A DNA stretch of 64,000 nt from Niveibacterium microcysteis (lineage in GTDB: Bacteria > Pseudomonadota > Gammaproteobacteria > Burkholderiales > Rhodocyclaceae). The notes beneath the pieces are model-generated. The model was given only the letters and a program-made list of their open reading frames with translations, was not told the DNA's origin and ran no database searches. Below, piece by piece: positions 1 through 64,000 of this stretch; position 1 is the first letter of the stretch; every line of letters begins with the position of its first letter. The position numbers were made by a program, and so were the translations under genes. The stretch is from NCBI RefSeq assembly GCF_017161445.1, contig NZ_CP071060.1, positions 1,798,001-1,862,000 of the forward strand, read 5' to 3'.

Positions 1-290
1 TTGGCGGCCAGATTGGTGAGCCGGTGCTCGCCGCAGCGGCGGGCAAAATTGTTTATGTCGGTGCCGGCTTGCGTGGCTATGGAAATCTCGTCATCATCAA
101 GCACAACGCGACCTTCCTCAGTGCCTACGCCCACAACCAGAAGATTCTGGTGAAAGAAGGGCAGTCAGTGAAAAAGGGGCAGGAGATCGCGGCGTTGGGT
201 GACAGTGATGCGGATCGCGCCAAGCTGCACTTCGAGATTCGGCGTCAAGGCAAACCCGTTGATCCTCTGAAGTACCTTCCTAAACGCTAA
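1..290 (+). CDS. nlpD: NlpD-type LytM (M23) protein, C-terminal part
   Basis: Only the last 95 or so residues are present; the frame is open at the left edge. They form most of a LytM/M23 domain with the NlpD pattern: GKIVYVG, YGNLVIIKH, YAHN and a C-terminal LHFEIRR...DPLKYLP. In catalytic LytM enzymes the last metal motif is HxH; here the first of these positions is Lys (AKLHFE). The domain therefore looks catalytically degenerate, as in known NlpD proteins, which activate the amidase AmiC in the envelope rather than cut peptidoglycan themselves. The gene lies 9 bp before rpoS, the classical nlpD-rpoS order, so an rpoS promoter may lie inside it or further upstream. The lipoprotein signal and LysM domain expected upstream are outside the window. 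Confidence 0.9.
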   Translation, partial: GGQIGEPVLAAAAGKIVYVGAGLRGYGNLVIIKHNATFLSAYAHNQKILVKEGQSVKKGQEIAALGDSDADRAKLHFEIRRQGKPVDPLKYLPKR

Positions 291-299
291 GGGTGGGAT

Positions 300-1238
300 A
301 TGTACGATCCGGCAACCTTTTTCGACGACGAAGACGAAAAGGAACCGGATCTTCCACCTGAGATCGAAGCGTTCGGCGCGGAGCCTGTTCAGGCGCCGCC
401 CGAGAATGAATTCCTCAACGACGTCACGCAGATCTACCTCAACGAGATCGGCGCGAATCCGCTGCTCACCGCCGACGAAGAAGTGGCCTTGGCGCGCCGT
501 GTGCGACTCGGCGACTTCTCTGCACGGCAGAAGATGATCGAGCACAACCTGCGCCTGGTTGTGAATATCGCCAAGCACTACCTCAACCGTGGAATCCCGC
601 TCCTCGATCTGGTCGAAGAGGGCAATCTGGGTTTGATTCACGCTTTGGAGAAGTTCGATCCGGAGCGCGGCTTCCGATTCTCCACGTACGCAACCTGGTG
701 GATCCGGCAGAACATCGAGCGCGCGATCATGAACCAGTCGCGCACGATCCGCCTGCCGGTTCACGTGGTGAAGGAACTGAACCAGGTCTTGCGCGCGCAG
801 CGCTCGATTGAATCGAGCCACGGTGGCGCAACGATCGAGGACGTGGCAAAGCGCCTCGAGCGGCCGGTCGACGATGTGCGGGCGATTCTGGCGCTCAATG
901 AGCACACGGCCTCGCTCGATGCACCGCTTGATATCGACCCCAACCTGTCAATCGGCGAATCGCTCGCCGACGAAGCCTCAGACGGGCCGGAATCCACGCT
1001 GCAGAACGCCGAAATCGAAGACTTGGTTCGTCAGTGGATCGGGCAGCTATCGGAGAAGCAGCGCATGGTGATCCAGCGTCGCTACGGACTCGACGACTGC
1101 GATGTGCAGACGCTGGAAGAGCTCGCGCTGCAACTTGGCTTGACGCGTGAGCGGGTGCGGCAGATCCAGCTTGAGGCGCTTGCGCAACTGCGGCGGATCC
1201 TCAAACGTCGCGGAGTCTCCCGCGACGTTCTGCTCTGA
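300..1238 (+). CDS. rpoS: RNA polymerase sigma factor RpoS (sigma-38)
   Basis: A 312-residue sigma-70 family protein of group 2 size. An acidic N-terminus of about 37 residues precedes region 1.2 ([16 protein letters not shown]). Region 2 follows with the -10 recognition helix ([17 protein letters not shown]), then region 3. Region 4 ends with the helix-turn-helix around [12 protein letters not shown], which reads the -35 element. It directs core RNA polymerase to stationary-phase and general stress promoters. Its place directly after nlpD, together with the absence of the long region 1.1 of RpoD, supports RpoS over RpoD or RpoH. The start ATG at 300 lies 9 bp after the nlpD stop and is preceded by AAGGGTGGG. 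It converges on mltB with a 24-bp gap. Confidence 0.97.
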
Positions 1239-1262
1239 GCCCGCCAGACGCTGTCTGTGCGG

Positions 1263-2294
1263 CTACGCGCCGCGCTCCCGCTCCAGCCGAATCGCCGTGG
1301 CCAGATGGAAGACCGCCATTGCGTAGAAGCTGCTGCGGTTATAACGCGTGATCACGTAGAAGTTCTGATACCCCAGCCAGTATTCGGTTGCCGCATCGGG
1401 CGAGACGAGATCGATCAACGCCGCGGGCTTGTCTTCGGCCGCAGGTGTATCGGCCGCAACCCCAAGGCGTTCGAAGTCCTGCTTGCGAAAACTGGGTGCG
1501 ATGCCCGCCTCCACCAAAGCGGCCGCGCGTTGCGGATCCGTCACGCGTGCCGGCACTGCGATGGCGCCGCCGCGTTCCCATCCATGCTGACTTAGGAAGC
1601 TCGCAACACTGCCGATGGCGTCGTCGGCGCTTGCGTCGAGCGATACCTTGCCGTCTCCGTCGTAGTCGACCGCGTAGCGCCGGATGCTGCTCGGAAGGAA
1701 CTGCGGCAGACCAAGCGCGCCTGCGTAGGACCCTTTGTAGCTGGTGACCGGCATCGAGGTATCGCGCGCCAGCAGGAACAGCTCTCCCAACTCGCGCCGG
1801 AAGAGTTCCGCGCGTGGCGGGTAGTCGAAGGCGAGCGTGGCGAGCGCGGAGAGGGTCTGGAAGTTGCCCTGATTGCGGCCGTAGATGGTTTCGACGCCAA
1901 TGATGCCGACGATGATGTCGGCCGGTACGCCGAACTCTGCCTCGGCGCGCGCAAGGGTGGCGGCGTGTTCGCGCCAGAAGGCGGTACCGGCGGCGATGCG
2001 CGTGCGGTCGAGATATCGGGCCCGGTAGCGTACCCAGGATTTCACGCTCGGGCTCGCAGGCGGAAGGATGGCCTTGATCACCGCGGGTAGGTAGCGCGCT
2101 TCGGCGAGGGTGGCGAGCACCTGGGTCTCGTTCAGCGATTCCTTCTGCGCGAGTTCGTGTGCGAAGGCTTTGACCTCGTCGCGTTCGCCGTAGGGTTGTG
2201 GCTCGGGTGCCGAGGCGCCGTGTGCGAGCGAATGTGCGCCGAGCGTGATGGCAAGGGCGATGGTGATGTGTTTCAGAAGGTGCGTGCGAGCCAT
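1263..2294 (-). CDS. mltB: Lytic murein transglycosylase B
   Basis: A 343-residue MltB-family enzyme that cleaves the MurNAc-GlcNAc bond of peptidoglycan, forming 1,6-anhydro ends. Residues 1-27 form a signal peptide ending around AHGA. The catalytic Glu is E135 in GIIGVETIYGR, followed by the conserved NFQTLSALATLAFDYPPR segment and GALGLPQFLPSS. There is no Cys lipobox in the chosen N-terminus, so it appears soluble periplasmic rather than a lipoprotein. The start at 2294 was chosen because the frame upstream is the antisense-like overlap with the transglutaminase gene. The two genes overlap by 22 bp, which implies co-transcription as the last gene of the moxR-DUF58-tgpA-mltB set. Confidence 0.93.
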   Translation of the reverse strand: MARTHLLKHITIALAITLGAHSLAHGASAPEPQPYGERDEVKAFAHELAQKESLNETQVLATLAEARYLPAVIKAILPPASPSVKSWVRYRARYLDRTRIAAGTAFWREHAATLARAEAEFGVPADIIVGIIGVETIYGRNQGNFQTLSALATLAFDYPPRAELFRRELGELFLLARDTSMPVTSYKGSYAGALGLPQFLPSSIRRYAVDYDGDGKVSLDASADDAIGSVASFLSQHGWERGGAIAVPARVTDPQRAAALVEAGIAPSFRKQDFERLGVAADTPAAEDKPAALIDLVSPDAATEYWLGYQNFYVITRYNRSSFYAMAVFHLATAIRLERERGA

Positions 2295-4219
2295 TCGGTG
2301 ATTGCGATTCTGAGCGCCTCGGCGTCTTCCGCCGATGCTGTGGGGCCGTAAATGAGGCGAGCGTAGCGCGCTGCGAAATCCGTGAGCGCAGCCTGCCATT
2401 CGGGGTGGATGGTACCTGCACGCGCCGCGAAGGCAATCGGCCCTTCGCTGATCGCCGGCACGAGTCCTTGTTGCGCGAGCTTGCGTAGCAGCAGTTGCCA
2501 CGCACGTTCGGCTGGCGTCAGGCGGCGTCGGCTGCGGAACATGCCGATCCACACCGCTGCTTGCCAGAGGGCGCCGCTTGCGACGAGCCCCAGCGTCAGG
2601 TTGCGCCAGTCGGCATCAATGCCCAGCCCGGCAAAGAGGTCGCGCTGCCGTTGGGCGGTATAGCCGAGAATCCAGGTATTCCATGTGTGCGACAGTGCCT
2701 CGGCGCGGTTGCGCAGCGTACGCAACCATTGCGAATCGATACGCACCAAGCCGGGAATCGGGTCGCTGGCGGGCAGGGACGCAGTCAGTCCGCCGTCAAT
2801 GCGCTTCGGGGCCGCAGCGGCGGTTGGGTCCACACGGACCCAGCCCCGCTCACTGAGCCATACCTCCGACCATGCGTGGGCGTCGGATTGTCGAACGACC
2901 AAGGTGCCGTCAATCGGATTGATTTCGCCCCCTTGGTATCCGGCCACGACGCGGGCGGGCACGCCCGCCGCGCGCATCAAGACCGTGAAGGCATTCGCGA
3001 AGTGCTCGCAGAAGCCTTGTCGCGTCTCGAACAGGAAGTCATCCGCGGCATTTTGGCCAAGACGCGGAGGTGACAGCGTGTAGACGAAGTCGCCCTCGCG
3101 CAGGAATCGTAGCGCCGCTGCCACGCGATCGGCTGGTGCTGTCTGCTCTTGCTGAAGCTTCGCCCCGAATGCAGCGGTGCGCGGATTGCTGCCGGCGGGT
3201 AAAGCGAGGTTGACGGCCAGGGCGGCCGGCGAGGCGTCCAGGCCTATTTGGGCGTCGGCATAGCTTGTCATCGGTGCCCGTACGCGGCTGCGTATCGTCG
3301 CCCCAGCGAGCAGCACGTTGAAGGCATCGAGTGTCTGACCTTCTCGCGGAGTTGCGTGCTCTAGCGCGAAGAGCCAGCGGTTCTGGTGGGGTTCCAGTGT
3401 GATCACATAGTCGATCCGTCTTTTCCCCTGCGGCAGCGATGTCGCGCGAACCGCCGGCCTTGCCTGCCATTCAAGCCCGTCAAACTGGCTCATCACCGGG
3501 CCTCGGAAGTAGCGTTCTGCTGGCGGGGGCGGCGAGCCGGAGAACTCGACACGAAAGGCAATCTCGCCGGACAGCGAGAGGTCTGCGATGGAGCCGGGGC
3601 GCATGCGATCCGACATTCCGGTGGTGGCGCTGGCGCCATCGGTGGGCATGCCCCAGAGCGGCGTGTCGATGCGCGGGAACAGCACGAACAGCAGCGCAGC
3701 CAGCGGCAGCGCAATGCCCACCATCCGCGCGCTACCGCTGAGGGCCGGCTTTAGAAGCAAGTCCGGTTGCTCAACCCGCAGCAGCGCAGTCAGCGCCAGC
3801 ACGCAGGCGGCCAGGGCACAGGCGGCGGTCAGTGCGCTCTGTTCGATGAGGAAGTAGCCCAGTTGCACGAAGAAGCAAAGCTGAATCGTGATGTGCGCAT
3901 CGCGCCGCGTGCGGGCTTCCAGCATTTTCAGCCCCAGCAGCATGGCCAGCAGCGCAAGGCCGGGTGTGCGCCCGAAGGCGGTGCCATAGCGCGCAACGGT
4001 GGTCGCCACTGCGACAGCCGCGATCAGCAGCAACACGACTCGATTGGGCGGGCGAGCGGGCGTTGCAGCGTGCAGCCGCCACCCTTGCCATAGCAGCGGC
4101 AGGCCCGCGACCAGGCCGACTTCCAGCGTCAGGCGTGGCAGCAAAGGCAGCAGGGTCAGCAAGACCGCTGCGAGGATCCACAGCTGGCCATGGCGATCGA
4201 CTGGCTCGGATTTACGCAT
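2273..4219 (-). CDS. tgpA: TgpA-type membrane transglutaminase (DUF3488)
   Basis: A 648-residue membrane protein. The first 180 residues hold about five to six membrane segments (DUF3488 region). A periplasmic transglutaminase-like domain follows, with the catalytic triad visible as C404 (RQGFCEHFA), H448 (SDAHAWSEVW) and D464 (WVRVDPTAA). One more membrane segment lies near residue 555, followed by a cytoplasmic tail (DUF4129 region). The order membrane bundle, transglutaminase core, membrane segment and tail matches TgpA of Pseudomonas, an essential protein of unknown substrate there. The 8-bp overlap with the DUF58 gene and the 22-bp overlap with mltB make an operon. In such loci the MoxR ATPase, DUF58 protein and transglutaminase are thought to form one envelope-associated system; the shared role is inferred. 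Confidence 0.92.
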   Translation of the reverse strand: MRKSEPVDRHGQLWILAAVLLTLLPLLPRLTLEVGLVAGLPLLWQGWRLHAATPARPPNRVVLLLIAAVAVATTVARYGTAFGRTPGLALLAMLLGLKMLEARTRRDAHITIQLCFFVQLGYFLIEQSALTAACALAACVLALTALLRVEQPDLLLKPALSGSARMVGIALPLAALLFVLFPRIDTPLWGMPTDGASATTGMSDRMRPGSIADLSLSGEIAFRVEFSGSPPPPAERYFRGPVMSQFDGLEWQARPAVRATSLPQGKRRIDYVITLEPHQNRWLFALEHATPREGQTLDAFNVLLAGATIRSRVRAPMTSYADAQIGLDASPAALAVNLALPAGSNPRTAAFGAKLQQEQTAPADRVAAALRFLREGDFVYTLSPPRLGQNAADDFLFETRQGFCEHFANAFTVLMRAAGVPARVVAGYQGGEINPIDGTLVVRQSDAHAWSEVWLSERGWVRVDPTAAAAPKRIDGGLTASLPASDPIPGLVRIDSQWLRTLRNRAEALSHTWNTWILGYTAQRQRDLFAGLGIDADWRNLTLGLVASGALWQAAVWIGMFRSRRRLTPAERAWQLLLRKLAQQGLVPAISEGPIAFAARAGTIHPEWQAALTDFAARYARLIYGPTASAEDAEALRIAITEWLARTF

Positions 4220-5177
4220 GCTCAGTCACCCCATGGCGGGCGAGTGCTTCGAGTACTTCGCGCAGGTGTGCCGTGCCGCTACCGGGGGCGATGTGGCGGC
4301 CCGGTAGTTCGAGGCCGAAGCGCTGCTTTGCTTCGTCCGCTTTGAGTGCCCAGGCGCACAGGCGCGAAAGGCGTGCTTCAGTGTCCATCGATGCCGGGCA
4401 GTCGGCCCAGCGCAGCCATTGCTCACCGCCAGCCTCGGCCGCAAAGTGCTTGGTTGCCAGCGTGCCGCCCCGCGCGAGCTGTCGCCAGGCGATCTGACGC
4501 AGCGGATCACCGGCGCGGTAGGGGCGAAGGCTGTCGAACAGCACGCCGTCGCTACCCGGAACCGGGCGCCCCTCGCCGTTCCCGTGATGCGAGGGCGCCG
4601 TCGGCGGCTCTACTTCCGGGGTCGGATAGACGAGGCCGTACACGGCGGGCTCGAAATAGCTCCAGGCGACGATCAGCCCGAGTGGATGGCGGGTCTCCAG
4701 ACGCAGGCGCCCGACCGGGTGCCGGCCGCGCGATTGGGCGGGCAGCGGCAAGCTCAGCGCTTGTGCGCCTCGTGCGGGGATAGAGAAACCCACTGGTGCC
4801 GACGCGGTATGCATGATCGCCAGCGACGGCCGTTCGCGCCCCGCTTGCTCCTGCATGACCAGGGACAGCGCACGCGGTTCGCCGGCAAACACGGCGTCAC
4901 AGCGTCCGCTCTGCAGCGTGACGCCAAGTAGGTTGCGATGCGCCCGCACCATGGAGAGGTGGCCCACGCCGGCCAGCACGAAAGTCAGCGCGAAGCCGAG
5001 CGACAAGGTGTAGTTGAGGCTTGCCAGCAGCATCGCCAGAAGCAGCAGGCCGAAGCTCAGGCCGGGGCCGGTTGGCAGCACGTAGATGCGTCGCTGGCCG
5101 AGCGTGACCGGCAGTTGCTCCGGTGGCCGGCCGCGCAGCATCCAGCGTTGCAGGCGCTCGCGCAGGGTTTGCCGCAT
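4212..5177 (-). CDS. DUF58 domain protein
   Basis: A 321-residue protein with two adjacent hydrophobic segments at about residues 35-75 and a cytoplasmic part. The C-terminal half carries the DUF58 signature FDSLRPYRAGDPLRQIAW, in which the Arg and Asp positions are conserved. DUF58 proteins resemble a von Willebrand A fold and are almost always encoded between a MoxR ATPase and a transglutaminase, as here. The start at 5177 is 8 bp after the moxR stop; an open frame extends further upstream but lies inside moxR. The stop overlaps the transglutaminase start by 8 bp. Function is unknown; a partner or chaperone target of the MoxR ATPase is the usual inference. Confidence 0.9.
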   Translation of the reverse strand: MRQTLRERLQRWMLRGRPPEQLPVTLGQRRIYVLPTGPGLSFGLLLLAMLLASLNYTLSLGFALTFVLAGVGHLSMVRAHRNLLGVTLQSGRCDAVFAGEPRALSLVMQEQAGRERPSLAIMHTASAPVGFSIPARGAQALSLPLPAQSRGRHPVGRLRLETRHPLGLIVAWSYFEPAVYGLVYPTPEVEPPTAPSHHGNGEGRPVPGSDGVLFDSLRPYRAGDPLRQIAWRQLARGGTLATKHFAAEAGGEQWLRWADCPASMDTEARLSRLCAWALKADEAKQRFGLELPGRHIAPGSGTAHLREVLEALARHGVTEHA

Positions 5178-5185
5178 CGAGAGGC

Positions 5186-6127
5186 TCACGCGACAGGCGT
5201 GCCCTGCAGGAATTCGGCGACCAGCGCGTCCGGCAGATGACGACCATCGGGCGTGTGCAGGCGATGCGCTGCCACCGGATGCCATACCGCCTGAACGTCC
5301 TCCGGCGCCACGAAGTCGCGCCCCTCGGTGAGCGCATAGGCGCGCGCCGCAGCCAGGAGCGCAAGGCCGGCCCGCGGGCTCAGGCCGAGCGCGATCGCTG
5401 GATGGCTGCGTGTTGCGCTGACCAAGCGCAGCACGTAACGCGCGACCGGTTCGCCAACGAAGACGTCGGCGCAACTGGCCTGTAGCGCTGTTAGGGTGCT
5501 TCGGTCGGTGACGCGTGCGACGACACTACGATTTCGCCGGTCACGCCCGGCCAGCAGGGCGAGTTCGGCATCTGCCGGCGGGTAGCCGAGCGCCAGTCGC
5601 ATCAGGAAGCGATCCAGCTGCGATTCCGGCAGTTCAAACGTGCCCGCATGGTGGGCAGGGTTTTGCGTCGCGATAACAAAGAACGGATCCGGCAGCGGAT
5701 GCGTTACGCCGTCGACCGAGACGCGGCGTTCCTCCATGGCTTCCAGCAAGGCGCTCTGTGTCTTGGGTGAGGCGCGATTGACCTCGTCGGCGAGCAGCAC
5801 TTCCGAGAACACCGGGCCTGGCCGGAAGGCGAACTGTGCGTTTGCACTTTCCCAGACGGATACGCCGACCAGGTCCGCCGGCAGCAGATCGCTGGTGAAC
5901 TGCACGCGCCGCCAGGCAAGGCCGCAGGCATCGGCCAGCGCATGCGCCAGGGTTGTCTTGCCGACGCCGGGTACGTCCTCGATCAACAGATGGCCCCGCG
6001 CAATCAGGCACGCGACTGCGAGCCGGATCTGCGCCGATTTGCCGAGAATGGATTCGCCTACCGCGGCGGCAATGGCATGGGCCAGGGCGCGCGCTTCGGT
6101 GATGGGCAGTTTTTGTTGTGGGCTCAT
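5186..6127 (-). CDS. MoxR family AAA+ ATPase
   Basis: A 313-residue AAA+ protein. The Walker A motif is at residues 54-59 (GVGKTT within EDVPGVGKTTLA) and Walker B is LLADEVNRASPKTQSALLEAM. The sensor region reads FFVIATQNP and the arginine-finger region LDRFLMRL. The C-terminal lid holds the MoxR motif LSPRAGLALLAAARAYAL. MoxR ATPases act as chaperones for partner protein complexes and typically head operons with DUF58 and transglutaminase genes, as here. The ATG at 6127 faces the divergent hydrolase gene across 90 bp that must hold both promoters. Confidence 0.94.
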   Translation of the reverse strand: MSPQQKLPITEARALAHAIAAAVGESILGKSAQIRLAVACLIARGHLLIEDVPGVGKTTLAHALADACGLAWRRVQFTSDLLPADLVGVSVWESANAQFAFRPGPVFSEVLLADEVNRASPKTQSALLEAMEERRVSVDGVTHPLPDPFFVIATQNPAHHAGTFELPESQLDRFLMRLALGYPPADAELALLAGRDRRNRSVVARVTDRSTLTALQASCADVFVGEPVARYVLRLVSATRSHPAIALGLSPRAGLALLAAARAYALTEGRDFVAPEDVQAVWHPVAAHRLHTPDGRHLPDALVAEFLQGTPVA

Positions 6128-6217
6128 GGTGTCGGTCGGATAATATCGGTATGGGGGAGGGTCGTCGCGTTTGGTCGGCCCATTTATTCAGATCAGAACG
6201 AGGCGGCGAGGGGCCAC

Positions 6218-7141
6218 ATGGCGACCGCATTCATCACGCATCCGGATTGCTGGATGCACAACATGGGGGCCATGCACCCCGAATGCCCGGATCGCCTCTC
6301 TGCGATTCAGGATAGATTGATCGCCTCCGGCATCGATTCGTTCCTCAATTTTCATGACGCGCCGCAGGCGAGCATCGAACAATTGTCGCGCGTTCATCCG
6401 AAGCGGCATGTCGAGGATCTTATCGGCAGTGCGCCGGAGCGGGGTATCAAGCATATCGACCCCGATACCGCCATGTGTCCGCACACCATCCGTGCCGCCC
6501 TGCGTGCCGCGGGCGCCGGCGTGCTGGCAACAGATCTCGTGATGCGCGGGGAAGTCGACAACGCGTTCTGTGCGGTGCGGCCGCCCGGGCACCACGCCGA
6601 GCGCGATCGCGCCATGGGTTTTTGCTTCTTCAACAACATCGCCGTTGCGGCGTCTCATGCGCTCGAATCGCACGGCTTGAAGCGAGTCGCGGTGGTGGAC
6701 TTCGATGTGCATCACGGCAACGGCACGGAAAACATCTTCGCCGGCGACGAGCGGGTGCTGATGGTCAGCTTCTTCCAGCACCCCTTCTATCCCTACACCG
6801 GGGCGGATAAACCCGCGGCGAACATGGTCAATGTGCCGGTGCCTGCCGGTACGCGTGGCGATGTTTTCCGCGATATCGTCACAGACGTCTGGTTGCCGGC
6901 CTTGCGGAACTTCGCACCGGAGATGCTTTACATCTCGGCTGGGTTCGATGCGCACTACGAAGACGATATGGCGTCCCTTGGCCTCGTCGAGGCGGACTAC
7001 GCTTGGGTGACACAGCAGTTGCGGCTGTTTGCCGAGCAGCATTGCGGCGGCCGCATCGTGTCGATGCTCGAGGGGGGCTATGCGCTGTCTGCACTTGCGC
7101 GCAGTGCGGTTGCTCATATCAAGGCGCTGGCGGACCTTTGA
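6218..7141 (+). CDS. Histone deacetylase / acetylpolyamine amidohydrolase family protein
   Basis: A 307-residue zinc-dependent deacetylase of the arginase/deacetylase fold. The catalytic His pair is H125-H126 in RPPGHHAE. Zinc ligands are D163 and H165 (DFDVHHGNGTE) and D244 (SAGFDAHYEDD). GFCFFNN and LEGGYAL are further family motifs. Bacterial members remove acyl groups from polyamines, acetoin-related compounds or protein lysines, and the substrate cannot be read here. The start at 6218 is supported by GAGGGG 8-13 bp upstream; a longer frame upstream runs antisense to moxR and was rejected. It is followed after 57 bp by dapA, with a possible promoter between, so co-transcription is uncertain. 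Confidence 0.92.
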   Translation: MATAFITHPDCWMHNMGAMHPECPDRLSAIQDRLIASGIDSFLNFHDAPQASIEQLSRVHPKRHVEDLIGSAPERGIKHIDPDTAMCPHTIRAALRAAGAGVLATDLVMRGEVDNAFCAVRPPGHHAERDRAMGFCFFNNIAVAASHALESHGLKRVAVVDFDVHHGNGTENIFAGDERVLMVSFFQHPFYPYTGADKPAANMVNVPVPAGTRGDVFRDIVTDVWLPALRNFAPEMLYISAGFDAHYEDDMASLGLVEADYAWVTQQLRLFAEQHCGGRIVSMLEGGYALSALARSAVAHIKALADL

Positions 7142-7169
7142 CGCTGATTTTCCACGTATGCGCTAGAAT
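7138..7169 (+). promoter_or_regulatory. Possible promoter of dapA-bamC
   Basis: TAGAAT at 7164-7169 is a good -10 hexamer 29 bp before the dapA ATG. TTGACG at 7138-7143 resembles a -35 hexamer, but the spacing of 20 bp is longer than the usual 16-18, so the pairing is doubtful. Confidence 0.3.
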
Positions 7170-7198
7170 CTCGGCTTTGTCTTTGTGGCGGCAAACGC

Positions 7199-8077
7199 AT
7201 GATTAAGGGTTCGATTGTCGCGATCGTCACGCCGATGCGTGAGGATGGCAGCCTTGACCTGGCGCGGCTCAAGAGTCTTATCGACTGGCACGTCGCGGAA
7301 GGAACCGACGGCATCGTCATCGTCGGGACGACCGGTGAATCGCCGACCGTCAACGTCGAAGAGCATTGCGAACTGATCCGGACTGCGGTCGGTCATGCCG
7401 CCGGCCGTGTGCCTGTGATTGCCGGAACTGGGGCAAACTCGACGGCAGAAGCGATTGAATTGTCGCAATTTGCAAAGTCTGCCGGAGCCGACGGCATCCT
7501 GTCGGTGGTACCGTACTACAACAAGCCCACGCAAGAGGGCCTGTACCGGCACTTCCGCACGATCGCCGAAGCAGTCGATATCCCGGTGATCCTATACAAC
7601 GTCCCGGGGCGGACCGGGGCGGACATGTCGAACGACACTGCGCTGCGCCTTGCCGAGATTCCGAACGTCGTCGGCCTCAAGGATGCAACCGGGGCGATCG
7701 ATCGTGCGCTCGATCTGATTTTGCGAGCACCGGCCGATTTCGCGCTCTACAGCGGCGACGACATGACCTCGCTGGCCTTCCTGTTGCTCGGCGGCCACGG
7801 TGTCATCTCGGTGACGTCCAACATCGCGCCGCGCGCCATGCACGAAATGTGCGTTGCGGCGGCTGCGGGTGACCTGACTCGCGCGCGTGCGATCAACGCC
7901 AAGCTGGTCGGTCTGCATAAGCACCTGTTCTGCGAACCCAATCCGATTCCCGCGAAATGGGCCCTTGAGCGTATGGGGCTTATCGGTTCGGGTATCCGTC
8001 TTCCATTGACGCGACTGACCGTCGCAAACGAATCCAAGCTGCTCGACGCACTGCGTCAGGCCGGCATTGAGGCCTGA
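7199..8077 (+). CDS. dapA: 4-hydroxy-tetrahydrodipicolinate synthase
   Basis: A 292-residue DapA. It condenses pyruvate with aspartate semialdehyde, the first committed step to diaminopimelate and lysine. The Schiff-base lysine is K161 in GLKDATG. The catalytic triad is T44 and T45 (IVGTTGES) together with Y133 ([10 protein letters not shown]), and Y107 is in VPYYNKP. Length and motif spacing match typical enzymes. It lies 12 bp before bamC, an order common in gamma- and betaproteobacteria, where the lysine/peptidoglycan enzyme and the outer-membrane assembly lipoprotein share a transcript. Confidence 0.98.
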
Positions 8078-8089
8078 GGAGTCTGCAGT

Positions 8090-9253
8090 ATGTTCAAGCT
8101 GCAAAGCGTTGCACCGGTGTGCCTGCTCGTCGTGCTCGGCGCGTGCACGTTTTCAACCAAGGATGTGGGCAAGGTCGACTACAAGGCGGGCGCTCAACAG
8201 CGCGCAACGCCTCTGGATGTTCCGCCTGACCTGACCAAGCCGGGCCGCGATGACCGCTATGCGGTCGAAGGAGAGTCGGCCGCCGCGACCCTGTCTGAAT
8301 ATCAGGCGGGGCGTAAGCCGTCGGCTGGCGGCATGGCGGTTGCCAGCGGCCCCGAGGTTGTTCCCGACGTTGCCAAAATGACGATCGGCCGTGCTGGTTC
8401 AGAGCGTTGGCTGACGGTGCCACTTGCTCCGGCCCAGCTCTACCCGAAGATCAAGACCTTCTGGTTGCAGAACGGCTATGCACTCGTCGTCGATAGTCCT
8501 GAAGTCGGCATTCTCGAAACGGACTGGCTTGAGAATCGTACGAAGATCAAACAAGACATCGTCCGCGACACCGTCGGCAAGTTCCTCGATGGCATGTACA
8601 GCTCGCCGGAGAAGGATCGCTTCCGTACTCGTATCGAGCCGGGCGCCCAGCCGGGTTCAACTGACGTGTTCATCAGCCACCGTGGGCTCGAAGAGGTACT
8701 GACGGGCGGCGTGGAGAAAGACTCCTCCGTCTGGACCTGGCGCAAGCCGGATCCGGGCATGGAGGCCGAGATGCTTCGCCGCCTGATGCTGTCGCTCGGC
8801 GCGTCCGAAGATCGTGCTAAGGAACTGATGGCTGGTTCGCCTGCAACCGACAAGGCGCGTTTCGAGCGTGCTGCCGATGGCGGCGCGGCGCTGATCCTGG
8901 CGGGCTCGATCGACGACGCATGGCGTCAGGTTGGTCTTGCGCTGGATCGCAACGGTTTGTTGGTCGAGGATCGCGATCGCGATATCGGCCTGTTCGATGT
9001 GCGCGTTGCAGGCGCGAAGGTCGAGCAGAAGCAGGAGAGCGGTTGGCTCGACAAGCTGGCTTTCTGGCGCAGTGCGCCGGCTGAGCCGGTCGTAAGCCCC
9101 GCTGCGCAGCTTAAGGCCGGTGCGGCTTATCGGATCTTCGTGAAGGGCGACGACAAGCGGTCGCTGGTGCGCGTTCTCGATAAGGATGGCAACATTGACA
9201 AGGGTGAAGAGGCCAGCAAGATCCTAAAGTTGCTTTACGAGCAGCTCAAGTAA
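8090..9253 (+). CDS. bamC: Outer membrane protein assembly factor BamC
   Basis: A 387-residue lipoprotein. The signal peptide ends in a lipobox around residues 16-19 (LGAC). A long unstructured segment follows with the conserved LDVPPDLTKP motif, the region that in E. coli BamC packs on BamD. Two helix-grip domains then occupy roughly residues 100-220 and 260-387. BamC is a non-essential part of the BAM complex that inserts beta-barrel proteins into the outer membrane. Twelve base pairs separate it from dapA and a strong terminator follows, so these two genes form the end of a transcript. Confidence 0.93.
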   Translation: MFKLQSVAPVCLLVVLGACTFSTKDVGKVDYKAGAQQRATPLDVPPDLTKPGRDDRYAVEGESAAATLSEYQAGRKPSAGGMAVASGPEVVPDVAKMTIGRAGSERWLTVPLAPAQLYPKIKTFWLQNGYALVVDSPEVGILETDWLENRTKIKQDIVRDTVGKFLDGMYSSPEKDRFRTRIEPGAQPGSTDVFISHRGLEEVLTGGVEKDSSVWTWRKPDPGMEAEMLRRLMLSLGASEDRAKELMAGSPATDKARFERAADGGAALILAGSIDDAWRQVGLALDRNGLLVEDRDRDIGLFDVRVAGAKVEQKQESGWLDKLAFWRSAPAEPVVSPAAQLKAGAAYRIFVKGDDKRSLVRVLDKDGNIDKGEEASKILKLLYEQLK

Positions 9254-9270
9254 TTGGCGACACCCACAAA

Positions 9271-9297
9271 AACGCGCCCGTCGGGCGCGTTTTTTTT
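9271..9297 (+). terminator. Rho-independent terminator after bamC
   Basis: A perfect stem, AACGCGCCCG pairing with CGGGCGCGTT around a very short loop, is followed by an eight-base T run. It starts 17 bp after the bamC stop codon. Confidence 0.92.
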
Positions 9298-9348
9298 GCC
9301 TGTAGATCTGGGTGGGCCAAATGGCCGCGTGCTACCAAGTTGTTAGAC

Positions 9349-9375
9349 GAAAAAAAGCCGACCCGAAGGTCGGCT
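9349..9375 (-). terminator. Rho-independent terminator of the small lipoprotein gene
   Basis: On the minus strand AGCCGACC pairs with GGTCGGCT and the stem is followed by seven T residues (the A run at 9350-9356 on plus). It lies 20 bp past the stop of the minus-strand gene. The other side is also T-rich (CTCTTTCTT), so it may work in both directions. Confidence 0.88.
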
Positions 9376-9395
9376 CTTTCTTCCGCTGGCGCGAA

Positions 9396-9617
9396 TTACT
9401 TGGCGGCGGACTGGTCAGCAGCCGGAGCCGATTGCTCAGCGGCCGGAGCTTCAGCGGCCGGAGCCGACTGGTCAGCAGCCGGAGCCGATTGCTCAGCAGC
9501 CGGAGCGGACTGCTCAACAGCGACCGGAGCGGATTGCTCAACCGGCGCTTCTTCTTTCTTGCCACAAGCGGTAACGGCCAGCGCCACGAGGGCGGCGACG
9601 AGGAGAGATTGCTTCAT
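9396..9617 (-). CDS. Small repetitive lipoprotein
   Basis: A 73-residue secreted lipoprotein. Residues 1-18 form a signal peptide with lipobox VTAC and Cys18 as the lipidation site. The mature part, after a charged GKKEEAP linker, is built almost wholly from variants of the heptad EQSAPAA/DQSAPAA, giving a low-complexity Ala-Pro-Ser-Glu chain. It has its own terminator and a Shine-Dalgarno-like GGGAAACC upstream of ATG 9617. No enzymatic domain is present. It may be a surface spacer or a flexible envelope tether, but no function is known to me. Repeat number is likely to vary between strains. Confidence 0.8.
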   Translation of the reverse strand: MKQSLLVAALVALAVTACGKKEEAPVEQSAPVAVEQSAPAAEQSAPAADQSAPAAEAPAAEQSAPAADQSAAK

Positions 9618-9742
9618 TGTTGGTTTCCCTTATCGATAAAGACAAACGCCAAATTCTTTTGGTCGGCACGGCTAGACGCCTAACCGATCTCAGATTCTAG
9701 CATGTTTTTCAAAGCTCAAGCGCTCTGCGCCTACTGCTGCTG

Positions 9743-10852
9743 TTACGCCGGAGCCCCAAATCCGCTGCAATACCAATCATAAAACGCACAAAGCAGCGTC
9801 GGGTTGACAGCATTTGCGCTCAGTTTTCGATCGCGCGCCAAAAGTTTCAGGGCGGCGCGTTGCGCAGGCTCGGCGTCGAACGGTTCGCCGTTCAGGAAGA
9901 AGCGGTTTCCGCGGTATAGCAGCTGTGTCTTGATGTCGAGCCGAAAGCCGCGCTGGCCAACGGTTGTCGCGAATTTCCGCTCGCTCATCGGCAACTCCGG
10001 CGGCTCAAAGAAGACGTGGGGCTTGGGCTCGCTGAGGTAGGCGCCGAGAAAATTTGCAACTGTTTGTTTGTTCCAGCTGATCCGGGCGAGGGTGGCTGCG
10101 ACTTGCTCGATCATTTCGTTGCTGATCTCGGCGCTATTCTTCGGGCGCTTCAAACCCGGGTCCGCATAGCGCCCCTTCAACGACAAGTTCTCCTGCAGAT
10201 AGCCCAGAAAGGCTTCCGCCAACTCCTGGTTAGTTGCTGTCCGGAAACCAACCGAATAGGTCATGCATTCGCCGATCGCGACGCCGTCATGAGCGTATTG
10301 CGGGGGGAGGTACAGGAGGTCGCCAGGCTCGACCACCCACTCCCGCGAGGGGCGGAAGTCCTTCAGCAGGCGCAGCGGTGCCCCTTCAATGACGGTGAGG
10401 TCACGCTGGGCGCCAATGCGCCAGCGACGCTGGCCGATACCCTGGATCAGGAATACGTCGTAATTGTCGAAGTGCGGCCCGACGCCACCGCAGTCGGTGG
10501 CGTAACTGACCATCAGATCGTCAAGACGTGCCTGGGGTATGAAATCGAACTGACGGAGAAGCGCGTCGGCTTCGTCGGAGACGAGGTTTGTGCCGGAAAC
10601 AAGCACTGTCCAGGGGCCTTTCTGGCGCCACGCGCGACTGCTGAAAGGCCCGCGTTCCAGCTGCCATTGGCCGTCGGTGTTCCAGACGCGACGCGATTCG
10701 ACGTCGTCGCGGGTGGCCAGCTCAAGCAGCTCGGGTTTGCTGAACACGCCCTTGAAATCTTTGAGCGCGCCACGTACCAGGAGCGGCTTGCGCTGCCAGT
10801 ATTCGCGAAGAAATTCGTCGGCACTCAGGCCGCCAAGAAGAGTGGAGATCAT
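9743..10852 (-). CDS. roxA: Ribosomal protein uL16 arginine hydroxylase (YcfD/RoxA family)
   Basis: A 369-residue cupin/JmjC-type 2-oxoglutarate and Fe(II) dependent oxygenase. The metal ligands are H127 and D129 ([10 protein letters not shown]) and H188 (PPQYAHDGV). The C-terminal half holds the winged-helix-like dimer domain found in YcfD. In E. coli the enzyme hydroxylates an arginine of ribosomal protein L16, and sequence and length match this family well. It is divergent from rlmD, another ribosome-modifying gene, with 81 bp between the two starts, so the pair may share control. Small differences from YcfD mean a slightly different substrate cannot be excluded. Confidence 0.9.
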
Positions 10853-10880
10853 CGCAAGATTATAGCGACGACCGTTCGGA

Positions 10881-10902
10881 GGCCGGCTGGTACAATCCGG
10901 CC
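10881..10902 (+). promoter_or_regulatory. Possible -10 element and hairpin before rlmD
   Basis: TACAAT at 10891-10896 is a good -10 hexamer 37 bp before the rlmD start. It sits in the loop of a GGCCGG / CCGGCC inverted repeat (10881-10886 and 10897-10902). No convincing -35 is visible. Confidence 0.35.
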
Positions 10903-10933
10903 CCTTTTAAGCATGGCTTCAAGGGGCTTGCAA

Positions 10934-12232
10934 ATGCCAGTCGCTAAGGTTGAATCGCTGGACCACGAAGGGCGTGGCGTGGCGCGCGTGGACGGCAAGG
11001 CGATCTTCATCGAAGGCGCCTTGCCGGGTGAGCGGGTTGAGTACTCCAGCTACCGCAAGAAGCCGAAGTTCGAACAGGCGACGATGACTCGCTCGATCAC
11101 GCAGAGCTCACAGCGCGTCAAGCCGCGCTGTGAGTTCTTCGGCGTGTGCGGCGGTTGCAGCATGCAGCATCTGGAGCCGAGTGCCCAGGTGGCGGCCAAG
11201 CAAAGGGTGCTTGAAGACAACCTCTGGCACATTGCACGGATACGTCCTGCAATCGTTTATCCGGCGGTTCAGGGGCCGACCTGGGGCTACCGGTATCGTG
11301 CACGGCTAAGCGTGCGACAGGTGCCGAGGCTCGGCGGCGTGCTGGTCGGATTCCATGAGAAGAAGAGCAGCTACATCGCGGACATGCGGTCCTGCGAGAT
11401 CCTGCCGCCGCAGATCGGCCACAAATTGACGCTATTGCGCGAACTGGTCGCGCAACTCTCAGCGCCGGATCGGATTCCGCAGATCGAAGTTGCGGTGACG
11501 CAGGATCGAACGGTGCTTGTGGTGCGCAACCTTGTGCCTTTGACGTCATCCGACGTTTCGACCTTGTTGGCGTTTGGCGAAGCGCATGGATTCAGCATGT
11601 GGTCGCAGCCCGGGGGGCCAGACACCGTGCAGCCGCTGGCCAAGGGCGAGGGGCGCGAGCTGTTCTACACGCTGCCGGAATTCGGTTTGCGGCTCGCATT
11701 CCGCCCGACCGATTTCACGCAGGTCAATGTCGACATCAATCGTCTGTTGATTCGGCGGTCGATGCTGTTGCTTGATCCTCAGCCGGGCGAACGTATTGCG
11801 GATCTCTTCTGTGGTCTAGGCAACTTCAGCCTTCCGATTGCGCGCAAAGGGGCGCACGTCGTCGGCGTTGAAGGCAGTGCCGCGTTGGTCGCGCGTGCTG
11901 CCGCGAACGCCGCGGCAAATGGCCTGTCCGCGCGCAGCGAGTTCTCGGTGGCCAACCTCTTTGAGGCAACGCCGCGGAGCATTGCCGCGCTAGGGCGGCT
12001 GGACAAGATGCTCATCGATCCGCCCCGCGAGGGCGCGATTGCCGTGGTCAAGGCATTGGGTGACGATGCGCCGCGCCGCCTCGTTTACGTGTCGTGCAAT
12101 CCGTCGTCGCTGGCGCGTGATGCGGCAGTGCTGGTCCACGAGAAGGGTTACCGACTGCAGGGTGCGGGGGTGGCGAACATGTTCCCGCATACCTCGCATG
12201 TGGAGTCGATCGCCCTATTCGAGCGCGACTAA
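10934..12232 (+). CDS. rlmD: 23S rRNA (uracil(1939)-C5)-methyltransferase
   Basis: A 432-residue RlmD. A TRAM-like N-terminal domain is followed by the four cysteines that hold a 4Fe-4S cluster: C66, C72, C75 ([10 protein letters not shown]) and C154. The SAM-binding motif is [13 protein letters not shown]. The catalytic region holds the DPPREG motif and the nucleophile C388 in [12 protein letters not shown]. It methylates U1939 of 23S rRNA. The start at 10934 was chosen because AAGGGGC lies 6 bp upstream; an in-frame ATG at 10913 has no ribosome binding site. It runs head-to-head with roxA and meets the BI-1-like gene tail to tail. Confidence 0.95.
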
Positions 12233-12233
12233 G

Positions 12234-12259
12234 AAAACGGGCGGCCGAGGCCGCCCGTT
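12234..12259 (-). terminator. Terminator between rlmD and the BI-1-like gene
   Basis: AACGGGCGGC pairs with GCCGCCCGTT around CGAG. On the minus strand it is followed by four T residues (12234-12237 on plus). It serves the minus-strand gene and probably also rlmD. Confidence 0.65.
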
Positions 12260-12278
12260 GCATTGACTGGCGACGTGA

Positions 12279-12962
12279 TCAGTCGCGGTCGCCGCCGAAG
12301 ATGCCGAGCAACTGGAGCAGGCTGACGAATACGTTGTAGATGTCGAGGTAGATCGCCAGCGTGGCGGTGACGTAGTTCGTCTCGCCGCCGGTAACGACCC
12401 GGTTCACATCGTAGAGGATGTATGCCGAGAAGATGCCGAGGCACGCGACCGCCATGACGATCGACAGCGCCGGCAACTGCAGGAAGATGTTTGCCACGCC
12501 CGCGATCAGCGCGACGATCATGCCGACGAACAGGAACTTGCCCATGCCGGAGAGATCGCGCTTCGTTACCGTCGCAAGCCCTGCCATCGCAAAGAAGATC
12601 ACGCCGGTGCCGCCTGCGGCCAACGCGATCAGGCTTGCGCCGTTGGAGAAGCCCAGCGTGTACTGCAGGCTTCGCGACAGCATCAGGCCCATGAAGAAGG
12701 TAAAGCCAAGCAGGAGCAGAACGCCCACGCTGCTGTTCTTGAACTTTTCGATCGCGAAGAAGAAGCCGAAGGCGACCGCCATGAAGAGCATGAAGCCCAG
12801 CATCGGGCTGCCGGCAAAGAACGAGAAGCCGAGTTGCACGCCGATGAAGGCGCCGAGGATCGTCGGCAGCATCGATAGTGCAAGCAGCGCATACGTATTG
12901 CGCAGCACGCGGTTGCGCGACGATGCAGCAATGCCGCCAGACGCGTAGGTGTTCAGGGTCAT
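12279..12962 (-). CDS. Bax inhibitor-1 / YccA family membrane protein
   Basis: A 227-residue inner membrane protein with seven hydrophobic segments and little else, the layout of the BI-1/YccA family. The N-terminus before the first segment is short and carries basic residues (SSRNRVLRNTY). The last helices hold DVNRVV and AIYLDIYNVF, a signature region containing the acidic residues tied to ion leak in BI-1 homologues. In E. coli, YccA binds the FtsH protease and modulates turnover of membrane proteins, while YbhL is of unknown role; which applies here is not clear. It stands alone between a shared terminator and the tRNA gene. Confidence 0.9.
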   Translation of the reverse strand: MTLNTYASGGIAASSRNRVLRNTYALLALSMLPTILGAFIGVQLGFSFFAGSPMLGFMLFMAVAFGFFFAIEKFKNSSVGVLLLLGFTFFMGLMLSRSLQYTLGFSNGASLIALAAGGTGVIFFAMAGLATVTKRDLSGMGKFLFVGMIVALIAGVANIFLQLPALSIVMAVACLGIFSAYILYDVNRVVTGGETNYVTATLAIYLDIYNVFVSLLQLLGIFGGDRD

Positions 12963-13076
12963 TCAGATCCTCCAGTGGAGTGTTTCAGTTGCGATTAAGA
13001 CCGAGCGTGCGCCGAATGGTTCTGCGAGCCGCTCAGCGATCGATTCTTGGCCCACCGTGTTAAAATAGCAAATTGT

Positions 13077-13166
13077 GGATGGGTGGCAGAGTGGTTGAAT
13101 GCACCGGTCTTGAAAACCGGCGGCCCTTCGCGGGGCTCGTGGGTTCGAATCCCACCCCATCCGCCA
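13077..13166 (+). tRNA. tRNA-Ser (anticodon UGA)
   Basis: A class II tRNA with a 7-bp acceptor stem (GGATGGG with CCCATCC), anticodon TGA at 13111-13113 inside stem CCGGT/ACCGG, and a long variable arm. The T-arm is GTGGG-TTCGAAT-CCCAC, the discriminator is G and CCA (13164-13166) is encoded. TAAAAT at 13061-13066 is a likely -10. It lies at the border of a stretch with phage-like genes, and serine tRNA genes are common integration sites. Confidence 0.97.
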
Positions 13167-13180
13167 CCGCACTAACAAAC

Positions 13181-13207
13181 ATGCGCCTTTCGGGGCGCAT
13201 TTGTTTT
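13181..13207 (+). terminator. Terminator after tRNA-Ser
   Basis: ATGCGCC pairs with GGCGCAT around TTTCGG, followed by the T-rich TTGTTTT, 14 bp after the CCA end. Confidence 0.85.
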
Positions 13208-13330
13208 ACCCATCATAAAACCCATCATCCGGATGCTCATTGCGGCGCCGCTAACTGTCCCGAAATGAGCGGGGCTTCGAGCGTGATTTGAACGGGTCCG
13301 GGCACTTTGTCGTTGAGACGGTGGACGGAC

Positions 13331-13364
13331 AAAGCCCTCGGCGAAGGTTGTCACCGAGGGCTTT
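13331..13364 (-). terminator. Hairpin downstream of the AlpA-like gene
   Basis: An 11-bp perfect inverted repeat, AAAGCCCTCGG and CCGAGGGCTTT, with a 12-base loop. On the minus strand it lies 37 bp after the AlpA-like stop and ends in GGGCTTTGTCC, a weak T tract. It is probably a terminator. Confidence 0.55.
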
Positions 13365-13401
13365 GGTCAGGCAGTCGGCGCCTGCGGGGCGGGCGGCGTC
13401 G

Positions 13402-13596
13402 CTATTGCGCGAAGGCGCGGTTTGCAGCAATCGTCGCGGAAATCCACTGTTCGACCTCGATCTCGATCCACCCCGACGCTCGGCCGACCTTGATGGGGCG
13501 GGGGAACTCGCCCCGCTGAATGCGCCGGTAGATCGCCGTCTTCTGCAGTCCGACGCGGTGAGTGACCTCGCGCATCCGGATTAGTCGTTGTGCCAT
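13402..13596 (-). CDS. AlpA-like helix-turn-helix regulator
   Basis: A 64-residue protein of the AlpA/excisionase-like winged-helix family. The pattern is RLIRMREVTHRVGLQKTAIY (HTH start and recognition helix), then RRIQRGEFPRPIKVG and WIEIEVEQWI. Such proteins activate excision functions of integrative elements or act as small phage-derived regulators. The start at 13596 is supported by GGAGGA 5 bp upstream; an in-frame ATG further upstream has no binding site. No integrase is adjacent, but the gene sits 240 bp from the tRNA-Ser 3' end, so it is probably the remnant of an element inserted there. Confidence 0.85.
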   Translation of the reverse strand: MAQRLIRMREVTHRVGLQKTAIYRRIQRGEFPRPIKVGRASGWIEIEVEQWISATIAANRAFAQ

Positions 13597-13755
13597 GCGT
13601 TCCTCCAAAATAGGTTTGAATAGTGGTTGCGGATCCGGCCAGCGGCGCCCCGCTAAGCCTGTCCCAATTTTGGCTGACGTCAGCACAGGATTTGATGCGC
13701 GGTCACCGCCGATCGGGCGGCGATTTCAATCAAATACACCGTCTGATCATGGTGA

Positions 13756-13977
13756 TCACGTTTCGAGCTGGGTATCGCGGAGCGCGTCAAAGTCGCCCTG
13801 ATGCACGATGACGATGCCCAAGCCATCGATCATTTCGTCGCAGAGCGCAGCCGGCGTATCGGAGTGGCACTTGGGGCAGCGGCCCCGCTGCAGTAACGTG
13901 CCTGCGCGCTGATGGAAGTGGCCGCACGTCCGGCACGAGTAGTAATTGACGAAGGACGACTGCGGGGATGTCGGCAT
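13756..13977 (-). CDS. Small zinc-ribbon protein
   Basis: A 73-residue protein with two CxxC knuckles, CRTCGH near residue 15 and CPKCHS near residue 34, spaced like a rubredoxin or zinc-ribbon fold. A further H-rich segment (GHFHQRAG) lies between them. The C-terminal 30 residues carry no motif I recognise. There is no convincing ribosome binding site, only AAGGCGG about 8 bp upstream of the ATG. The Cys pairs make a real gene more likely than chance. It lies with the AlpA-like gene next to the tRNA, so an accessory origin is plausible. Confidence 0.55.
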   Translation of the reverse strand: MPTSPQSSFVNYYSCRTCGHFHQRAGTLLQRGRCPKCHSDTPAALCDEMIDGLGIVIVHQGDFDALRDTQLET

Positions 13978-14112
13978 GGAGGCCGCCTTGTGAGAAGGTC
14001 TCCAAAGCTATACACGTAGGCCTCCACCCTAAGCGGCTGCGAGAGCGGATCGGGCGCTTAGCCGTATGCGCCGGCCTGTTAGTGTCTGACGGATCTTTCC
14101 GGAGATGCGTCG

Positions 14113-14391
14113 ATGTGCGTGCCACAACTCGATCCCTTTCCGATTTCGCTGTGTGATACCGGCGATCCTCGCGTCAGCCGCATCTGCGCAGTCGTGCGCA
14201 GCGACGGCGGCTGGCGGTCGTTCTCAGATTTCGCTGTTGGATCAGGCGCGAGCGCGGTGGAGTGGGGCGAAATTCAGCTTTGTCGGCATGCGTCGCGATG
14301 CGCACAGTTCGGGGCACGCGCTACGCTCTCCCCTGCGTCCGAAATTGAAGAGCATGACGTTCTGGAGAGCCCAGAAAGTTGCGCCTTCTGA
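14113..14391 (+). CDS. Hypothetical protein, doubtful
   Basis: An open frame of 92 codons with GGAG 8 bp before its ATG. The product has no signal peptide, membrane segment or known motif; six Cys residues are scattered without pattern. The surrounding sequence is gene-poor and repeat-bearing, so this may not be a gene. Confidence 0.25.
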   Translation: MCVPQLDPFPISLCDTGDPRVSRICAVVRSDGGWRSFSDFAVGSGASAVEWGEIQLCRHASRCAQFGARATLSPASEIEEHDVLESPESCAF

Positions 14392-15096
14392 AGCCCCTTC
14401 GCCTGTCTAGATGCTTTTTATTGCGGGGCACGGTGTCCGGATTCGGCCTTAGCGGTCGGTGAGCTCCGGGGCCAATTGACAGCGAACGTCAGCTAACGAG
14501 CACCGATGCACTAGTCGGCGTCCATCCAGAAGCAGTCGCTCCCAACGACGACACAAGCGGTCAGTGAAGGCTGGGAAACGGACATTCGCTTGCAACACGT
14601 GAGCGTCGGCAGGACATAAGACCGGTCATTCGACGGCCTGCGTTTCGAAGGTCCGTTCGCCACCCCATACCGATCGTTCAGTCGGACGCGCTTGATGGAG
14701 GACGCCGAACGCTCGCGCTCATGTTCCACGACATAGCGCTTCGACTACGAAGTTGTCGGCACTCGGGAACGCTCGTTCTAAGGCTTAAAGCACTGTCTCA
14801 AAGATGTGTCGCCGCGCTCGCCAGATGATCGGCAGGCCGGTTCAATGCCCAAGTCCGTTCGAAGGTAAGAACCGCCGCCAACGAACACGCCGGGACAAGT
14901 CCGCGCCGGGGACCCCGTCGGGTGCAATGTGCACGTTGCAAGCCGCAAAAGTCCAAATGAAAAAGGACGCGCGATCGTAAGCCGTCGAGTGGATAGATGG
15001 TCAACGATCGCGCCGTCAAAGCCGGCGGGCTGAATCCTAGCGCCAGCAGCGCATCGGATCCGGTTGAGGTTACCGTGCCCGCGGGCCGCTGCTCGG
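14392..15096. other. Gene-poor stretch with dispersed repeats
   Basis: About 700 bp without a supportable gene. It holds one copy of an 18-bp sequence found inverted near 42.8 kb and several short phrases (for example AAGCGGTCAGTGAAGG and ACCGGTCATTCGACGG) that resemble the phrase near 24.5 kb. The base composition and stop pattern look non-coding. Confidence 0.6.
14482..14499 (+). repeat. Dispersed 18-bp repeat, copy 1
   Basis: GCGAACGTCAGCTAACGA here is the exact reverse complement of 42783-42800. Both copies lie in gene-poor DNA. Confidence 0.75.
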
Positions 15097-15708
15097 TTAC
15101 AAGCGCTGTGCGTAGTACTCGACGACCAGCTGCATCTCGATCGGGAAGGGGATGTCGCTCAGCGCCGGCAAGTGCGCCACGGTGGCGGTGTGGGCGACCT
15201 CATCGCAGTTGAGCCATTCGGGCCGGGTGAGCGCGGGCTCCGCGAAGCTTTGCTGCACCACCGGGTGCTTGCGGCTCTTTTCGCGCAGCGCGATCACGTC
15301 GCCGATCCGCAGGCGGTACGAGGGGATGTTCACCGCACGACCGTTGACCAGGCAATGCGAGTGATTCACCAGCTGGCGCGCCGCCGGAATCGTGGGCGCG
15401 AAACCGGCGCGGAACACCGCGTTGTCGAGCCGGCGTTCGAGCAATTCGGCGAGCTTGTCGCCGGCCGAACCTTGCGCACGCTTGGCATCGCTCATCACGC
15501 GGCGCATCTGGCGTTCCGAGAGGCCGTAGTTCAGGCGCAGCTTCTGTTTTTCCTGCAACTGCAGGCCGAAGCCCGATTTCTTGCGCAGGCGGTTGCTATG
15601 CTGGCCGGGCGGGTGCGGGCGATCGGCGATCGATTTGCGCGACAGGCCGGGCAGTTCGACGCCGACGGCACGCATGGCTTTGAGGCGAGGGCCGGTAAAA
15701 CGGGACAT
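15097..15708 (-). CDS. Stand-alone ribosomal protein S4 paralogue
   Basis: A 203-residue S4-family protein: N-terminal S4 domain, then the S4 RNA-binding fold (LLERRLDNAVFRAGFAPT, then ARQLVNHSHCLVNG). It is strongly divergent from the housekeeping sequence I would expect, and the N-terminus lacks the four zinc-binding cysteines of the zinc form of S4. It is not in the alpha operon (no rpsK, rpsM or rpoA nearby). Instead it lies 24 bp after the chaN-like gene as the last gene of the receptor-chelatase operon. Zinc-free ribosomal protein paralogues under metal control are an established theme for L31, L33, L36 and S14; by analogy this may be an alternate S4 used under metal shortage. GGAGT precedes the ATG. 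Confidence 0.85.
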   Translation of the reverse strand: MSRFTGPRLKAMRAVGVELPGLSRKSIADRPHPPGQHSNRLRKKSGFGLQLQEKQKLRLNYGLSERQMRRVMSDAKRAQGSAGDKLAELLERRLDNAVFRAGFAPTIPAARQLVNHSHCLVNGRAVNIPSYRLRIGDVIALREKSRKHPVVQQSFAEPALTRPEWLNCDEVAHTATVAHLPALSDIPFPIEMQLVVEYYAQRL

Positions 15709-15732
15709 GGATACTCCGTAGCAGGGTGAAAG

Positions 15733-16584
15733 TCAGCGGCTCGCGGGCTTGGCGAGTGCGGCGCAGGGGTCGTCGCGCTCGACGGCGGGCAGCGTGAAGT
15801 TGAGGTCGAACTTGGCGGCGTCGGAATCGTCTTCGCCAAGGCTCACGGCGAACACGCCGGGCAGGTCGGCCAGCCAGAGCGGCACGCCGATATCGCGCCG
15901 CACATGGCCGTTGCCGGCCAGCAGCACCGCGCCGCGGCTGGCTTGGGCGCGCAGCTGGGCGGCCATGAACAGATCGCGCGCGACTTGCGCCTGCACCAGG
16001 CCAGGCAGCATGTCCGGCGGTGTCTGGCCGCAGTGGCCGGCGTCGATGGACCGCTGCTGGCCGGCGACGAGTTCATCCTCGAGGACCGGGCGTGCACGCT
16101 GCGGCAGACCGGCTGCGGCAAGGACTTCGGCTGGCAGCGCCGCGCCAAGGCCCTCGCGCATCGCGCGGCCGGCATCGGCACGCGAGACGTTGGCGGCGAT
16201 GATCGGCAAGTCGTGATCAAGCGCCAGCACGAGCAAGGGTTTGAGCATCGGCCAGGGCCAGCGTTTGTCACCAGCCTGTTCGATCAGGTGGTCGACGTCG
16301 CGCGGGTGCTCGCTACGGGCGCGGTCGATGTCGGCCTGGCGCTCGCGGTCGAAGTGCTCCATCACCAGCGCCGGGCGCCAGCCGGCGGCGATGCGCAGCC
16401 GCAGCGCATCGAGCCGGAGCTGGTGCACCTGCGGGTTGTCGTGTACCTCGCCAAGCAGCACCAGCGGGTAGGGCGCAATGGCGTGAGCCAGCGTCGCCGG
16501 ATCGGGCTGGGTGGCGAGTGCCTGCGTGATGGGGCCGCCGGCGAGCACGGCGGCGAGCAATGCGGTGAGCAGGGTGCGTGTCAT
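15733..16584 (-). CDS. ChaN family heme-binding protein
   Basis: A 283-residue ChaN-like protein. Residues 1-24 form a signal peptide; no Cys lipobox is evident at its end. Family motifs are LLGEVHDNPQVHQLRL, MEHFDRERQADID and LAGNGHVRRDIGVP. ChaN of Campylobacter is an iron-regulated protein that binds two cofacial hemes, with a proposed role in heme uptake. The gene starts 2 bp after the stop of the preceding 88-residue protein and ends 24 bp before the S4 paralogue, so it is co-transcribed with the TonB receptor and chelatase. That supports a tetrapyrrole or heme-related substrate for the whole locus. The start at 16584 was chosen for the signal peptide. Confidence 0.88.
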   Translation of the reverse strand: MTRTLLTALLAAVLAGGPITQALATQPDPATLAHAIAPYPLVLLGEVHDNPQVHQLRLDALRLRIAAGWRPALVMEHFDRERQADIDRARSEHPRDVDHLIEQAGDKRWPWPMLKPLLVLALDHDLPIIAANVSRADAGRAMREGLGAALPAEVLAAAGLPQRARPVLEDELVAGQQRSIDAGHCGQTPPDMLPGLVQAQVARDLFMAAQLRAQASRGAVLLAGNGHVRRDIGVPLWLADLPGVFAVSLGEDDSDAAKFDLNFTLPAVERDDPCAALAKPASR

Positions 16585-16586
16585 GC

Positions 16587-16853
16587 TCAATGATAGGTGG
16601 CCGGCAGCGCACAGCCTGCGCAATGTGAGGTCAAGGTGCCGGCCCATTGCGCGCGCAGTTGCTTGCACACCTGGCGCAGTGCAGGATCGAGTGAGGGGTC
16701 GGCCGCCAGATGCTGCAGGTGCTGCACCAGCGCCTGCGTCTTCGCGGCGGTGATGCCGCGCGCCACCGAGGACGAAAGCAGGTGCAGCGCGGCGGCGAGC
16801 GCCAGTTCCGGCCGGCTGCGCTCCACCTCGTTGGTGTCGGACGTCGGCATCAT
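16587..16853 (-). CDS. 88-residue operon protein with C-terminal HCxxC
   Basis: An unknown protein of 88 residues, ATG at 16853 overlapping the DUF2149 stop by 4 bp and ending 2 bp before the ChaN gene. The body is Ala/Leu-rich and probably helical, with no signal peptide. The C-terminus holds SHCAGCALPATYH, a CxxC flanked by His residues that could bind a metal ion. The tight overlaps make it a real gene of the operon. I do not recognise a named family. A metal-relay or adaptor role would fit the neighbours but is inference. Confidence 0.7.
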   Translation of the reverse strand: MMPTSDTNEVERSRPELALAAALHLLSSSVARGITAAKTQALVQHLQHLAADPSLDPALRQVCKQLRAQWAGTLTSHCAGCALPATYH

Positions 16854-17167
16854 GGTTTTTCGCCCTCCGGTACGTAGACCATCGAACCGTCTTTCATCTT
16901 GTAGGCGACGCCGGCCTTCTCGCCGTCGCCGCCGCCGATCTTCCCGCTCGCTTCGTAGCGGGTGAGCTTTTCGCCCTGTTTCATCACGATCTCCATGTCC
17001 GGCTTGCCGGGGTTCTTGATCACGGTGACGTCCTGCAGCGTGAAGGGGTTGAGCGGATGCTGCGCCACCGTGATCAGCAGCGCGGCGATGATCACGAGGA
17101 ACACGTCGATCAGGTTCACGACCGAAAGGATCGGATCGTCGCTGTCGTGGTCGGCGAGAAACTTCAT
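16850..17167 (-). CDS. DUF2149 domain protein
   Basis: A 105-residue protein with a single membrane segment at about residues 17-36 (LIDVFLVIIAALLITVA), preceded by the acidic DDDPILSVVN-like start. A periplasmic-side part follows with NPGKPDMEIVMKQGEKLTRYEASG. This is the DUF2149 pattern. The topology, with a short cytoplasmic acidic start, a helix holding an Asp and a periplasmic domain, matches ExbD/TolR, and DUF2149 is generally found beside MotA/TolQ/ExbB genes as here. It is likely the stator partner of the upstream channel protein. It overlaps the channel gene by 4 bp (ATGA), indicating translational coupling. Confidence 0.88.
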   Translation of the reverse strand: MKFLADHDSDDPILSVVNLIDVFLVIIAALLITVAQHPLNPFTLQDVTVIKNPGKPDMEIVMKQGEKLTRYEASGKIGGGDGEKAGVAYKMKDGSMVYVPEGEKP

Positions 17168-17706
17168 GCCGCCGCCCCGACTGCTGCTGACGTGGGCGCC
17201 AGCACGTGGATCGCCGCATGCGGATGCGCCGCGAGCCATTGCAGTTCTTCGGCCAGCCAGCGTTTGCGCACGTTGACGATCCAGAAGGTGATGCTCGCCG
17301 CGATCAGCGCCAGGATCACTGCAGAGAACGCGATCATCAGGTTCTGGCTCACCGCCGCGAGCTGGCCATCCGAGAGCGACTTGAGCGCCGGCCCCATCGG
17401 AATCATGGTCGCCACCAGGCCCAGCATCGGGCACACGCGGGTGACGATGCGATCGGTTTCCATCAGTTTGTGGGCGGCCAGCTCCTGGTCGTCGCGCAGA
17501 TGCAGGTGGTGCGCGTGCACATGCGCGATCAGCGGATAGCCGGGGCCCGCACCGGGCCGGTTGCGGACGCGCTGCACGGTTTGCATCGCGAAGCTGCCAA
17601 GGGCCCAGAAGGCGTAGAGGAACGCGGCGGCGACGAGGATCAGGACGGGCAGCATGAAGAGCTGCGCGATGTCGTACATCAGGGTTTCGAGGACGGTGGA
17701 CTGCAT
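17164..17706 (-). CDS. MotA/TolQ/ExbB-type proton channel protein
   Basis: A 180-residue inner membrane protein with three hydrophobic segments: one near residues 13-38, and two forming the conserved pair at about 95-150 (PMLGLVATMIPMGPALKSL, then NLMIAFSAVILALIAASITFWIV). This is the MotA/TolQ/ExbB channel core. It probably couples the proton gradient to a periplasmic task with the DUF2149 protein in place of ExbD. It lies 188 bp after the CobN-like gene on the same strand with no terminator visible, so it is likely in the same operon. Whether it energises the TonB receptor of the same locus cannot be read; no tonB gene is present. Confidence 0.88.
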   Translation of the reverse strand: MQSTVLETLMYDIAQLFMLPVLILVAAAFLYAFWALGSFAMQTVQRVRNRPGAGPGYPLIAHVHAHHLHLRDDQELAAHKLMETDRIVTRVCPMLGLVATMIPMGPALKSLSDGQLAAVSQNLMIAFSAVILALIAASITFWIVNVRKRWLAEELQWLAAHPHAAIHVLAPTSAAVGAAA

Positions 17707-17894
17707 GAGGTTAGGTCTCGGTTATAAGGTGAATGAGTGGGATGATGATTCCGCGGCCGGCGCCGTTAGGCTTAGGGTGGGGCGGCTGCGGAAATCGCGC
17801 CCGGCTGCGCCCGGCTGTGCCGGCTGGGGCGCGACCCGGATTGAGGGCGACGACAGCTAAACGCGCGCAGCGGCTCTGAAGGCATTGCCATCAC

Positions 17895-20800
17895 TCAAGC
17901 CACCTTCCTGACCGCGCCCGCATTCCCGCGTGCAGGCAAATCCAGCAGCCGGGCCGCAGGTCGCGCGAACTGGCGGACTGCCCCGCCCAGCAGCGCCCAC
18001 AGCATCAGCGCGCCGCCGATCAACCAGCTCAGCGCCACCGGCGCCGTTTCGACGCGGGGCTTCTTCTGCTCCAGCACCATGCCCTGCACCTTGGGCTTTA
18101 CCGCTTCCATCGGTGGCTGCACGGTCTGCGCAGGGCTTGGCGTGGGCGATGGGGTGGGCGCCGCGGCGGCCGGTGTGGCAGCCTGGCGTGCCACGCCGTA
18201 GCCGGCCGGTGTGGCGCCTTGCGCCTGCTCGGCCACGTAGGCACTGAACTTCGCGTTGTAGCTGCGCAGGTCGTGTTTGCTCGCGAGCTGCTGCCAGCGC
18301 TGCGCGAGTTCGCGCACGGTCTTCTCGTCGGTCTTCCAGTAGCCCTTGCGGGCGGCTTCGAGCATGCGTTCGATGATCTGTGCCTGGGCTTGCGGGGCCT
18401 CGCGTTCGAACCATTCGTTCACGCCCAGCTTGTACTTGTCGCGCACGTACACCTCGGCGAATTCCTGCCACTGGTCGTCGCGCACGATCTCCGGCGCCAC
18501 GGCGGTCCAGCCCCAGAAGTTGTTCACCGCGTCGAGCACGTTGAGCGCGCCGCTGTAGCCTTCGGCCTGCATGGCCTGGATCCAGCCGGGGTGGAACTGG
18601 CGCGTGCGCAGTTCGGTGGAAAGGAAGCCGGCGGCGGTTTCGGTGCGGGCGTCGCGCGGGTCGCGCAGGTTGGAGATCAGCAGCTCGGGCGACTTGCCGG
18701 TTAGGTGGCGCACCGCGAGCCCGAGGCCACCGAGGTACTGGAAGGGGTCGTCGGTGGTGAGCATGCCGTAGAGGTTGCTGGACCGTGCCAGCAGCGCGGC
18801 CTGCACGCCCTTGAGGTTTTCGGCGTAGAGGTTGCCGCCTTCGAGTTTGCTGCCCCATTCGGCTTCGTCCGGGCCGTAGCCGAATTGCATCTTGGCAAGG
18901 TAGAGCTGCGCCATTTTCGCTTCGCCGGCACGCCGGTCGCCGCGCGCTTCACCTGCGTCGTTGCCCCAGGTGTCGGTGGCGAGCGTGGCTTCGTCCAGGC
19001 CGGTGCCGTAGGCGCCCGATTCGCTGGAGAAGATGCGGGTCAGCGCAAGGTTGTAGAGCTTCGCCGCCGGCAAGCCCTTGGCGGCGAGCGCGCCGCGGAT
19101 TGCGCGGGTGCTGGCTGCGACGGCGTTGTCCGGTTCGTCGGCGGCCGCGGCGAGCTTCACCGCCTGGGCGAGCCACTTCATCACGTTGGGGAAGTGGTCG
19201 CGGTAGAGCCCGGTGGCCGAGAGCACCACGTCCACGCGCGGGCGGCCCAGTTCCTTCGCCGGGATCAGTTCGACGCCGACCAGCCGTCCGCCTTCGTCCC
19301 ACTTCGGCCGCACGCCGAGCGCGGCCATCGCTTGTGCTTCGAGGATGCCGGCATGGCGCATCGTCTCGACGCTCCACAGATTGAAGGCGAGCTTGCTCGG
19401 GTAGCTGCCCTTGCGGGCGCGGTGATCCTTGAGCAGGGCTTCGGTGGCGGCGAGCCCGGCTTCCCAGGCCGCCTTGCTCGGAACCTTCGAGGGGTCGAAG
19501 CCGTACAGGTTGCGGCCGGTGGTGAGCGAGTCCGGGTTGCGGATCGGGTCGCCGCCGGTGCTGCTGGCGAGGTGCTTGCCGTCGAGCGCGGCGAGCAGGC
19601 CGGCGAGTTCCGGCGCGGGGTCGAGTGCGGCGAAGTAGCGCTGGGCGCGCTCGGCATCTTCGCGCAGCTTCGCGTCGCGGATCTCGCTGATCGGGCGGCC
19701 TTCGAGCACGTAGGGCTTGAGGAAGATGAAGGGTCTTGATTCGGTGATGCGCGAGAAATCCTGCGCGAACAGCTCCTCGGGCTCCTCGGGGAAGACGCGG
19801 GCGAGGAAGTCCTTGCCCAGCATGGCCATGGTGCTGAACAGGCGCACTTCGTCGCGCTGCGCGCGGCCGAAGGTATGCAGGCCGATCGGCTGCAACTGGC
19901 TGGCGAGTGCGTGCAGGTGGTCGTGCATCTGGTTCAGCCAGGCGGGCAGATTGGCCTGCGCGGCGGCGCGGGAGGTGCCCAGATCAGCGAAGAGATGCAG
20001 CTTCTCCGAGCGGTCGAGGAGTTGCGCGACCAATCGCTCGCGCACGCTGCCGGCTTCCTGCGCCACCACCTGGTGCAGCAGGTCGTGCAAGTCGTTCAGC
20101 TCGGTGTGCAGGCCGGCGGGGCGGAAGGCGGGCGTCTGGTGGCTGACGATGGTGGCGCGGCCGCGGCGCTTGGCCTGGATCGCTTCGCCAACGTCGTCGA
20201 CGATGTAGGGATAGACCACCGGCACATCGCCGAGCACGACGAAGGGCTGGTCGCTGACCGCGAGGCCGCGTTCCTTGCCGGGCGTCCATTCCTGCGTGCC
20301 GTGGGTGCCGTAGTGCACCAGCGCGTTGCGCCCCTCGCGTGCCCACAGGTAGGCGGCGAGGTAGAAGTGGTTCAGCGGTTCCTTGGTGTTGTGGTAGATC
20401 GCCTTTTCCTTCGCTTCGTCGCGTTCGCCACGCGGCGGTACCGGCATCAGCACGACATTGCCGAGCGCCAGACGCGGGATCACGAAACCCGCTTCGCCCT
20501 TGCGGGTGGTGGCCATCGCGCTGGCTTCCGGCTTGCCCCAGCGGGCACTGACTTCGGCGCGCAGTTCGGGCGTTTGCGCATCGAACCAGCGGCGGTAGTC
20601 GCGCATCGGTAGCCATGCGGCGAGGCCGGCGTCGAGCAGGGTTTCGAGCTGGCCGTCGCGGTAGAAGGGGGCGAGCAGGCGGCCGAGTTGCTCGATCAGC
20701 GTCTTCTCGTCCGGCGCATCGGTGCTGTAACCGTGCTGTTTCATCGCGGCGAGCGTGTTGTGCAGGCTCGCCGGCAGGTTCATGAAGCTGGCCGAGAGGT

Positions 20801-21953
20801 TCCGCTCGCCGGGCGGGTAGTTGTAGAACAGGATCGCGACGTGCTTTTCGGCCGCGGGGGTGGTTTGCAGGCGCGCGAGGTTGATCGCCTTGCCGACCAC
20901 GCTGCGCACCTGCGCGGCGATGGGTTCGGTGCGGCCGCTGGGCTTGGCGACGGCGGCGGCGACTATCGGATCGATCGTGCCGGCGATCTCCGGTTGCGCG
21001 AGGTAGAAGGGGACATCCATCAGGCTCACGCCTTCGCGGTCGCGCGCCCATTCTGCTGCGTCGCCCTTGCGGTAGGCCATGGTCTGCAGCACCGGGATGC
21101 CGAGCTTCTCGAACTCCGCCTTGCGCGCCTGCGCGTCGAGCACGATCTGGGTGTTGATCAGCGCCTGCGCAACCGGTTTGCCCGCGGGGGCGAGTAGGCG
21201 GGTGAAGGCGTCCGGCTCCATCATCGGGGTGTAGAAGGGCAGCGCGCGGCCGCCGGCGGCCTCGATGTCGCGGATCAGCGCGTCGATGAAGGCGGTTTCG
21301 CCGCTGCTGACGTAGGCCTGATGCAGCGCGATCGCAATCTGCGGCACATCGCTGCGGCCGGGCAGATCACTCATGCGCGGGCTCACGCCCTGCGGCAGCT
21401 TCGGGTGGTACCAGGCCGCCTTGGGGAAGACGATCGGCGGCGGGATCGTAGCGTCCTCGCGCAGCTTGAGCTGGCGCGCGGCGATCAGGCGCATGGCGGC
21501 ATCGAAGTTGGCGACGCCGCCGTTCTGGTAGTAGCTGTTGAGGCTGCTGGCGAAAGCCGCGTCGGTACCGAAGGCGCGTGCGCCTTCGGTCATCAGCAGC
21601 ACGCGCGGGGTGCTGGCCTCGGCCCAGGCGGGGCCGAGCTTGCTCATGACGAAATCGACGATGTGCGCGCGCGGCGCATCGACGATCACGAACGCCGCGC
21701 CGGCCAGCCAGCCGGCCGCCTCGTCGGGCGAGAGCTGTTCCGCGTAGCGGTGCTCAAGCGCAACGCCAGCCTTGCGGCCGGCCTCGGCGAGCAGCGCGAA
21801 CTTGGCTGCGGGCACCGGGTTGGCGGTGAGGATGCGCACGGTGGGTGTTGCCGCCGTGGCGGGCGCGGTGGTCCACCACAGCAGCAGCGCCAGCATGCAG
21901 ACGCTGACGATCAGGCGCGGCACCGCAAAGCTGCCGCCGAAGAGTGGGCGCAT
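17895..21953 (-). CDS. CobN-like chelatase with signal peptide and membrane anchor
   Basis: A 1352-residue protein of the CobN / magnesium-chelatase large-subunit family. The CobN signature YGTHGTQEWTPGKE lies near residue 548, and the body shows the usual long chain of family blocks (for example LKPYVLEGRP and NPDSLTTGRNLYGFD). In aerobic cobalamin synthesis CobN is cytoplasmic and inserts cobalt with CobS and CobT. This copy differs: a hydrophobic N-terminus (residues 12-34, ending TAPATAA) looks like a signal peptide. After the conserved body comes a Pro/Thr-rich linker at about 1250-1285 and a single membrane helix at about 1303-1322 with a basic tail. It therefore probably faces the periplasm. 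The ATG overlaps the receptor stop by 1 bp. No cobST or other cobalamin gene is nearby. Confidence 0.9.
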   Translation of the reverse strand: MRPLFGGSFAVPRLIVSVCMLALLLWWTTAPATAATPTVRILTANPVPAAKFALLAEAGRKAGVALEHRYAEQLSPDEAAGWLAGAAFVIVDAPRAHIVDFVMSKLGPAWAEASTPRVLLMTEGARAFGTDAAFASSLNSYYQNGGVANFDAAMRLIAARQLKLREDATIPPPIVFPKAAWYHPKLPQGVSPRMSDLPGRSDVPQIAIALHQAYVSSGETAFIDALIRDIEAAGGRALPFYTPMMEPDAFTRLLAPAGKPVAQALINTQIVLDAQARKAEFEKLGIPVLQTMAYRKGDAAEWARDREGVSLMDVPFYLAQPEIAGTIDPIVAAAVAKPSGRTEPIAAQVRSVVGKAINLARLQTTPAAEKHVAILFYNYPPGERNLSASFMNLPASLHNTLAAMKQHGYSTDAPDEKTLIEQLGRLLAPFYRDGQLETLLDAGLAAWLPMRDYRRWFDAQTPELRAEVSARWGKPEASAMATTRKGEAGFVIPRLALGNVVLMPVPPRGERDEAKEKAIYHNTKEPLNHFYLAAYLWAREGRNALVHYGTHGTQEWTPGKERGLAVSDQPFVVLGDVPVVYPYIVDDVGEAIQAKRRGRATIVSHQTPAFRPAGLHTELNDLHDLLHQVVAQEAGSVRERLVAQLLDRSEKLHLFADLGTSRAAAQANLPAWLNQMHDHLHALASQLQPIGLHTFGRAQRDEVRLFSTMAMLGKDFLARVFPEEPEELFAQDFSRITESRPFIFLKPYVLEGRPISEIRDAKLREDAERAQRYFAALDPAPELAGLLAALDGKHLASSTGGDPIRNPDSLTTGRNLYGFDPSKVPSKAAWEAGLAATEALLKDHRARKGSYPSKLAFNLWSVETMRHAGILEAQAMAALGVRPKWDEGGRLVGVELIPAKELGRPRVDVVLSATGLYRDHFPNVMKWLAQAVKLAAAADEPDNAVAASTRAIRGALAAKGLPAAKLYNLALTRIFSSESGAYGTGLDEATLATDTWGNDAGEARGDRRAGEAKMAQLYLAKMQFGYGPDEAEWGSKLEGGNLYAENLKGVQAALLARSSNLYGMLTTDDPFQYLGGLGLAVRHLTGKSPELLISNLRDPRDARTETAAGFLSTELRTRQFHPGWIQAMQAEGYSGALNVLDAVNNFWGWTAVAPEIVRDDQWQEFAEVYVRDKYKLGVNEWFEREAPQAQAQIIERMLEAARKGYWKTDEKTVRELAQRWQQLASKHDLRSYNAKFSAYVAEQAQGATPAGYGVARQAATPAAAAPTPSPTPSPAQTVQPPMEAVKPKVQGMVLEQKKPRVETAPVALSWLIGGALMLWALLGGAVRQFARPAARLLDLPARGNAGAVRKVA

Positions 21954-24211
21954 CAGAAGCTCACCGCAAGGCTGGCCGACACAGCACGACCGGTGGCGGT
22001 GTAGAAGTCGAGGCCGGGGTCGCTGGCCGCCAGGCCGACCTGGCGCACATCGCTCCACAGCCAGTACTTGCGATCGGCGAGGTTGGTGAGCGCCAGGTTT
22101 AGGCGGGTGTTGGCGAGTGGCTTCCACCAGGCGTACACGTCGAAGGTGGTCCAGCCGCCCGGTTTGTAAAGCTCACCGCTGCTTTCATCGACACGGCTCA
22201 CCCCGGCGGCCGCGCGCATCCGCAGGCTGGTGCCCAGCGTGGCCTGCGCGTCGCGCTGCCAGCTCAGGCCGAGCGTGGCGCGCAGCGGTTCAACCGTGTT
22301 GAGCGGCTGATCGGTGGTGTTGTTGGTGCCGTGTGCCCAGGCGGTGGCGCCGTCAAGCTTCCACTGCGGCGCGAACTGCCAGGCGCCGCGCAGCTCGGTG
22401 CCGTAGATCGTGACCTTGTTCTGGTTGCGGTACTGGTAGGTGGTCTTGAGGCCGGCAATGCAGGCCGGGTCAGCCGGGCAGTTGAGGACGACCTGCTCGA
22501 TGAAGTTCTCGTAATGGTTGTGGTAGGCCGCCCAGCTCAGCGCGAGGCTCTGCGTCGTCCAGCGGGTACCGATCTCGATGCCCTGGCTGCTTTCGGCTTC
22601 CAGGTCGGGGTTGGGGCTGGAACCGTAGCCCTGGGCAAGGTTCATGAAGCTGCCATTCACCTCTTCATAGCTCGGGGCGCGGAAACCGGTGACCCACTGC
22701 GCGTAGAGCGTGAGCGGATCGGTCGGGCGCCACACGGCCGAGAGGCGCGGCGAGAAGGCGGAATCTGACTTCGAGACCGCCGGCTTGGCGGTGTGGGTGT
22801 CGTAGAGCGGATCGGCTTCGGGCGAAAGCTCGTAGCGATCCCAGCGCAGGCCGGGGGTGATGATCACGCGATCGTTCGCGAGGCGGATCTCGTCTTGCAG
22901 GAACAGGCCGATCTGCTGCGTGCTGCCGGGCGGGAAGTCCCGCAGCGGGAAGGTCTCGCCCGCCAGGGCGTTCGATACGCTGCCGGTGGTGAGGTTGCTG
23001 CGGGTGGCGGTGCGCAGCTCTTCGCTGTGCGTGTCGAGCCAGTCAAGGCCGCCGATCAGCAGGTGCGTGCTGCTGCCCCAGGCGAACGTGCGCTCGCCCT
23101 GGATCGAAGCCGCCCACTGCTCCTGCGCGAACTCAAAGCCGAGCTGAACGTCGCAGTTGTTCTTGCCCGCGAGCGTGGCGGAGCAGGTGGCGCTGGTGTT
23201 GCTGCGCCGCTGTAGGGTATCGGTAGCGATGTCGCTCTTCTGCCACGAGGCGCTGGTGACGAGGCGGTCGAGCACGCCGCTGGCGGGCGTCCAGGTGTAG
23301 CCAAGGGTGGCGCGCTGGCGCTCGTTGTCTTCGGTGCCATTGGCAGCGGTGACGCGTGGCAGCGAGCTGGAGAGGCGCTTGAGTTCGGTCTCGGACTCGG
23401 ACTTGCGCGTTTCGTGTGCAAGCGTGAAGCGGTGCTCGGCGCTGGGCGTCCAGCCCAGTTTGGCCAACGTTGCCGTGGCGGTGTTGTCTTGCGGGTTCGG
23501 CGCGGTGCGGCTGACCGAAACGGTATCCACATCGCCCTGGTTGCCCAGTTCGTGGCCCTCGCGACGGCTCACCATCAACAAGGCTTCGACGGTTTCGCCC
23601 TTGACGGCGACGCTGCCAGTCGTGCCCCAGCTCTGGTCGGCGCTGGCGGCGTGCAGGACAAGCTCGCCGCCGACCGTCTTGCCCTGGGTGATGAAGTCGC
23701 TCGCGTCCTTGGTGACGAAGCTGACCACGCCGCCGATCGCATCCGAGCCATACAGGCTGGAGGCCGGCCCGCGCACGATCTCGACGCGCTTGAGGAAGTC
23801 CTGTTCCGGCATGTCGCGCGTGGCGGTGGAAATGTTCGAGGGGCCGCCGCGCGAGTAGTAGTCGGGCAGGCGCACGCCATCGACCAGCATCAGCACGCGG
23901 TTGTCCTCGATGCCGCGGATGTTGAAGTTGGTGGCGCCGAAGCGGCGGCGGTCGCGGCTGACGGCGACGTCCGGCTCGTCTGCCACCAGCGCGGTGGCAT
24001 CCACCGGCTGCTGCGTTTCGATGTCGGCGCCGCTGCGCTGGGTGATGGTGAGCGCAGCGTCGTCGGCGTTGCTGTCGCGCCGGGTGGCGCTGACGACCAC
24101 GTCGGCAAGCTGGGTTTCGGCGGCAAAGGCGGGGGCGGCAAAGGCGCAAATCATTGCGAGCGCTAGCGGTTGCAGGCGTTGGATGGGCGAGTGAAGCGAT
24201 GTCGTAGGCAT
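21953..24211 (-). CDS. TonB-dependent receptor, heme/hemoglobin type
   Basis: A 752-residue outer membrane receptor. The signal peptide ends at about AAPAFAA. The N-terminal segment LADVVVSATRR resembles a TonB box. A plug domain follows with NFNIRGIEDNRVLMLVDGVR and VEIVRGPASSLYGSDAIGG, and then a 22-strand barrel ending in the terminal VSASLAVSF (C-terminal Phe). The plug pattern is that of the hemoglobin/transferrin/lactoferrin receptor group. The start at 24211 fits the AAGAAG just upstream and the signal peptide. It is the first gene of the operon, sits directly behind a Fur/Zur-like dyad, and overlaps the CobN-like gene. The ligand could be heme, another metallo-tetrapyrrole or a metallophore; the sequence does not decide. 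Confidence 0.92.
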   Translation of the reverse strand: MPTTSLHSPIQRLQPLALAMICAFAAPAFAAETQLADVVVSATRRDSNADDAALTITQRSGADIETQQPVDATALVADEPDVAVSRDRRRFGATNFNIRGIEDNRVLMLVDGVRLPDYYSRGGPSNISTATRDMPEQDFLKRVEIVRGPASSLYGSDAIGGVVSFVTKDASDFITQGKTVGGELVLHAASADQSWGTTGSVAVKGETVEALLMVSRREGHELGNQGDVDTVSVSRTAPNPQDNTATATLAKLGWTPSAEHRFTLAHETRKSESETELKRLSSSLPRVTAANGTEDNERQRATLGYTWTPASGVLDRLVTSASWQKSDIATDTLQRRSNTSATCSATLAGKNNCDVQLGFEFAQEQWAASIQGERTFAWGSSTHLLIGGLDWLDTHSEELRTATRSNLTTGSVSNALAGETFPLRDFPPGSTQQIGLFLQDEIRLANDRVIITPGLRWDRYELSPEADPLYDTHTAKPAVSKSDSAFSPRLSAVWRPTDPLTLYAQWVTGFRAPSYEEVNGSFMNLAQGYGSSPNPDLEAESSQGIEIGTRWTTQSLALSWAAYHNHYENFIEQVVLNCPADPACIAGLKTTYQYRNQNKVTIYGTELRGAWQFAPQWKLDGATAWAHGTNNTTDQPLNTVEPLRATLGLSWQRDAQATLGTSLRMRAAAGVSRVDESSGELYKPGGWTTFDVYAWWKPLANTRLNLALTNLADRKYWLWSDVRQVGLAASDPGLDFYTATGRAVSASLAVSF

Positions 24212-24256
24212 CTTCTTGTTTCTGTCTGGGTTCGTGGCGACGTGCACCATAATACG

Positions 24257-24275
24257 AATGCGAACGATTCGCAAT
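24257..24275 (-). promoter_or_regulatory. Fur/Zur-like operator of the receptor-chelatase operon
   Basis: On the minus strand ATTGCGAATCGTTCGCATT is a 19-bp dyad (8-3-8) with one mismatch, 46 bp before the receptor ATG. TATTAT lies just downstream as a likely -10. Length, A/T edges and the GAAT..TTC core resemble Fur family boxes (Fur or Zur). Confidence 0.6.
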
Positions 24276-24753
24276 AATGATACAAAAGCAACCAGTTCCT
24301 TATAGTGAGGATGCAGTCCAATTCAATGGCGCGTTGCGTGTCCATTTCGCCGGTGGTCATATCCGAAGGCAGATATGGCTGGCGCGACTCGCGCTTGAGG
24401 CCCAGTGGAGGGGCCGATTCTTGGCGTCAAAGTCCCTTCTGGGTCCAGACACTAGATGTCATGGGCACTATGGTGTTGTTGTCTGCTAGAGGCTGGAAGC
24501 GGTCAGACGAAGGTCGCAGGTTAAGGGCAGGACTCGACCCAAAGCAGTCCTTCATTGCCAGGCAGGGCATCTATCCCAACTCTCTTACAAGCGGCCATTC
24601 GAACGGCAGCTCTCGGGAATTGCACCCACTACCACGGAGACTTCGGATTGGCGGTGGCGCGCAGGTCTGAGACGCCTCGACCGCCGGCCCTGACGCGGCG
24701 GCGCGGCGGTTCGGCTGCGAGGGGTGCGCACGCCACCCTCGCGTACCCGAGTG
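24276..24753. other. Gene-poor stretch with repeat-like sequence
   Basis: Nearly 480 bp with no supportable gene. It contains the phrase CGACCCAAAGCAGTCCTTCA near 24.54 kb, of the kind also seen near 14.6 kb, and borders an integrase remnant. Confidence 0.55.
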
Positions 24754-24969
24754 TCAAAGCAGATCAAGCGTGCTGATCGCATTGCGCGCGGTAGCCTCGA
24801 CGTGTGTGTAGATCATTGTGGTCTGCACGCTACGGTGACCCAGCAGCAACTGAATCGTGCGCACATCCGTCCCAGCCGCCAACAAGCGGGGCGCGAAACT
24901 ATGCCGCAAGCAGTGCACGCTCGCGTGCTTGTGGATCATGTGAACAGGGGGCCTGCCCTCGGCCGTCAA
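24754..24969 (-). pseudogene. Tyrosine recombinase C-terminal fragment
   Basis: Seventy-one codons matching only the C-terminal end of a tyrosine recombinase of the Xer/integron type. It retains the HxxR box (VHCLRHSFA), then [19 protein letters not shown] and the nucleophile Tyr in TMIYTHV. The N-terminal core-binding domain and the first catalytic Arg are missing, and no matching frame is seen upstream, where the sequence changes abruptly towards the next gene. It is a remnant of a mobile element or integron-like integrase. Confidence 0.75.
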
Positions 24970-25020
24970 GCGGACAGCCCAGATGCCTGGTCTTTCAGTT
25001 TGCGGTGGATCCGCCGAACG

Positions 25021-25050
25021 TTATATAAACCGTTTATACGATTTATATCG
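25021..25050 (+). promoter_or_regulatory. A/T-rich palindromes before the ribbon-helix-helix gene
   Basis: TATAAACCGTTTATA (25024-25038) is a 6-3-6 palindrome, followed at once by CGATTTATATCG with CGAT/ATCG arms. They lie 33 to 21 bp before the ATG at 25071 and stand out in GC-rich surroundings. They could be an operator for the encoded DNA-binding protein. Confidence 0.45.
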
Positions 25051-25070
25051 TTCAATTCGGGAGGACAGTC

Positions 25071-25664
25071 ATGGCAGGTCGCGCATCACGCAGTAACAGC
25101 GTTAAAGGGGCGAGTGAAAACGGACAATCAGATGCATCTGTACCGACGCCTGTCGGTACGATTGCCGCAGCTGCCGAAATGGCACCACTTGCCAGCGCCG
25201 AAGTGGACACTTCTGCGGTACCAGTGCGACAGACACGAAGCACGGCAAAGCGCGCCTCGCCAGCAACGCGCACAGCTTCAACGGCAAAGGGGCAAGGTGC
25301 AACCGCAAGCGCACGTCCCGCAAAACGAGCCACCGCGACGGAGGGGCGCAAGACGCCGGTTCGTGCGCGGAAGTCAGCGGTCGGCACTGCGGCTGACGCT
25401 GCGGTCGAACCCGAGAAGCTCCCGAAGGTCAAGAAGCCGGCTTCGAAGAAGCTGAAACTGATTCGCGATAGCTTCACATTTCCGGAAAGCGACTTCGCGC
25501 TTATTGCAGAGATCAAGCGACGCGCCTTGGACTCAGGTCGTGAGGTGAAAAAAAGTGAGGTTCTTCGCGCCGGGTTGATGGCCCTGGCAGCGATGTCATC
25601 GCAGAACCTGCACGTGATCTTAGATCGCGTGGAGCGGATAAAGACTGGGCGGCCCGCAAAGTAA
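25071..25664 (+). CDS. H1-like tail fused to a ribbon-helix-helix-like domain
   Basis: A 197-residue protein in two parts. Residues 1-125 are low complexity, rich in Ala, Thr, Lys and Arg (RTASTAKGQ, RPAKRATA, VRARKSAVG), like the basic tail of histone H1 or AlgP-type proteins. Residues 126-197 form a compact domain (LKLIRDSFTFPESDFALIAEIKRRALDSG, then KKSEVLRAGLMAL) whose short strand plus two helices resembles a ribbon-helix-helix DNA-binding fold. A nucleoid-associated or regulatory role fits. GGGAGGA lies 4-10 bp before the ATG. The palindromes upstream may be its own operator. It is a single-gene unit next to an integrase remnant. Confidence 0.72.
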   Translation: MAGRASRSNSVKGASENGQSDASVPTPVGTIAAAAEMAPLASAEVDTSAVPVRQTRSTAKRASPATRTASTAKGQGATASARPAKRATATEGRKTPVRARKSAVGTAADAAVEPEKLPKVKKPASKKLKLIRDSFTFPESDFALIAEIKRRALDSGREVKKSEVLRAGLMALAAMSSQNLHVILDRVERIKTGRPAK

Positions 25665-25774
25665 GGGTGCGACCAAGGCTGCCTCGCGTGCACGAGGTGG
25701 CCGTAGCTTATAGCGCCGCTGTCACACAATCGAAACAAGATTGCTGAGAATGGCGGAATGCTTCGAGTTCCCGC

Positions 25775-27358
25775 ATGAAACGCCAGCGCTTACGACAGCT
25801 GAAAACCTGGCTGATCGTGCTCGCTGGCGTTGCCGCCTTGTATGGTATTGCGCTCCTCGTGGCTGGTTACCTTGCCCGTCAGGACCAGCTGCATGCGATT
25901 GAACGCATCGCGAGTGAGGCAATCGATCGCACAGATACCGTGCTTAATGAAGCGGGTGACGTTCTCCATGAATTACATGAGCAGGAACCCAAAGATTGCG
26001 GTCCTGAGCACATTGCGCGGCTAAGAGAGGTCGCATTCGAATCCGCTTTCCTGCGCGAAGCGGGGTTCGTCGCGGGCAACTGGCTGCTTTGCACAAGTTT
26101 TGGCGTTGTGGGCCCACCTTTGTGGTCGGGTGCTCCCGACTGGGATGACAGTGAGGGCTTCCGGATCTGGTTCTCAATCAAACCCCTGGCTTCCCCCCGC
26201 GCAAGGTCAATGGTCGTCCAGTGGGCTGACCACAACGTCCTTCTGGACCCGCGCCAGTTCGTCGATGTTCGAAGTAGTGAGCTCCCCGCTGTGCGCATTT
26301 CGATCTTGAGCGATCAAGGTCGGCTACTTGCAGATATCCAGCGCGGCACGGTGAACGCGACTGATTTCGTTGAGACCGAACACGCTTCCGAACGCTTCCC
26401 GGTTCGTGCTCGGGTTTCTTCGCCTAAATGGGCTGCCGATGCGTTGGCTGACCGCTACCTGAAGACACAGTTGCCAGTGGCGGGATTGCTTGCTCTTGTT
26501 CTTGTGTTCATCGCTGCAAGGCGCATTAAGGACGAACGCAAGCCCGAGCATCGCCTGACGCGCCTGTTAAAGGATGGTCGAATTGATCTGGCTTACCAGC
26601 CCATCGTGCGTTTAGCGGATCGCTCTTGGGTTGGTTGCGAGGTTCTCGCGCGATGGCCCGAAGACGATACGCCGACACTACGGCCTGACGAGTTCGTGCC
26701 GCTCGCGGAGCGGCTTGGCGTGGTGCAACGCCTCACCGACCTTGTTGTGGAGCGGAGCCTGCGCGAATTGGGTAGCTTTCTTCACAGGCGGCCTGAGTTC
26801 TACATCGCCTTGAACCTCGCCGCTGAGGACCTGACGGCACCGCGCATTCTTCCAATTCTGCGCGAAGGCGCCCGAACGCATGATCTTCAGCCTGCTCAGC
26901 TGAGAGTAGAAGCAACCGAGCGGAGCTTCATCACGCCGCAAGCGGCCATCGAGGTTATTCGAAGGCTTCGCGAGGCGGGTCACATGGTTGCGCTAGATGA
27001 CTTTGGCACTGGTTACTCGAGCCTAGGTCTGCTGCAGGAAGTGACTTTGGACGCCTTGAAGATCGACCGAATGTTCGTGATGACAATCGACAGCCCAGAG
27101 TCCGATAGGGGCGTCATCAGTCACATCATCGATATGGCCCATTCCCTCAGTCTCGCCACGGTCGCCGAGGGTATTGAGACGGAGGTGCAATGTGACTATC
27201 TGCAAGGACGCGGTGTCGAGTATGGCCAAGGTTATCTTTTCAGCCGCCCTCTATCTGCCGATGACTTGATACACAAGTTTGAGCTCGCTGAGCGCGGCCT
27301 ATCAGCTGATCGCGTTGCGACCTGCCGGATCGCAGGAGCGCCTACGCACAAGAATTAG
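25775..27358 (+). CDS. CSS-motif EAL phosphodiesterase (c-di-GMP)
   Basis: A 527-residue membrane protein. A membrane segment at about 12-33, a periplasmic CSS-type sensor domain with C75 (KDCGPEH) and C106 (LLCTSFG), and a second membrane segment near 232-248 precede a cytoplasmic EAL domain. EAL motifs are EVLARW at 289 (E-V-L in place of E-A-L), LDDFGTGYSS near 409, KIDR and AEGIET. All metal ligand positions I can identify look intact, so c-di-GMP hydrolysis to pGpG is likely. In E. coli PdeC-type proteins the two periplasmic cysteines form a redox-controlled disulfide that sets activity and stability; the same control is plausible. There is no clear Shine-Dalgarno before ATG 25775. Confidence 0.92.
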   Translation: MKRQRLRQLKTWLIVLAGVAALYGIALLVAGYLARQDQLHAIERIASEAIDRTDTVLNEAGDVLHELHEQEPKDCGPEHIARLREVAFESAFLREAGFVAGNWLLCTSFGVVGPPLWSGAPDWDDSEGFRIWFSIKPLASPRARSMVVQWADHNVLLDPRQFVDVRSSELPAVRISILSDQGRLLADIQRGTVNATDFVETEHASERFPVRARVSSPKWAADALADRYLKTQLPVAGLLALVLVFIAARRIKDERKPEHRLTRLLKDGRIDLAYQPIVRLADRSWVGCEVLARWPEDDTPTLRPDEFVPLAERLGVVQRLTDLVVERSLRELGSFLHRRPEFYIALNLAAEDLTAPRILPILREGARTHDLQPAQLRVEATERSFITPQAAIEVIRRLREAGHMVALDDFGTGYSSLGLLQEVTLDALKIDRMFVMTIDSPESDRGVISHIIDMAHSLSLATVAEGIETEVQCDYLQGRGVEYGQGYLFSRPLSADDLIHKFELAERGLSADRVATCRIAGAPTHKN

Positions 27359-27401
27359 GCAGCAGCTCCCAGGCAGTCGGGTTGTAAGGATCGAGCAACC
27401 T

Positions 27402-27447
27402 TTTTCCACAGATTGCCCACAGAGGTACCCACAACTTCTGTGGATAG
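27402..27447. promoter_or_regulatory. Cluster of DnaA-box-like CCACA motifs
   Basis: TTTTCCACA (27402-27410), a CCCACA at 27416, another at 27428 and an inverted TGTGGATAG (27439-27447) lie 11-12 bp apart. The first and last differ from TTATCCACA by one base. The stretch lies in the gap before the chemoreceptor gene. Confidence 0.35.
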
Positions 27448-27616
27448 ATTTCAACGGACGCAGCGGAGCTGAGCCGAAGCCCCGAGCGTGCTTCACATCG
27501 TCCAAGGGCCAGGCCGACCGCGTGTGAACCTTTCGTGACAAGGCCTTCATACCGGACGTGCCGCGCCGATAAGGGCTGGTCACTTGAATTTGTATCCCCC
27601 CGGATCTCCACGAACC

Positions 27617-29227
27617 ATGTCTATCGCGCATCGCCTGATCGTCTTTGTTGTTGCCTCAATCCTCTTCCTGTTGATTGTCGGTGGGACCGGTGCTTGGCAA
27701 GCCGGTCGTATCAACCAGAGCCTCGATTACGTCTACTCTCACACGCTGCCGGAGATTCAGGCGCTCGGCGGCGCGCGAAGCGAATTTGCCGAGATTCGAG
27801 CACTGGCCAACTTCCATGTGCTGAACAACGACGCGGTGAAGATCGCCGAGGTGGACAAGCTCTTGGCTGAGCGTCGTTCTGCGTTGGAGAAGGCGCTGAA
27901 TGCTCAGAGAACGCAAGCCAACAGCGATGACGAACGCCGCCTTTTGGAGGCAACAAGTGCCGCACTGAACGCCTACTTGGCCAAGATGGATGAAGCGTTG
28001 CAATTCAACCGAGACCAAGTGATGGTCGAGGCGCGCGACACGCTGCTCGATGCGGCACCGCTCGCGGAAAAGGTGGCGCAAGCGCTGGCATCCCACCAAG
28101 CATTCCTGCAGCAGAAGGCGAATGCGCAGGCGCGCGACGCGAACGCCACGTTCCGAACGATTGTGTGGATGGGAGCTGCAATCACCTTGATCGGAGCGGC
28201 GCTAATGGCGTTGTATGGGCGCCGGATCTACCGCCATACCGCACGCCCCCTTGCCGGCTTGCGCAATGTCGTTGTGAGGGTCGAAGCCGAGCGGGACTTC
28301 CTGCTTGAAGCGCCAGCGGACGGCCATGCAGAAGTGGCCGACACGGTGGCTGCTTTCAACCGCTTATTGGGCACGCTACGAGCCAACCTGGGCACCATCC
28401 GGAGCGGGATCGGCGAACTCACGAACGTAGCGGGCGAGATGCGCGGTGCGGCCCAGCATCTGTCGGACCGCAGTCTGGCGCAGTCGGATGGAGTTGCCGA
28501 GATGGCAGCGGCCATGGAAGAGGTCACCGTCAGCATCAACCATGTCGCCGATCGCGCAGTCGAAGCGCGCGCAATTGCTGAGGAGTCTGGCCGTTTGGCG
28601 CAAGAGGGCGAACAAGTAATCGCGCTGACCGTTGCGCGCATCAACGAAATCGCGTCGACCGTTGGTCGTGCCTCCGATCGCCTCGCAGAGCTTGAGCACC
28701 ACAGTCAGGAGATCGGCCAGGTGGTGGCGGTGATCCGTGAGGTCGCCGAGCAGACGAACCTGCTCGCGCTCAACGCTGCGATCGAAGCCGCGCGCGCTGG
28801 CGAGCAGGGCAGGGGCTTCGCAGTCGTCGCTGACGAAGTACGCAAGCTCGCCGAACGGACCGCAAAGTCGACCCGGCACATCACCGAAATCATCGCTCAC
28901 ATCGCAACCAGTGCTGAGCAGGCGGCGGCGGGCATGCGTGACGCGGTCGTGGGCGTTGAGCGCGGCGTTGCCGATGCGAACGGGGCAACCAGCGCGATTC
29001 GCCTGATCGGCGACGGCGCCAGAAGGGCGGTCGAGCATGTTTCGGACATCTCCGATGCGATCCGCCAACAAGGCGAAGCCGCTCAGGGAATCGCCCGGGG
29101 CGTGGAAACAATCGCGCGACTGACGGAAGAGAATGCCGCCGCGGCAGGGGAAGCCCGAGACGCGGCGGGGCATCTTGAGGGCGTGGCTGCGCGGCTTAGT
29201 GAGAGCGTTTCGGGTTACCGCGTTTAG
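27617..29227 (+). CDS. Methyl-accepting chemotaxis protein
   Basis: A 536-residue chemoreceptor. A membrane segment occupies residues 7-27 and a periplasmic four-helix-bundle domain runs to about 180 ([13 protein letters not shown] region). The second membrane segment is at about 183-205 ([19 protein letters not shown]), followed by a HAMP domain and the long signalling coiled coil. The hairpin tip reads [20 protein letters not shown], the CheA/CheW binding site. The start at 27617 places the signal-anchor at residue 7 as in typical receptors; a TTG at 27584 is an alternative. The C-terminus lacks the NWETF pentapeptide that recruits CheR. The ligand is not evident. It is transcribed alone and converges on the secreted-protein operon. 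Confidence 0.95.
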
Positions 29228-29280
29228 GTGACGAAGAACGGGCGACAACATTCGCTATAGAGAGGCCGTCGTCGCAATAC

Positions 29281-29319
29281 GGGCGGCTTCCACCGAGGCC
29301 CTTGAAGTTGAAGCCGCCC
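29281..29319. repeat. Inverted repeat between convergent genes
   Basis: GGGCGGCTTC (29281-29290) pairs with GAAGCCGCCC (29310-29319) across a 19-base loop. It lies between the ends of the chemoreceptor and the secreted protein gene. Without a T run it may be a Rho-independent-like hairpin for either strand or simply part of a coding remnant. Confidence 0.4.
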
Positions 29320-29376
29320 GCGGAATGGTCGCCGTGGCGTACAAAGCGCAGCGACGTTGCGGCGACCACGTAACAG

Positions 29377-29796
29377 TCATAGCCCGAGCGGGCAGCGCAG
29401 CGCGAGCGCCTGGCAGAGCGCTTGGACAACCGGTGCACGTGTCTCCCGCTGCGTCGCGTCGAGGCGTTCGCGATAGTGGGCCAGATAGGTTTGCGCGTCC
29501 GGGTAGCCATTCTCGGCCGCGCCATACGCCCGGAGCGTCGCGATCAGCCAGAAGCCAAGGCGGGCGTCGGCGCTCGGCTCGACCGCAGGCCATCGCGAGT
29601 CCAGACACAGGTCATACTCAAACACCGAATCGGAGATCTCGCCGTCACATGAGAGCGCCTCACGCGCACCGCCGGCCAGTGGGCCATCTTCATTGATGGC
29701 TAGAGGAGGTGACGTATGGACACCGTGCGCGCTCGCCGCCGTCTGCCCCAGCAAGAGGCCGGTGAGGACGAGCGCAACGCGCACGGTGAGGCGCAC
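29377..29796 (-). CDS. Secreted protein of unknown function
   Basis: A 139-residue protein starting at a GTG 4 bp after the nucleotidase stop. Residues 1-23 form a clear signal peptide (LVLTGLLLGQTAASA). The mature part has five Cys, which would allow disulfides outside the cytoplasm, and a short helical region around SADARLGFWLIATLRAYGAA. No family is recognised. It is the last gene of the operon PEP-CTERM protein, nucleotidase and this protein, so a role in the same extracytoplasmic process is likely. A reading-frame shift just past the stop would extend it by about 45 residues of coding-like sequence. Confidence 0.7.
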   Translation of the reverse strand: MRLTVRVALVLTGLLLGQTAASAHGVHTSPPLAINEDGPLAGGAREALSCDGEISDSVFEYDLCLDSRWPAVEPSADARLGFWLIATLRAYGAAENGYPDAQTYLAHYRERLDATQRETRAPVVQALCQALALRCPLGL

Positions 29797-29800
29797 TCGC

Positions 29801-31795
29801 TCAATAGCGCGTGATGCGGCCTAACGCGGGTGGAGCAAGCGGAGTGGACGGCGACGATACCTTTCCGAAGTAATTCACCAGCGCGTCGAGATCGACATCC
29901 CCACCCACGCGTTCGGTGCCTGACGAGAGCACAGCAAAGCCGTCGCCCCCCGTCGCCAGGAAACTGTTGACGGTGATGCGGTAGCTGGCGGACGGATCGA
30001 CCGTGACGCCATTGATCTTGAGGGTCGTGGCGTCGACTTTGTCGCAATCCGGTCGCGCCGGGCTCCAGCTATAGGCAACGCTGGCAGAGGGTTGCAGGAT
30101 TCGCTGCGTTGTTTGCGGGTTGTAGGCTTTGCAGGCGGCCGAAGCAGTGGCCGACGGCACGAACTGCTGCTCCAGCATTTGCTTGATCTGAGCGCCTGTC
30201 AGGGTCATGACCACCAAACTGTTTCCGAACGGCTGGAACGTAAACGCTTCGCCGTAGGTGATGACACCATCTCCTTCTCCGGCCGCACTCGAAGTGAAAC
30301 CGAGCACCGGATCGGTACCGCGTAGGCCGCCCGGGTTCATGAACGCGGCTACTGCGCCGCCCTTCGCCGCAGGGCGCGTGGCGTCGAGCTGCGCGTCCGC
30401 AACCAGATTTCCGGCAATGGATTCGCCCGCACTGTTCTGCGCTTTGGTCATATCGGCGGTGATGTAGCCGACCTTGGCGTTGGCAAGGGGCGCCGATAGT
30501 GCGTTGTAGCGATCGATGATCGCCTTCACTTCGGGCGTCGGCGTTGCGCCCGCGTTGGTCACGACGCGATTGGTTGCCGAGGTCGCGACGATATTGCGAC
30601 TTGCCGTGTCGATCGTCAGATCGATGTCCGTCAGCATCCGGCTGAACGCCCCTGAACTGGTCAGACGGCGCCCGTCATAGACACAGTTGTAGGCCCAGTG
30701 CGTGTGTCCGCTAACGACAACATCAACCTCAGGATCGAGGCGCTTCACGATGTCCAGAATCGCGCCTGAAGCCCCGTTGCAGTCGTCTTTGCCGCCGGTG
30801 GTGAAGCCGCCTTCGTGGACGATCACCGCGATGGCGCGGATCCCCTGATTTTTTAGTTGAGGGATCAACCTGTTCACCGTTTCCGCTTCGTCGCGGAACT
30901 CCAGACTCGCGACGCCGGACGGCGTGACGATGTTGGGCGTGCCCTTCAAGGTCATGCCAATGAAGGCGACCGGAATGCCGCGGAAGGTCTTGACCTTGTA
31001 GGCAGGGAACAAGGTCTTGCCTGTCGCGCGATCAACCACATTTGCTGCCAGAAACTTGAACTTCGCACCCTCGAATGGCACGGGGGTTCCGACCTCTGCA
31101 CCACGGCAGGTGTGACCATTTGCCTGCTCGGCAGCATCCGGGTGACAGCCGCCGTTCTGCATTCGGACCAGTTCGTCGCGGCCTTCATCGAACTCGTGGT
31201 TACCGACGGCGTTGAACTCCAGCCCGAGCCGATTCATCGCTTCAACGGCCGGCTCATCGTGAAAAAGCGCGGATGCGAGCGGACTCGCGCCAATCAAGTC
31301 CCCCGCGGAGACCACCACGTTGTTCGGGTTCTGTGCTTTGAGGGCGGCTACGGCGCTGGCCATGTATGCGACCCCGCCGGTCGGTCCGGTCACGCCGAAA
31401 TAGTTACCCGAGACTGGGTTGATGTTGCCGTGGAAGTCGTTGAAGCCGATGAGTTTGACGGTCAGCGTGGAGCCGATATCCGATGTGGCGACTGCTTCAA
31501 GCAGCGCCCTGCGTTGGGCTGCAGAGACAACGTCAGCCGGCAGCCCCGCGATGACGCGATTGGCGTTGGATACGAACTGGGCGCGGCTACTCCAAGTGGT
31601 ATTGGGCAGGCTCGCGGCGAGCAGATCGTTGATCGTGCAGGTACCGGAACCGGCGCCATCGGCATCGCGATTTGGAACGAGCGTGTCCGTTGTGCCAATG
31701 ACAACGGTTGGGCGAGTATCGGGGTTCGCACATGTGGCGGCGAAACTCGGCGCCGCCAGCGCCAGAAGCGAAGCTAGAACGGTTGAACGCATCAT
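29801..31795 (-). CDS. Secreted 5'-nucleotidase / 2',3'-cyclic phosphodiesterase family protein
   Basis: A 664-residue UshA/CpdB-like metallophosphoesterase. Residues 1-20 form a signal peptide (LASLLALAAPSFAA). The metallophosphatase domain shows GFNDFHGNI (Asp and His metal ligands), SAGDLIGASPLAS (bridging Asp), AVGNHEFDEG (Asn-His) and VVVSGHTHWAYNC. The C-terminal 5'-nucleotidase domain holds FMNPGGLRG, YGEAFTFQPFGNSLV and the substrate-stacking region. It should dephosphorylate extracellular nucleotides, releasing nucleoside and phosphate. The ATG at 31795 (MMRS) follows GGGAGA; it lies 14 bp after the PEP-CTERM gene. A tandem repeat upstream of the operon resembles a Pho box, which fits phosphate scavenging. 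Confidence 0.92.
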   Translation of the reverse strand: MMRSTVLASLLALAAPSFAATCANPDTRPTVVIGTTDTLVPNRDADGAGSGTCTINDLLAASLPNTTWSSRAQFVSNANRVIAGLPADVVSAAQRRALLEAVATSDIGSTLTVKLIGFNDFHGNINPVSGNYFGVTGPTGGVAYMASAVAALKAQNPNNVVVSAGDLIGASPLASALFHDEPAVEAMNRLGLEFNAVGNHEFDEGRDELVRMQNGGCHPDAAEQANGHTCRGAEVGTPVPFEGAKFKFLAANVVDRATGKTLFPAYKVKTFRGIPVAFIGMTLKGTPNIVTPSGVASLEFRDEAETVNRLIPQLKNQGIRAIAVIVHEGGFTTGGKDDCNGASGAILDIVKRLDPEVDVVVSGHTHWAYNCVYDGRRLTSSGAFSRMLTDIDLTIDTASRNIVATSATNRVVTNAGATPTPEVKAIIDRYNALSAPLANAKVGYITADMTKAQNSAGESIAGNLVADAQLDATRPAAKGGAVAAFMNPGGLRGTDPVLGFTSSAAGEGDGVITYGEAFTFQPFGNSLVVMTLTGAQIKQMLEQQFVPSATASAACKAYNPQTTQRILQPSASVAYSWSPARPDCDKVDATTLKINGVTVDPSASYRITVNSFLATGGDGFAVLSSGTERVGGDVDLDALVNYFGKVSSPSTPLAPPALGRITRY

Positions 31796-31809
31796 GACGG
31801 CTTCTCCCA

Positions 31810-32325
31810 TTAGCGCGAACGGCGACGCAAACCAAGCAGGCAACACCCGGCCGACAGCAACGCGATCGTCGCGGGCTCGGGTACCGCAGCAAGCCGTATG
31901 GCGCCAACCCCTGCGCCGAATGGCGAATCGCTCGCGAGGCCGGACACTGTGTAGGTGCCCGCCGCAAGCGTCCAACTGCCATGACTCCAAGCCGGCGAGG
32001 TGAAAGCCGTGTCGAAGTCCAGGCCCACGTCGGTATCGTTGATGGGCATGGCGGAGGTCAGGCCAAGGCGCACACCATTCACGACCACCTCAAAGCGATC
32101 GCCAGCGAGGCCGAGATCCGTTACATCCAGCCGTGCTGGCCCATCGAGCGTGAACTCGAACCGTGTTGGGAGCGCTGCGTCGTCAAATGCCGGGGCGTCC
32201 AGCCACGCTGAACCGGCATCGCCAAAATAGAACGTTTGCCAACCGTCTGATGGGGTGATCGGCGTCGCCAGGCAGAGCGTGGGGGTGAGGGCAAGTAGTG
32301 CCGTCGTCGCAAGCGTTCGAATCAT
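31810..32325 (-). CDS. PEP-CTERM sorting domain protein
   Basis: A 171-residue exported protein. The signal peptide occupies residues 1-20 (ALLALTPTLCLA). The mature part is beta-rich with FEFTLDGPARLDVTDLG and FEVVVNG, typical of small PEP-CTERM proteins. The C-terminus is the sorting signal: VPEPATIAL, a hydrophobic helix and RRRSR. Such tags are handled by exosortase (EpsH) in organisms making an extracellular matrix; no exosortase gene is in the window. It heads the operon with the nucleotidase. Confidence 0.9.
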   Translation of the reverse strand: MIRTLATTALLALTPTLCLATPITPSDGWQTFYFGDAGSAWLDAPAFDDAALPTRFEFTLDGPARLDVTDLGLAGDRFEVVVNGVRLGLTSAMPINDTDVGLDFDTAFTSPAWSHGSWTLAAGTYTVSGLASDSPFGAGVGAIRLAAVPEPATIALLSAGCCLLGLRRRSR

Positions 32326-32403
32326 CGGGGGCTCCTGTGTCGCAGTTGGCGCCGACCTTCTACGGCGGCTGCGATGACCCTAGCGATGCGTGTTGATAAC
32401 GGC

Positions 32404-32432
32404 GTGACGAGGTGATGACGAACTCATGACGG
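32404..32432 (-). promoter_or_regulatory. Tandem 11-bp repeat resembling a Pho box
   Basis: On the minus strand three heptamers, CCGTCAT, TCGTCAT and TCGTCAC, follow each other at exactly 11-bp spacing, about 80-110 bp before the PEP-CTERM gene. PhoB boxes consist of CTGTCAT-like heptamers repeated every 11 bp. Confidence 0.5.
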
Positions 32433-32508
32433 CGGAGAGCTCAGGCGTGATCCGGCCCGACACTGTGGTGTCCTTGCGCAGGCTTTAATGGCGGTGGGGC
32501 AGGGAAGG

Positions 32509-33999
32509 CTAGACCGCCCAGGGCGCCGCTTCGCTCAGACTGTCGTGCGCTGTCCGTATTGCGGAGAGCGCCACAGTTTCCGAGCGGTTTGCGTGTTCGA
32601 GGGCGACCGCTTGTCGGGCCCCCTGTGTGACCGTACTGCTCTGTTCCCACTTCGCGATCAGCTCCAGCGCCACGGCAAGGTCGTTGAGGTAGCCCAGATC
32701 ATCCTGTAGTGCGGACAGTCGCTGTGAGTACGCGCGGACCGCTTGTGTGCCGAACAGAACGACCATCACATCGCAGCCATAGCGCAGATTCTTGAGCGCG
32801 ATCCGAAGACGGTGAAGGTCATCGGCACGTCCGCTCTGCTCGGCGTCGGCGAGGCGCGAACTTGCTCGCGCCCGCATTCGATCCAGCCGACGCCCAAGAA
32901 ATGCGCCAAGCGGCATTGGGTCTGGGGGCGACGGCAAGGATTCGAGGTCGTGCAGGAAGTCGAGCAACAGCACGCCGTGAGAACCTGCGATCAACGCATC
33001 GTGGCTGGCTCGCCGAGTCCGCGCGCGGGCTGCTTCGATCTGACGTATCAGTGCCGCGACGGCTGGCTCAGGTCGTCGCTGGTACGCGGGCCGGATGATC
33101 GAATCGAGGATGACGTCCAGGTCCCTGGCGCTACCGACCGTATTGGCCACATCGCGCAACAGTCGAACCCAGCGCTTCACGAAGCCGCCCGGCAACACCG
33201 GTTTGAAGAGGCGGATCAGCGCTCGCAGCCGCCGGATGGCAACACGAAACTGATGAATGAACTCCGGATCAGAGGAACCCAGCGCGCCCCACAGGTTGGT
33301 TCGCCAGCAGCAATGCAATTGCGTCGCCAACCCGACAAACACACCCACTACATCGTTGCAGGCAGGCCGCTTGAGCGCGCTCGAACGCACAGGCCGAATA
33401 GAAGCCGGGGAGGCCAGTGCGTAGCCACGGGCGGATTTGCTGTGGCCGATCGGATAGAACGAAAGCCCGTCGCAGAGTGCAATCGCATGAGTGAGGAGAT
33501 CGGCAAAGCGTCCGCGACGAAGGCGCAGGCTCAGCTCCGCAATCGGAAGGCAGGACGACTCGTGGCGAAGTTCACCGGTGTCGATCACCACCTCGATCTC
33601 AACCTCGTCGCGCGGGCGCAGTACGCGTAGTTCTCGCTGTTGTGCGATCCGGAACAGCGGCTGCAGCCTTGGCTGATGCGTGTCGAGCAGCTGGCGCGTC
33701 TTCTCGTCTGTAATCCATTCGAAGGTTTCGGACGCGACGCCCCCGCCCGCCCACTCCACATGCTCCATCACTGCATGGATATCAGGCTCATGGCTGCGAA
33801 CGAGCGCTTCACGACCACCGCCGCTATGCCGAACCCTGAGCTCGACACCAGCACGTACCAGCGCGAGGTCGGGAGTGTCGAAGTACTCGTCGCAGAAGAC
33901 TTGCTTGTGGGGCGCCTGCGCGGCGCTGAGCGCGGGTGACGCAAGGACGGACGACAGTGCATCCAGCGGAAACGTCAGCTTGAGAATCCGTTGATTCAT
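32509..33999 (-). CDS. CYTH-CHAD domain protein
   Basis: A 496-residue cytoplasmic protein. Residues 1-200 form a CYTH (triphosphate tunnel) domain with QVFCDEYFDTPDLALVRAGV and ELSLRLRRG. Residues 235-490 form a CHAD domain, all helical and rich in Arg/His (HQFRVAIRRLRALIRLF, then DLHRLRIALKNLRYGCDV). CHAD domains bind inorganic polyphosphate, and CYTH-CHAD proteins such as YgiF hydrolyse triphosphate. The N-terminal ExExK signature needed for metal-triphosphate binding is not seen (it starts RILKLTFPL), so the CYTH part may be inactive or binding only. The start at 33999 was chosen because the frame upstream lacks similarity. It is a single-gene unit. Confidence 0.88.
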   Translation of the reverse strand: MNQRILKLTFPLDALSSVLASPALSAAQAPHKQVFCDEYFDTPDLALVRAGVELRVRHSGGGREALVRSHEPDIHAVMEHVEWAGGGVASETFEWITDEKTRQLLDTHQPRLQPLFRIAQQRELRVLRPRDEVEIEVVIDTGELRHESSCLPIAELSLRLRRGRFADLLTHAIALCDGLSFYPIGHSKSARGYALASPASIRPVRSSALKRPACNDVVGVFVGLATQLHCCWRTNLWGALGSSDPEFIHQFRVAIRRLRALIRLFKPVLPGGFVKRWVRLLRDVANTVGSARDLDVILDSIIRPAYQRRPEPAVAALIRQIEAARARTRRASHDALIAGSHGVLLLDFLHDLESLPSPPDPMPLGAFLGRRLDRMRARASSRLADAEQSGRADDLHRLRIALKNLRYGCDVMVVLFGTQAVRAYSQRLSALQDDLGYLNDLAVALELIAKWEQSSTVTQGARQAVALEHANRSETVALSAIRTAHDSLSEAAPWAV

Positions 34000-34165
34000 G
34001 CAATGGGGACCGAGTTTGCTGCGATCGGGAGAACGGGTCGAAGCAGGTGCGCTCTGCGCGACGCCCGCTATCATCGGCCAACGGTATTGGTGAGACAAGC
34101 TGCCCGGTCAACAATTGGAGCCACGCGTCGCCCAAGTACCAAGCCAGGGACGATAGCGGGGCTCG

Positions 34166-36037
34166 CTAGATCGCCGTGCAAAGCGTCGCCAGCCCGCGTC
34201 GAATATCCGCGTTTTCGCTCAGATTAATCGGCTGTTCCGGACGTCGACGCTCGACGAAGTAGGCACTCCCGTCCATCCGTTTGGCGTGCTTCTTAGCGCC
34301 ACTCAGCGCACGGGCCAGCTGCGCCGGGGCTTCATAGCTGTTTTCAGAGACCTTCACCGCGCCGGCAGACAGGGACGTCAGCGGATGGAAAACACGCTCG
34401 CCTTGGCGGTTGAGCGTGGTGAAGCCGCCAGCGTCTCGGTCCTCTTCCGTAAAGAAGCCTCTCACCTGGCTGTCGAACTCGATGAGGACCCGCTGGATAC
34501 GTTCCTCCCAATCAGCTGAGCAGAATAGGGACAGGAAGTCGTCGCCTCCGATGTGGCCAACGAAGTCGACCTCGCTATCGCACGCGCTCCGAAGGATTCG
34601 CGCGGTGAGTTGAATGATCTCGTCACCAGCCCGATAACCGTAGAGATCGTTGAAGGGTTTGAAGTTGTCGAGGTCCCAATGGACCGCAACAAAAGGCACC
34701 CGTTGTTCCAGTAACGCTTCAATCTGGGTGTCGATGGGTACGTTGCCCGGCAGCAGCGTCAGCGGGTTGGCGTAGCGTGCCGAGAACACCTGGAGATCTG
34801 AGATCGCTCTCAGCAGGTCCGACACCCGTCCGGTGCCATAGTAGTAACCCTCGCGGGTCACGACGAAGCCATCGAGGAGAATTCGCTCGTGTCCGCTCGA
34901 CATTTCCTCGGACATCGTGCGCAGCGTCGTTGCATAGTCGAACACCATTGGTTTGGCGTCCATCAGTGCCGTACACGGTTTCTTGCCATACAGATCGAGG
35001 TAGTAGCGCTCGCTGCCGTGGCGCAATACATCCATCGCCCGGAGCAGCCCGATCGGCCGCTCCTGCTGATCCAGCACCGGGACCGATATGAGATGGGGCG
35101 ATGCCGAAAAGAGCGCCACAACTTCTGCGCAGGTTGTTTGCTCACTGAGCGTTTGCCCTCTACTGGCAAGTTGCCCAGCCGTGGTCGGCTTTCCATAGAA
35201 CTCGCGCATCGCCTGTTCGCGGCGCATCGCGCCGGTGCGCGGTCCGATCGTTCCACTCAAATCTGGGCGTACCGAGGTGCGCGGCGTGGGCGTGGGCTTT
35301 CCAAGCAGGTATCCCTGGCCAATGGGGACCCCCAGATCCTGGAGCACCCGCAAGTCGGATTCCTCTTCCAGTCCCTCGGCGATGACGGTGGCGCCTGCCA
35401 TCGCCGCCATGCTCAGCACCGAACGCACGAACTGCTGCTTGATGGGATCGTTGTGCAGACCGTCAACGAAATGCCGATCGAGCTTCACATACTCAGGGCG
35501 CATCTCTGACCAACGGCGCAAGCTTGAGAACCCTTCGCCCAGATCGTCGAGCGCCATCACGATGCCCAGCCCGCGTAGTCCTTCGATCGCGGCATGCAGA
35601 TCGTCGGGAGCAAGAATCGGGCGGGTCTCGGTCAGCTCCACCACGATGCGTTCAGGTGGCAAGGCGATCTGCTGGAGCGTGCGGCGCAGGATATCCAACC
35701 GGCCTTTGACAGCAACTAGCGTGTCGGCAGAGACGTTCACGAACAGTCGCCCAGGCAACCCCTGCTCGCTGAAGCGTTGAACGATCAGGCGCAGCAGCAG
35801 CCTTTCGAGCTCGACGAGGCGGCCGAATCGTGCGGCGACCTCAAGCAGTGCAATAGGTGCATGGAGCGGGGAATCCGATGGGCCACGGGTCAGCGCTTCG
35901 TAGCCGAAAACGGTCGAGGTTCTGAGGTCGACAAGCGGCTGGAAATGCGTCGCGAAGTCGCCGATCTGGATCACGCGATCGAGCTCGTTGCGTAGCTCCT
36001 CGCCATCGATGGCGCGGATTGGGGTTGCTGCGTTCAT
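34166..36037 (-). CDS. EAL-CBS-GGDEF protein (c-di-GMP)
   Basis: A 623-residue cytoplasmic protein without membrane segments. The EAL domain is at about 20-260 with EAL at 47-49, FVNVSADTL, VVELTETRP, ALDDLGEGFSS (DDLG in place of DDFG) and AEGLEEESD. A CBS-pair region at 280-420 holds SVPVLDQQERPIGLLRAMDV and the second repeat DGFVVTREGYYYGTG. The C-terminal GGDEF domain has WDLDNFKPFNDLYGYRAGDEI and GHIGGDDF near residue 500. The GG[D/E]EF motif reads GGDDF, an Asp replacing the usual Glu, which could weaken cyclase activity. The order EAL-CBS-GGDEF is a known family. Start 36037 was chosen for AGGA 7 bp upstream. Confidence 0.9.
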   Translation of the reverse strand: MNAATPIRAIDGEELRNELDRVIQIGDFATHFQPLVDLRTSTVFGYEALTRGPSDSPLHAPIALLEVAARFGRLVELERLLLRLIVQRFSEQGLPGRLFVNVSADTLVAVKGRLDILRRTLQQIALPPERIVVELTETRPILAPDDLHAAIEGLRGLGIVMALDDLGEGFSSLRRWSEMRPEYVKLDRHFVDGLHNDPIKQQFVRSVLSMAAMAGATVIAEGLEEESDLRVLQDLGVPIGQGYLLGKPTPTPRTSVRPDLSGTIGPRTGAMRREQAMREFYGKPTTAGQLASRGQTLSEQTTCAEVVALFSASPHLISVPVLDQQERPIGLLRAMDVLRHGSERYYLDLYGKKPCTALMDAKPMVFDYATTLRTMSEEMSSGHERILLDGFVVTREGYYYGTGRVSDLLRAISDLQVFSARYANPLTLLPGNVPIDTQIEALLEQRVPFVAVHWDLDNFKPFNDLYGYRAGDEIIQLTARILRSACDSEVDFVGHIGGDDFLSLFCSADWEERIQRVLIEFDSQVRGFFTEEDRDAGGFTTLNRQGERVFHPLTSLSAGAVKVSENSYEAPAQLARALSGAKKHAKRMDGSAYFVERRRPEQPINLSENADIRRGLATLCTAI

Positions 36038-36331
36038 GGTCAATCCTGCCGGCATTCTATGTGGCCGTCGTTAAAAACCTGTTTCTACGCGCGGGGCGTT
36101 ACCGCAAGGTTGCACTGCGGAAGCCGACGAGCTTCCGGCTTGATCCAGGGCAAGCGAGAAGCGGCCTGGGGTTGGACACGAGCAGCCTCGGCTTGGGTCA
36201 GTCCTGCCACAAAGTCGAAATATCCCCTCAATGCCGTTGAAACATCGACTGGCAAAGCTCTTCACCTTTTCGCCGCCACCCGGCGACAGGGTCAATCCGG
36301 CTCCGCCCAGAGCGCACTGCATGAGGCAGAC

Positions 36332-39007
36332 ATGAACATGAAACTCCATCGCGTCACGAGCGCACTCGTCGCAGCTGGGCTATGTCTCCCGGCCGTTGCG
36401 GCGCCTGTGGTGATCAGTCAGGTCTATGGCGGCGGCGGCAACTCGGGCGCCACGCTCAAGAATGATTTCGTTGAGCTTTTCAATCCGGGCAGCACGCCGG
36501 TCTCACTGACCGGATGGAGCCTTCAATACGCGTCGGCTAGCGGCGGAACATGGCAAGTCACGGCGCTCAGTGGGGCCATCGGTCCTGGCCAATACTACTT
36601 GGTCCAAGAAGCGCCTGGGGCGGGCGGCAGCGAGGCGCTGCCTGCCGCTGATGCGATCGGCACCATTGCGATGAGCGCGTCAGCGGGCAAGCTCGCGCTG
36701 GTGAGCCAAGGGGCTGCACTGACCTGCGGCAGCGCTTGTGCCGGCGCTGCAGGTGTCGTCGATTTTGTAGGTTACGGCAGTGCCAACAACGCCGAGGGTT
36801 CGGCGGCGAGTGCGCCGTCCAATACGCTGGCGATCGTTCGCAAGGGGGGCGGCTGTACTGACAGCAACAGCAATGCGGCGGACTTCTCGACTGCGACCCC
36901 CGCGCCGCGTAACGGCGCGACTACACCGCTTGCGTGTGGCGACAGTGGGGGTGGCACCGGCGGTGGTACTGGTGGCGGTATCGCTGCGCGCATTCACGAT
37001 ATCCAAGGAACGACCCATCGTTCGCCACTTGCTGGTCAGAGCGTTGCTAACGTTCCTGGGATCGTCACTGCAATCGTTGGCAACGGCTTCTACATGCAGG
37101 ATGACGTGCCGGATACGGACCCAAGAACCTCGGAGGGGATCTTCGTTTTCACGAGCAGTGCGCCCTCTGTCGCAGTCGGCGACGCGGTCCGAGTAAGTGG
37201 TGTCGTGACGGAATATCGGCCTGGCGGCACTGGCGGTACCGCCAACCTGAGCATCACGGAGATCTCGACGCCGATTGTGGCGCGAGTCTCCAGTGGCAAC
37301 ACCTTGCCGGCCCCGATCGTGATTGGCGCCGGCGGGCGGACCCCACCGACCAAATCCATCTACAGCACAGGGGTCGGTGACGTTGAGACCTTAGGTGCTC
37401 TCAACCCGGGCGCGAACGGGATGGATTTCCTTGAAAGCCTGGAGGGCATGCGTGTTCAGATCAACGCAGCCGTGGTGGTGGGGCCGACAAATCAATATGG
37501 TGACATGCCGGTACTCGCCGACGCGGGCAGCTGGGCGGGCACGCGAACGACTCGCGGCGGCATCGTCATCGCCAGCGATGACTACAACCCTGAACGTCTG
37601 ATCGTCAGCAAAGGCGCGGTTGTGACGCCGACTGCGAACGTTGGCGATAGTTTCAGTCGTGTGACTGGCGTGGTCGACTATAGCTTTGGGAACTTCAAAG
37701 TCCTTGCGACGGAGCTGTCTGGCTTCACGGCGGGCGGCCTGGCGCCCGAGGTGACACGCAAACAGGCTGCCAATGAACTTGCTGTAGCGTCGTTTAACGT
37801 AGAGAACCTCGCACCCTCTGATCCGCAAGCAAAGTTCGACCGCCTTGCGAACCAGATCGTTGGCAACCTGCAGTCGCCTGACGTGATTGGCCTCATGGAA
37901 ATCCAGGACAACAACGGCACCACGGACAATGGCGTTGTCGACGCGAGCGTCACCTTCGCTCAGCTGATCGCAGCGATTCAACGCGCAGGCGGGCCGAGCT
38001 ACCAATACCGTTCGATCGATCCGGCGAATAATCAGGATGGCGGCGCTCCGGGTGGCAACATCCGTCAGGGGTTCCTGTTCAATCCTGCGCGTGTCACCTT
38101 TGTGGATCGCGCCGGCGGCGCCACGAACGTGGGGATCAATCTGCTCGGGACGCCTGACGGCGTGGCGCTTTCCGCGAGCCCGGGCCGAATTGACCCTGCC
38201 AACAGCGCCTTCGCGTCTAGCCGGAAGCCCTTGGCCGGTGAGTTCCGATTCAACGGCAACAAGCTCTTCGTGATCGCCAATCACTGGAACTCCAAGGGGG
38301 GGGATCAACCTCTGTACGGTCGTTTCCAGCCGCCCCAGCGCAGTTCGGAAGTGCAGCGCAACCAGCAGGCCGCCGTCGTGGCGGGGTTCGTGAAGTCGAT
38401 CTTGAATGCAGAACCCGCTGCTAACGTGGTGGTGTTGGGTGATCTGAATGACTTCGAGTTCGCTGACTCAGTAGGTCAACTCAAATCCGCCGGCATGGGC
38501 GATCTGGTAGAGACCCTGCCAGCCGCCGAGCGCTACACCTACGTGTTTGAGGGGAACTCACAGGTGTTGGATCACATCCTTGTAAGCCCCTCGCTGGCGG
38601 GTAGGGCGGAATACGACGTGGTGCATGTGAACAGCGAGTTCGCAGATCAAAGCAGTGACCACGACCCCGAAGTCGCCCGACTGAATCTCCCGGCCAAGAC
38701 GATCAACCTCTCGAGCAACTTCACTTGGTACGCATCCGGTCTGAGCTACAACCGTGCGACTGGGCTCTACAGCGGCAACGTCACGCTCGTCGCCAAGGCC
38801 CCTGTGGCGTCGGCAATTGCGATGGCGCTCGGTGATCTGCCCGCGGGTGTCACGCTGACCAACGCGACGACGACGGTATCGGGCAAGCCCGCGATCCGGA
38901 TCAACGGTCCTGTTTCGGCTGGCCAAAGCATCACGGTACCGGTGCAGTTCCGAAACTCCGGTACCGCGAAGATTGGCTACACGGTACATGTCTTCGGCGG
39001 GCTCTGA
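36332..39007 (+). CDS. Secreted LTD / endonuclease-phosphatase family nuclease
   Basis: An 891-residue exported protein. The signal peptide ends near residue 25 (LCLPAVAA). A lamin-tail domain occupies about 26-150 (FVELFNPGSTPVSLTGWSLQY), then a Gly-rich linker and an OB-like segment. An exonuclease-endonuclease-phosphatase domain spans about 480-790, with ASFNVENLAP, GLMEIQDNNG (catalytic Glu), VVLGDLNDFEF and SSDHDPEVA (His-Asp). A beta-rich C-terminal domain follows. This is the layout of extracellular DNases of the ExeM/NucH group, which degrade extracellular DNA for nutrients or remodel biofilm. The ATG at 36332 follows GAGG. A PEP-CTERM gene follows after 73 bp, so both products are envelope or matrix associated. 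Confidence 0.9.
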   Translation: MNMKLHRVTSALVAAGLCLPAVAAPVVISQVYGGGGNSGATLKNDFVELFNPGSTPVSLTGWSLQYASASGGTWQVTALSGAIGPGQYYLVQEAPGAGGSEALPAADAIGTIAMSASAGKLALVSQGAALTCGSACAGAAGVVDFVGYGSANNAEGSAASAPSNTLAIVRKGGGCTDSNSNAADFSTATPAPRNGATTPLACGDSGGGTGGGTGGGIAARIHDIQGTTHRSPLAGQSVANVPGIVTAIVGNGFYMQDDVPDTDPRTSEGIFVFTSSAPSVAVGDAVRVSGVVTEYRPGGTGGTANLSITEISTPIVARVSSGNTLPAPIVIGAGGRTPPTKSIYSTGVGDVETLGALNPGANGMDFLESLEGMRVQINAAVVVGPTNQYGDMPVLADAGSWAGTRTTRGGIVIASDDYNPERLIVSKGAVVTPTANVGDSFSRVTGVVDYSFGNFKVLATELSGFTAGGLAPEVTRKQAANELAVASFNVENLAPSDPQAKFDRLANQIVGNLQSPDVIGLMEIQDNNGTTDNGVVDASVTFAQLIAAIQRAGGPSYQYRSIDPANNQDGGAPGGNIRQGFLFNPARVTFVDRAGGATNVGINLLGTPDGVALSASPGRIDPANSAFASSRKPLAGEFRFNGNKLFVIANHWNSKGGDQPLYGRFQPPQRSSEVQRNQQAAVVAGFVKSILNAEPAANVVVLGDLNDFEFADSVGQLKSAGMGDLVETLPAAERYTYVFEGNSQVLDHILVSPSLAGRAEYDVVHVNSEFADQSSDHDPEVARLNLPAKTINLSSNFTWYASGLSYNRATGLYSGNVTLVAKAPVASAIAMALGDLPAGVTLTNATTTVSGKPAIRINGPVSAGQSITVPVQFRNSGTAKIGYTVHVFGGL

Positions 39008-39080
39008 CCCGGCGCGTTTGCCATTAATTCGACCTCTGGCTGCAAGCCGCCGTTGGAGGTCCGAAAGGAGTCAAAAACGC

Positions 39081-39704
39081 ATGAACGCACTCACTCGATC
39101 TTTCGTCGTCGCTGCGATGGGCTTCTGTCTGGCGCTTCCTGCGTCGGCTGCGACATATCAAGTGTCGGTCGACACCTCGTCCCTGTCGGGCAGCAGCGGC
39201 TACCTCGACTTCGGATTCGCCGGGCTAGCCGATTCGCCCGCAGCGACCAGTTTTGTTCACGCACTGAGCGGTGGATTCGCGCTAGGCGCTCCGTTGCTCG
39301 ATGGCGCTGCGCTCGTTGACCCGCATGGCTGGCGGCTCGGTAATGATGGCGCCTTCAACGCGGTGTTTCAGTCGTGGCAGTTCGGTAGCAGCCTTCAGTT
39401 CACGGTCGACTTCGGCGGTGCTTGGCAAACCGCGACGAACGGCAGCGGCAACACGTTCTCACTGAAGCTGTGGGACGGCGGGGCTTCCAGCTCGCAGCTG
39501 ACCACTGACAGCGCCGGCGATGTGCTGCGCTTTCAACTCGCGCCAGGCGGGGGTGTCGGTGTTGAGACCTTTGCGCGAGATATCGCGGGGGCGCCGTCGC
39601 CAGTCACTGTATCTGCTGTTCCGGAGCCCGAGTCTTGCGCAATGCTGTTGGTTGGTTTGGTGGCCATACTCGGCACCGCTCGGAGGCGTAGGGCGATCCG
39701 CTAA
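39081..39704 (+). CDS. PEP-CTERM sorting domain protein (NF038129-like)
   Basis: A 207-residue exported protein. The signal peptide spans residues 1-23 (GFCLALPASA). The mature part holds YQVSVDTSSLSG, YLDFGF and the Gly-rich FVHALSGGFA segment, then the tag VPEPESCAMLLVG with a hydrophobic helix and terminal RRRR. It resembles the NF038129 family of PEP-CTERM proteins. AAGGAG lies 12 bp before the ATG. It follows the secreted nuclease by 73 bp and ends at a strong terminator, so the two genes probably share a transcript. Confidence 0.9.
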   Translation: MNALTRSFVVAAMGFCLALPASAATYQVSVDTSSLSGSSGYLDFGFAGLADSPAATSFVHALSGGFALGAPLLDGAALVDPHGWRLGNDGAFNAVFQSWQFGSSLQFTVDFGGAWQTATNGSGNTFSLKLWDGGASSSQLTTDSAGDVLRFQLAPGGGVGVETFARDIAGAPSPVTVSAVPEPESCAMLLVGLVAILGTARRRRAIR

Positions 39705-39717
39705 TGCAATCCGCAAC

Positions 39718-39739
39718 AGGCGCCAGTCGGCGCCTTTTT
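39718..39739 (+). terminator. Terminator after the PEP-CTERM gene
   Basis: AGGCGCC pairs with GGCGCCT around AGTC and is followed by five T residues, 13 bp past the stop codon. Confidence 0.9.
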
Positions 39740-40041
39740 AGCAACGCTGTCAGCCAGACTAAGACCTCGCCCCTGGCGCTATTGATGTTAGCTAACGACG
39801 GGGGAGTGGAATTGTCTGCTCAATAGGCCTAGCGTGGCTGTGCCGGCATCGTTGAAGGACGTCTCGCCGGGAAGGCCGTTCAGGCTGGAACCCTGTCCAT
39901 GGCACCAAGTGTTCATGCGACCGCATTCAGCCTTCATTGACTGCTTGTCTAGTTATGGCGAGCGGCGGCTTATGGCCGATTTCTGCCCGCCACAGTACGT
40001 GATCATGATCGCTACCCTACAGTTCCTCCAAGGAACCGACC
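39740..40041. other. Gene-poor stretch
   Basis: About 300 bp without a supportable gene. GTTAGCTAACGACGGG near 39,787 shares the TTAGCTAACG-like core of the 18-bp dispersed repeat. Confidence 0.5.
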
Positions 40042-40164
40042 ATGGCTGTCGTGCGGCATCTGCGCGACGTGCAGGTTATCGGGCCGGCGTCGCTCCGCGA
40101 GGCGGTTCTGAGCCGGCTGACGGCCTCGCTTCCTGCGATGCAATCAACAGAACGCACTAGCTAG
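40042..40164 (+). CDS. Possible 40-residue protein
   Basis: A short frame with AAGGAA 6 bp before its ATG and codon third positions rich in G and C. The product (start MAVVRHLRDVQVIG) has no membrane segment or known motif. It could be a truncated gene start or a small protein upstream of the lysozyme gene. Confidence 0.3.
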   Translation: MAVVRHLRDVQVIGPASLREAVLSRLTASLPAMQSTERTS

Positions 40165-40361
40165 CCGCCGTGCGGCGTAGGGGTTTTGCGCGTCACAGAC
40201 TCAACACGGGTGTGATGTACCCCGCACGCGACGACGTTGTGTCTACGTTTTGATCATCACAACTGTGCTGACATGCTGCGATGCGCCGAGAAGTGTGGTG
40301 GCGACACCTTGAAACGGTGTGTGGCCCAAGCGCCGTCGCTAGAAACTACGGAGACTCTGAC

Positions 40362-41003
40362 ATGGCTGGTTCGCGCACGCCTGGTCCGCTTGGTATTTCA
40401 GGGGAGGCCCCTGACCTGAATGACGGGACGTTGGTTCGAGCCCCGTCTCCGTTGCCGGGCCCTGTCGGTGTGGCGCCGGCTCCGGGTGGAGCTTCAACCA
40501 AGGGGAGCGCGGTCGCTCAGACCCGTTTGAACGAAAACACCGAGTACCTGAGAAATGCCAACGTGAAGGCCTTCATCGGCGCCATCGCCGCTGCAGAGGG
40601 AGGTGACTACAACCTGAAGTTCGGTGGCGTGAAGGGCAAGAAGAACGACAAGTGGCAGTTCACCGACTACGGAACGCATCCGGGAGTCGGGTCGGACGGA
40701 AAAACGACGGCTGCCGGCATGTACCAGATTAACAAGAGCACCTGGAAGGAGATGGGGGGCAAGATGGGCCTTACGGACTTTTCCCCGGCCACCCAAGACC
40801 TGCTTGCAGTGGAAATCCTGCGAACCATCCACGTCATTGACGATATTGTTGCGGGTGACGTTAATGCTGCCTTGAAGGCGGCGTCGCGGCGTTGGGCCGC
40901 ATTGCCACAAGGACCCAAACTAGGCGGGCGCTATGACCAGCCCTACATGCCCTACGACGAATTCATCTCGGCCTACAAGCGACTCGGAGGTACTGCAAAG
41001 TGA
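40362..41003 (+). CDS. Lambda R-like lysozyme (GH104 type), probable antibacterial effector
   Basis: A 213-residue protein. Residues 1-50 are Pro/Gly-rich (TPGPLGISG, APSPLPGPVG) with no signal peptide. Residues 65-213 match the phage lambda endolysin R fold: catalytic Glu E79 (AAAEGGDYN), FTDYGTHPG, TTAAGMYQINKSTWKEM, GLTDFSPATQDLLAVEIL and a terminal AYKRLGGT. R-type enzymes are lytic transglycosylases of peptidoglycan. No holin, spanin or phage genes surround it. Instead the next gene, overlapping by 4 bp, encodes a small exported protein. That pairing, a cytoplasmic wall-degrading enzyme with a Pro-rich leader and a periplasmic partner, is the usual layout of type VI secretion or similar effector-immunity pairs. 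GGAG lies 9 bp before the ATG at 40362. Confidence 0.85.
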   Translation: MAGSRTPGPLGISGEAPDLNDGTLVRAPSPLPGPVGVAPAPGGASTKGSAVAQTRLNENTEYLRNANVKAFIGAIAAAEGGDYNLKFGGVKGKKNDKWQFTDYGTHPGVGSDGKTTAAGMYQINKSTWKEMGGKMGLTDFSPATQDLLAVEILRTIHVIDDIVAGDVNAALKAASRRWAALPQGPKLGGRYDQPYMPYDEFISAYKRLGGTAK

Positions 41004-41359
41004 CTCGAACAGTCCGACGTGATGCCATTGCCTTTGTATTGATCTTCAGCTTGGCGCTGCCGTGTGCTTACGCCGGTGGGCTGAAGAAAGGTGCCTTTTT
41101 TTCAGACGCACGAGCGCAGTTGGTCAAGCAGGGATGGCGTCCCGTCGATACTCACACGGGGGAGGCATTTGAGCCCATCGGGTTGGAGTCTGAACTACTG
41201 ACGGCGCAGATTCTGGAAGTCGAGAGCTGTGCAGTCGACAGACCTCTCTGCATTTTCAACTACAAGCGCGATAAGCGTTGCCTTCGCGTGATCACAACTG
41301 GGGAAGAGTTGTCAGAGTTACGGGTACAGAGCTGGAGCTCGACCTGCCCGAATCCTTAA
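41000..41359 (+). CDS. Exported Cys-rich protein, probable immunity protein for the lysozyme
   Basis: A 119-residue protein starting at a GTG inside the lysozyme stop (GTGA), so translation is coupled. Residues 1-25 form a signal peptide (FVLIFSLALPCAYA). The mature part has four Cys (VESCAVDRPLC, KRCLRVITTG and the terminal STCPNP), fit for two disulfides in the periplasm. Such small exported disulfide proteins next to peptidoglycan hydrolase effectors commonly protect the producer's own wall. I do not recognise a named family. The immunity role rests on the coupling, the export signal and the neighbour. Confidence 0.75.
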   Translation: MTRTVRRDAIAFVLIFSLALPCAYAGGLKKGAFFSDARAQLVKQGWRPVDTHTGEAFEPIGLESELLTAQILEVESCAVDRPLCIFNYKRDKRCLRVITTGEELSELRVQSWSSTCPNP

Positions 41360-41398
41360 GCCCTCCCACTTGCCAACCCGTAGTCCCGAGGACCGGAC

Positions 41399-41905
41399 AT
41401 GCCGGCTGCCAAGCAATCGGGGTTCCCTCCACTGGCGCTCCAGTGCCGCTTATCTTCAGCGTTCATCCGCCCGGCCCGCGCGTCGGATATCCCGACGTGC
41501 ATCGCAATCCGGGGAATGACTCGCGAGAACGCTATCTCCGAAGCTCGGTTGTCTGAGCTCGGCATTACCGTGGCGTCTTGGGGCGAGCAGGTCGCGTCGG
41601 GAGCGCTGCTGGGGTACGTTTTCGAGCCGGTTGAGCGTGTGGCGGGCTACTGCTTTGGAGATGTTTCGACGGGTGAAATCGTAGTACTTGCTCTGCGGCC
41701 TGAGTTCGAGGGGAGGGGCGTTGGGCGAGCGCTACTCCATCACACGATGCTGAGCCTTCAAATCCTTGGCCACGTTAGGCTGTTTCTCGGGTGTAGCAAT
41801 CGCCCTGAGGTTCGGTCGTTCGGCTTCTACCGGCACCTGGGTTGGCGCCCAACCGGGCGAGTCGATAAATACGGCGACCAGGAGCTCGAATACCGCTTCG
41901 GGTAG
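41399..41905 (+). CDS. GNAT family N-acetyltransferase
   Basis: A 168-residue acetyltransferase of the GNAT fold. Motif A, which binds acetyl-CoA, reads VLALRPEFEGRGVGRALLHH (Q/RxxGxG/A as EGRGVGR). It is preceded by the beta-strand AGYCFGDVSTGEIV and followed by FGFYRHLGWRPTG, the usual C-terminal signature. The substrate is unknown. GAGGACC lies 7-13 bp before the ATG at 41399. It follows the immunity-like gene after 39 bp on the same strand and may be co-transcribed, but no functional link is evident. Confidence 0.88.
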   Translation: MPAAKQSGFPPLALQCRLSSAFIRPARASDIPTCIAIRGMTRENAISEARLSELGITVASWGEQVASGALLGYVFEPVERVAGYCFGDVSTGEIVVLALRPEFEGRGVGRALLHHTMLSLQILGHVRLFLGCSNRPEVRSFGFYRHLGWRPTGRVDKYGDQELEYRFG

Positions 41906-41960
41906 CTGGTTTTGGATATGGCACTCTGCAAAATCTACCGGGTTGCTGGCCTAGAACCCA

Positions 41961-42242
41961 TCAGACACTAACCCCACGCCGGCGCGCTGCAATCATTGCT
42001 CGCACTTGCTCCGCGCTGATCTCGCGGGCGATCTGCTCAACTGGCGTTTGGGGCGACGTATGGTGCAGCACCCAGGCGGTCTTTCCACGGTCAATCAACT
42101 GCAACGCCAGTGATGAGTAGACGCTAATCAGGCGACCGACTTCGCAGGCGATCGGGTTGTCGCCCTCCGGGTCGGCGAGTGCCGCTTCTACTGCTTGCAG
42201 GGACAAGTCGGCGTAACGTGGATCCGGCTTGAGTTGGTTCAT
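41961..42242 (-). CDS. Hypothetical protein
   Basis: A 93-residue protein, probably cytoplasmic and helical, with a hydrophobic helix ISVYSSLALQLI and a basic C-terminus AAMIAARRRGV-like. The start at 42242 has GGAA 9 bp upstream; an ATG at 42278 is an alternative. No family is recognised. It converges on the GNAT gene and is followed upstream by a gene-poor stretch. Confidence 0.5.
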   Translation of the reverse strand: MNQLKPDPRYADLSLQAVEAALADPEGDNPIACEVGRLISVYSSLALQLIDRGKTAWVLHHTSPQTPVEQIAREISAEQVRAMIAARRRGVSV

Positions 42243-42954
42243 CGGCTCACATTCCATCGGTCGAACTGATGGAAGCAATCTAGTTTGTGATCCTTACTAA
42301 TGCCTCAGTATTCCTGTGAAATCCTGTCACAGGCCCAAGGGTGCGCGTTCGGCGCGACTATGGCCGCAGCATTGCGCTCGACGATTCGGATCCCCCTGAT
42401 GCGTCTTTCGAAGATGGAATTCGGCGCTGTCTCGTTAGTGGGACGGGCATAGGGGTATGACCTGGCGCGTGCCATGCGTCCTAAGGCCTGGCCGGCAGCC
42501 ACAAGGGATCACTGTCACAGAATCCCCTCATGGCCTCTCCTGATCTGTTCGCCGACAAGGTCAATAGTTGCCGGACCAGCCGGCCCCAACTTGAAACGGG
42601 GCTTAGCGTCACGCGTGGCCCGCAAGGACTTGCCGGAATGGCCCGGGTGTTGTTGGCGCCCTGAGCACGCTTGACTCCTCATGAAGTCGCGCGCGGGATG
42701 TGCGCTTCGGGGGCGCATGAGTGGAGGTTCTTGCTCGCATGAACGACTGCTCGTGGCCGGTTGCCGATAGGAGCCTCGACTGTCGTTAGCTGACGTTCGC
42801 GAGCCGACGACAGCGGAGCCTAGCGTCCGCTAAGGCGGAAATTGTGAGCCATCGTCATCCGGCAGGGGGCAGCCAACTGCCGTCTCATCATTGCTAGCGG
42901 CGGCCTCTTGCCGGGCGCGTAGGTTCGCCCATTGACCAGTTGGGCACCACTGAT
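42243..42954. other. Gene-poor stretch with a dispersed repeat
   Basis: About 710 bp without a supportable gene. It contains the second copy of the 18-bp repeat and CGTCCGCTAAGGCGG-like phrases of the same type. The compositional character is like the 14.4-15.1 kb stretch. Confidence 0.55.
42783..42800 (-). repeat. Dispersed 18-bp repeat, copy 2
   Basis: TCGTTAGCTGACGTTCGC on plus is the exact reverse complement of 14482-14499. Confidence 0.75.
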
Positions 42955-42988
42955 TGCGACGCTTCGGCAAGACCACCGAAGCGTCGCA
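42955..42988. repeat. 13-bp perfect hairpin next to the recombinase gene
   Basis: TGCGACGCTTCGG (42955-42967) pairs fully with CCGAAGCGTCGCA (42976-42988) around an eight-base loop, CAAGACCA. It lies 10 bp past the recombinase stop. On the minus strand no T run follows, so it is either an unusual terminator or a recombination site. Confidence 0.7.
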
Positions 42989-42998
42989 GTTGAAGACG

Positions 42999-43622
42999 TC
43001 AGATCTCAGTCTGCTCGGAGAGCTCGAGCGCATCGTCGACCTCGATGCCGAGGTATCTCACCGTCGATTCCAGTTTGGAGTGCCCGAGCAGCAGTTGAAC
43101 GGCGCGCAAATTCTTGGTGCGTCGGTAGATTAGCGTGGCCTTGGTTCTGCGCATTGAATGCGTTCCGTAGTCGGCGCGGTTCAATCCCAGTTCATCGACC
43201 CAGTGCCCAAGAATCCGGGCGTACTGTCGGGTCCCGAGATGCGGGGAGTCGTGGAGGCGACTAGGGAAAAGAAAGTCCTCCGGTTTAAGCGCCGCTTGCT
43301 TGATCCAGGCCTGCACGGCTTCCCGTGCAGCCTGCGTGATCTCGAACTGCACCGGCCGTTGGGTCTTTCGCTGCATCACGATGGCGCGAGACGCGACCTG
43401 ATCACCGTGGCACACGTCCCGCACCTTAAGCGCTACGAGATCACATCCGCGCAGTTTGCTGTCGATGCCCAGATTGAAGAGCGCGAGTTCGCGAACACGG
43501 CCTTCCATCTGAAGACGGACGCGGAGTGCCCAGATGTCCCTGAGTTTGAACGGCGCCTTTTGTCCGACGACCTTGCCCTTGTTCCACGGTTCGCGATGCA
43601 GGTCACTACCTGTGGTTTCCAT
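42999..43622 (-). CDS. Single-domain tyrosine recombinase
   Basis: A 207-residue recombinase that consists only of the catalytic domain, like the FimB/FimE phase-variation enzymes, without an N-terminal core-binding domain. All catalytic positions are present: R58 (SKLRGCD), K86 in the beta-hairpin (MQRKTQRP), H155 and R158 (THSMRRTKA), H181 (LLLGHSKLE) and nucleophile Y190 (VRYLGIE). It is intact and probably active. There are no phage genes beside it. FimB-size enzymes often act on a nearby invertible or integrable segment; the hairpin right after the gene is a candidate site. It is divergent from the kdp operon, with 170 bp between the starts. Confidence 0.92.
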   Translation of the reverse strand: METTGSDLHREPWNKGKVVGQKAPFKLRDIWALRVRLQMEGRVRELALFNLGIDSKLRGCDLVALKVRDVCHGDQVASRAIVMQRKTQRPVQFEITQAAREAVQAWIKQAALKPEDFLFPSRLHDSPHLGTRQYARILGHWVDELGLNRADYGTHSMRRTKATLIYRRTKNLRAVQLLLGHSKLESTVRYLGIEVDDALELSEQTEI

Positions 43623-43699
43623 GATGGTCTCCCATCGAGTTGATGGGTCATATAGCGTGCGCTACGAGCCGGCGAGACGCTAGTGGGTCGGATCTTTAC

Positions 43700-43729
43700 G
43701 CATTCTTAACAACACAGCCTGCGTTCTTA
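43700..43729 (+). promoter_or_regulatory. Candidate KdpE site before the kdp operon
   Basis: GCATTCTTA (43700-43708) and GCGTTCTTA (43721-43729) are direct repeats exactly 21 bp apart, two helical turns, 64-93 bp before the first kdp gene. OmpR-family regulators such as KdpE bind tandem repeats on one DNA face. Confidence 0.4.
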
Positions 43730-43792
43730 TCCCCGTCTTTGCACGCCGATCCCTACAGTTGAATTGTCCGATTCACCCTGTACGGAGATTTC

Positions 43793-43885
43793 ATGGACCT
43801 GCTTTTTGTCGCTGTCTTGTCGGTGTTCTTCGGCGCTTGCGTCGCGATGGCCGCGGCCTTTGATCGCATCGGGAGGCGCAAGTGA
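43793..43885 (+). CDS. Small membrane protein at the head of the kdp operon
   Basis: A 30-residue protein (MDLLFVAVLSVFFGAC, then AAAFDRIGRRK): one membrane helix followed by a short charged tail. CGGAG lies 6-10 bp before the ATG. Its stop overlaps the GTG of kdpF by 3 bases (GTGA), so the two are coupled. Proteins of this size upstream of kdpF occur in other proteobacterial kdp operons, but I know of no assigned function. A second KdpF-like lipid-site subunit is one possibility. Confidence 0.75.
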   Translation: MDLLFVAVLSVFFGACVAMAAAFDRIGRRK

Positions 43886-43974
43886 GCGCACTCCACTTCA
43901 TCGCACTGGGCCTGGTGATCGCACTCGTGATCTACCTGTTGCTGGTGCTGTTCAATCCGGAGGATTTCTCATGA
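43882..43974 (+). CDS. kdpF: Potassium-transporting ATPase subunit F
   Basis: A 30-residue single-helix protein with GTG start and the KdpF pattern: hydrophobic helix (IALGLVIALVIYLLLVLF) and the terminal NPEDFS. In E. coli KdpF is a lipid-like stabiliser of the KdpABC complex in the inner membrane. The stop overlaps the kdpA start (ATGA). It is too short to be found by length-filtered gene calling. Confidence 0.92.
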   Translation: MSALHFIALGLVIALVIYLLLVLFNPEDFS

Positions 43975-45776
43975 CCTCCAATGCTTACGTTCAGGCAGGC
44001 CTCTACGTGTTCGTGCTGCTGGGCTTGGCCTGGCCACTCGGGCTCTACATGGCCCGCGTGTTCGACGGCCGCCTGCCGGTGTTCGTGCGCTGGCTCGCGC
44101 CGCTGGAACACGGGCTTTACCGGCTGGCCGGCACCGACCCGGACGAGGATATGGGCTGGCGCCGTTACACGCTGGCCGTGCTGCTCTTCAATGCGGCCGG
44201 TTTCGTCGCGGTCTATGCGTTGCAGCGTCTGCAACTGTGGTTGCCGTTGAACCCGCAGGGGCTCGCCAATGTGCCGGCGGATCTCGCCTTCAACACCGCG
44301 GTTAGCTTTGTGACCAACACCAACTGGCAGAGCTACAGCGGCGAGGTGGTGCTGTCGTACTTCACGCAGATGTTCGCGCTGACGGTGCAGAACTTCGTTT
44401 CCGCGGCGACCGGCATTGCGGTGCTGCTGGCGCTGGTGCGCGGCTTCACGCGGCGCGAGGCGGGTGGCGTCGGCAACTTCTGGGCGGACATGACGCGCTC
44501 GACGCTCTACGTGCTGCTGCCGCTGTCGCTGATCCTCGCCGTCGTGCTGGTCGGCCAGGGCGTCGTGCAGACCTTCTCGCCGTACCAGGACGTCGCGCGT
44601 GTCGAGGCGGTCGCCTATGACGAGCCAGTCGTCGACGCGGCCGGCAACCCGGTGCTGGACAAGGAGGGCAAGCCCGCCACGAAGCCGGCTTCTGCGACTA
44701 CGCAGACGCTGGCGCTCGGCCCGGCCGCCTCGCAGGTCGCGATCAAGCAGTTGGGCACCAACGGCGGCGGCTTCTTCGGCGTGAACTCTGCGCATCCCTT
44801 TGAGAACCCGACGCCGCTGTCGAACTTCCTCGAAATGCTGGCGATCCTGCTCATTCCCGCGGCACTGTGTATTACCTTCGGCCGCATGGTGCGCGACGAC
44901 CGCCAAGGGGTGGCGATCCTCGCCGCGATGACGATCGTGCTGGTTGCGCTGATGGCGGTCTGCATCGGCGCCGAGCAGGCGGGCAACCCGATGTTCGACA
45001 AGGCCGGGCTTGCAACCGCGTCGTCCGACCTCCAGGCCGGCGGCAACATGGAAGGCAAGGAAACGCGCTTCGGCATCGTCGATTCCGCGATCTGGGCGAC
45101 CGTCACCACGGCGGCCTCCAACGGTTCGGTGAACGCGATGCACGATTCCTTCACGCCGCTGGGCGGGCTGGTGCCGATGTGGCTGATGCAACTCGGCGAA
45201 GTGATCTTCGGCGGTGTCGGCTCGGGCCTCTACGGCATGCTGGTGTTCGCGATCGTCGCGGTGTTCATCGCCGGGTTGATGATCGGTCGCACGCCGGAAT
45301 ATCTCGGCAAGAAGATCGAGGCCTACGAGGTCAAAATGTCTGCCGTCGCATTGCTTGCCCCGTCTGCAGCGGTGCTGGTCGGCGCGGCGATCGCGGTGCT
45401 GGTCGACCCCGGCAAGTCCGTCGTCGCCAATCCCGGCACGCATGGCTTCTCCGAAATCCTCTACGCCTTCTCGTCCGCCGCCAACAACAACGGCAGCGCC
45501 TTCGCCGGGCTGGGCACCAACAACTTCTTCTACAACCTCGCGCTTGGTCTAGCGATGTTGGTCGCGCGCTACTGGGTCATCGTGCCGGTGCTGGCGATTG
45601 CCGGTGCGCTGGCGGCGAAGAAGAGTATTCCAGTCTCCAGCGGCACGCTGCCGACACACGGCCCTATGTTCGTTGGCCTCTTGATCGCTACCGTGGTGGT
45701 GGTCGGCGCGCTGACCTTCCTGCCTTCGCTCGCGCTCGGTCCCATCGCCGAACACCTGCAGATGCTGGCGCACTGA
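43971..45776 (+). CDS. kdpA: Potassium-transporting ATPase subunit A
   Basis: A 601-residue membrane protein with about ten helices, the K+ channel-like subunit. The four selectivity-filter repeats are visible: TNTNWQSYSGE, LGTNGGGFFG, ASNGSVNAM and NNNGSAFAGLG. It passes K+ to KdpB for ATP-driven uptake at very low external K+. The ATG at 43971 overlaps the kdpF stop by 4 bp; a longer upstream frame runs through the small genes and was rejected. kdpB follows after 15 bp. A segment at about 223-250 (DKEGKPATKPASATT) is longer and more charged than in E. coli KdpA. Confidence 0.97.
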   Translation: MTSNAYVQAGLYVFVLLGLAWPLGLYMARVFDGRLPVFVRWLAPLEHGLYRLAGTDPDEDMGWRRYTLAVLLFNAAGFVAVYALQRLQLWLPLNPQGLANVPADLAFNTAVSFVTNTNWQSYSGEVVLSYFTQMFALTVQNFVSAATGIAVLLALVRGFTRREAGGVGNFWADMTRSTLYVLLPLSLILAVVLVGQGVVQTFSPYQDVARVEAVAYDEPVVDAAGNPVLDKEGKPATKPASATTQTLALGPAASQVAIKQLGTNGGGFFGVNSAHPFENPTPLSNFLEMLAILLIPAALCITFGRMVRDDRQGVAILAAMTIVLVALMAVCIGAEQAGNPMFDKAGLATASSDLQAGGNMEGKETRFGIVDSAIWATVTTAASNGSVNAMHDSFTPLGGLVPMWLMQLGEVIFGGVGSGLYGMLVFAIVAVFIAGLMIGRTPEYLGKKIEAYEVKMSAVALLAPSAAVLVGAAIAVLVDPGKSVVANPGTHGFSEILYAFSSAANNNGSAFAGLGTNNFFYNLALGLAMLVARYWVIVPVLAIAGALAAKKSIPVSSGTLPTHGPMFVGLLIATVVVVGALTFLPSLALGPIAEHLQMLAH

Positions 45777-45791
45777 GCGGGAGAAACTGAC

Positions 45792-47855
45792 ATGAATGAA
45801 ATCCTTTCGATGTTCAACCGCCAACTGGTGCTCGATGCGGTGCTGGAATCCTTCAAGCGCCTCAGCCCCCGCCACCAGTTGCGCAATCCGGTGATGTTCG
45901 TCGTGTGGCTCGGCAGCGTGCTGACCACAGGGCTCTTCGTGCAGGCGCTGCGCGGTCAGGGCGAGGCACCGACCGGCTTCATCTTCGCGGTAACGCTGTG
46001 GCTGTGGTTCACCGTGCTGTTCGCGAACTTCGCTGAGGCGATTGCCGAAGGCCGCGGCAAGGCGCAGGCCGCAGCCTTGCGCGGGCTGCGCAAAACGGTA
46101 TGGGCAAAGAAGCTGCTCGAACCCCGCTACGGCGCGCAATCGCATGTTCGCCCGTCCGAAGACCTGCGCCGCGGCGACGTGGTCTTGGTCACGGCCGGCG
46201 AGACGATTCCCGGTGACGGCGTGGTCATCGAGGGCGTCGCCTCGGTAGATGAATCGGCCATCACCGGTGAATCCGCACCGGTGATCCGCGAATCCGGCGG
46301 CGACTTTTCGGCCGTCACCGGTGGCACCCGCGTGCTGTCGGACTGGTTGGTGATTCGCATCGAGGTGAACCCCGGCGAGACCTTCCTCGACCGCATGATC
46401 GCGATGGTTGAAGGGGCGCAGCGCAAGAAGACACCGAACGAGATCGCGCTGACGATCCTGCTGGTGTTCTTTACGCTGATATTCCTGCTCGCCGTTGCGA
46501 CCCTGCTGCCGTTCTCGGTGTTCTCCGTCGAAGCCACCGGTGCCGGCAAGGTGGTCACCGTGACGGCGCTGACTGCGCTACTGGTCTGCCTGATACCGAC
46601 CACCATCGGCGGCCTGCTGTCTGCCATTGGCGTCGCTGGCATGGGGCGCATGATGGCGAAGAAGGTCATCGCCACCTCCGGTCGCGCGGTTGAAGCCGCG
46701 GGCGACGTTGACGTCCTGCTGCTCGACAAGACCGGCACGATCACGCTCGGAAACCGCCAGGCCAGCGCCTTCGTAACTGCGCCCGGCATCACCGACAAGC
46801 AGCTCGCCGAAGCGGCGCTGATGAGTTCGCTGGCAGATGAGACGCCCGAGGGCCGTTCCATCGTTGCGCTGGCGAAGGAGAAGCTGCACACCCGCGGCCG
46901 CGACATCACCGCCGATGGGGCAAGCTTTGTCCATTTCTCGGCTCATACCCGCATGAGCGGTATCGACTGGAACGGCCGCTCGATCCGCAAGGGCGCGGCC
47001 GAAGCGGTGCGCGCTCATGTCGAAGCGCTCGGCGCGACGATGCCGCGCGAAGTGACGAACGCGGTCGAGGATGTCTCGCGCCGTGGCTCGACGCCGCTGG
47101 TGGTGACCGAAGGAACGCGGGTGTTGGGGGTTGTGGAGCTCAAGGACATCGTCAAGGGCGGCATCAAGGAACGCTTTGCCGAACTGCGCCAGATGGGCAT
47201 CAAGACGGTGATGATCACCGGCGACAACCGGCTCACCGCGGCGGCCATCGCCGCCGAGGCGGGCGTCGACGACTTTCTCGCCGAAGCCACACCGGAAGCC
47301 AAGCTCAAGCTGATCCGCGAGTACCAGAAGGAGGGTCGCCTCGTTGCCATGACGGGTGACGGCACCAACGATGCGCCGGCGCTGGCACAAGCGGATGTTG
47401 CGGTGGCGATGAACAGCGGCACGCAGGCAGCGAAAGAGGCCGGCAACATGGTCGACCTTGACTCGAACCCGACCAAGTTGATCGAGATCGTCGAAACCGG
47501 CAAACAGATGCTGATGACGCGCGGCTCGCTGACGACCTTCTCGATCGCCAACGACGTCGCGAAGTACTTCGCGATCATCCCCGCACTGTTCGTCGCGACC
47601 TATCCGCAATTGGGCGCGCTCAATGTGATGGGACTCGCGACGCCGAACTCCGCGATCCTGTCGGCGGTGATCTTCAACGCGCTGATCATCATCGCGCTGA
47701 TTCCGCTCGCGCTGAAGGGCGTCACCTACCGTCCGCTCGGCGCTGCCACGCTGCTGCGCCGCAACCTGCTGGTCTACGGTCTTGGCGGCCTCGTGCTGCC
47801 CTTCATCGGCATCAAGGCCATCGACCTGATTCTGGTTGGTCTGCACCTCGCCTGA
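45792..47855 (+). CDS. kdpB: Potassium-transporting ATPase subunit B
   Basis: A 687-residue P-type ATPase, the energy-coupling subunit of the Kdp K+ pump. The phosphorylated Asp is D312 in LLDKTGT. The actuator loop is TGES at 158-161, where the Ser corresponds to the inhibitory phosphorylation site known in E. coli (Ser162). The hinge reads [12 protein letters not shown], and CLIPTTIGG marks the KdpB membrane region. It lies between kdpA (15 bp) and kdpC (11 bp). Length and motifs are complete. Confidence 0.98.
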
Positions 47856-47866
47856 GGAGAGAGAAC

Positions 47867-48445
47867 ATGCCCAAAGAACTCCGCCCCGCGCTGGTGATGC
47901 TTGGCGCCTTCACGTTGATCACCGGTGCGATCTACCCGGCTGCAGTTACCGGCATTGCACGCGGGCTGTTCCCACAGCAGGCCGAGGGCAGTCTTGCGGT
48001 TCGCGATGGCAAACCGGTTGGCTCGCGGCTGATTGGCCAGAGCTTCACTTCACCGAAGTACTTCTGGCCGCGCCCGTCAGCAACAGGACCGATGCCGCAT
48101 AACGCGGCAGCGTCCAGCGGCTCGAATCAGGGGCCGCTGAATCCAGTGCTGGCTGATGCCATTAGGGGTCGTATCGAAACACTGAAGGCGTCCGACCCGA
48201 ATCAGACGGCACCGATCCCCGTGGACCTCGTCACTGCGTCGGCCAGTGGTCTAGATCCGCACATCAGCCCGGCTGCCGCGCGCTGGCAGGCCCCGCGCGT
48301 CGCACGCGAACGGGGCCTGCCGAAAGACCGCGTCGAGGCGCTGATCGCGCAGCACACCGAAGGCCGCCAGCTCGGCGTGCTCGGCGAGCCGCGGGTCAAC
48401 GTGATGGCGCTGAACCTCGCGCTGGACGCCGCAGCAAGCCGCTGA
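47867..48445 (+). CDS. kdpC: Potassium-transporting ATPase subunit C
   Basis: A 192-residue subunit with one N-terminal membrane helix (LVMLGAFTLITGAIYPAAVTG). The periplasmic part has family motifs GSRLIGQSF, KYFWPRPS and the ASGLDPHISPAAA block, and a C-terminal VNVMALNLALD. KdpC stabilises the KdpABC complex and increases its K+ affinity. GGAGAGAGAA precedes the ATG. A porin gene follows after 114 bp. Confidence 0.97.
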   Translation: MPKELRPALVMLGAFTLITGAIYPAAVTGIARGLFPQQAEGSLAVRDGKPVGSRLIGQSFTSPKYFWPRPSATGPMPHNAAASSGSNQGPLNPVLADAIRGRIETLKASDPNQTAPIPVDLVTASASGLDPHISPAAARWQAPRVARERGLPKDRVEALIAQHTEGRQLGVLGEPRVNVMALNLALDAAASR

Positions 48446-48559
48446 GGCCGACGCCAATCCCGCGACGCACATGCCGCGCGCCGCGGTCCGATCCGAATGA
48501 ACGATTCAACGCGTGCCCCTGCGCGGGGCCGCGCTCAACCCGAAAGACGAGAAACCAAC

Positions 48560-49330
48560 ATGAAGTTTGTTACTGCCACGACCCTTCCCGCCCTGATCGC
48601 CGCCGCTGTCGCCGCACCCGGCCTCGCCCGTGCCGAGGACGCCAAGGCGCCGTACACACTGACGGGCAACGTGATGCTGGCCTCGGAGTACCTCTACCGC
48701 GGTATCGCCCAGACCAACCACAAACCCGCTATTCAGGGCGGCGTCGACTTTGCGCACGAGAGCGGCATCTACCTCGGCACCTGGGCGTCGAACATCAGCT
48801 GGCTGTCCGATTCTGGTGGCATCAGCGCCCCGATCGAGACGGACTTCTACGGTGGCTACAAGGGTACGGCGGGTGACTTCGGTTACGACTTTGGCCTGCT
48901 GCAGTACTACTACCCGGGCACCTACCCGGATGGCTTCACCAGCCCGAACACGCTGGAAGGCTACGTGGCCGGCGGCTACAAGTGGATTACGCTGAAGGGT
49001 TCCTACGCTTTCACGAATCTGTTCGGCGCGAAGGCACCAAACGGCGACAAGACCAGCGGCAGCTACTACCTTGAGGCCAACGGCAGCTTCCCGGTCGCCG
49101 AGGGCTACAACCTGATCGCCCATGTCGGCTACCAGAGCGTCAAAGGTTTAGATGATGCTTCGTACACCGATTACAAGCTGGGTGGTACGGCCGATGCGCT
49201 GGGCCTGACCTTCGGCCTGTTCTACAGCGGCACCAACGCCAAGGGCGACGTGGGCGAGTTCTATCACAACGCCTACGACAAGGATCTGGGGGCCGGCCGC
49301 GTGTTGTTCAGTGTCAGCAAGACCCTCTGA
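48560..49330 (+). CDS. TorF family putative porin
   Basis: A 256-residue outer membrane protein of the TorF (TIGR02001) family. The signal peptide is at 1-25 (AAAVAAPGLARAE). The family start LTGNVMLASEYLYRGIAQT is followed by alternating beta-strands rich in Tyr and Gly, with a terminal beta-strand VLFSVSKTL. It is encoded between kdpC and kdpD, so it is probably made along with the pump and could let K+ through the outer membrane under limitation; that is inference from position. The start at 48560 was chosen for the signal peptide; an upstream in-frame ATG adds 21 residues without similarity. Confidence 0.9.
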   Translation: MKFVTATTLPALIAAAVAAPGLARAEDAKAPYTLTGNVMLASEYLYRGIAQTNHKPAIQGGVDFAHESGIYLGTWASNISWLSDSGGISAPIETDFYGGYKGTAGDFGYDFGLLQYYYPGTYPDGFTSPNTLEGYVAGGYKWITLKGSYAFTNLFGAKAPNGDKTSGSYYLEANGSFPVAEGYNLIAHVGYQSVKGLDDASYTDYKLGGTADALGLTFGLFYSGTNAKGDVGEFYHNAYDKDLGAGRVLFSVSKTL

Positions 49331-49405
49331 GCGGACGATCCCCGCAGTGCGCCTGTGCAGGCCCACTGCGGGTGCCGATAATGACGAAGGAGGAACGCGC
49401 TCGCG

Positions 49406-52105
49406 ATGAGTGAAGATCGCCCAAACCCCGATGAACTGTTGGCAAGCCTAGAGGCAGAAGCGGAGCGCGCTCGCCGCGGCAGGCTACGCATCTTCTTCGG
49501 TGCCAGTCCAGGCGTCGGCAAGACCTTTGCGATGCTGTCGGCCGCCCGCCATCTGCAGGCCCAGGGTGTTGATGTGATCGTGGGCGTGGTGGAAACGCAC
49601 GGGCGCGACGAGACGGCGCGCCTGCTTCAGGGGCTGGAGATGCTGCCGCGCCGTAACATCGATTACCGTGGTCATGCGTTGGCGGAATTCGATCTCGACG
49701 CAGCGCTCGCACGTAGGCCCGACCTCGTGTTGGTAGACGAGCTCGCGCACACCAACGCGCCTGGTTCGCGACACCCGAAACGCTGGCAGGACGTGCAGGA
49801 ACTGCTCGACGCCGGCATCGACGTGTTCTCGACTGTCAACGTGCAGCACCTCGACAGTATCAGCGACGTGGTTGGCGGCATCACCGGGATCCGAGTGTTC
49901 GAAACGGTACCGGATCACGTGTTCGACAGTGCCGACGAGATCGTGCTGGTCGACCTGACGCCCGATGAGCTGCTGACGCGGATGCGTGAGGGCAAGGTCT
50001 ACCTGCCACAGCAGGCCGAGCGCGCGATTCAAAACTTCTTCCGCAAGGGCAACCTGCTCGCGCTGCGCGAGCTTGCGCTGCGCCGTACCGCCGACCGCGT
50101 CGACGAGGAAGTTCGCGACTATCGCCGAGAGCGCGCGGTATCCCGTGTGTGGAAGACCGGCGATGCGCTGTTGGTCTGCATTGGCGCAGACGGTGTCGGT
50201 GAGCGCCTGATCCGAACCACGGCGCGCATGGCGGCCGAGCTTGAGGCGAACTGGCACGCGATCTATGTCGAGACCCCGACACTCCAGCGCCTGGCGCCCA
50301 GCGAACGCGATCGTATCCTGAAGGTGCTGAACCAGGCCGAGTCGCTCGGTGCCCGGGTGGCGGTGCTGGCCGGCGAAGACGCGGCGGTAGCCGCCGCGCA
50401 GTACGCGCGCCAGGAGAACATCGGCCGCATCGTCGTCGGACGCCGCAGCCAGCATCGCGGGCTGTGGCGTGCGGGGTTCGGTGAGCGCCTTGCGGACAAG
50501 GCGCCGGAGATCGACTTGCTGCAGCTGGGGCGTGAGACGCGCCGAGATGGAACCGAGCGGAAGGCTCCGTTGGTCACGCGCCGCGTTGCTAGTCCGGAAC
50601 AGGTTCGCCGCTATGCGCTGACGACCGCTGTAGTCGTCTTTGTGACTGCGCTTGCGACGCCGCTGCGCGACGTTCTGGATCTTGCGAATATCGTCATGCT
50701 GTTCCTGCTCGCTGTGCTTTTCGCCGGGGTACGACTCGGGCGAGGCCCGGCTGCGCTGGCAGCGCTGTTGTCGGTGGCCTGCTTCGACTTCTTCTTCGTG
50801 CCGCCACGTCTATCCTTCGCGGTCAGCGACGTGCAGTACCTGCTGACGTTTGGTGTGCTGCTGGCCACTGGTCTGATCAGCGGTCAGCTCGCAGCCGGGC
50901 TTCGCTTCCAGGCTAACGTCGCGGAGAGCCGCGAGGCGCGCTCTCGGGCGCTGTACGAGATGGCGCGCGAACTGACCGCAGCGCTGTCCGCCGAGCAGAT
51001 CACCGAGATTGCGAAGCGCTATCTGGAGCGCGCCAGCGAGGGGGAAGTGGCACTGCTGTTGCCGGACAAGGATGAGCGCATCCGGCTCGACGCCGAGGCG
51101 CTCGCGCGCGGACTCGACGATGGCGTTGCTCAGTGGGCTTTGGATCATGGTGAAGAGGCCGGCTTGGGCACGAACACCCTGCCGGCGAACCGTGCGCTTT
51201 ATGTGCCGCTGCGCGCTCCGATGCGGGTCAGAGGCGTCATGGCGGTGCGGCCTCGCGAGGCCGGCTGGAATCTTTCACCGGAACAACGGCAACTGGTGGT
51301 CACCAGCGCAGCGCTGATCGCGATTGCGATCGAACGCATCCACTACATCGACGTTGCGCAGCAGGCGTTGGTTCACATGGAGTCTGAACGGATGCGTAAC
51401 TCGCTGCTGGCTGCGCTGTCGCACGACCTGCGCACGCCGCTGACGGCGCTGGTCGGCTTATCCGACACGCTGGCATTGAACCCCCCAGAGGATGCTGCCG
51501 AACGCGCCTCGATCGAGCGCGCAATTCGCGAACGGGCTCACCGCACCAGCACGCTCGTTGAGAACCTGCTCGACATGGCCAAGTTGCAGGCCGGCGGCGT
51601 ACGGCTACGCAAGCAATGGCAGCCAATCACCGAGGTCATTGCATCCGCGCTCGATTCGCGTGCCGAAATGCTGCGCGGACACACGGTCCGTATCGCCGTA
51701 CCCGAGGACTTCCCCTTCGTCGAGATCGACGCGGTCTTGATGGAGCGGGTCTTCACGAACCTGTTCGAGAACGCCGCAAAATACACTCCGCATGGCAGCG
51801 AAATCACCGTTTCCGCCGCGCTGTCCGACGACGTTGCAATCGGACGCACGGTTGAACTCTGCGTTGCAGACAACGGTCCTGGTATTCCCGTTGGACGCGA
51901 GGCGTGGCTGTTCGAAAAGTTTACGCGTGGCTCGGAAGAGTCAGCTGTTTCCGGCGTTGGCCTTGGATTGGCCATCGTGCGCGCGATTGTCGATGCCCAT
52001 GGCGGCAAGGTGCACGCCGAGAACCGGCCACAGGGCGGCGCCTGTTTCACCGTGACGCTGCCGGCTGGAACTCCACCGGATCTAACCGAGATTCCCCATG
52101 CCTGA
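49406..52105 (+). CDS. kdpD: Sensor histidine kinase KdpD
   Basis: An 899-residue sensor kinase. The N-terminal KdpD domain has Walker A GASPGVGKT (residues 32-40) and Walker B-like LVLVDELAHTN. A USP-like domain follows at about 250-370. Four close membrane helices (DUF4118) occur near 400-500, then a GAF domain, HisKA with H673 (LSHDLRTPLTAL) and HATPase_c (DNGPGIP, GVGLGLAIVRAI). It senses K+ limitation or turgor and phosphorylates KdpE; binding of c-di-AMP or of K+ has been reported for other KdpDs. AAGGAGG is 12 bp before the ATG. It overlaps kdpE by 8 bp. Confidence 0.97.
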   Translation: MSEDRPNPDELLASLEAEAERARRGRLRIFFGASPGVGKTFAMLSAARHLQAQGVDVIVGVVETHGRDETARLLQGLEMLPRRNIDYRGHALAEFDLDAALARRPDLVLVDELAHTNAPGSRHPKRWQDVQELLDAGIDVFSTVNVQHLDSISDVVGGITGIRVFETVPDHVFDSADEIVLVDLTPDELLTRMREGKVYLPQQAERAIQNFFRKGNLLALRELALRRTADRVDEEVRDYRRERAVSRVWKTGDALLVCIGADGVGERLIRTTARMAAELEANWHAIYVETPTLQRLAPSERDRILKVLNQAESLGARVAVLAGEDAAVAAAQYARQENIGRIVVGRRSQHRGLWRAGFGERLADKAPEIDLLQLGRETRRDGTERKAPLVTRRVASPEQVRRYALTTAVVVFVTALATPLRDVLDLANIVMLFLLAVLFAGVRLGRGPAALAALLSVACFDFFFVPPRLSFAVSDVQYLLTFGVLLATGLISGQLAAGLRFQANVAESREARSRALYEMARELTAALSAEQITEIAKRYLERASEGEVALLLPDKDERIRLDAEALARGLDDGVAQWALDHGEEAGLGTNTLPANRALYVPLRAPMRVRGVMAVRPREAGWNLSPEQRQLVVTSAALIAIAIERIHYIDVAQQALVHMESERMRNSLLAALSHDLRTPLTALVGLSDTLALNPPEDAAERASIERAIRERAHRTSTLVENLLDMAKLQAGGVRLRKQWQPITEVIASALDSRAEMLRGHTVRIAVPEDFPFVEIDAVLMERVFTNLFENAAKYTPHGSEITVSAALSDDVAIGRTVELCVADNGPGIPVGREAWLFEKFTRGSEESAVSGVGLGLAIVRAIVDAHGGKVHAENRPQGGACFTVTLPAGTPPDLTEIPHA

Positions 52106-52811
52106 GATCGAATACACCCCACCAACATTGGTGTTGATCATCGAAGACGACTCACTGATCCGTCGCTTCGTGCGGGCTGCGCTGGAGACCGAGGGGCTGC
52201 AGGTGGCCGAATCTGACTCGGCGCTGCGTGGGTTAATCGACGCAGCGACGCGTCGCCCAGATCTTTTGATTCTGGACCTCGGTCTGCCCGACCGCGACGG
52301 GGTGGACGTGATCCGCGAGTTGCGCACCTGGTCGAGCACGCCCATTCTGGTGCTCTCGGCACGTACGGACGAAGCCGACAAGGTTGCCGCGCTTGATGCA
52401 GGTGCAGATGACTACCTGACCAAGCCGTTCGGCGTACCCGAATTACTCGCCAGAATTCGTGCCCTGCAGCGCCGCATCGTTCGGCCCGCGCAGCCGGAAC
52501 TGGCGGAGATCCGTTTTGGTGACGTGGTCATCGACCTGGTCCTGCGCGAGGTAAAGCGCGCCGGCGAGCCGGTGCATCTGACGCCGATTGAGTATCGCTT
52601 GCTGGCATTGCTCGCTGCGAACGCTGGGCGGGTGCTGACGCAGCGGCAGTTACTGAAGGACGTCTGGGGGCCAGGGCACACCGAAGACGGCCACTACCTG
52701 CGTGTGTTCGTTGCCAACCTGCGCAAGAAGCTCGAGCCTGACCCATTGCGCCCGATCTACATCAAAACGGAGACAGGCGTGGGATATCGACTCTCCGTCG
52801 ATCCGCCGTGA
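52098..52811 (+). CDS. kdpE: Response regulator KdpE
   Basis: A 237-residue OmpR/PhoB-type regulator. The receiver domain has the acidic pair E16-D17-D18 (IIEDDS), phosphoacceptor D60 (LLILDLGLPD), Thr/Ser and Lys (LTKPFG). The C-terminal winged helix holds LTPIEYRLLALLAANAGRVLT and VFVANLRKKLEPDP. It activates kdp transcription and may bind the tandem repeats before the operon. The start at 52098 lies inside the last codons of kdpD. Confidence 0.97.
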   Translation: MPEIEYTPPTLVLIIEDDSLIRRFVRAALETEGLQVAESDSALRGLIDAATRRPDLLILDLGLPDRDGVDVIRELRTWSSTPILVLSARTDEADKVAALDAGADDYLTKPFGVPELLARIRALQRRIVRPAQPELAEIRFGDVVIDLVLREVKRAGEPVHLTPIEYRLLALLAANAGRVLTQRQLLKDVWGPGHTEDGHYLRVFVANLRKKLEPDPLRPIYIKTETGVGYRLSVDPP

Positions 52812-53005
52812 GCGAGTCTGAAAATGGTGCAAGAAACAGTAGGCCATGACTTCTGCAGGCTTATTCCTACCGGTCGGGCTTGACCATCGAACCGCAACTG
52901 ACGCTGCACTGCCCGCTATCGCGGATCGTAGCTCTCGGCTGGTTGGACGACGGGGGCAGTAACGGACTGGACCAGGCGTCCAAGGTATCGGCGACTGCTG
53001 CGGCG

Positions 53006-53806
53006 CTAAGGTCTGTAAGGCAAGTCGGGCGCGTGGCGCTGCCAGATTTCTGCGGCAGCCCCTGACTTAATGAATGCCGCGAGCTCCTTGTTGAACTTGG
53101 GCAACAGCTTCGAAGCGGGGCTGCCAATTGCCGCGATCAGGTGCTTTGCTGGTGGGTTGGCGTCGGCAACGGAGGCGTGGGCTAACGCCGGGTCGCGCAA
53201 GTAGTCCTGCGCGAGGTACTTGTAGCCACTGATCACTTCCAGCTCTTCGACAAAGTAGTCGCAGCGGCCTGCTTTGAGCTTGCGGATCATTGCCTCGTAG
53301 GTTGTCACTCCTAGATCGAGGTCGTCGGGTGTCAGCCCATAGTGGGCGTAGCTTGCGCCGATCATGCCGCAGCCTTGATAGCGTTTGAGATCGGCAATCG
53401 AGCGAATGTCGAGCGGTTTATCGCGTCGGAAGAAGACCTGTGGTGTGAGCGTGTTGTAGTGGGCCGAATAGGCGAACCGCTTGGCACGCTCGGCGTCGGC
53501 GTACGCATCCATCGCGAAGTCGAACTCACCGGTCTCAACCAACTTCAGGCAGCGCACCCAAGGGACATTCCCAATGAAATCGACCTGCACACCGAGGCGG
53601 TTGAAGATCGTCCTGACGAGATCGACGGACGCCCCTGTGAACTGGTCGGTTTTCTTACCGCTGGCATCGCGTACCCAGTAAGTCCAAGGCGGCGGATCGG
53701 GATCGGCACAGACTTTGATCACACGCTCGGCAGGGGCCGCAATAGCGATCGCGGGGAGATGGAGGAGCAGGAGCAGGATCAGGATCAGGGTGCGGGCCTT
53801 AGTCAT
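53006..53806 (-). CDS. Periplasmic substrate-binding protein, family 3
   Basis: A 266-residue SBP_bac_3 protein. The signal peptide spans residues 1-23 (LILLLLLHLPAIAIA). The family body has VIKVCADPDPPPWTYWV, FTGASVDLVRTIFNRLG and FDFAMDAYADAERAKRFAYS. No ABC permease or ATPase gene is adjacent, so it may be the sensor half of another system or an orphan binding protein. A second family-3 protein gene lies 170 bp upstream on the same strand. Ligand unknown; amino acid-like compounds are usual for the fold. Confidence 0.88.
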   Translation of the reverse strand: MTKARTLILILLLLLHLPAIAIAAPAERVIKVCADPDPPPWTYWVRDASGKKTDQFTGASVDLVRTIFNRLGVQVDFIGNVPWVRCLKLVETGEFDFAMDAYADAERAKRFAYSAHYNTLTPQVFFRRDKPLDIRSIADLKRYQGCGMIGASYAHYGLTPDDLDLGVTTYEAMIRKLKAGRCDYFVEELEVISGYKYLAQDYLRDPALAHASVADANPPAKHLIAAIGSPASKLLPKFNKELAAFIKSGAAAEIWQRHAPDLPYRP

Positions 53807-53976
53807 AGCATTCTTTTGATAACGAATGCCGCGAGTGCGGACATCTGATGTTTCTGTGCATCTGGTTCGATAACCGAGACAGATCAGGTTTGCTGTGGCT
53901 GGGAAGCGTTGTGTCGCCGGCTAAACGCGGAAACGGTCTGCGGCCCGAGCATGCCGATTCGCACGCATTCATGGCG

Positions 53977-54795
53977 TCACGGCGAATGCGCAGCCTCGGA
54001 CAGGTCGTCAACGGTGCCGCCTCGCGTGGAGTGGCCGGAGGTGTCGGCCCTCGCCCTGATCTGTTCGTTGATGGCGTCAATGGCGTGGGCAGGAACCTTG
54101 AAACTGCAGAACAGGTGGCGCCACTCGCCAGGCGGGGTGTCGGGGTAGATGACGTACGCAAAATCCTCGGGACTCAGACCCTTTTGCATGAACGTCTGCT
54201 TCGCCTCTTGTGTGGTCATCAATAGGGCGTCGGCCATGCCCTCATGAAGCATCCGCACAATCGACTGTGCCTCGTCGTAGGCTGCCACGTTGGCTTCTGC
54301 GCGCGTCGCGAGGGAAGCGTTGATGGCGGCGCCGTATGAATAGCCCTCCTTGATGAGCAGTCGCATGGTTCGATCAGCAAGCGCCGACGACAGACTCCCG
54401 TACCGCCGAAACTTGGCCTCTGCGGTCTTGGGCACCACGAGCGCCATCTGTTCGTTCTGCAGGATCGGCTGCGAGAAGCGGCCGTAGGTTTCCCGTTCTG
54501 GATCTCGGAACGCTGCGGCCATACAGTCGCGCCCGGTATTTGCGCGCACGATCGCCAGTTGCCTGCGAAAAGGCGTCTCGACCCACACGAAAGGAATCCC
54601 GGCTCGCGTGAGCGCGTGGGATACCGGTGTCACGATGGTCCCCGTGACTACTCCGTGGTCGATGTACGAGTACGGCACGCGTGGGTTATAGAGCAGCGAA
54701 ATTGGCTCTTCCGCATGAGTTACCGTTGCCGCCAAAGTGAGCGTCCCGAGTACGAGGCAGACACGTAACCGTATAGTCTGATTAATCTGTGCCAT
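53977..54795 (-). CDS. Periplasmic substrate-binding protein, family 3 (second)
   Basis: A 272-residue protein of the same fold as its neighbour but distant from it. The signal peptide ends near THAEE (residue 28). It has YNPRVPYSYID, FVWVETPFRRQLAIVRANTG and CMAAAFRDPERETYGRFSQPI. The start at 54795 shares its A with the stop of the GGDEF-like gene (TAATG), so the two are coupled and a link between ligand binding and signalling is possible. The ligand is not evident. Confidence 0.85.
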   Translation of the reverse strand: MAQINQTIRLRVCLVLGTLTLAATVTHAEEPISLLYNPRVPYSYIDHGVVTGTIVTPVSHALTRAGIPFVWVETPFRRQLAIVRANTGRDCMAAAFRDPERETYGRFSQPILQNEQMALVVPKTAEAKFRRYGSLSSALADRTMRLLIKEGYSYGAAINASLATRAEANVAAYDEAQSIVRMLHEGMADALLMTTQEAKQTFMQKGLSPEDFAYVIYPDTPPGEWRHLFCSFKVPAHAIDAINEQIRARADTSGHSTRGGTVDDLSEAAHSP

Positions 54796-55262
54796 TACGC
54801 GCTCTGGATGTTGTCTGCGCTGCGGTGTTGCACGCCCGCTGCGGCCTGCTGGAGCCAATCACTGCCTGAACTGCCTGGGCTCAAGAAGGCGTGTGAAACG
54901 TCGATCAGCAGACGCTTGGCGAGCGTTTCTTGGTCATCGAAGATCCGCTGGACGAGGGGTAGAAGTCGATCGAGCAGCGCAGGCAGATGCTGCTGCGCTT
55001 TCATGCGAAACAGCACGGCAAATCGCCAGGGAGCGAGCTCCGTGGCGACGTCGGAGAGTCGTATGCTGTTGGCGAGCGTTGCCATCATGCCCGCCGATAG
55101 TGAGCCTGTCGGCAGCGCCGGTGCGGCAGCGGCGGGTTCGGCCAGATGTACTTGCAAGACGACAATCACTGCGGCGTCATCGATGCGTCGGTCCATCGCC
55201 TGCTCACGGATGATGCGGTGGAATTCCTCCACGGCGACAAAGGGACCGAGTGCTGTTGTCAC
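54795..55262 (-). CDS. Degenerate GGDEF-like protein
   Basis: A 155-residue cytoplasmic protein starting at a GTG with GAGG 7-10 bp upstream. It shows the GGDEF-domain outline: an AVIVVLQVHL strand, TLANSIRLSDVATELAPWRFAVLF (where active cyclases read R-x-GGDEF-x-hydrophobic) and a second helical half. The GGDEF signature is replaced by APWRF, so it cannot be a normal diguanylate cyclase. It may be a receptor or a pseudo-enzyme. It is translationally coupled to a periplasmic binding protein, unusual for this domain. I rate the fold assignment as moderate. Confidence 0.55.
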   Translation of the reverse strand: MTTALGPFVAVEEFHRIIREQAMDRRIDDAAVIVVLQVHLAEPAAAAPALPTGSLSAGMMATLANSIRLSDVATELAPWRFAVLFRMKAQQHLPALLDRLLPLVQRIFDDQETLAKRLLIDVSHAFLSPGSSGSDWLQQAAAGVQHRSADNIQSA

Positions 55263-55565
55263 GCTTTCACCTCATCCTGTCTTCGTGTTGTGCGTGCGCA
55301 ATTGGGCGGCACCCACTGCGGTCGTGAACTCAGCCGCTGACTTGTCGTTGCGTCCGTGTGTCAACGTCCGGTCAGTCAGACCCTTGAGCGGAGAATGTCA
55401 CAGCGGCACGCTACTCGAACATGCCGCCCTCGTAGGGCCTGTGAAGCCCCCGCAGTGCCGGCGGAGAGCCCACAGAACGCGGGGTTCGGGGAGACGCAGA
55501 TGATTAGTTATGATCCGAGTCGCCCTGGCTCGCGCCAAACGAATCGACTAACTTGGTGGTGACGA
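55263..55565. other. Divergent intergenic stretch
   Basis: Just over 300 bp between the GGDEF-like gene and the SRPBCC gene, which are divergent. No gene or clear operator is seen; it must hold promoters for both sides. Confidence 0.5.
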
Positions 55566-55979
55566 ATGAAAATAACCATTGAAGCAAACATTGCGGCGCC
55601 GATCGAAGTCGTCTGGAAAGCTTGGACGACACCGGACGACATCAAACAATGGAACGCCGCGTCAGACGATTGGCACACTACGCAGGCATCGGTAGATCTT
55701 CGGGTCGGAGGCATGTTCTCCTCTCGGATGGAGGCCAAAGACGGAAGCATGGGGTTCGACTTTGCCGGCACGTACACCGAAGTCGTGACCCATCAACGCA
55801 TTGAATGCGTGTTCGGCGAACGAACCTTGCGGGTGGAATTTATTCCCGGGCCTGACGGCGTAATGGTGCGCGAGACGTTTGACGCGGAGCAGACGCACTC
55901 GGAAGAGCAGCAACGTTCAGGCTGGCAAGCCATCCTCAATAACTTCGCTCGCCATGTTGTGCGCAAGATAGGCGCCTAA
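55566..55979 (+). CDS. SRPBCC (AHSA1-like) protein
   Basis: A 137-residue protein of the START/Bet v1-like fold. The N-terminus (MKITIEANIAAPIEVVWKAW) is the classic AHSA1 start, followed by the helix and strands FDFAGTYTEVV and VMVRETFDAE, and a long C-terminal helix (SGWQAILNNFARHV) that lines the cavity. These proteins bind small hydrophobic ligands; the role is unknown. GGTGGTGACGA precedes the ATG. It appears to be transcribed alone. Confidence 0.85.
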   Translation: MKITIEANIAAPIEVVWKAWTTPDDIKQWNAASDDWHTTQASVDLRVGGMFSSRMEAKDGSMGFDFAGTYTEVVTHQRIECVFGERTLRVEFIPGPDGVMVRETFDAEQTHSEEQQRSGWQAILNNFARHVVRKIGA

Positions 55980-56300
55980 GCCAACGCGACAAGCTCGTAC
56001 CGGCGCCCTGATACCTCCGTGAGCTGGGGTCTCCGCCACCCATTTCGTTTCAAGGACTGCTAGCCCGGGCCGACGCGCCCCGCGCACAGTCAGCAGGCCA
56101 ATGCCAGCGATACGCCGGAAGCTGGTGAGGGTAGGGCGGTAGCGATGACTGCTACCTCAGCGAAGCAGGCAGTGGTCGCCGAGGGACGCTTCACGCTAAG
56201 AGCGGTTAGATGAGAATTTCAGGTCGCCTCTGCGCTAGACCCGATGCTGTTTGTGACCTTTCCGAAGAGGAAAAACGGCGCCTGAGCACTGGAACATCAA
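55980..56300. other. Gene-poor stretch
   Basis: About 320 bp between convergent genes; no supportable gene, repeat or terminator hairpin with a T run is seen. Confidence 0.45.
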
Positions 56301-56504
56301 TCAAAGGTGACTGCTACCCTGGTACGGTGTAACGGCGTCTTTATTGCGATGCACCCACAATTTCCATTCGGCGGTCCCGCACCTCACCTCGCGAAAGTCG
56401 TTACTGCGCAGAAACTCCGCACTGTTCTCGGCCCGAAAACACCAGAAGCCGTCCGGCCAGACCAACACGTCATCTTCGTCTGGAATATCTGCATGCATTT
56501 CCAT
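56301..56504 (-). CDS. Small acidic hypothetical protein
   Basis: A 67-residue protein with an acidic start (DIPDEDDVLVWPDGFWCF), an aromatic cluster and a basic tail. GGGGAG lies 6 bp before the ATG at 56504, a strong ribosome binding site that decides against the longer frame upstream. It resembles small conserved proteins of proteobacteria with a VWPDGxWCF motif, but no function is known to me. Confidence 0.7.
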   Translation of the reverse strand: MEMHADIPDEDDVLVWPDGFWCFRAENSAEFLRSNDFREVRCGTAEWKLWVHRNKDAVTPYQGSSHL

Positions 56505-56838
56505 GTTTTTCTCCCCTGATTTGGCAACCCAACGCCACGCTGTGGGCGCCCTTGCACTCGCCTCTGCAGGCCACCGCCGACACAGAAGCACCGGGTCTCG
56601 GCCTTGGCAACATGCGCCGACGAAACCGGTCGAGTCTGTGCGCTCGCACACACAGGGACACGGAACGCCGAGTGGGGCTTCATAGCTCCAACAGGTCGGT
56701 TTGAATCGACTCGACGCGGCCGTTTGGCTGAAAGGCCTGCCGCGTGTGCTTGCCCCACAACGCCTGCGGAACTACGATTCCCTCGCGGTCTGCTTGGCGA
56801 CACGTTTCGGTAAGCTCTGACACTCGGAGGCGCATAAA
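56505..56838. other. Divergent intergenic stretch
   Basis: About 330 bp between two divergent genes with no gene in it that I can support. It must contain promoters for both sides. Confidence 0.45.
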
Positions 56839-57750
56839 TTGAACAAGCCCTCGCAATTCGAAGCACTGCTTGGCGTTGTTGGGGTCGCGCTATCCGTTAC
56901 CGCCTTTTTTGCGCAGGGCGGTGGTGGCAGCGCGGTGGCTAACTTGTTCGCGATATCGCCATTGCTGATCGCCGTAATGGGCATCTATGTGCGTCGTCTG
57001 GTCCTCAGGCTTCGTCAGGTACAGGGCGCGTTGGCCTTGGTGACTAACGCGCGCTCGGACACCTCGATGGTGGTCACGATCGAGAACGTTCAAGGGGATG
57101 TGGAGATGGAGAAGCGCGTTCGCGTGGAAGCTACCCGCGACGGCGCCGGTCTCGCATTCACCAAGAACGAAGTTGTGTTCTCTGAAGCGCCAATACACGA
57201 CATTCCGCCAGTGGCTGTCTTGCAGACAGCATCCAATCCGAAGACCACTTTGCATCCGAGGTACGTCGACACTTCTGAGGCCGTGGTGGGCGGTAGCCGC
57301 AACTACCGATATGACTGGCGGTACGCGATTGCGCCGCCGATCCAGACCAAGGGGCACTTCGTTGATTTCGTCTACAAGGTCAGGATTCCAAGATCCGAGG
57401 CGAGTGCTTTCACCGCCGCGGGGTCCAAGATCTTTTACGATCACTCGGCATTCGAGACGAGTGCCGAGGTCTCGCTTATCTCGCCTAGCGGGTACCGGAT
57501 CGAAATCGCGCAGACCTACCTCGAGTTGAATGATGGCAGCCGGGAGCCCTGCAACGTGCAGCCACAACTGAACGCTGGTGGTCATGTGCTCCACTGGAAG
57601 CCAGAGCATCGGCGTGGCGCCCGCTCGGTGTGCGAGTACAGGCTAGTTGCCAGCAGCGTGGTGGCGAGCCCGCCAGCCGCCGCTGGATCAGCGCCGACTC
57701 CCACGGGCACGTCCAGTCTGACTACGTCTGCGCCGAAAGCAGATTCGTGA
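56839..57750 (+). CDS. Membrane-anchored protein of unknown function
   Basis: A 303-residue protein starting at a TTG with GGAGG 8-12 bp upstream. Two membrane segments lie at about residues 7-25 and 34-51, followed by a charged helix and a large soluble domain (about 70-270) that is beta-rich and has SRNYRYDWRYAIAPP and FVDFVYKVRIPR. The C-terminal 35 residues are Ala/Pro/Thr/Ser-rich. No family is recognised. The soluble domain has motif-like SPSGYRIEIAQTYLELND but no catalytic signature I can name. It stands alone. Confidence 0.65.
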   Translation: MNKPSQFEALLGVVGVALSVTAFFAQGGGGSAVANLFAISPLLIAVMGIYVRRLVLRLRQVQGALALVTNARSDTSMVVTIENVQGDVEMEKRVRVEATRDGAGLAFTKNEVVFSEAPIHDIPPVAVLQTASNPKTTLHPRYVDTSEAVVGGSRNYRYDWRYAIAPPIQTKGHFVDFVYKVRIPRSEASAFTAAGSKIFYDHSAFETSAEVSLISPSGYRIEIAQTYLELNDGSREPCNVQPQLNAGGHVLHWKPEHRRGARSVCEYRLVASSVVASPPAAAGSAPTPTGTSSLTTSAPKADS

Positions 57751-58004
57751 TCTGTGAATCCGAAACAGACCATCACTTGCCGTAGTGGCGTCTGCAGCTC
57801 ACGATCAAGCACTTCCGTTCTTTGGCAAGAGGGGCGTGTACGCCGGTTTGCGAGCGAACGACTCTTCAGACCATTGCCCGATGGACGTGGATACTTGCGT
57901 CCCGGCGAACGGAGTGCGCGAACCTCGTCTGGGACGCGGGCGGACAAGTATCTGGGCGCTGCAGCGGTGGGGGGGCGCCAATGGCGTTGCTACTTTTGCC
58001 GCAT

Positions 58005-58496
58005 TCAGGCCTTGCGTACCAGGTGGATCAAATTCAAAGCCTTTGCCGTGAAGTAGCCACTGAGTAGTCCGTAGAGCGCGGACAGCGCGACGATCAATGG
58101 TGTCGTGTTGAGCACAGCGGCATTAAGGGCGTGCATGACCGCATAGACGTACTTGGCGAAGAAGATCGCCATGATTACCGTAAGCGGAACCCAACTTCCA
58201 GGAACGACAAACGCGTGCGTTGTCGCGTTGTACGTCACCCTCGCGTCGCGAAAAACGTGGTGCCCGACAAGGGAAGCGATGACCAGCGTACTTGCCCAGC
58301 ACAACAGGGGCAATGGTTTGAGGCCGAAGCTGGAGTTAATTCCGGCGAGCGAAAGTACAACCATCCCGGCCGGAAGTATCAACGCGGGAAATCTTCGGAC
58401 CGTCCGCGTCCGTGTTTGCATGAGACCGAGCCCAAGTAGGAAGAAGAACAGCGCGAAGACCCAAGCCGGCGTGTTGGCGAGAATTTGCAGGATCAA
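58005..58496 (-). CDS. DUF6622-like membrane protein
   Basis: A 163-residue protein with four or five membrane segments and a short signature near the N-terminus, ILANTPAWVFALFFFLLGLG. This matches the small family DUF6622. The start is a TTG at 58496 with AAAGGAGG 6 bp upstream, a very good site. Function is unknown. It converges on the preceding membrane protein gene. Confidence 0.7.
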   Translation of the reverse strand: MILQILANTPAWVFALFFFLLGLGLMQTRTRTVRRFPALILPAGMVVLSLAGINSSFGLKPLPLLCWASTLVIASLVGHHVFRDARVTYNATTHAFVVPGSWVPLTVIMAIFFAKYVYAVMHALNAAVLNTTPLIVALSALYGLLSGYFTAKALNLIHLVRKA

Positions 58497-59167
58497 TGGA
58501 TCCTCCTTTCTATTTTGAGCTGCGAGTACGCGCGTTTAAGAACCATGTGTCTTGCCGGCCCGCGGTTACTCTTGACGGGCGTTACCGGTACTCCGTGAGA
58601 AATTGGGGCGAATGTCGCAACGCTGATCGCACCCTAGTGGCCCATCCCAGTATCGGCCGCGCTTTGTCGACTGACAACCGGGGGGGCAGGGCACGCGCAC
58701 GTTGAAAATCCCCGTGACGTGGGCCCGATCGATGGTGCACAACTCGGTATCGGCAACACTCTCGGCGTGCCGAGGCTCTTTGGTGTCGGGTCCGTCCGAC
58801 CGAGAGCGAGGGCCATGGCGGTGTCCACGGCGCATCACTAATCTATCAAGCTAGGGAATGTTCAGTACGAGGGACTCCTGGTCGACTACGGTGTGGACGC
58901 TGACGGTCGCTCTTCGCTCACTGAGGCGTCCAGTGGATCGTTTTCTTTATGGGGCGACCAGTCAGGGGCATAGGCCCGTGTCGTACTCCGTACCGCCGTT
59001 CGGCGGCACTCAAAGAGGAGGGTGGCCGCAACCGAACTGCGCGCGGGCACGAGACATTGAGTTTGGCGTTCGGTCCGACGGCTGGTCGCAGAGCCGGTGC
59101 GCGACGACGTCCGGTCGCGCAGGTGCGATCGCCGCGGTTAGCGCTTGCGCGTCAAACAGGTCGATGA
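58497..59167. other. Gene-poor stretch
   Basis: About 670 bp without a supportable gene. It holds GTTCGGTCCGACGGCTGG-like phrases and ends at the truncated Rossmann-fold gene. Both strands look non-coding. Confidence 0.5.
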
Positions 59168-59317
59168 TCAACGTTCTGCTGCGCGCTTAATTGAGGGATC
59201 CAACGCGTTTGGTGTGTCGCGTGCTCCCAAAGTTCCGCCTGCCTGCTTTGCCAGCAATTTGACGAGCGGTGTGGCAGTCGCTCCCGTAGCGCCTGCAACA
59301 AAAACGGTGTCCGTCAC
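59168..59317 (-). pseudogene. Truncated NAD(P)-binding (Rossmann) gene coupled to the LysR gene
   Basis: A 49-codon frame starting at a GTG that overlaps the LysR stop (GTGA). Its start VTDTVFVAGATGATATPLVK is the classic Rossmann beta-alpha-beta with GATGATA, as in NmrA-like or SDR proteins (usually near 250-300 residues). It ends after 49 codons in a gene-poor stretch, so the rest has been lost. The coupling to LysR suggests it was once a regulated neighbour. Confidence 0.7.
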
Positions 59318-60273
59318 GTGGGTTGGTTGTGAGCGTTTGCCCCGTCCGTGTATTGGTCCAGCCGTTCTTTCTTTTGTGGGGCTTTACCAGCGCAGATCTC
59401 CCGAACACAGCCGCGCAGCCAACGGTGAGCCGGGTCGGCCTGCAGGCGGGGATGCCATATCAGCGACACCGTGAACTCAATGGGCGGCAGCGGTAGCGCA
59501 AAGCTGAACATGCCGGCCCGCAGATTCCCGGTGTGTCGTTCGGGCACGCTGGCAATCAAGTCTGACGCGCGCGCCAAGGCCAGTGCGGTTGAGAAGCCCC
59601 CAACCATCGTGGTGATTTCCCGTGTGAGCCCAATCAGACCGAGCCGCTCATCAATCGGCCCTCTGTCAGCACCTCTTCGCGTGACCAGGATGTGCCTGCC
59701 CGACGCATAGCGCGCCGCCGTCATCTCCCCCTGGGACAGCGGATGATCTGGGCGAACCACACCGATGAAGCGGTCCCGGAACAGCGCCTGCACGCGTAGT
59801 TCCGGGCTGGTGGATTCACCGATGACACCTGTTTCCAGATCGATACGCCCGTCTCTTAGCTCGGTGCTATCGCGGTTGATCTTCTGTACGAAGCGCAGGC
59901 GGACACGCGGCGCTTCCTGAGCAATGCGCGCAATCAGATGCGGCGCGAAGTTCTCAACAAAACCGTCACTGGTGCGCAGTGTGAACGTCCGTTCCGGGCG
60001 TGATAGGTCGATGGTTTCGGTGGGGCTCAGTGCGGCCTGTGCATCTTGCACCAGTTGCGCAACCTTTTCGCGAAGCTCTAGGGCCCGTGGCGTCGGGACA
60101 AGGCCGCGTCCCGCTCGAACCAACAGGGGGTCGCCAGTGGTCTCCCTTAAGCGCGCCAGCGCACGACTCATTGCGGAAGCACTCAGCTGCAGGCGTTGCG
60201 CAGCACGCGCAACGTTGCCTTCGGCCAGCAACACATCCAGGGCGAGAAGCAGATTGAGGTCCGGTGTCGTCAT
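59314..60273 (-). CDS. LysR family transcriptional regulator
   Basis: A 319-residue regulator. The N-terminal HTH (residues 1-60) reads LNLLLALDVLLAEGNVARAAQRLQLS and SAMSRALARLRETTGDPLLVR, followed by the effector-binding domain (about 90-300, FTLRTSDGFVENFAP and ADRGPIDERLGLIG). It probably controls the divergent methyltransferase-exporter-barrel genes and itself across 218 bp. The effector is unknown. The stop overlaps the start of a truncated Rossmann gene. Confidence 0.92.
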   Translation of the reverse strand: MTTPDLNLLLALDVLLAEGNVARAAQRLQLSASAMSRALARLRETTGDPLLVRAGRGLVPTPRALELREKVAQLVQDAQAALSPTETIDLSRPERTFTLRTSDGFVENFAPHLIARIAQEAPRVRLRFVQKINRDSTELRDGRIDLETGVIGESTSPELRVQALFRDRFIGVVRPDHPLSQGEMTAARYASGRHILVTRRGADRGPIDERLGLIGLTREITTMVGGFSTALALARASDLIASVPERHTGNLRAGMFSFALPLPPIEFTVSLIWHPRLQADPAHRWLRGCVREICAGKAPQKKERLDQYTDGANAHNQPT

Positions 60274-60491
60274 GTGCTTACCCTAGCACGCAGGATATAT
60301 GGCGTCACGTGCACTAATGGAATGCAAATGGTGCGGCTTCCGCCATATTTGGTCGCTCACTAGGATGCCGACATCGACATCTCGGGGTGCAAACCATGAA
60401 CGACACATCAACACAATCCAGCGGTCACCGAACCACTCCCGGCGAGTGCACGACGGATACGAAGAGCGTGGGCGCCACACGGGAGCTTCCA

Positions 60492-61103
60492 ATGACGGAA
60501 GCGGACGACTGGAATCGACGTTATGCCGCGGAAGAACTCATCTGGACGGCTGAAGCGAACCGCTTTCTGATGGCTGAGGTGGCGAACCTTCCGGCGGGTA
60601 CCGCCTTGGACCTCGCGTCGGGCGAGGGACGCAATGCAGTGCGTCTTGCCGAACTGGGTTGGACGGTGCGTGCGGTGGATTTCTCTGAGGTCGCTGCGGC
60701 GAAGGGCGCCATGTTGGCGAGCGCACATCAGGTTGCCGACAAGGTCGATTTCGTTGTTGCGGATCTGCGGACCTACGAACCGGAGCGCAGACGTTTCGAT
60801 CTGGTTGCAATCGTGTACCTCCAGATTCCGCAGCCGGCGCTCGCCACCGTCATCGCAAGGGCCGCCGCCGCCGTGGCGCCCGGTGGCACGTTTGTGCTTG
60901 TCGCACACGATGCGGCGAACCGGGAGCACGGATACGGCGGGCCGCGGCATCCGGACATGCTCTACACGGCTGAGCACGTCCTGGCTGCCATGGGAAATGA
61001 ACTGACGATCGAAAAGGCTGGCCAGGTTCAGCGGCCGGTCCGCACCTCAGATGGCATCAAGGTGGCGGTCGATTGTCTCGTCCGTGCTCATCGGGCCAAG
61101 TGA
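60492..61103 (+). CDS. SAM-dependent methyltransferase (TehB-like)
   Basis: A 203-residue class I methyltransferase. Motif I reads ALDLASGEGRNAVRLAELGW, then VRAVDFSEVAAAKGAM (motif II), FVVADLRTYEP and VIVYLQIPQPA-like. TehB/UbiE-like small methyltransferases have this layout. The start at 60492 was chosen for GGGAG 6 bp upstream; earlier in-frame ATGs add a Ser/Thr-rich stretch without similarity. The gene is divergent from the LysR regulator and precedes the exporter by 149 bp. The substrate is unknown. Confidence 0.85.
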   Translation: MTEADDWNRRYAAEELIWTAEANRFLMAEVANLPAGTALDLASGEGRNAVRLAELGWTVRAVDFSEVAAAKGAMLASAHQVADKVDFVVADLRTYEPERRRFDLVAIVYLQIPQPALATVIARAAAAVAPGGTFVLVAHDAANREHGYGGPRHPDMLYTAEHVLAAMGNELTIEKAGQVQRPVRTSDGIKVAVDCLVRAHRAK

Positions 61104-61252
61104 AAGGGCGCTCAAAGACTGGATCGCCCATGCTGAAGAACTCAAGTCCCCGCGCGCCAGCCGCATCGGCTCGCACCATTCGACACGCCACGCGCGACGC
61201 GAATTGCGTTGCATGCGTGGCGCCACCAACCCTCCCGCCGAAGGACGCAACC

Positions 61253-62692
61253 GTGACCAATCCCTCAAAGCGTGACGCGCCGGCCAGCGGCCAGGCTGAA
61301 AAATCGTCCATGTGGGTCCTGCTCGGTCTCTCACTGACCATGCTGCTCTCTTCGCTTGGCACCAGCATCGCCAATGTGGCTTTGCCGACGTTTGCCAAGG
61401 CATTCAGCGCGTCCTTTCAGGATGTTCAGTGGGTCGTGCTGGCCTATCTGCTGGCCGTTACCGCGTTGATCGTGAGCGTCGGGCGTCTCGGCGATATCGT
61501 CGGTCGCCGCCGACTCATGCTCATCGGCATCTCGCTCTTCACCGTCGCCTCGGTGCTGTGCGGTGTTGCCACTGAGTTGTGGTTCCTGATTGGCGCTCGC
61601 ATCGCGCAAGGGCTCGGTGCCGCCGCCATGATGGCGCTGACAATGGCGTTCGTCGGTGAGGCCGTGCCCAAGGAAAAGACGGGCCGTGCCATGGGGCTGC
61701 TCGGCACCATGTCGGCCGTTGGCACAGCGCTCGGCCCCACGCTGGGCGGTGTGCTCATTTCGGGTCTCGGATGGCGCGCCATCTTTATTCTCAATCTGCC
61801 CTTGGGTGTTGTCGCAATTCTGCTTGCCTATCGTTTCCTGCCTGCTGACCAGGCCGGAGTAGGGCCGCGCCGCGGTTTCGATGTCGCCGGTTCATTGCTG
61901 CTCGTGCTGACGCTTACCGCGTATGCGCTCGCCATGACGTTGGGTCGTGGCCAGTTCGGGGCGCTCAATCTGCTGTTGTTGTGTTCAGCGGCGGTTGGTT
62001 TTGGCCTTTTTGTTGTGGCGCAAAAGAGCGTTGCCGCGCCCTTGATTCAACTGTCCATCTTCCGTAGTCCAGTGCTGAGCACAGGGTTCGCAACAAGCGC
62101 GCTGGTCACGACGGTCGTGATGGCAACGCTGGTCGTTGGCCCGTTCTACCTTGCCAAGGCGCTTGGGCTGGATCCTGCGCGGGTTGGGCTCGTCATGTCA
62201 GTCGGCCCCGTCGTCGCTGCATTGTCGGGCGTGCCTGCGGGCCACCTTGTCGACCGGTTTGGGGCGTATCGCATGAGTCTGACCGGGCTTATTGCAATGG
62301 CTCTCGGCTCGGCACTGTTGCCGTTCCTGCCCACGCGTCTTGGCATACCGGGCTATGTGGCACCGCTCGTCGTCGTTACGGCCGGATACGCGTTGTTCCA
62401 GGCTGCGAACAACACTGCGGTGATGGCCGGCATTCGTGCCGACCAGCGTGGCGTGATCTCTGGCGTTCTCAACCTGTCGAGGAACCTCGGACTTGTCACA
62501 GGGGCTTCTGTGATGGGGGCGGTCTTCACTCTGGGGTCAGGCTCCGCCAACGTTTCGATTGCCGGCCCCGAGGCCGTTGCCGCCGGCATGCGAACGACCT
62601 TTGTTGTGGGTGCGTTCTTGATGCTCGTGGCGATCACGATCGCATTGTTTGGCCGCTCGCGTTCGCAGCGCCAGGCTGCACCCTTGCAGTGA
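61253..62692 (+). CDS. DHA2-type (14-helix) MFS exporter
   Basis: A 479-residue transporter of the EmrB/QacA group. About fourteen membrane segments, with the MFS signatures GRLGDIVGRRRLML (motif A) and LGPTLGGVLISGLGWRAIF (motif C), and FDVAGSLLLVL in the inter-helix loop. Proton-driven export of toxic or hydrophobic compounds is the usual role. The start was set at the GTG (61253) because AAGGA lies 7-11 bp upstream; an internal ATG at residue 22 is an alternative. The alginate-export-type barrel follows after 14 bp. Confidence 0.92.
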   Translation: MTNPSKRDAPASGQAEKSSMWVLLGLSLTMLLSSLGTSIANVALPTFAKAFSASFQDVQWVVLAYLLAVTALIVSVGRLGDIVGRRRLMLIGISLFTVASVLCGVATELWFLIGARIAQGLGAAAMMALTMAFVGEAVPKEKTGRAMGLLGTMSAVGTALGPTLGGVLISGLGWRAIFILNLPLGVVAILLAYRFLPADQAGVGPRRGFDVAGSLLLVLTLTAYALAMTLGRGQFGALNLLLLCSAAVGFGLFVVAQKSVAAPLIQLSIFRSPVLSTGFATSALVTTVVMATLVVGPFYLAKALGLDPARVGLVMSVGPVVAALSGVPAGHLVDRFGAYRMSLTGLIAMALGSALLPFLPTRLGIPGYVAPLVVVTAGYALFQAANNTAVMAGIRADQRGVISGVLNLSRNLGLVTGASVMGAVFTLGSGSANVSIAGPEAVAAGMRTTFVVGAFLMLVAITIALFGRSRSQRQAAPLQ

Positions 62693-62706
62693 GCGGGAGC
62701 CGACAC

Positions 62707-64000
62707 ATGCAACTTGGCTTCTTCTTCGCTGTTGGCGCGAGCGCCGTGCTTGTCTTAAGCAGCTCGGGCCCGGTTGGCGCGGAAACGACGCTCCGCGTCA
62801 CAACGCTAACTGGGGTGCCGAACGCGAGCCTCCCTACACCCAACGATCCCTATCCGGTCAGTGCGGCCGGCTGGGGCCCGGAGCTGGGCCGCGGACGGTT
62901 TGCCAGCCGTTGGGCGGAGGACTGGACAGCCATGCGGAACGCCGGACTGGCGCCGCCGCTCAAGGCAATGTCCCTCGGTGGCACGGCTTCCCTGACCCTG
63001 AGTGCTGAGGCCCGCTGGCGCTTCAATACGTATGACAACGGGCAATTGATCGGTCAGAACGATTATGAACAGGGACTGTTCCGCGGCGTTCTTGGTGTGG
63101 ATCTGCGCTTCGATCCGAATCTGCGTGTCTATGGTGAAGTCGCCACGGGTCAGGTGAGCGGGCGGCGCGGCGCAGCGTCGGCAAGCATGCAGAACGACGC
63201 CTCGCTGCAGCAGTTGTTCGTCGATGTGCGTGGCCATGTCGGTAACAGCCTGCTTGGCGCAATGTTTGGACGCCAGGAGTTTGCTGATGGCCCGAGGCAA
63301 TTGATCAGCCTCAGCGATGGTCCGAACATCCACCGCACCTGGAACGGCGTTCGACTCTATGCCCATGACCAACGGATTCGTGCGGGTGCCTTTGACTTGC
63401 GGGTGACGCGGCCGCAGCGGGGTGCGTTTGATGAAGAGATCAACTCCGCGGAGCGCCTCAGCGGGCTCAACGCCAGCATCGTCGCGATAGCAGATGGTAC
63501 GACCGACGCCTACGTGGATCCGTTTTGGTTCCACAGCGAGAACCCGAGCTTCCGCGTAGGCAACGGGATTGGTGAGGATGATCGCGACACGCTTGGCGTG
63601 CGCTTCTGGGGGCGGCGCGACGACGTCCGCTTCGACTGGACACTCGCGCGGCAAACGGGCCGGTTCATGGATCGCGAGGTCGATGCCTGGGCCTTGTTCA
63701 CAGTGCAAAGCGTGGCGCTGAGCAATCAAGGCTGGCGGCCACGGCTTACGGCGCACATTGATTTGGCGTCTGGGGGAGGGGCATACGGCGCAGGCAAGTT
63801 GAAGAACGTCAACCAGCTCTACGCGAGCTCCGGCTACCTCGGGGAGGGGCAGTTTCTCAGCCTGAGCAACCTGCTGATGGTCGCCCCAGGTGTGGCTATC
63901 TCGCCGACCGCCGAGACCGATCTTTCCGTCGAGTACGGGTTCGCACGCCGGCTGCAGGAGCGCGATGCCGCCTATGCCGGCGGGATGCGGCCCTACGCGG
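62707..64000 (+). CDS. Alginate-export family outer membrane barrel (partial)
   Basis: At least 431 residues; the frame runs off the right edge of the window. The signal peptide ends near VGAE (residue 26). The body matches the alginate export (AlgE-like, PF13372) pattern: FRGVLGVDLRFDPNLRVYGE, FGRQEFADGPRQLISLSDGP, then many amphipathic strands. GGGAG precedes the ATG. Behind an inner-membrane exporter it could be the outer-membrane exit for the same compound, but AlgE-like barrels also occur as general porins. The C-terminus is not visible. Confidence 0.85.
   Translation, partial: MQLGFFFAVGASAVLVLSSSGPVGAETTLRVTTLTGVPNASLPTPNDPYPVSAAGWGPELGRGRFASRWAEDWTAMRNAGLAPPLKAMSLGGTASLTLSAEARWRFNTYDNGQLIGQNDYEQGLFRGVLGVDLRFDPNLRVYGEVATGQVSGRRGAASASMQNDASLQQLFVDVRGHVGNSLLGAMFGRQEFADGPRQLISLSDGPNIHRTWNGVRLYAHDQRIRAGAFDLRVTRPQRGAFDEEINSAERLSGLNASIVAIADGTTDAYVDPFWFHSENPSFRVGNGIGEDDRDTLGVRFWGRRDDVRFDWTLARQTGRFMDREVDAWALFTVQSVALSNQGWRPRLTAHIDLASGGGAYGAGKLKNVNQLYASSGYLGEGQFLSLSNLLMVAPGVAISPTAETDLSVEYGFARRLQERDAAYAGGMRPYA

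Follow-up and report, generated by a model that had tools for sequence, protein, structure and literature searches.

Why should an operon that encodes a heme-type TonB-dependent receptor and a CobN-like chelatase end in a gene for ribosomal protein S4? The question is raised by a locus of Niveibacterium microcysteis lying within the 64,000-nucleotide stretch of DNA analysed here (the window, to which all positions refer unless another genome or locus is named). The S4 gene, which an earlier note made from the sequence alone had listed as an alternate S4 without a role, tells more about the locus than any other of its genes.

Gene content and regulatory site of the operon

All seven genes that the earlier note had assigned to one operon are present and co-directional on the minus strand, running from a palindrome at 24259-24273 down to position 15097:

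24259..24273, minus strand: Fur-type 7-1-7 palindrome TGCGAATCGTTCGCA (dyad TGCGAACGATTCGCA) at the operon head, about 47 bp before the receptor ATG
21953..24211, minus strand: TonB-dependent receptor of the heme/hemoglobin subfamily (TIGR01786, 447.7 bits, cut-off 323.75; TIGR01785, 418.4, cut-off 316.85)
17895..21953, minus strand: CobN-like class I chelatase (PF02514, 966.8 bits)
17164..17706, minus strand: ExbB/MotA-type proton channel (PF01618, 28.4 bits, cut-off 22.9)
16850..17167, minus strand: DUF2149 membrane protein, presumed ExbD-like partner (PF09919, 101.6 bits)
16587..16853, minus strand: small orphan protein of 88 aa without a Pfam family
15733..16584, minus strand: putative heme-binding protein of the ChaN/Tiki superfamily with an N-terminal hydrophobic segment (PF04187, 140.6 bits)
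15097..15708, minus strand: ribosomal protein S4 paralogue without cysteine ligands, hereafter C- S4 (PF00163/PF01479)

Adjacent genes overlap or lie at most 24 bp apart, except for a gap of 188 bp between the chelatase and ExbB genes. The receptor frame starts at the ATG at 24211, and position 24275, where the earlier note had begun it, falls approximately at an upstream TTG. The assignment of this protein as a heme-type receptor is upheld by scores above both heme/hemoglobin cut-offs; it carries FRAP and NPDL motifs with no His between the two, and its score against the B12 receptor model (107.8) is far under the cut-off of 599.7. The chelatase is 94% identical to that of Niveibacterium sp. 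24ML (L003).

The palindrome had been described as Fur/Zur-like, and it is the Fur part of that description that survives. When TGCGAATNNTTCGCA was searched across the 4.85 Mb genome, which encodes two Fur-family proteins, the sole match without mismatches was 24259-24273, read on the minus strand; this box has a matrix score of 24.9. Fur-type sites were found near the receptor start in 21 of 26 receptor loci (25 loci and this operon) by a pattern scan, run without a shuffle control, for 7-1-7 sites matching at least 12 of 14 positions within 300 bp of the start of the receptor frame. The same scan detected none in L004, L007, L011, L018 and L019, of which L007 begins at a contig end and L004 carries a box farther upstream. 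Scanning with GTTATANNATAAC gave no prominent Zur-like sites near the receptor, the best one in this operon matching at 7 of 11 positions. Because Fur-type sites recur across loci and Zur-like sites do not stand out, the dyad is classed by sequence comparison as Fur-type rather than Zur-type.

This classification bears on an analogy with PA1922-PA1925 of Pseudomonas aeruginosa, genes of the same kind that are zinc-responsive according to the available part of one review (PMC8456098). Compared through that review and the accessible sections of a second (PMC10393844), both loci contain a TonB receptor, a putative cobaltochelatase or CobN-like gene, an ExbD-type gene and a gene of unknown function, whereas they differ in that Zur/zinc control is reported there and a Fur-type box is found here. 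The zinc analogy was not carried over, because no prominent Zur-type box is present in this operon and because, as presented in those sections, P. aeruginosa seems to be the only member of its genus in which PA1922 is under Zur control (PMC10393844). In Pseudomonas schmalbachii (L005), the operon core is accompanied by Fur-like sites upstream of the receptor, in contrast to P. aeruginosa, for which control of PA1922 by Zur is reported.

A CobN-like chelatase with similarity to HmuS

Among PDB entries, the operon chelatase matches HmuS best (9d26, E 1.3e-118), a heme de-chelatase from Bacteroides, and CobN and ChlH less well; the alignment begins at HmuS residue 283 and leaves heme site 1 (Met79/His254) outside. 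HmuS is described in the available text as an inner-membrane-anchored protein that removes iron from heme, with an essential His538 and with His1209 opposite (PMC12583661), and hmuYRSTUV, as presented in the same text and in the accessible part of a report on P. gingivalis (PMC13227078), is a heme utilisation operon of Bacteroidota. An alignment of 56 rows, with HmuS entered as two segments, contains 31 rows found beside ExbB and DUF2149 genes, this operon's included. A tree unites these 31 in one clade, with HmuS as the closest branch (SH-aLRT 95) and with CobN and BchH standing separately, a placement that calls for caution given the long branch of HmuS.

The two active-site motifs of HmuS behave differently in this clade. 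The HFG(T/A)HG motif containing His538 reads HYGTHG in this operon, and the His is present in 31/31 clade rows. The LSLDHxxEFMGG motif (His1209, Glu1212) is unmatched, the operon protein reading LTTDDPFQYLGG; the position of His1209 is occupied by Asp in 29 of the 31 rows (this operon's included) and by His in two (L076 and L077), and Asp also occurs there in 10/10 CobN rows and in the CobN chains among the PDB matches. Since about 50 residues separate the two aligned blocks in the operon chelatase, as against about 215 in HmuS, the methionine-rich insertion of HmuS domain IV is probably absent, as judged from this spacing rather than from a direct alignment of the insertion. The operon protein would therefore resemble HmuS in place, partners and regulation, but by its second active-site motif, with Asp instead of His1209, it is not a HmuS member.

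At the level of the locus, the likeness to Hmu systems extends to the TonB receptor, a periplasmic membrane-anchored class I chelatase homologue with the His538 motif, and an ExbB-type partner. There are also differences: no gene of the operon is a HmuY hemophore or HmuT permease by family (six match other Pfam families and the orphan none), the chelatase is shorter and has Asp for His1209, and the operon adds ChaN, the small protein and S4 and apparently also DUF2149.

A simple hydropathy test places hydrophobic segments at residues 4-33 and 1303-1326 of the operon chelatase, corresponding to an N-terminal signal or anchor and a C-terminal segment. The view that this CobN-like protein faces the periplasm, against which the earlier note would have counted relatives without a signal peptide, was in general not contradicted by the relatives, since 17 of the 19 clade rows listed keep hydrophobic segments at both ends by this test; L076 is without the C-terminal one and L008 without either. 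A cytoplasmic CobN of B12 synthesis was rejected on the grounds of the N-terminal signal or anchor and the position outside the CobN clade, despite a score above the cut-off of the NCBIfam equivalog model NF004644, which names the protein 'cobaltochelatase subunit CobN'. This label, repeated in public names, probably represents a wide misannotation of a periplasm-facing protein. No other CobN homologue was found in the operon's own genome at E 0.001.

The earlier note had proposed tetrapyrrole uptake combined with a periplasmic step of metal insertion or removal. By analogy with Hmu, uptake and periplasmic handling are retained, and removal is likelier than insertion because a Fur-type box heads the operon. 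The opposite direction, in which the chelatase would load an imported tetrapyrrole with cobalt or zinc, or would take part in cobinamide or cobalamin salvage, is a doubtful but real possibility: the Asp that 29 of 31 clade rows share with all the CobN rows and CobN PDB chains at the His1209 position, and the NCBIfam model, speak for it, while the receptor scores (above the heme/hemoglobin cut-offs, 107.8 against a B12 cut-off of 599.7), the Fur-type box, and the position of HmuS as nearest relative by both score and tree speak against it. De-chelation, suggested by analogy, is accordingly an uncertain assignment, as is the tetrapyrrole from which iron would be removed.

Several related loci depart from the common form. 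L076 and L077, with His at the place where the 29 other rows have Asp, show that the active site has switched naturally among operons of a single type. A second gammaproteobacterial clade (L083, L085, L088, L089, L091, L093, L098, L099 and L100) has CobN-like frames of 1436-1511 aa beside ExbB, in which GRHS replaces GTHG, and occupies a separate branch of the tree. In Rhodoferax antarcticus (L023, 9980-14655), the chelatase and ExbB are each split over two open frames; the system may therefore be decaying there, or these may be draft errors.

Two forms of S4

That the operon S4 is an alternate copy was borne out by a second, four-cysteine S4 elsewhere in the genome. This main S4 (G000:C1:741398-741682) lies after S11 and before rpoA and reads CRQC...KC....KC, a CxxC-x13-C-x4-C pattern. 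In the operon S4 all four cysteines and most of the segment between them are absent, and a short segment next to the second pair is missing. When the N-terminus of the main S4 was compared with PDB S4 chains 1i94, 1fjg and 10px, which we take to be from Thermus thermophilus, the four cysteines were found in register. For the T. thermophilus ribosome, the accessible part of the work of Rozov et al. (2019) states that the data confirm an Fe4S4 cluster on the 'Zn-finger' of uS4 (PMC6555806). Such a cluster is documented for Thermus only, and we infer it for betaproteobacterial S4; the four-cysteine betaproteobacterial protein may instead hold zinc.

S4 proteins with and without the cysteines (C+ and C-) were described by Chen, Roberts and Luthey-Schulten (2009), who, in the part of the paper available, reported more than one S4 in 26 of 660 genomes, treated the metal as zinc, and sought Zur sites at S4 paralogues and found none (PMC3087516). 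The word 'iron' is absent from the main text as available (PMC3087516). The operon S4 is like the C-(IV) paralogues described there, in which the four cysteines and an indel are lost, the C+ form resides in the alpha operon, and some genomes have the C- form only; the difference is that a zinc view and a failed search for Zur sites are found there, and Fur-type boxes here.

C- S4 genes were then surveyed at three levels. Genes like the operon's occur at an identity of at least 60% in 11 of 300 genomes of the order (this genome included), at 56% or above in 35 of 80 genomes of family f196 (36 loci), and at 54% or above in 43 of 150 genomes of the operon's own family (f1). No Cys precedes PGQ in 86 of 88 C- S4 loci and one does in the other two; some genomes are counted twice in this figure, L001, L002, L003 and L004 being the same genomes as L221, L219, L216 and L235, which are counted once in the box tallies below. 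The second S4 carries the four-cysteine motif in 48/48 and 16/16 loci of two checks, which correspond to 27/27 both-form genomes of f196 and 31 of 36 of f1, the f1 check omitting G690, G741, G776, G781 and G708. The 16/16 was obtained with the looser expression, and a stricter one gave 14/16, the two misses having Ala for a demanded Gly.

The f196 loci with the C- form only number nine, from eight genomes of three genera, six of the genomes belonging to one genus. No S4 was seen between S11 and rpoA in any of the eight genomes (open reading frames being listed for four of them), and S4 is therefore gone from its usual place. Five further genomes in which the C- S4 alone was seen (G655, G674, G725, G737 and G397) were omitted from this set, as their assemblies did not yield an S11. 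In G685, which lies outside the nine-locus count, S11 is followed by rpoA without an S4 between them; its C- S4, the only form, has no box in the 700 bp upstream.

Fur-type boxes upstream of C- S4

Boxes at the S4 genes were predicted with a matrix trained on 14 related receptor boxes taken from stretches without S4. In f196, a box precedes the C- S4 by no more than 700 bp in 26 of 27 both-form loci, the distance to the gene being 230-640 bp; in the exception, L275, the closest box lies at -4164 and a receptor intervenes. By contrast, an upstream box occurs in 0/9 C- only loci (7-11 kb), and a box after S4 is present in eight of the nine. The difference has a Fisher p of about 1e-7 by loci and 4e-7 by genomes, relatedness being ignored. 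Dinucleotide shuffles of the 27 both-form stretches (20 rounds) gave a mean of 0.2 and at most two stretches with a box. No box was found upstream of the four-cysteine S4 in 7/7 loci, where the overall rate was 0.009 per kb (1 in 115 kb), and Zur-like sites at the 27 C- S4 loci showed no clear excess, the best match per stretch being similar to that in one shuffled round. Thus, in f196 a Fur-type box precedes the C- S4 in genomes that also have a four-cysteine S4 for it to replace, and is missing from those that do not.

The operon's own family shows a more varied arrangement. Among its 41 tallied loci (this operon and G382 being taken apart), 36 are both-form, of which 19 have a box within 1 kb and eight belong to a CobN operon with a box farther up. 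The nine without a box comprise four inside a CobN operon, the head of which may lie outside the DNA examined, and five outside any, including L250 with only 2.5 kb upstream. The remaining five of the 41 include two with a near box, one with an operon box and two with none, one of these being the C- only G685. The box of G382 lies at -1179, and that of the present operon, at the operon head, at -8558 from S4. In the three C- S4 genomes of other families, boxes were found at -107 (L137), at -105 (L138, for which S11 is missing from the assembly) and, far upstream, at -5537 (L141). A distant two-cysteine S4 paralogue in genome G380 (L143, 7858-8475), with a Fur-type box at -47 and a main S4 that has four cysteines, is perhaps an independent instance of an S4 swap.

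These positions bear on whether the C- S4 merely landed in or beside iron loci, with boxes that serve the neighbouring uptake genes and an S4 that is constitutive or silent. Such an origin would fit the distance of about 8-9 kb between box and S4 in this and other CobN operons. It is nevertheless unlikely given the close upstream boxes of 26 of 27 both-form f196 loci, given that eight of the 27 carry another box no more than 900 bp past the S4 start, and given that it is this later box that is kept in eight of nine C- only loci, where the upstream one is missing from all nine. The S4 genes of L137 and L138, moreover, have their boxes about 105 bp upstream with no receptor operon before them, and the small orphan gene, as assessed by eye in f196, precedes S4 in nine of 11 both-form loci examined (L275 and L278 being without it) and in 0/8 C- only loci. 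Least likely of all is a response of the operon and the C- S4 to zinc starvation through Zur, which would parallel PA1922-PA1925 (zinc-responsive in the available part of PMC8456098) and the known C- paralogues and would match the classing of C+ S4 as zinc-binding in the 2009 text as available (PMC3087516), since Zur-like sites stand out neither in front of C- S4 (as judged against one shuffled round) nor near the receptor, the 2009 authors found no Zur sites near S4 paralogues, and Fur-type boxes are present instead.

The small orphan protein

The orphan protein is one of a divergent family whose members are about 74-103 aa long; 11 of 13 aligned sequences end in His and two in Gln. All of its Pfam matches at E values up to 1 are below cut-off, and an AlphaFold model consists of three helices at low confidence (pLDDT 67.6). 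The HCxxC sequence to which the earlier note drew attention is present in this operon and in the closest relatives only; not being conserved beyond them, it was rejected as a functional motif. A role as a dedicated partner of S4 proved too narrow and was dropped because, of the 31 among 300 genomes of the order that bear the orphan, 23 show no C- S4. The 23 places away from S4 for which loci were available include 16 with a Fur-type box within 3 kb, five more with a receptor match (one weak) and two with neither; many downstream matches of an iterated orphan profile were spurious and were excluded from the counts. In L313-L336, orphan relatives adjoin short reading frames that resemble HemP, Bfd, TonB, ExbB and bacterioferritin, as judged by eye among the frames listed. 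From its neighbourhoods, the orphan would be best described as an unnamed small protein family of iron loci.

A proposed iron-responsive S4 exchange

We consider it likely that the operon is repressed by Fur and serves iron starvation in two ways, through a supply of heme-type iron and through an iron-sparing exchange of S4. Upon loss of iron, Fur, which is predicted to bind the box at the operon head, would be released and the operon expressed. The TonB receptor would bring heme, or a metallo-tetrapyrrole related to it, into the periplasm. There the membrane-anchored CobN-like protein, together with the ExbB/DUF2149 motor pair and ChaN, would handle the ligand and most likely release its iron. 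The cysteine-free S4 would meanwhile be built into new 30S subunits instead of the housekeeping S4, the N-terminal Cys4 site of which would hold a [4Fe-4S] cluster, so that these subunits could be made without spending iron or cluster-assembly capacity. It also seems reasonably likely that in many Betaproteobacteria iron starvation leads Fur to derepress a cysteine-free S4 that replaces a [4Fe-4S]-bearing one, and that in the Niveibacterium/Uliginosibacterium line this switch has been wired into an operon for the extraction of heme iron.

For zinc, it is known that ribosomal proteins are exchanged in response to a metal: Zur regulates C- paralogues of zinc-binding ribosomal proteins, among them those of S14, S18, L28, L31 and L33. 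The S4 case resembles these in having a cysteine-free copy outside the ribosomal operon, a cysteine form inside it and a site of metal-repressor type upstream; it differs in that the site is Fur-type and the protein is S4, whose Thermus homologue holds Fe4S4. No report of iron-controlled S4 or of iron-driven ribosomal protein exchange was found in the literature searched, from which subscription journals were largely absent, and prior reports are possible. The words 'ribosomal' and 'rpsD' do not occur in the available part of PMC3050691, and PMC545781, likewise checked for iron-controlled S4 in its available part, contained no such report.

With the chelatase half of the locus, Hmu-like heme handling reaches into Proteobacteria in a version whose active site is altered, and the Asp-for-His1209 protein offers a natural variant for probing the mechanism of de-chelation. 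If the proposed exchange is correct, it would be the iron counterpart of the Zur-controlled zinc swap and would answer the question left by the 2009 study, in which Zur sites were not found, of what controls the cysteine-free S4 paralogues. It would also give physiological meaning to the Fe4S4 cluster of Thermus uS4, making it a real and regulated iron cost in living cells and linking iron status directly to the make-up of the ribosome; in cells short of iron, C- S4 may also alter translation or assembly. Iron supply and the ribosome's demand for iron would then change together in the Niveibacterium/Uliginosibacterium line.
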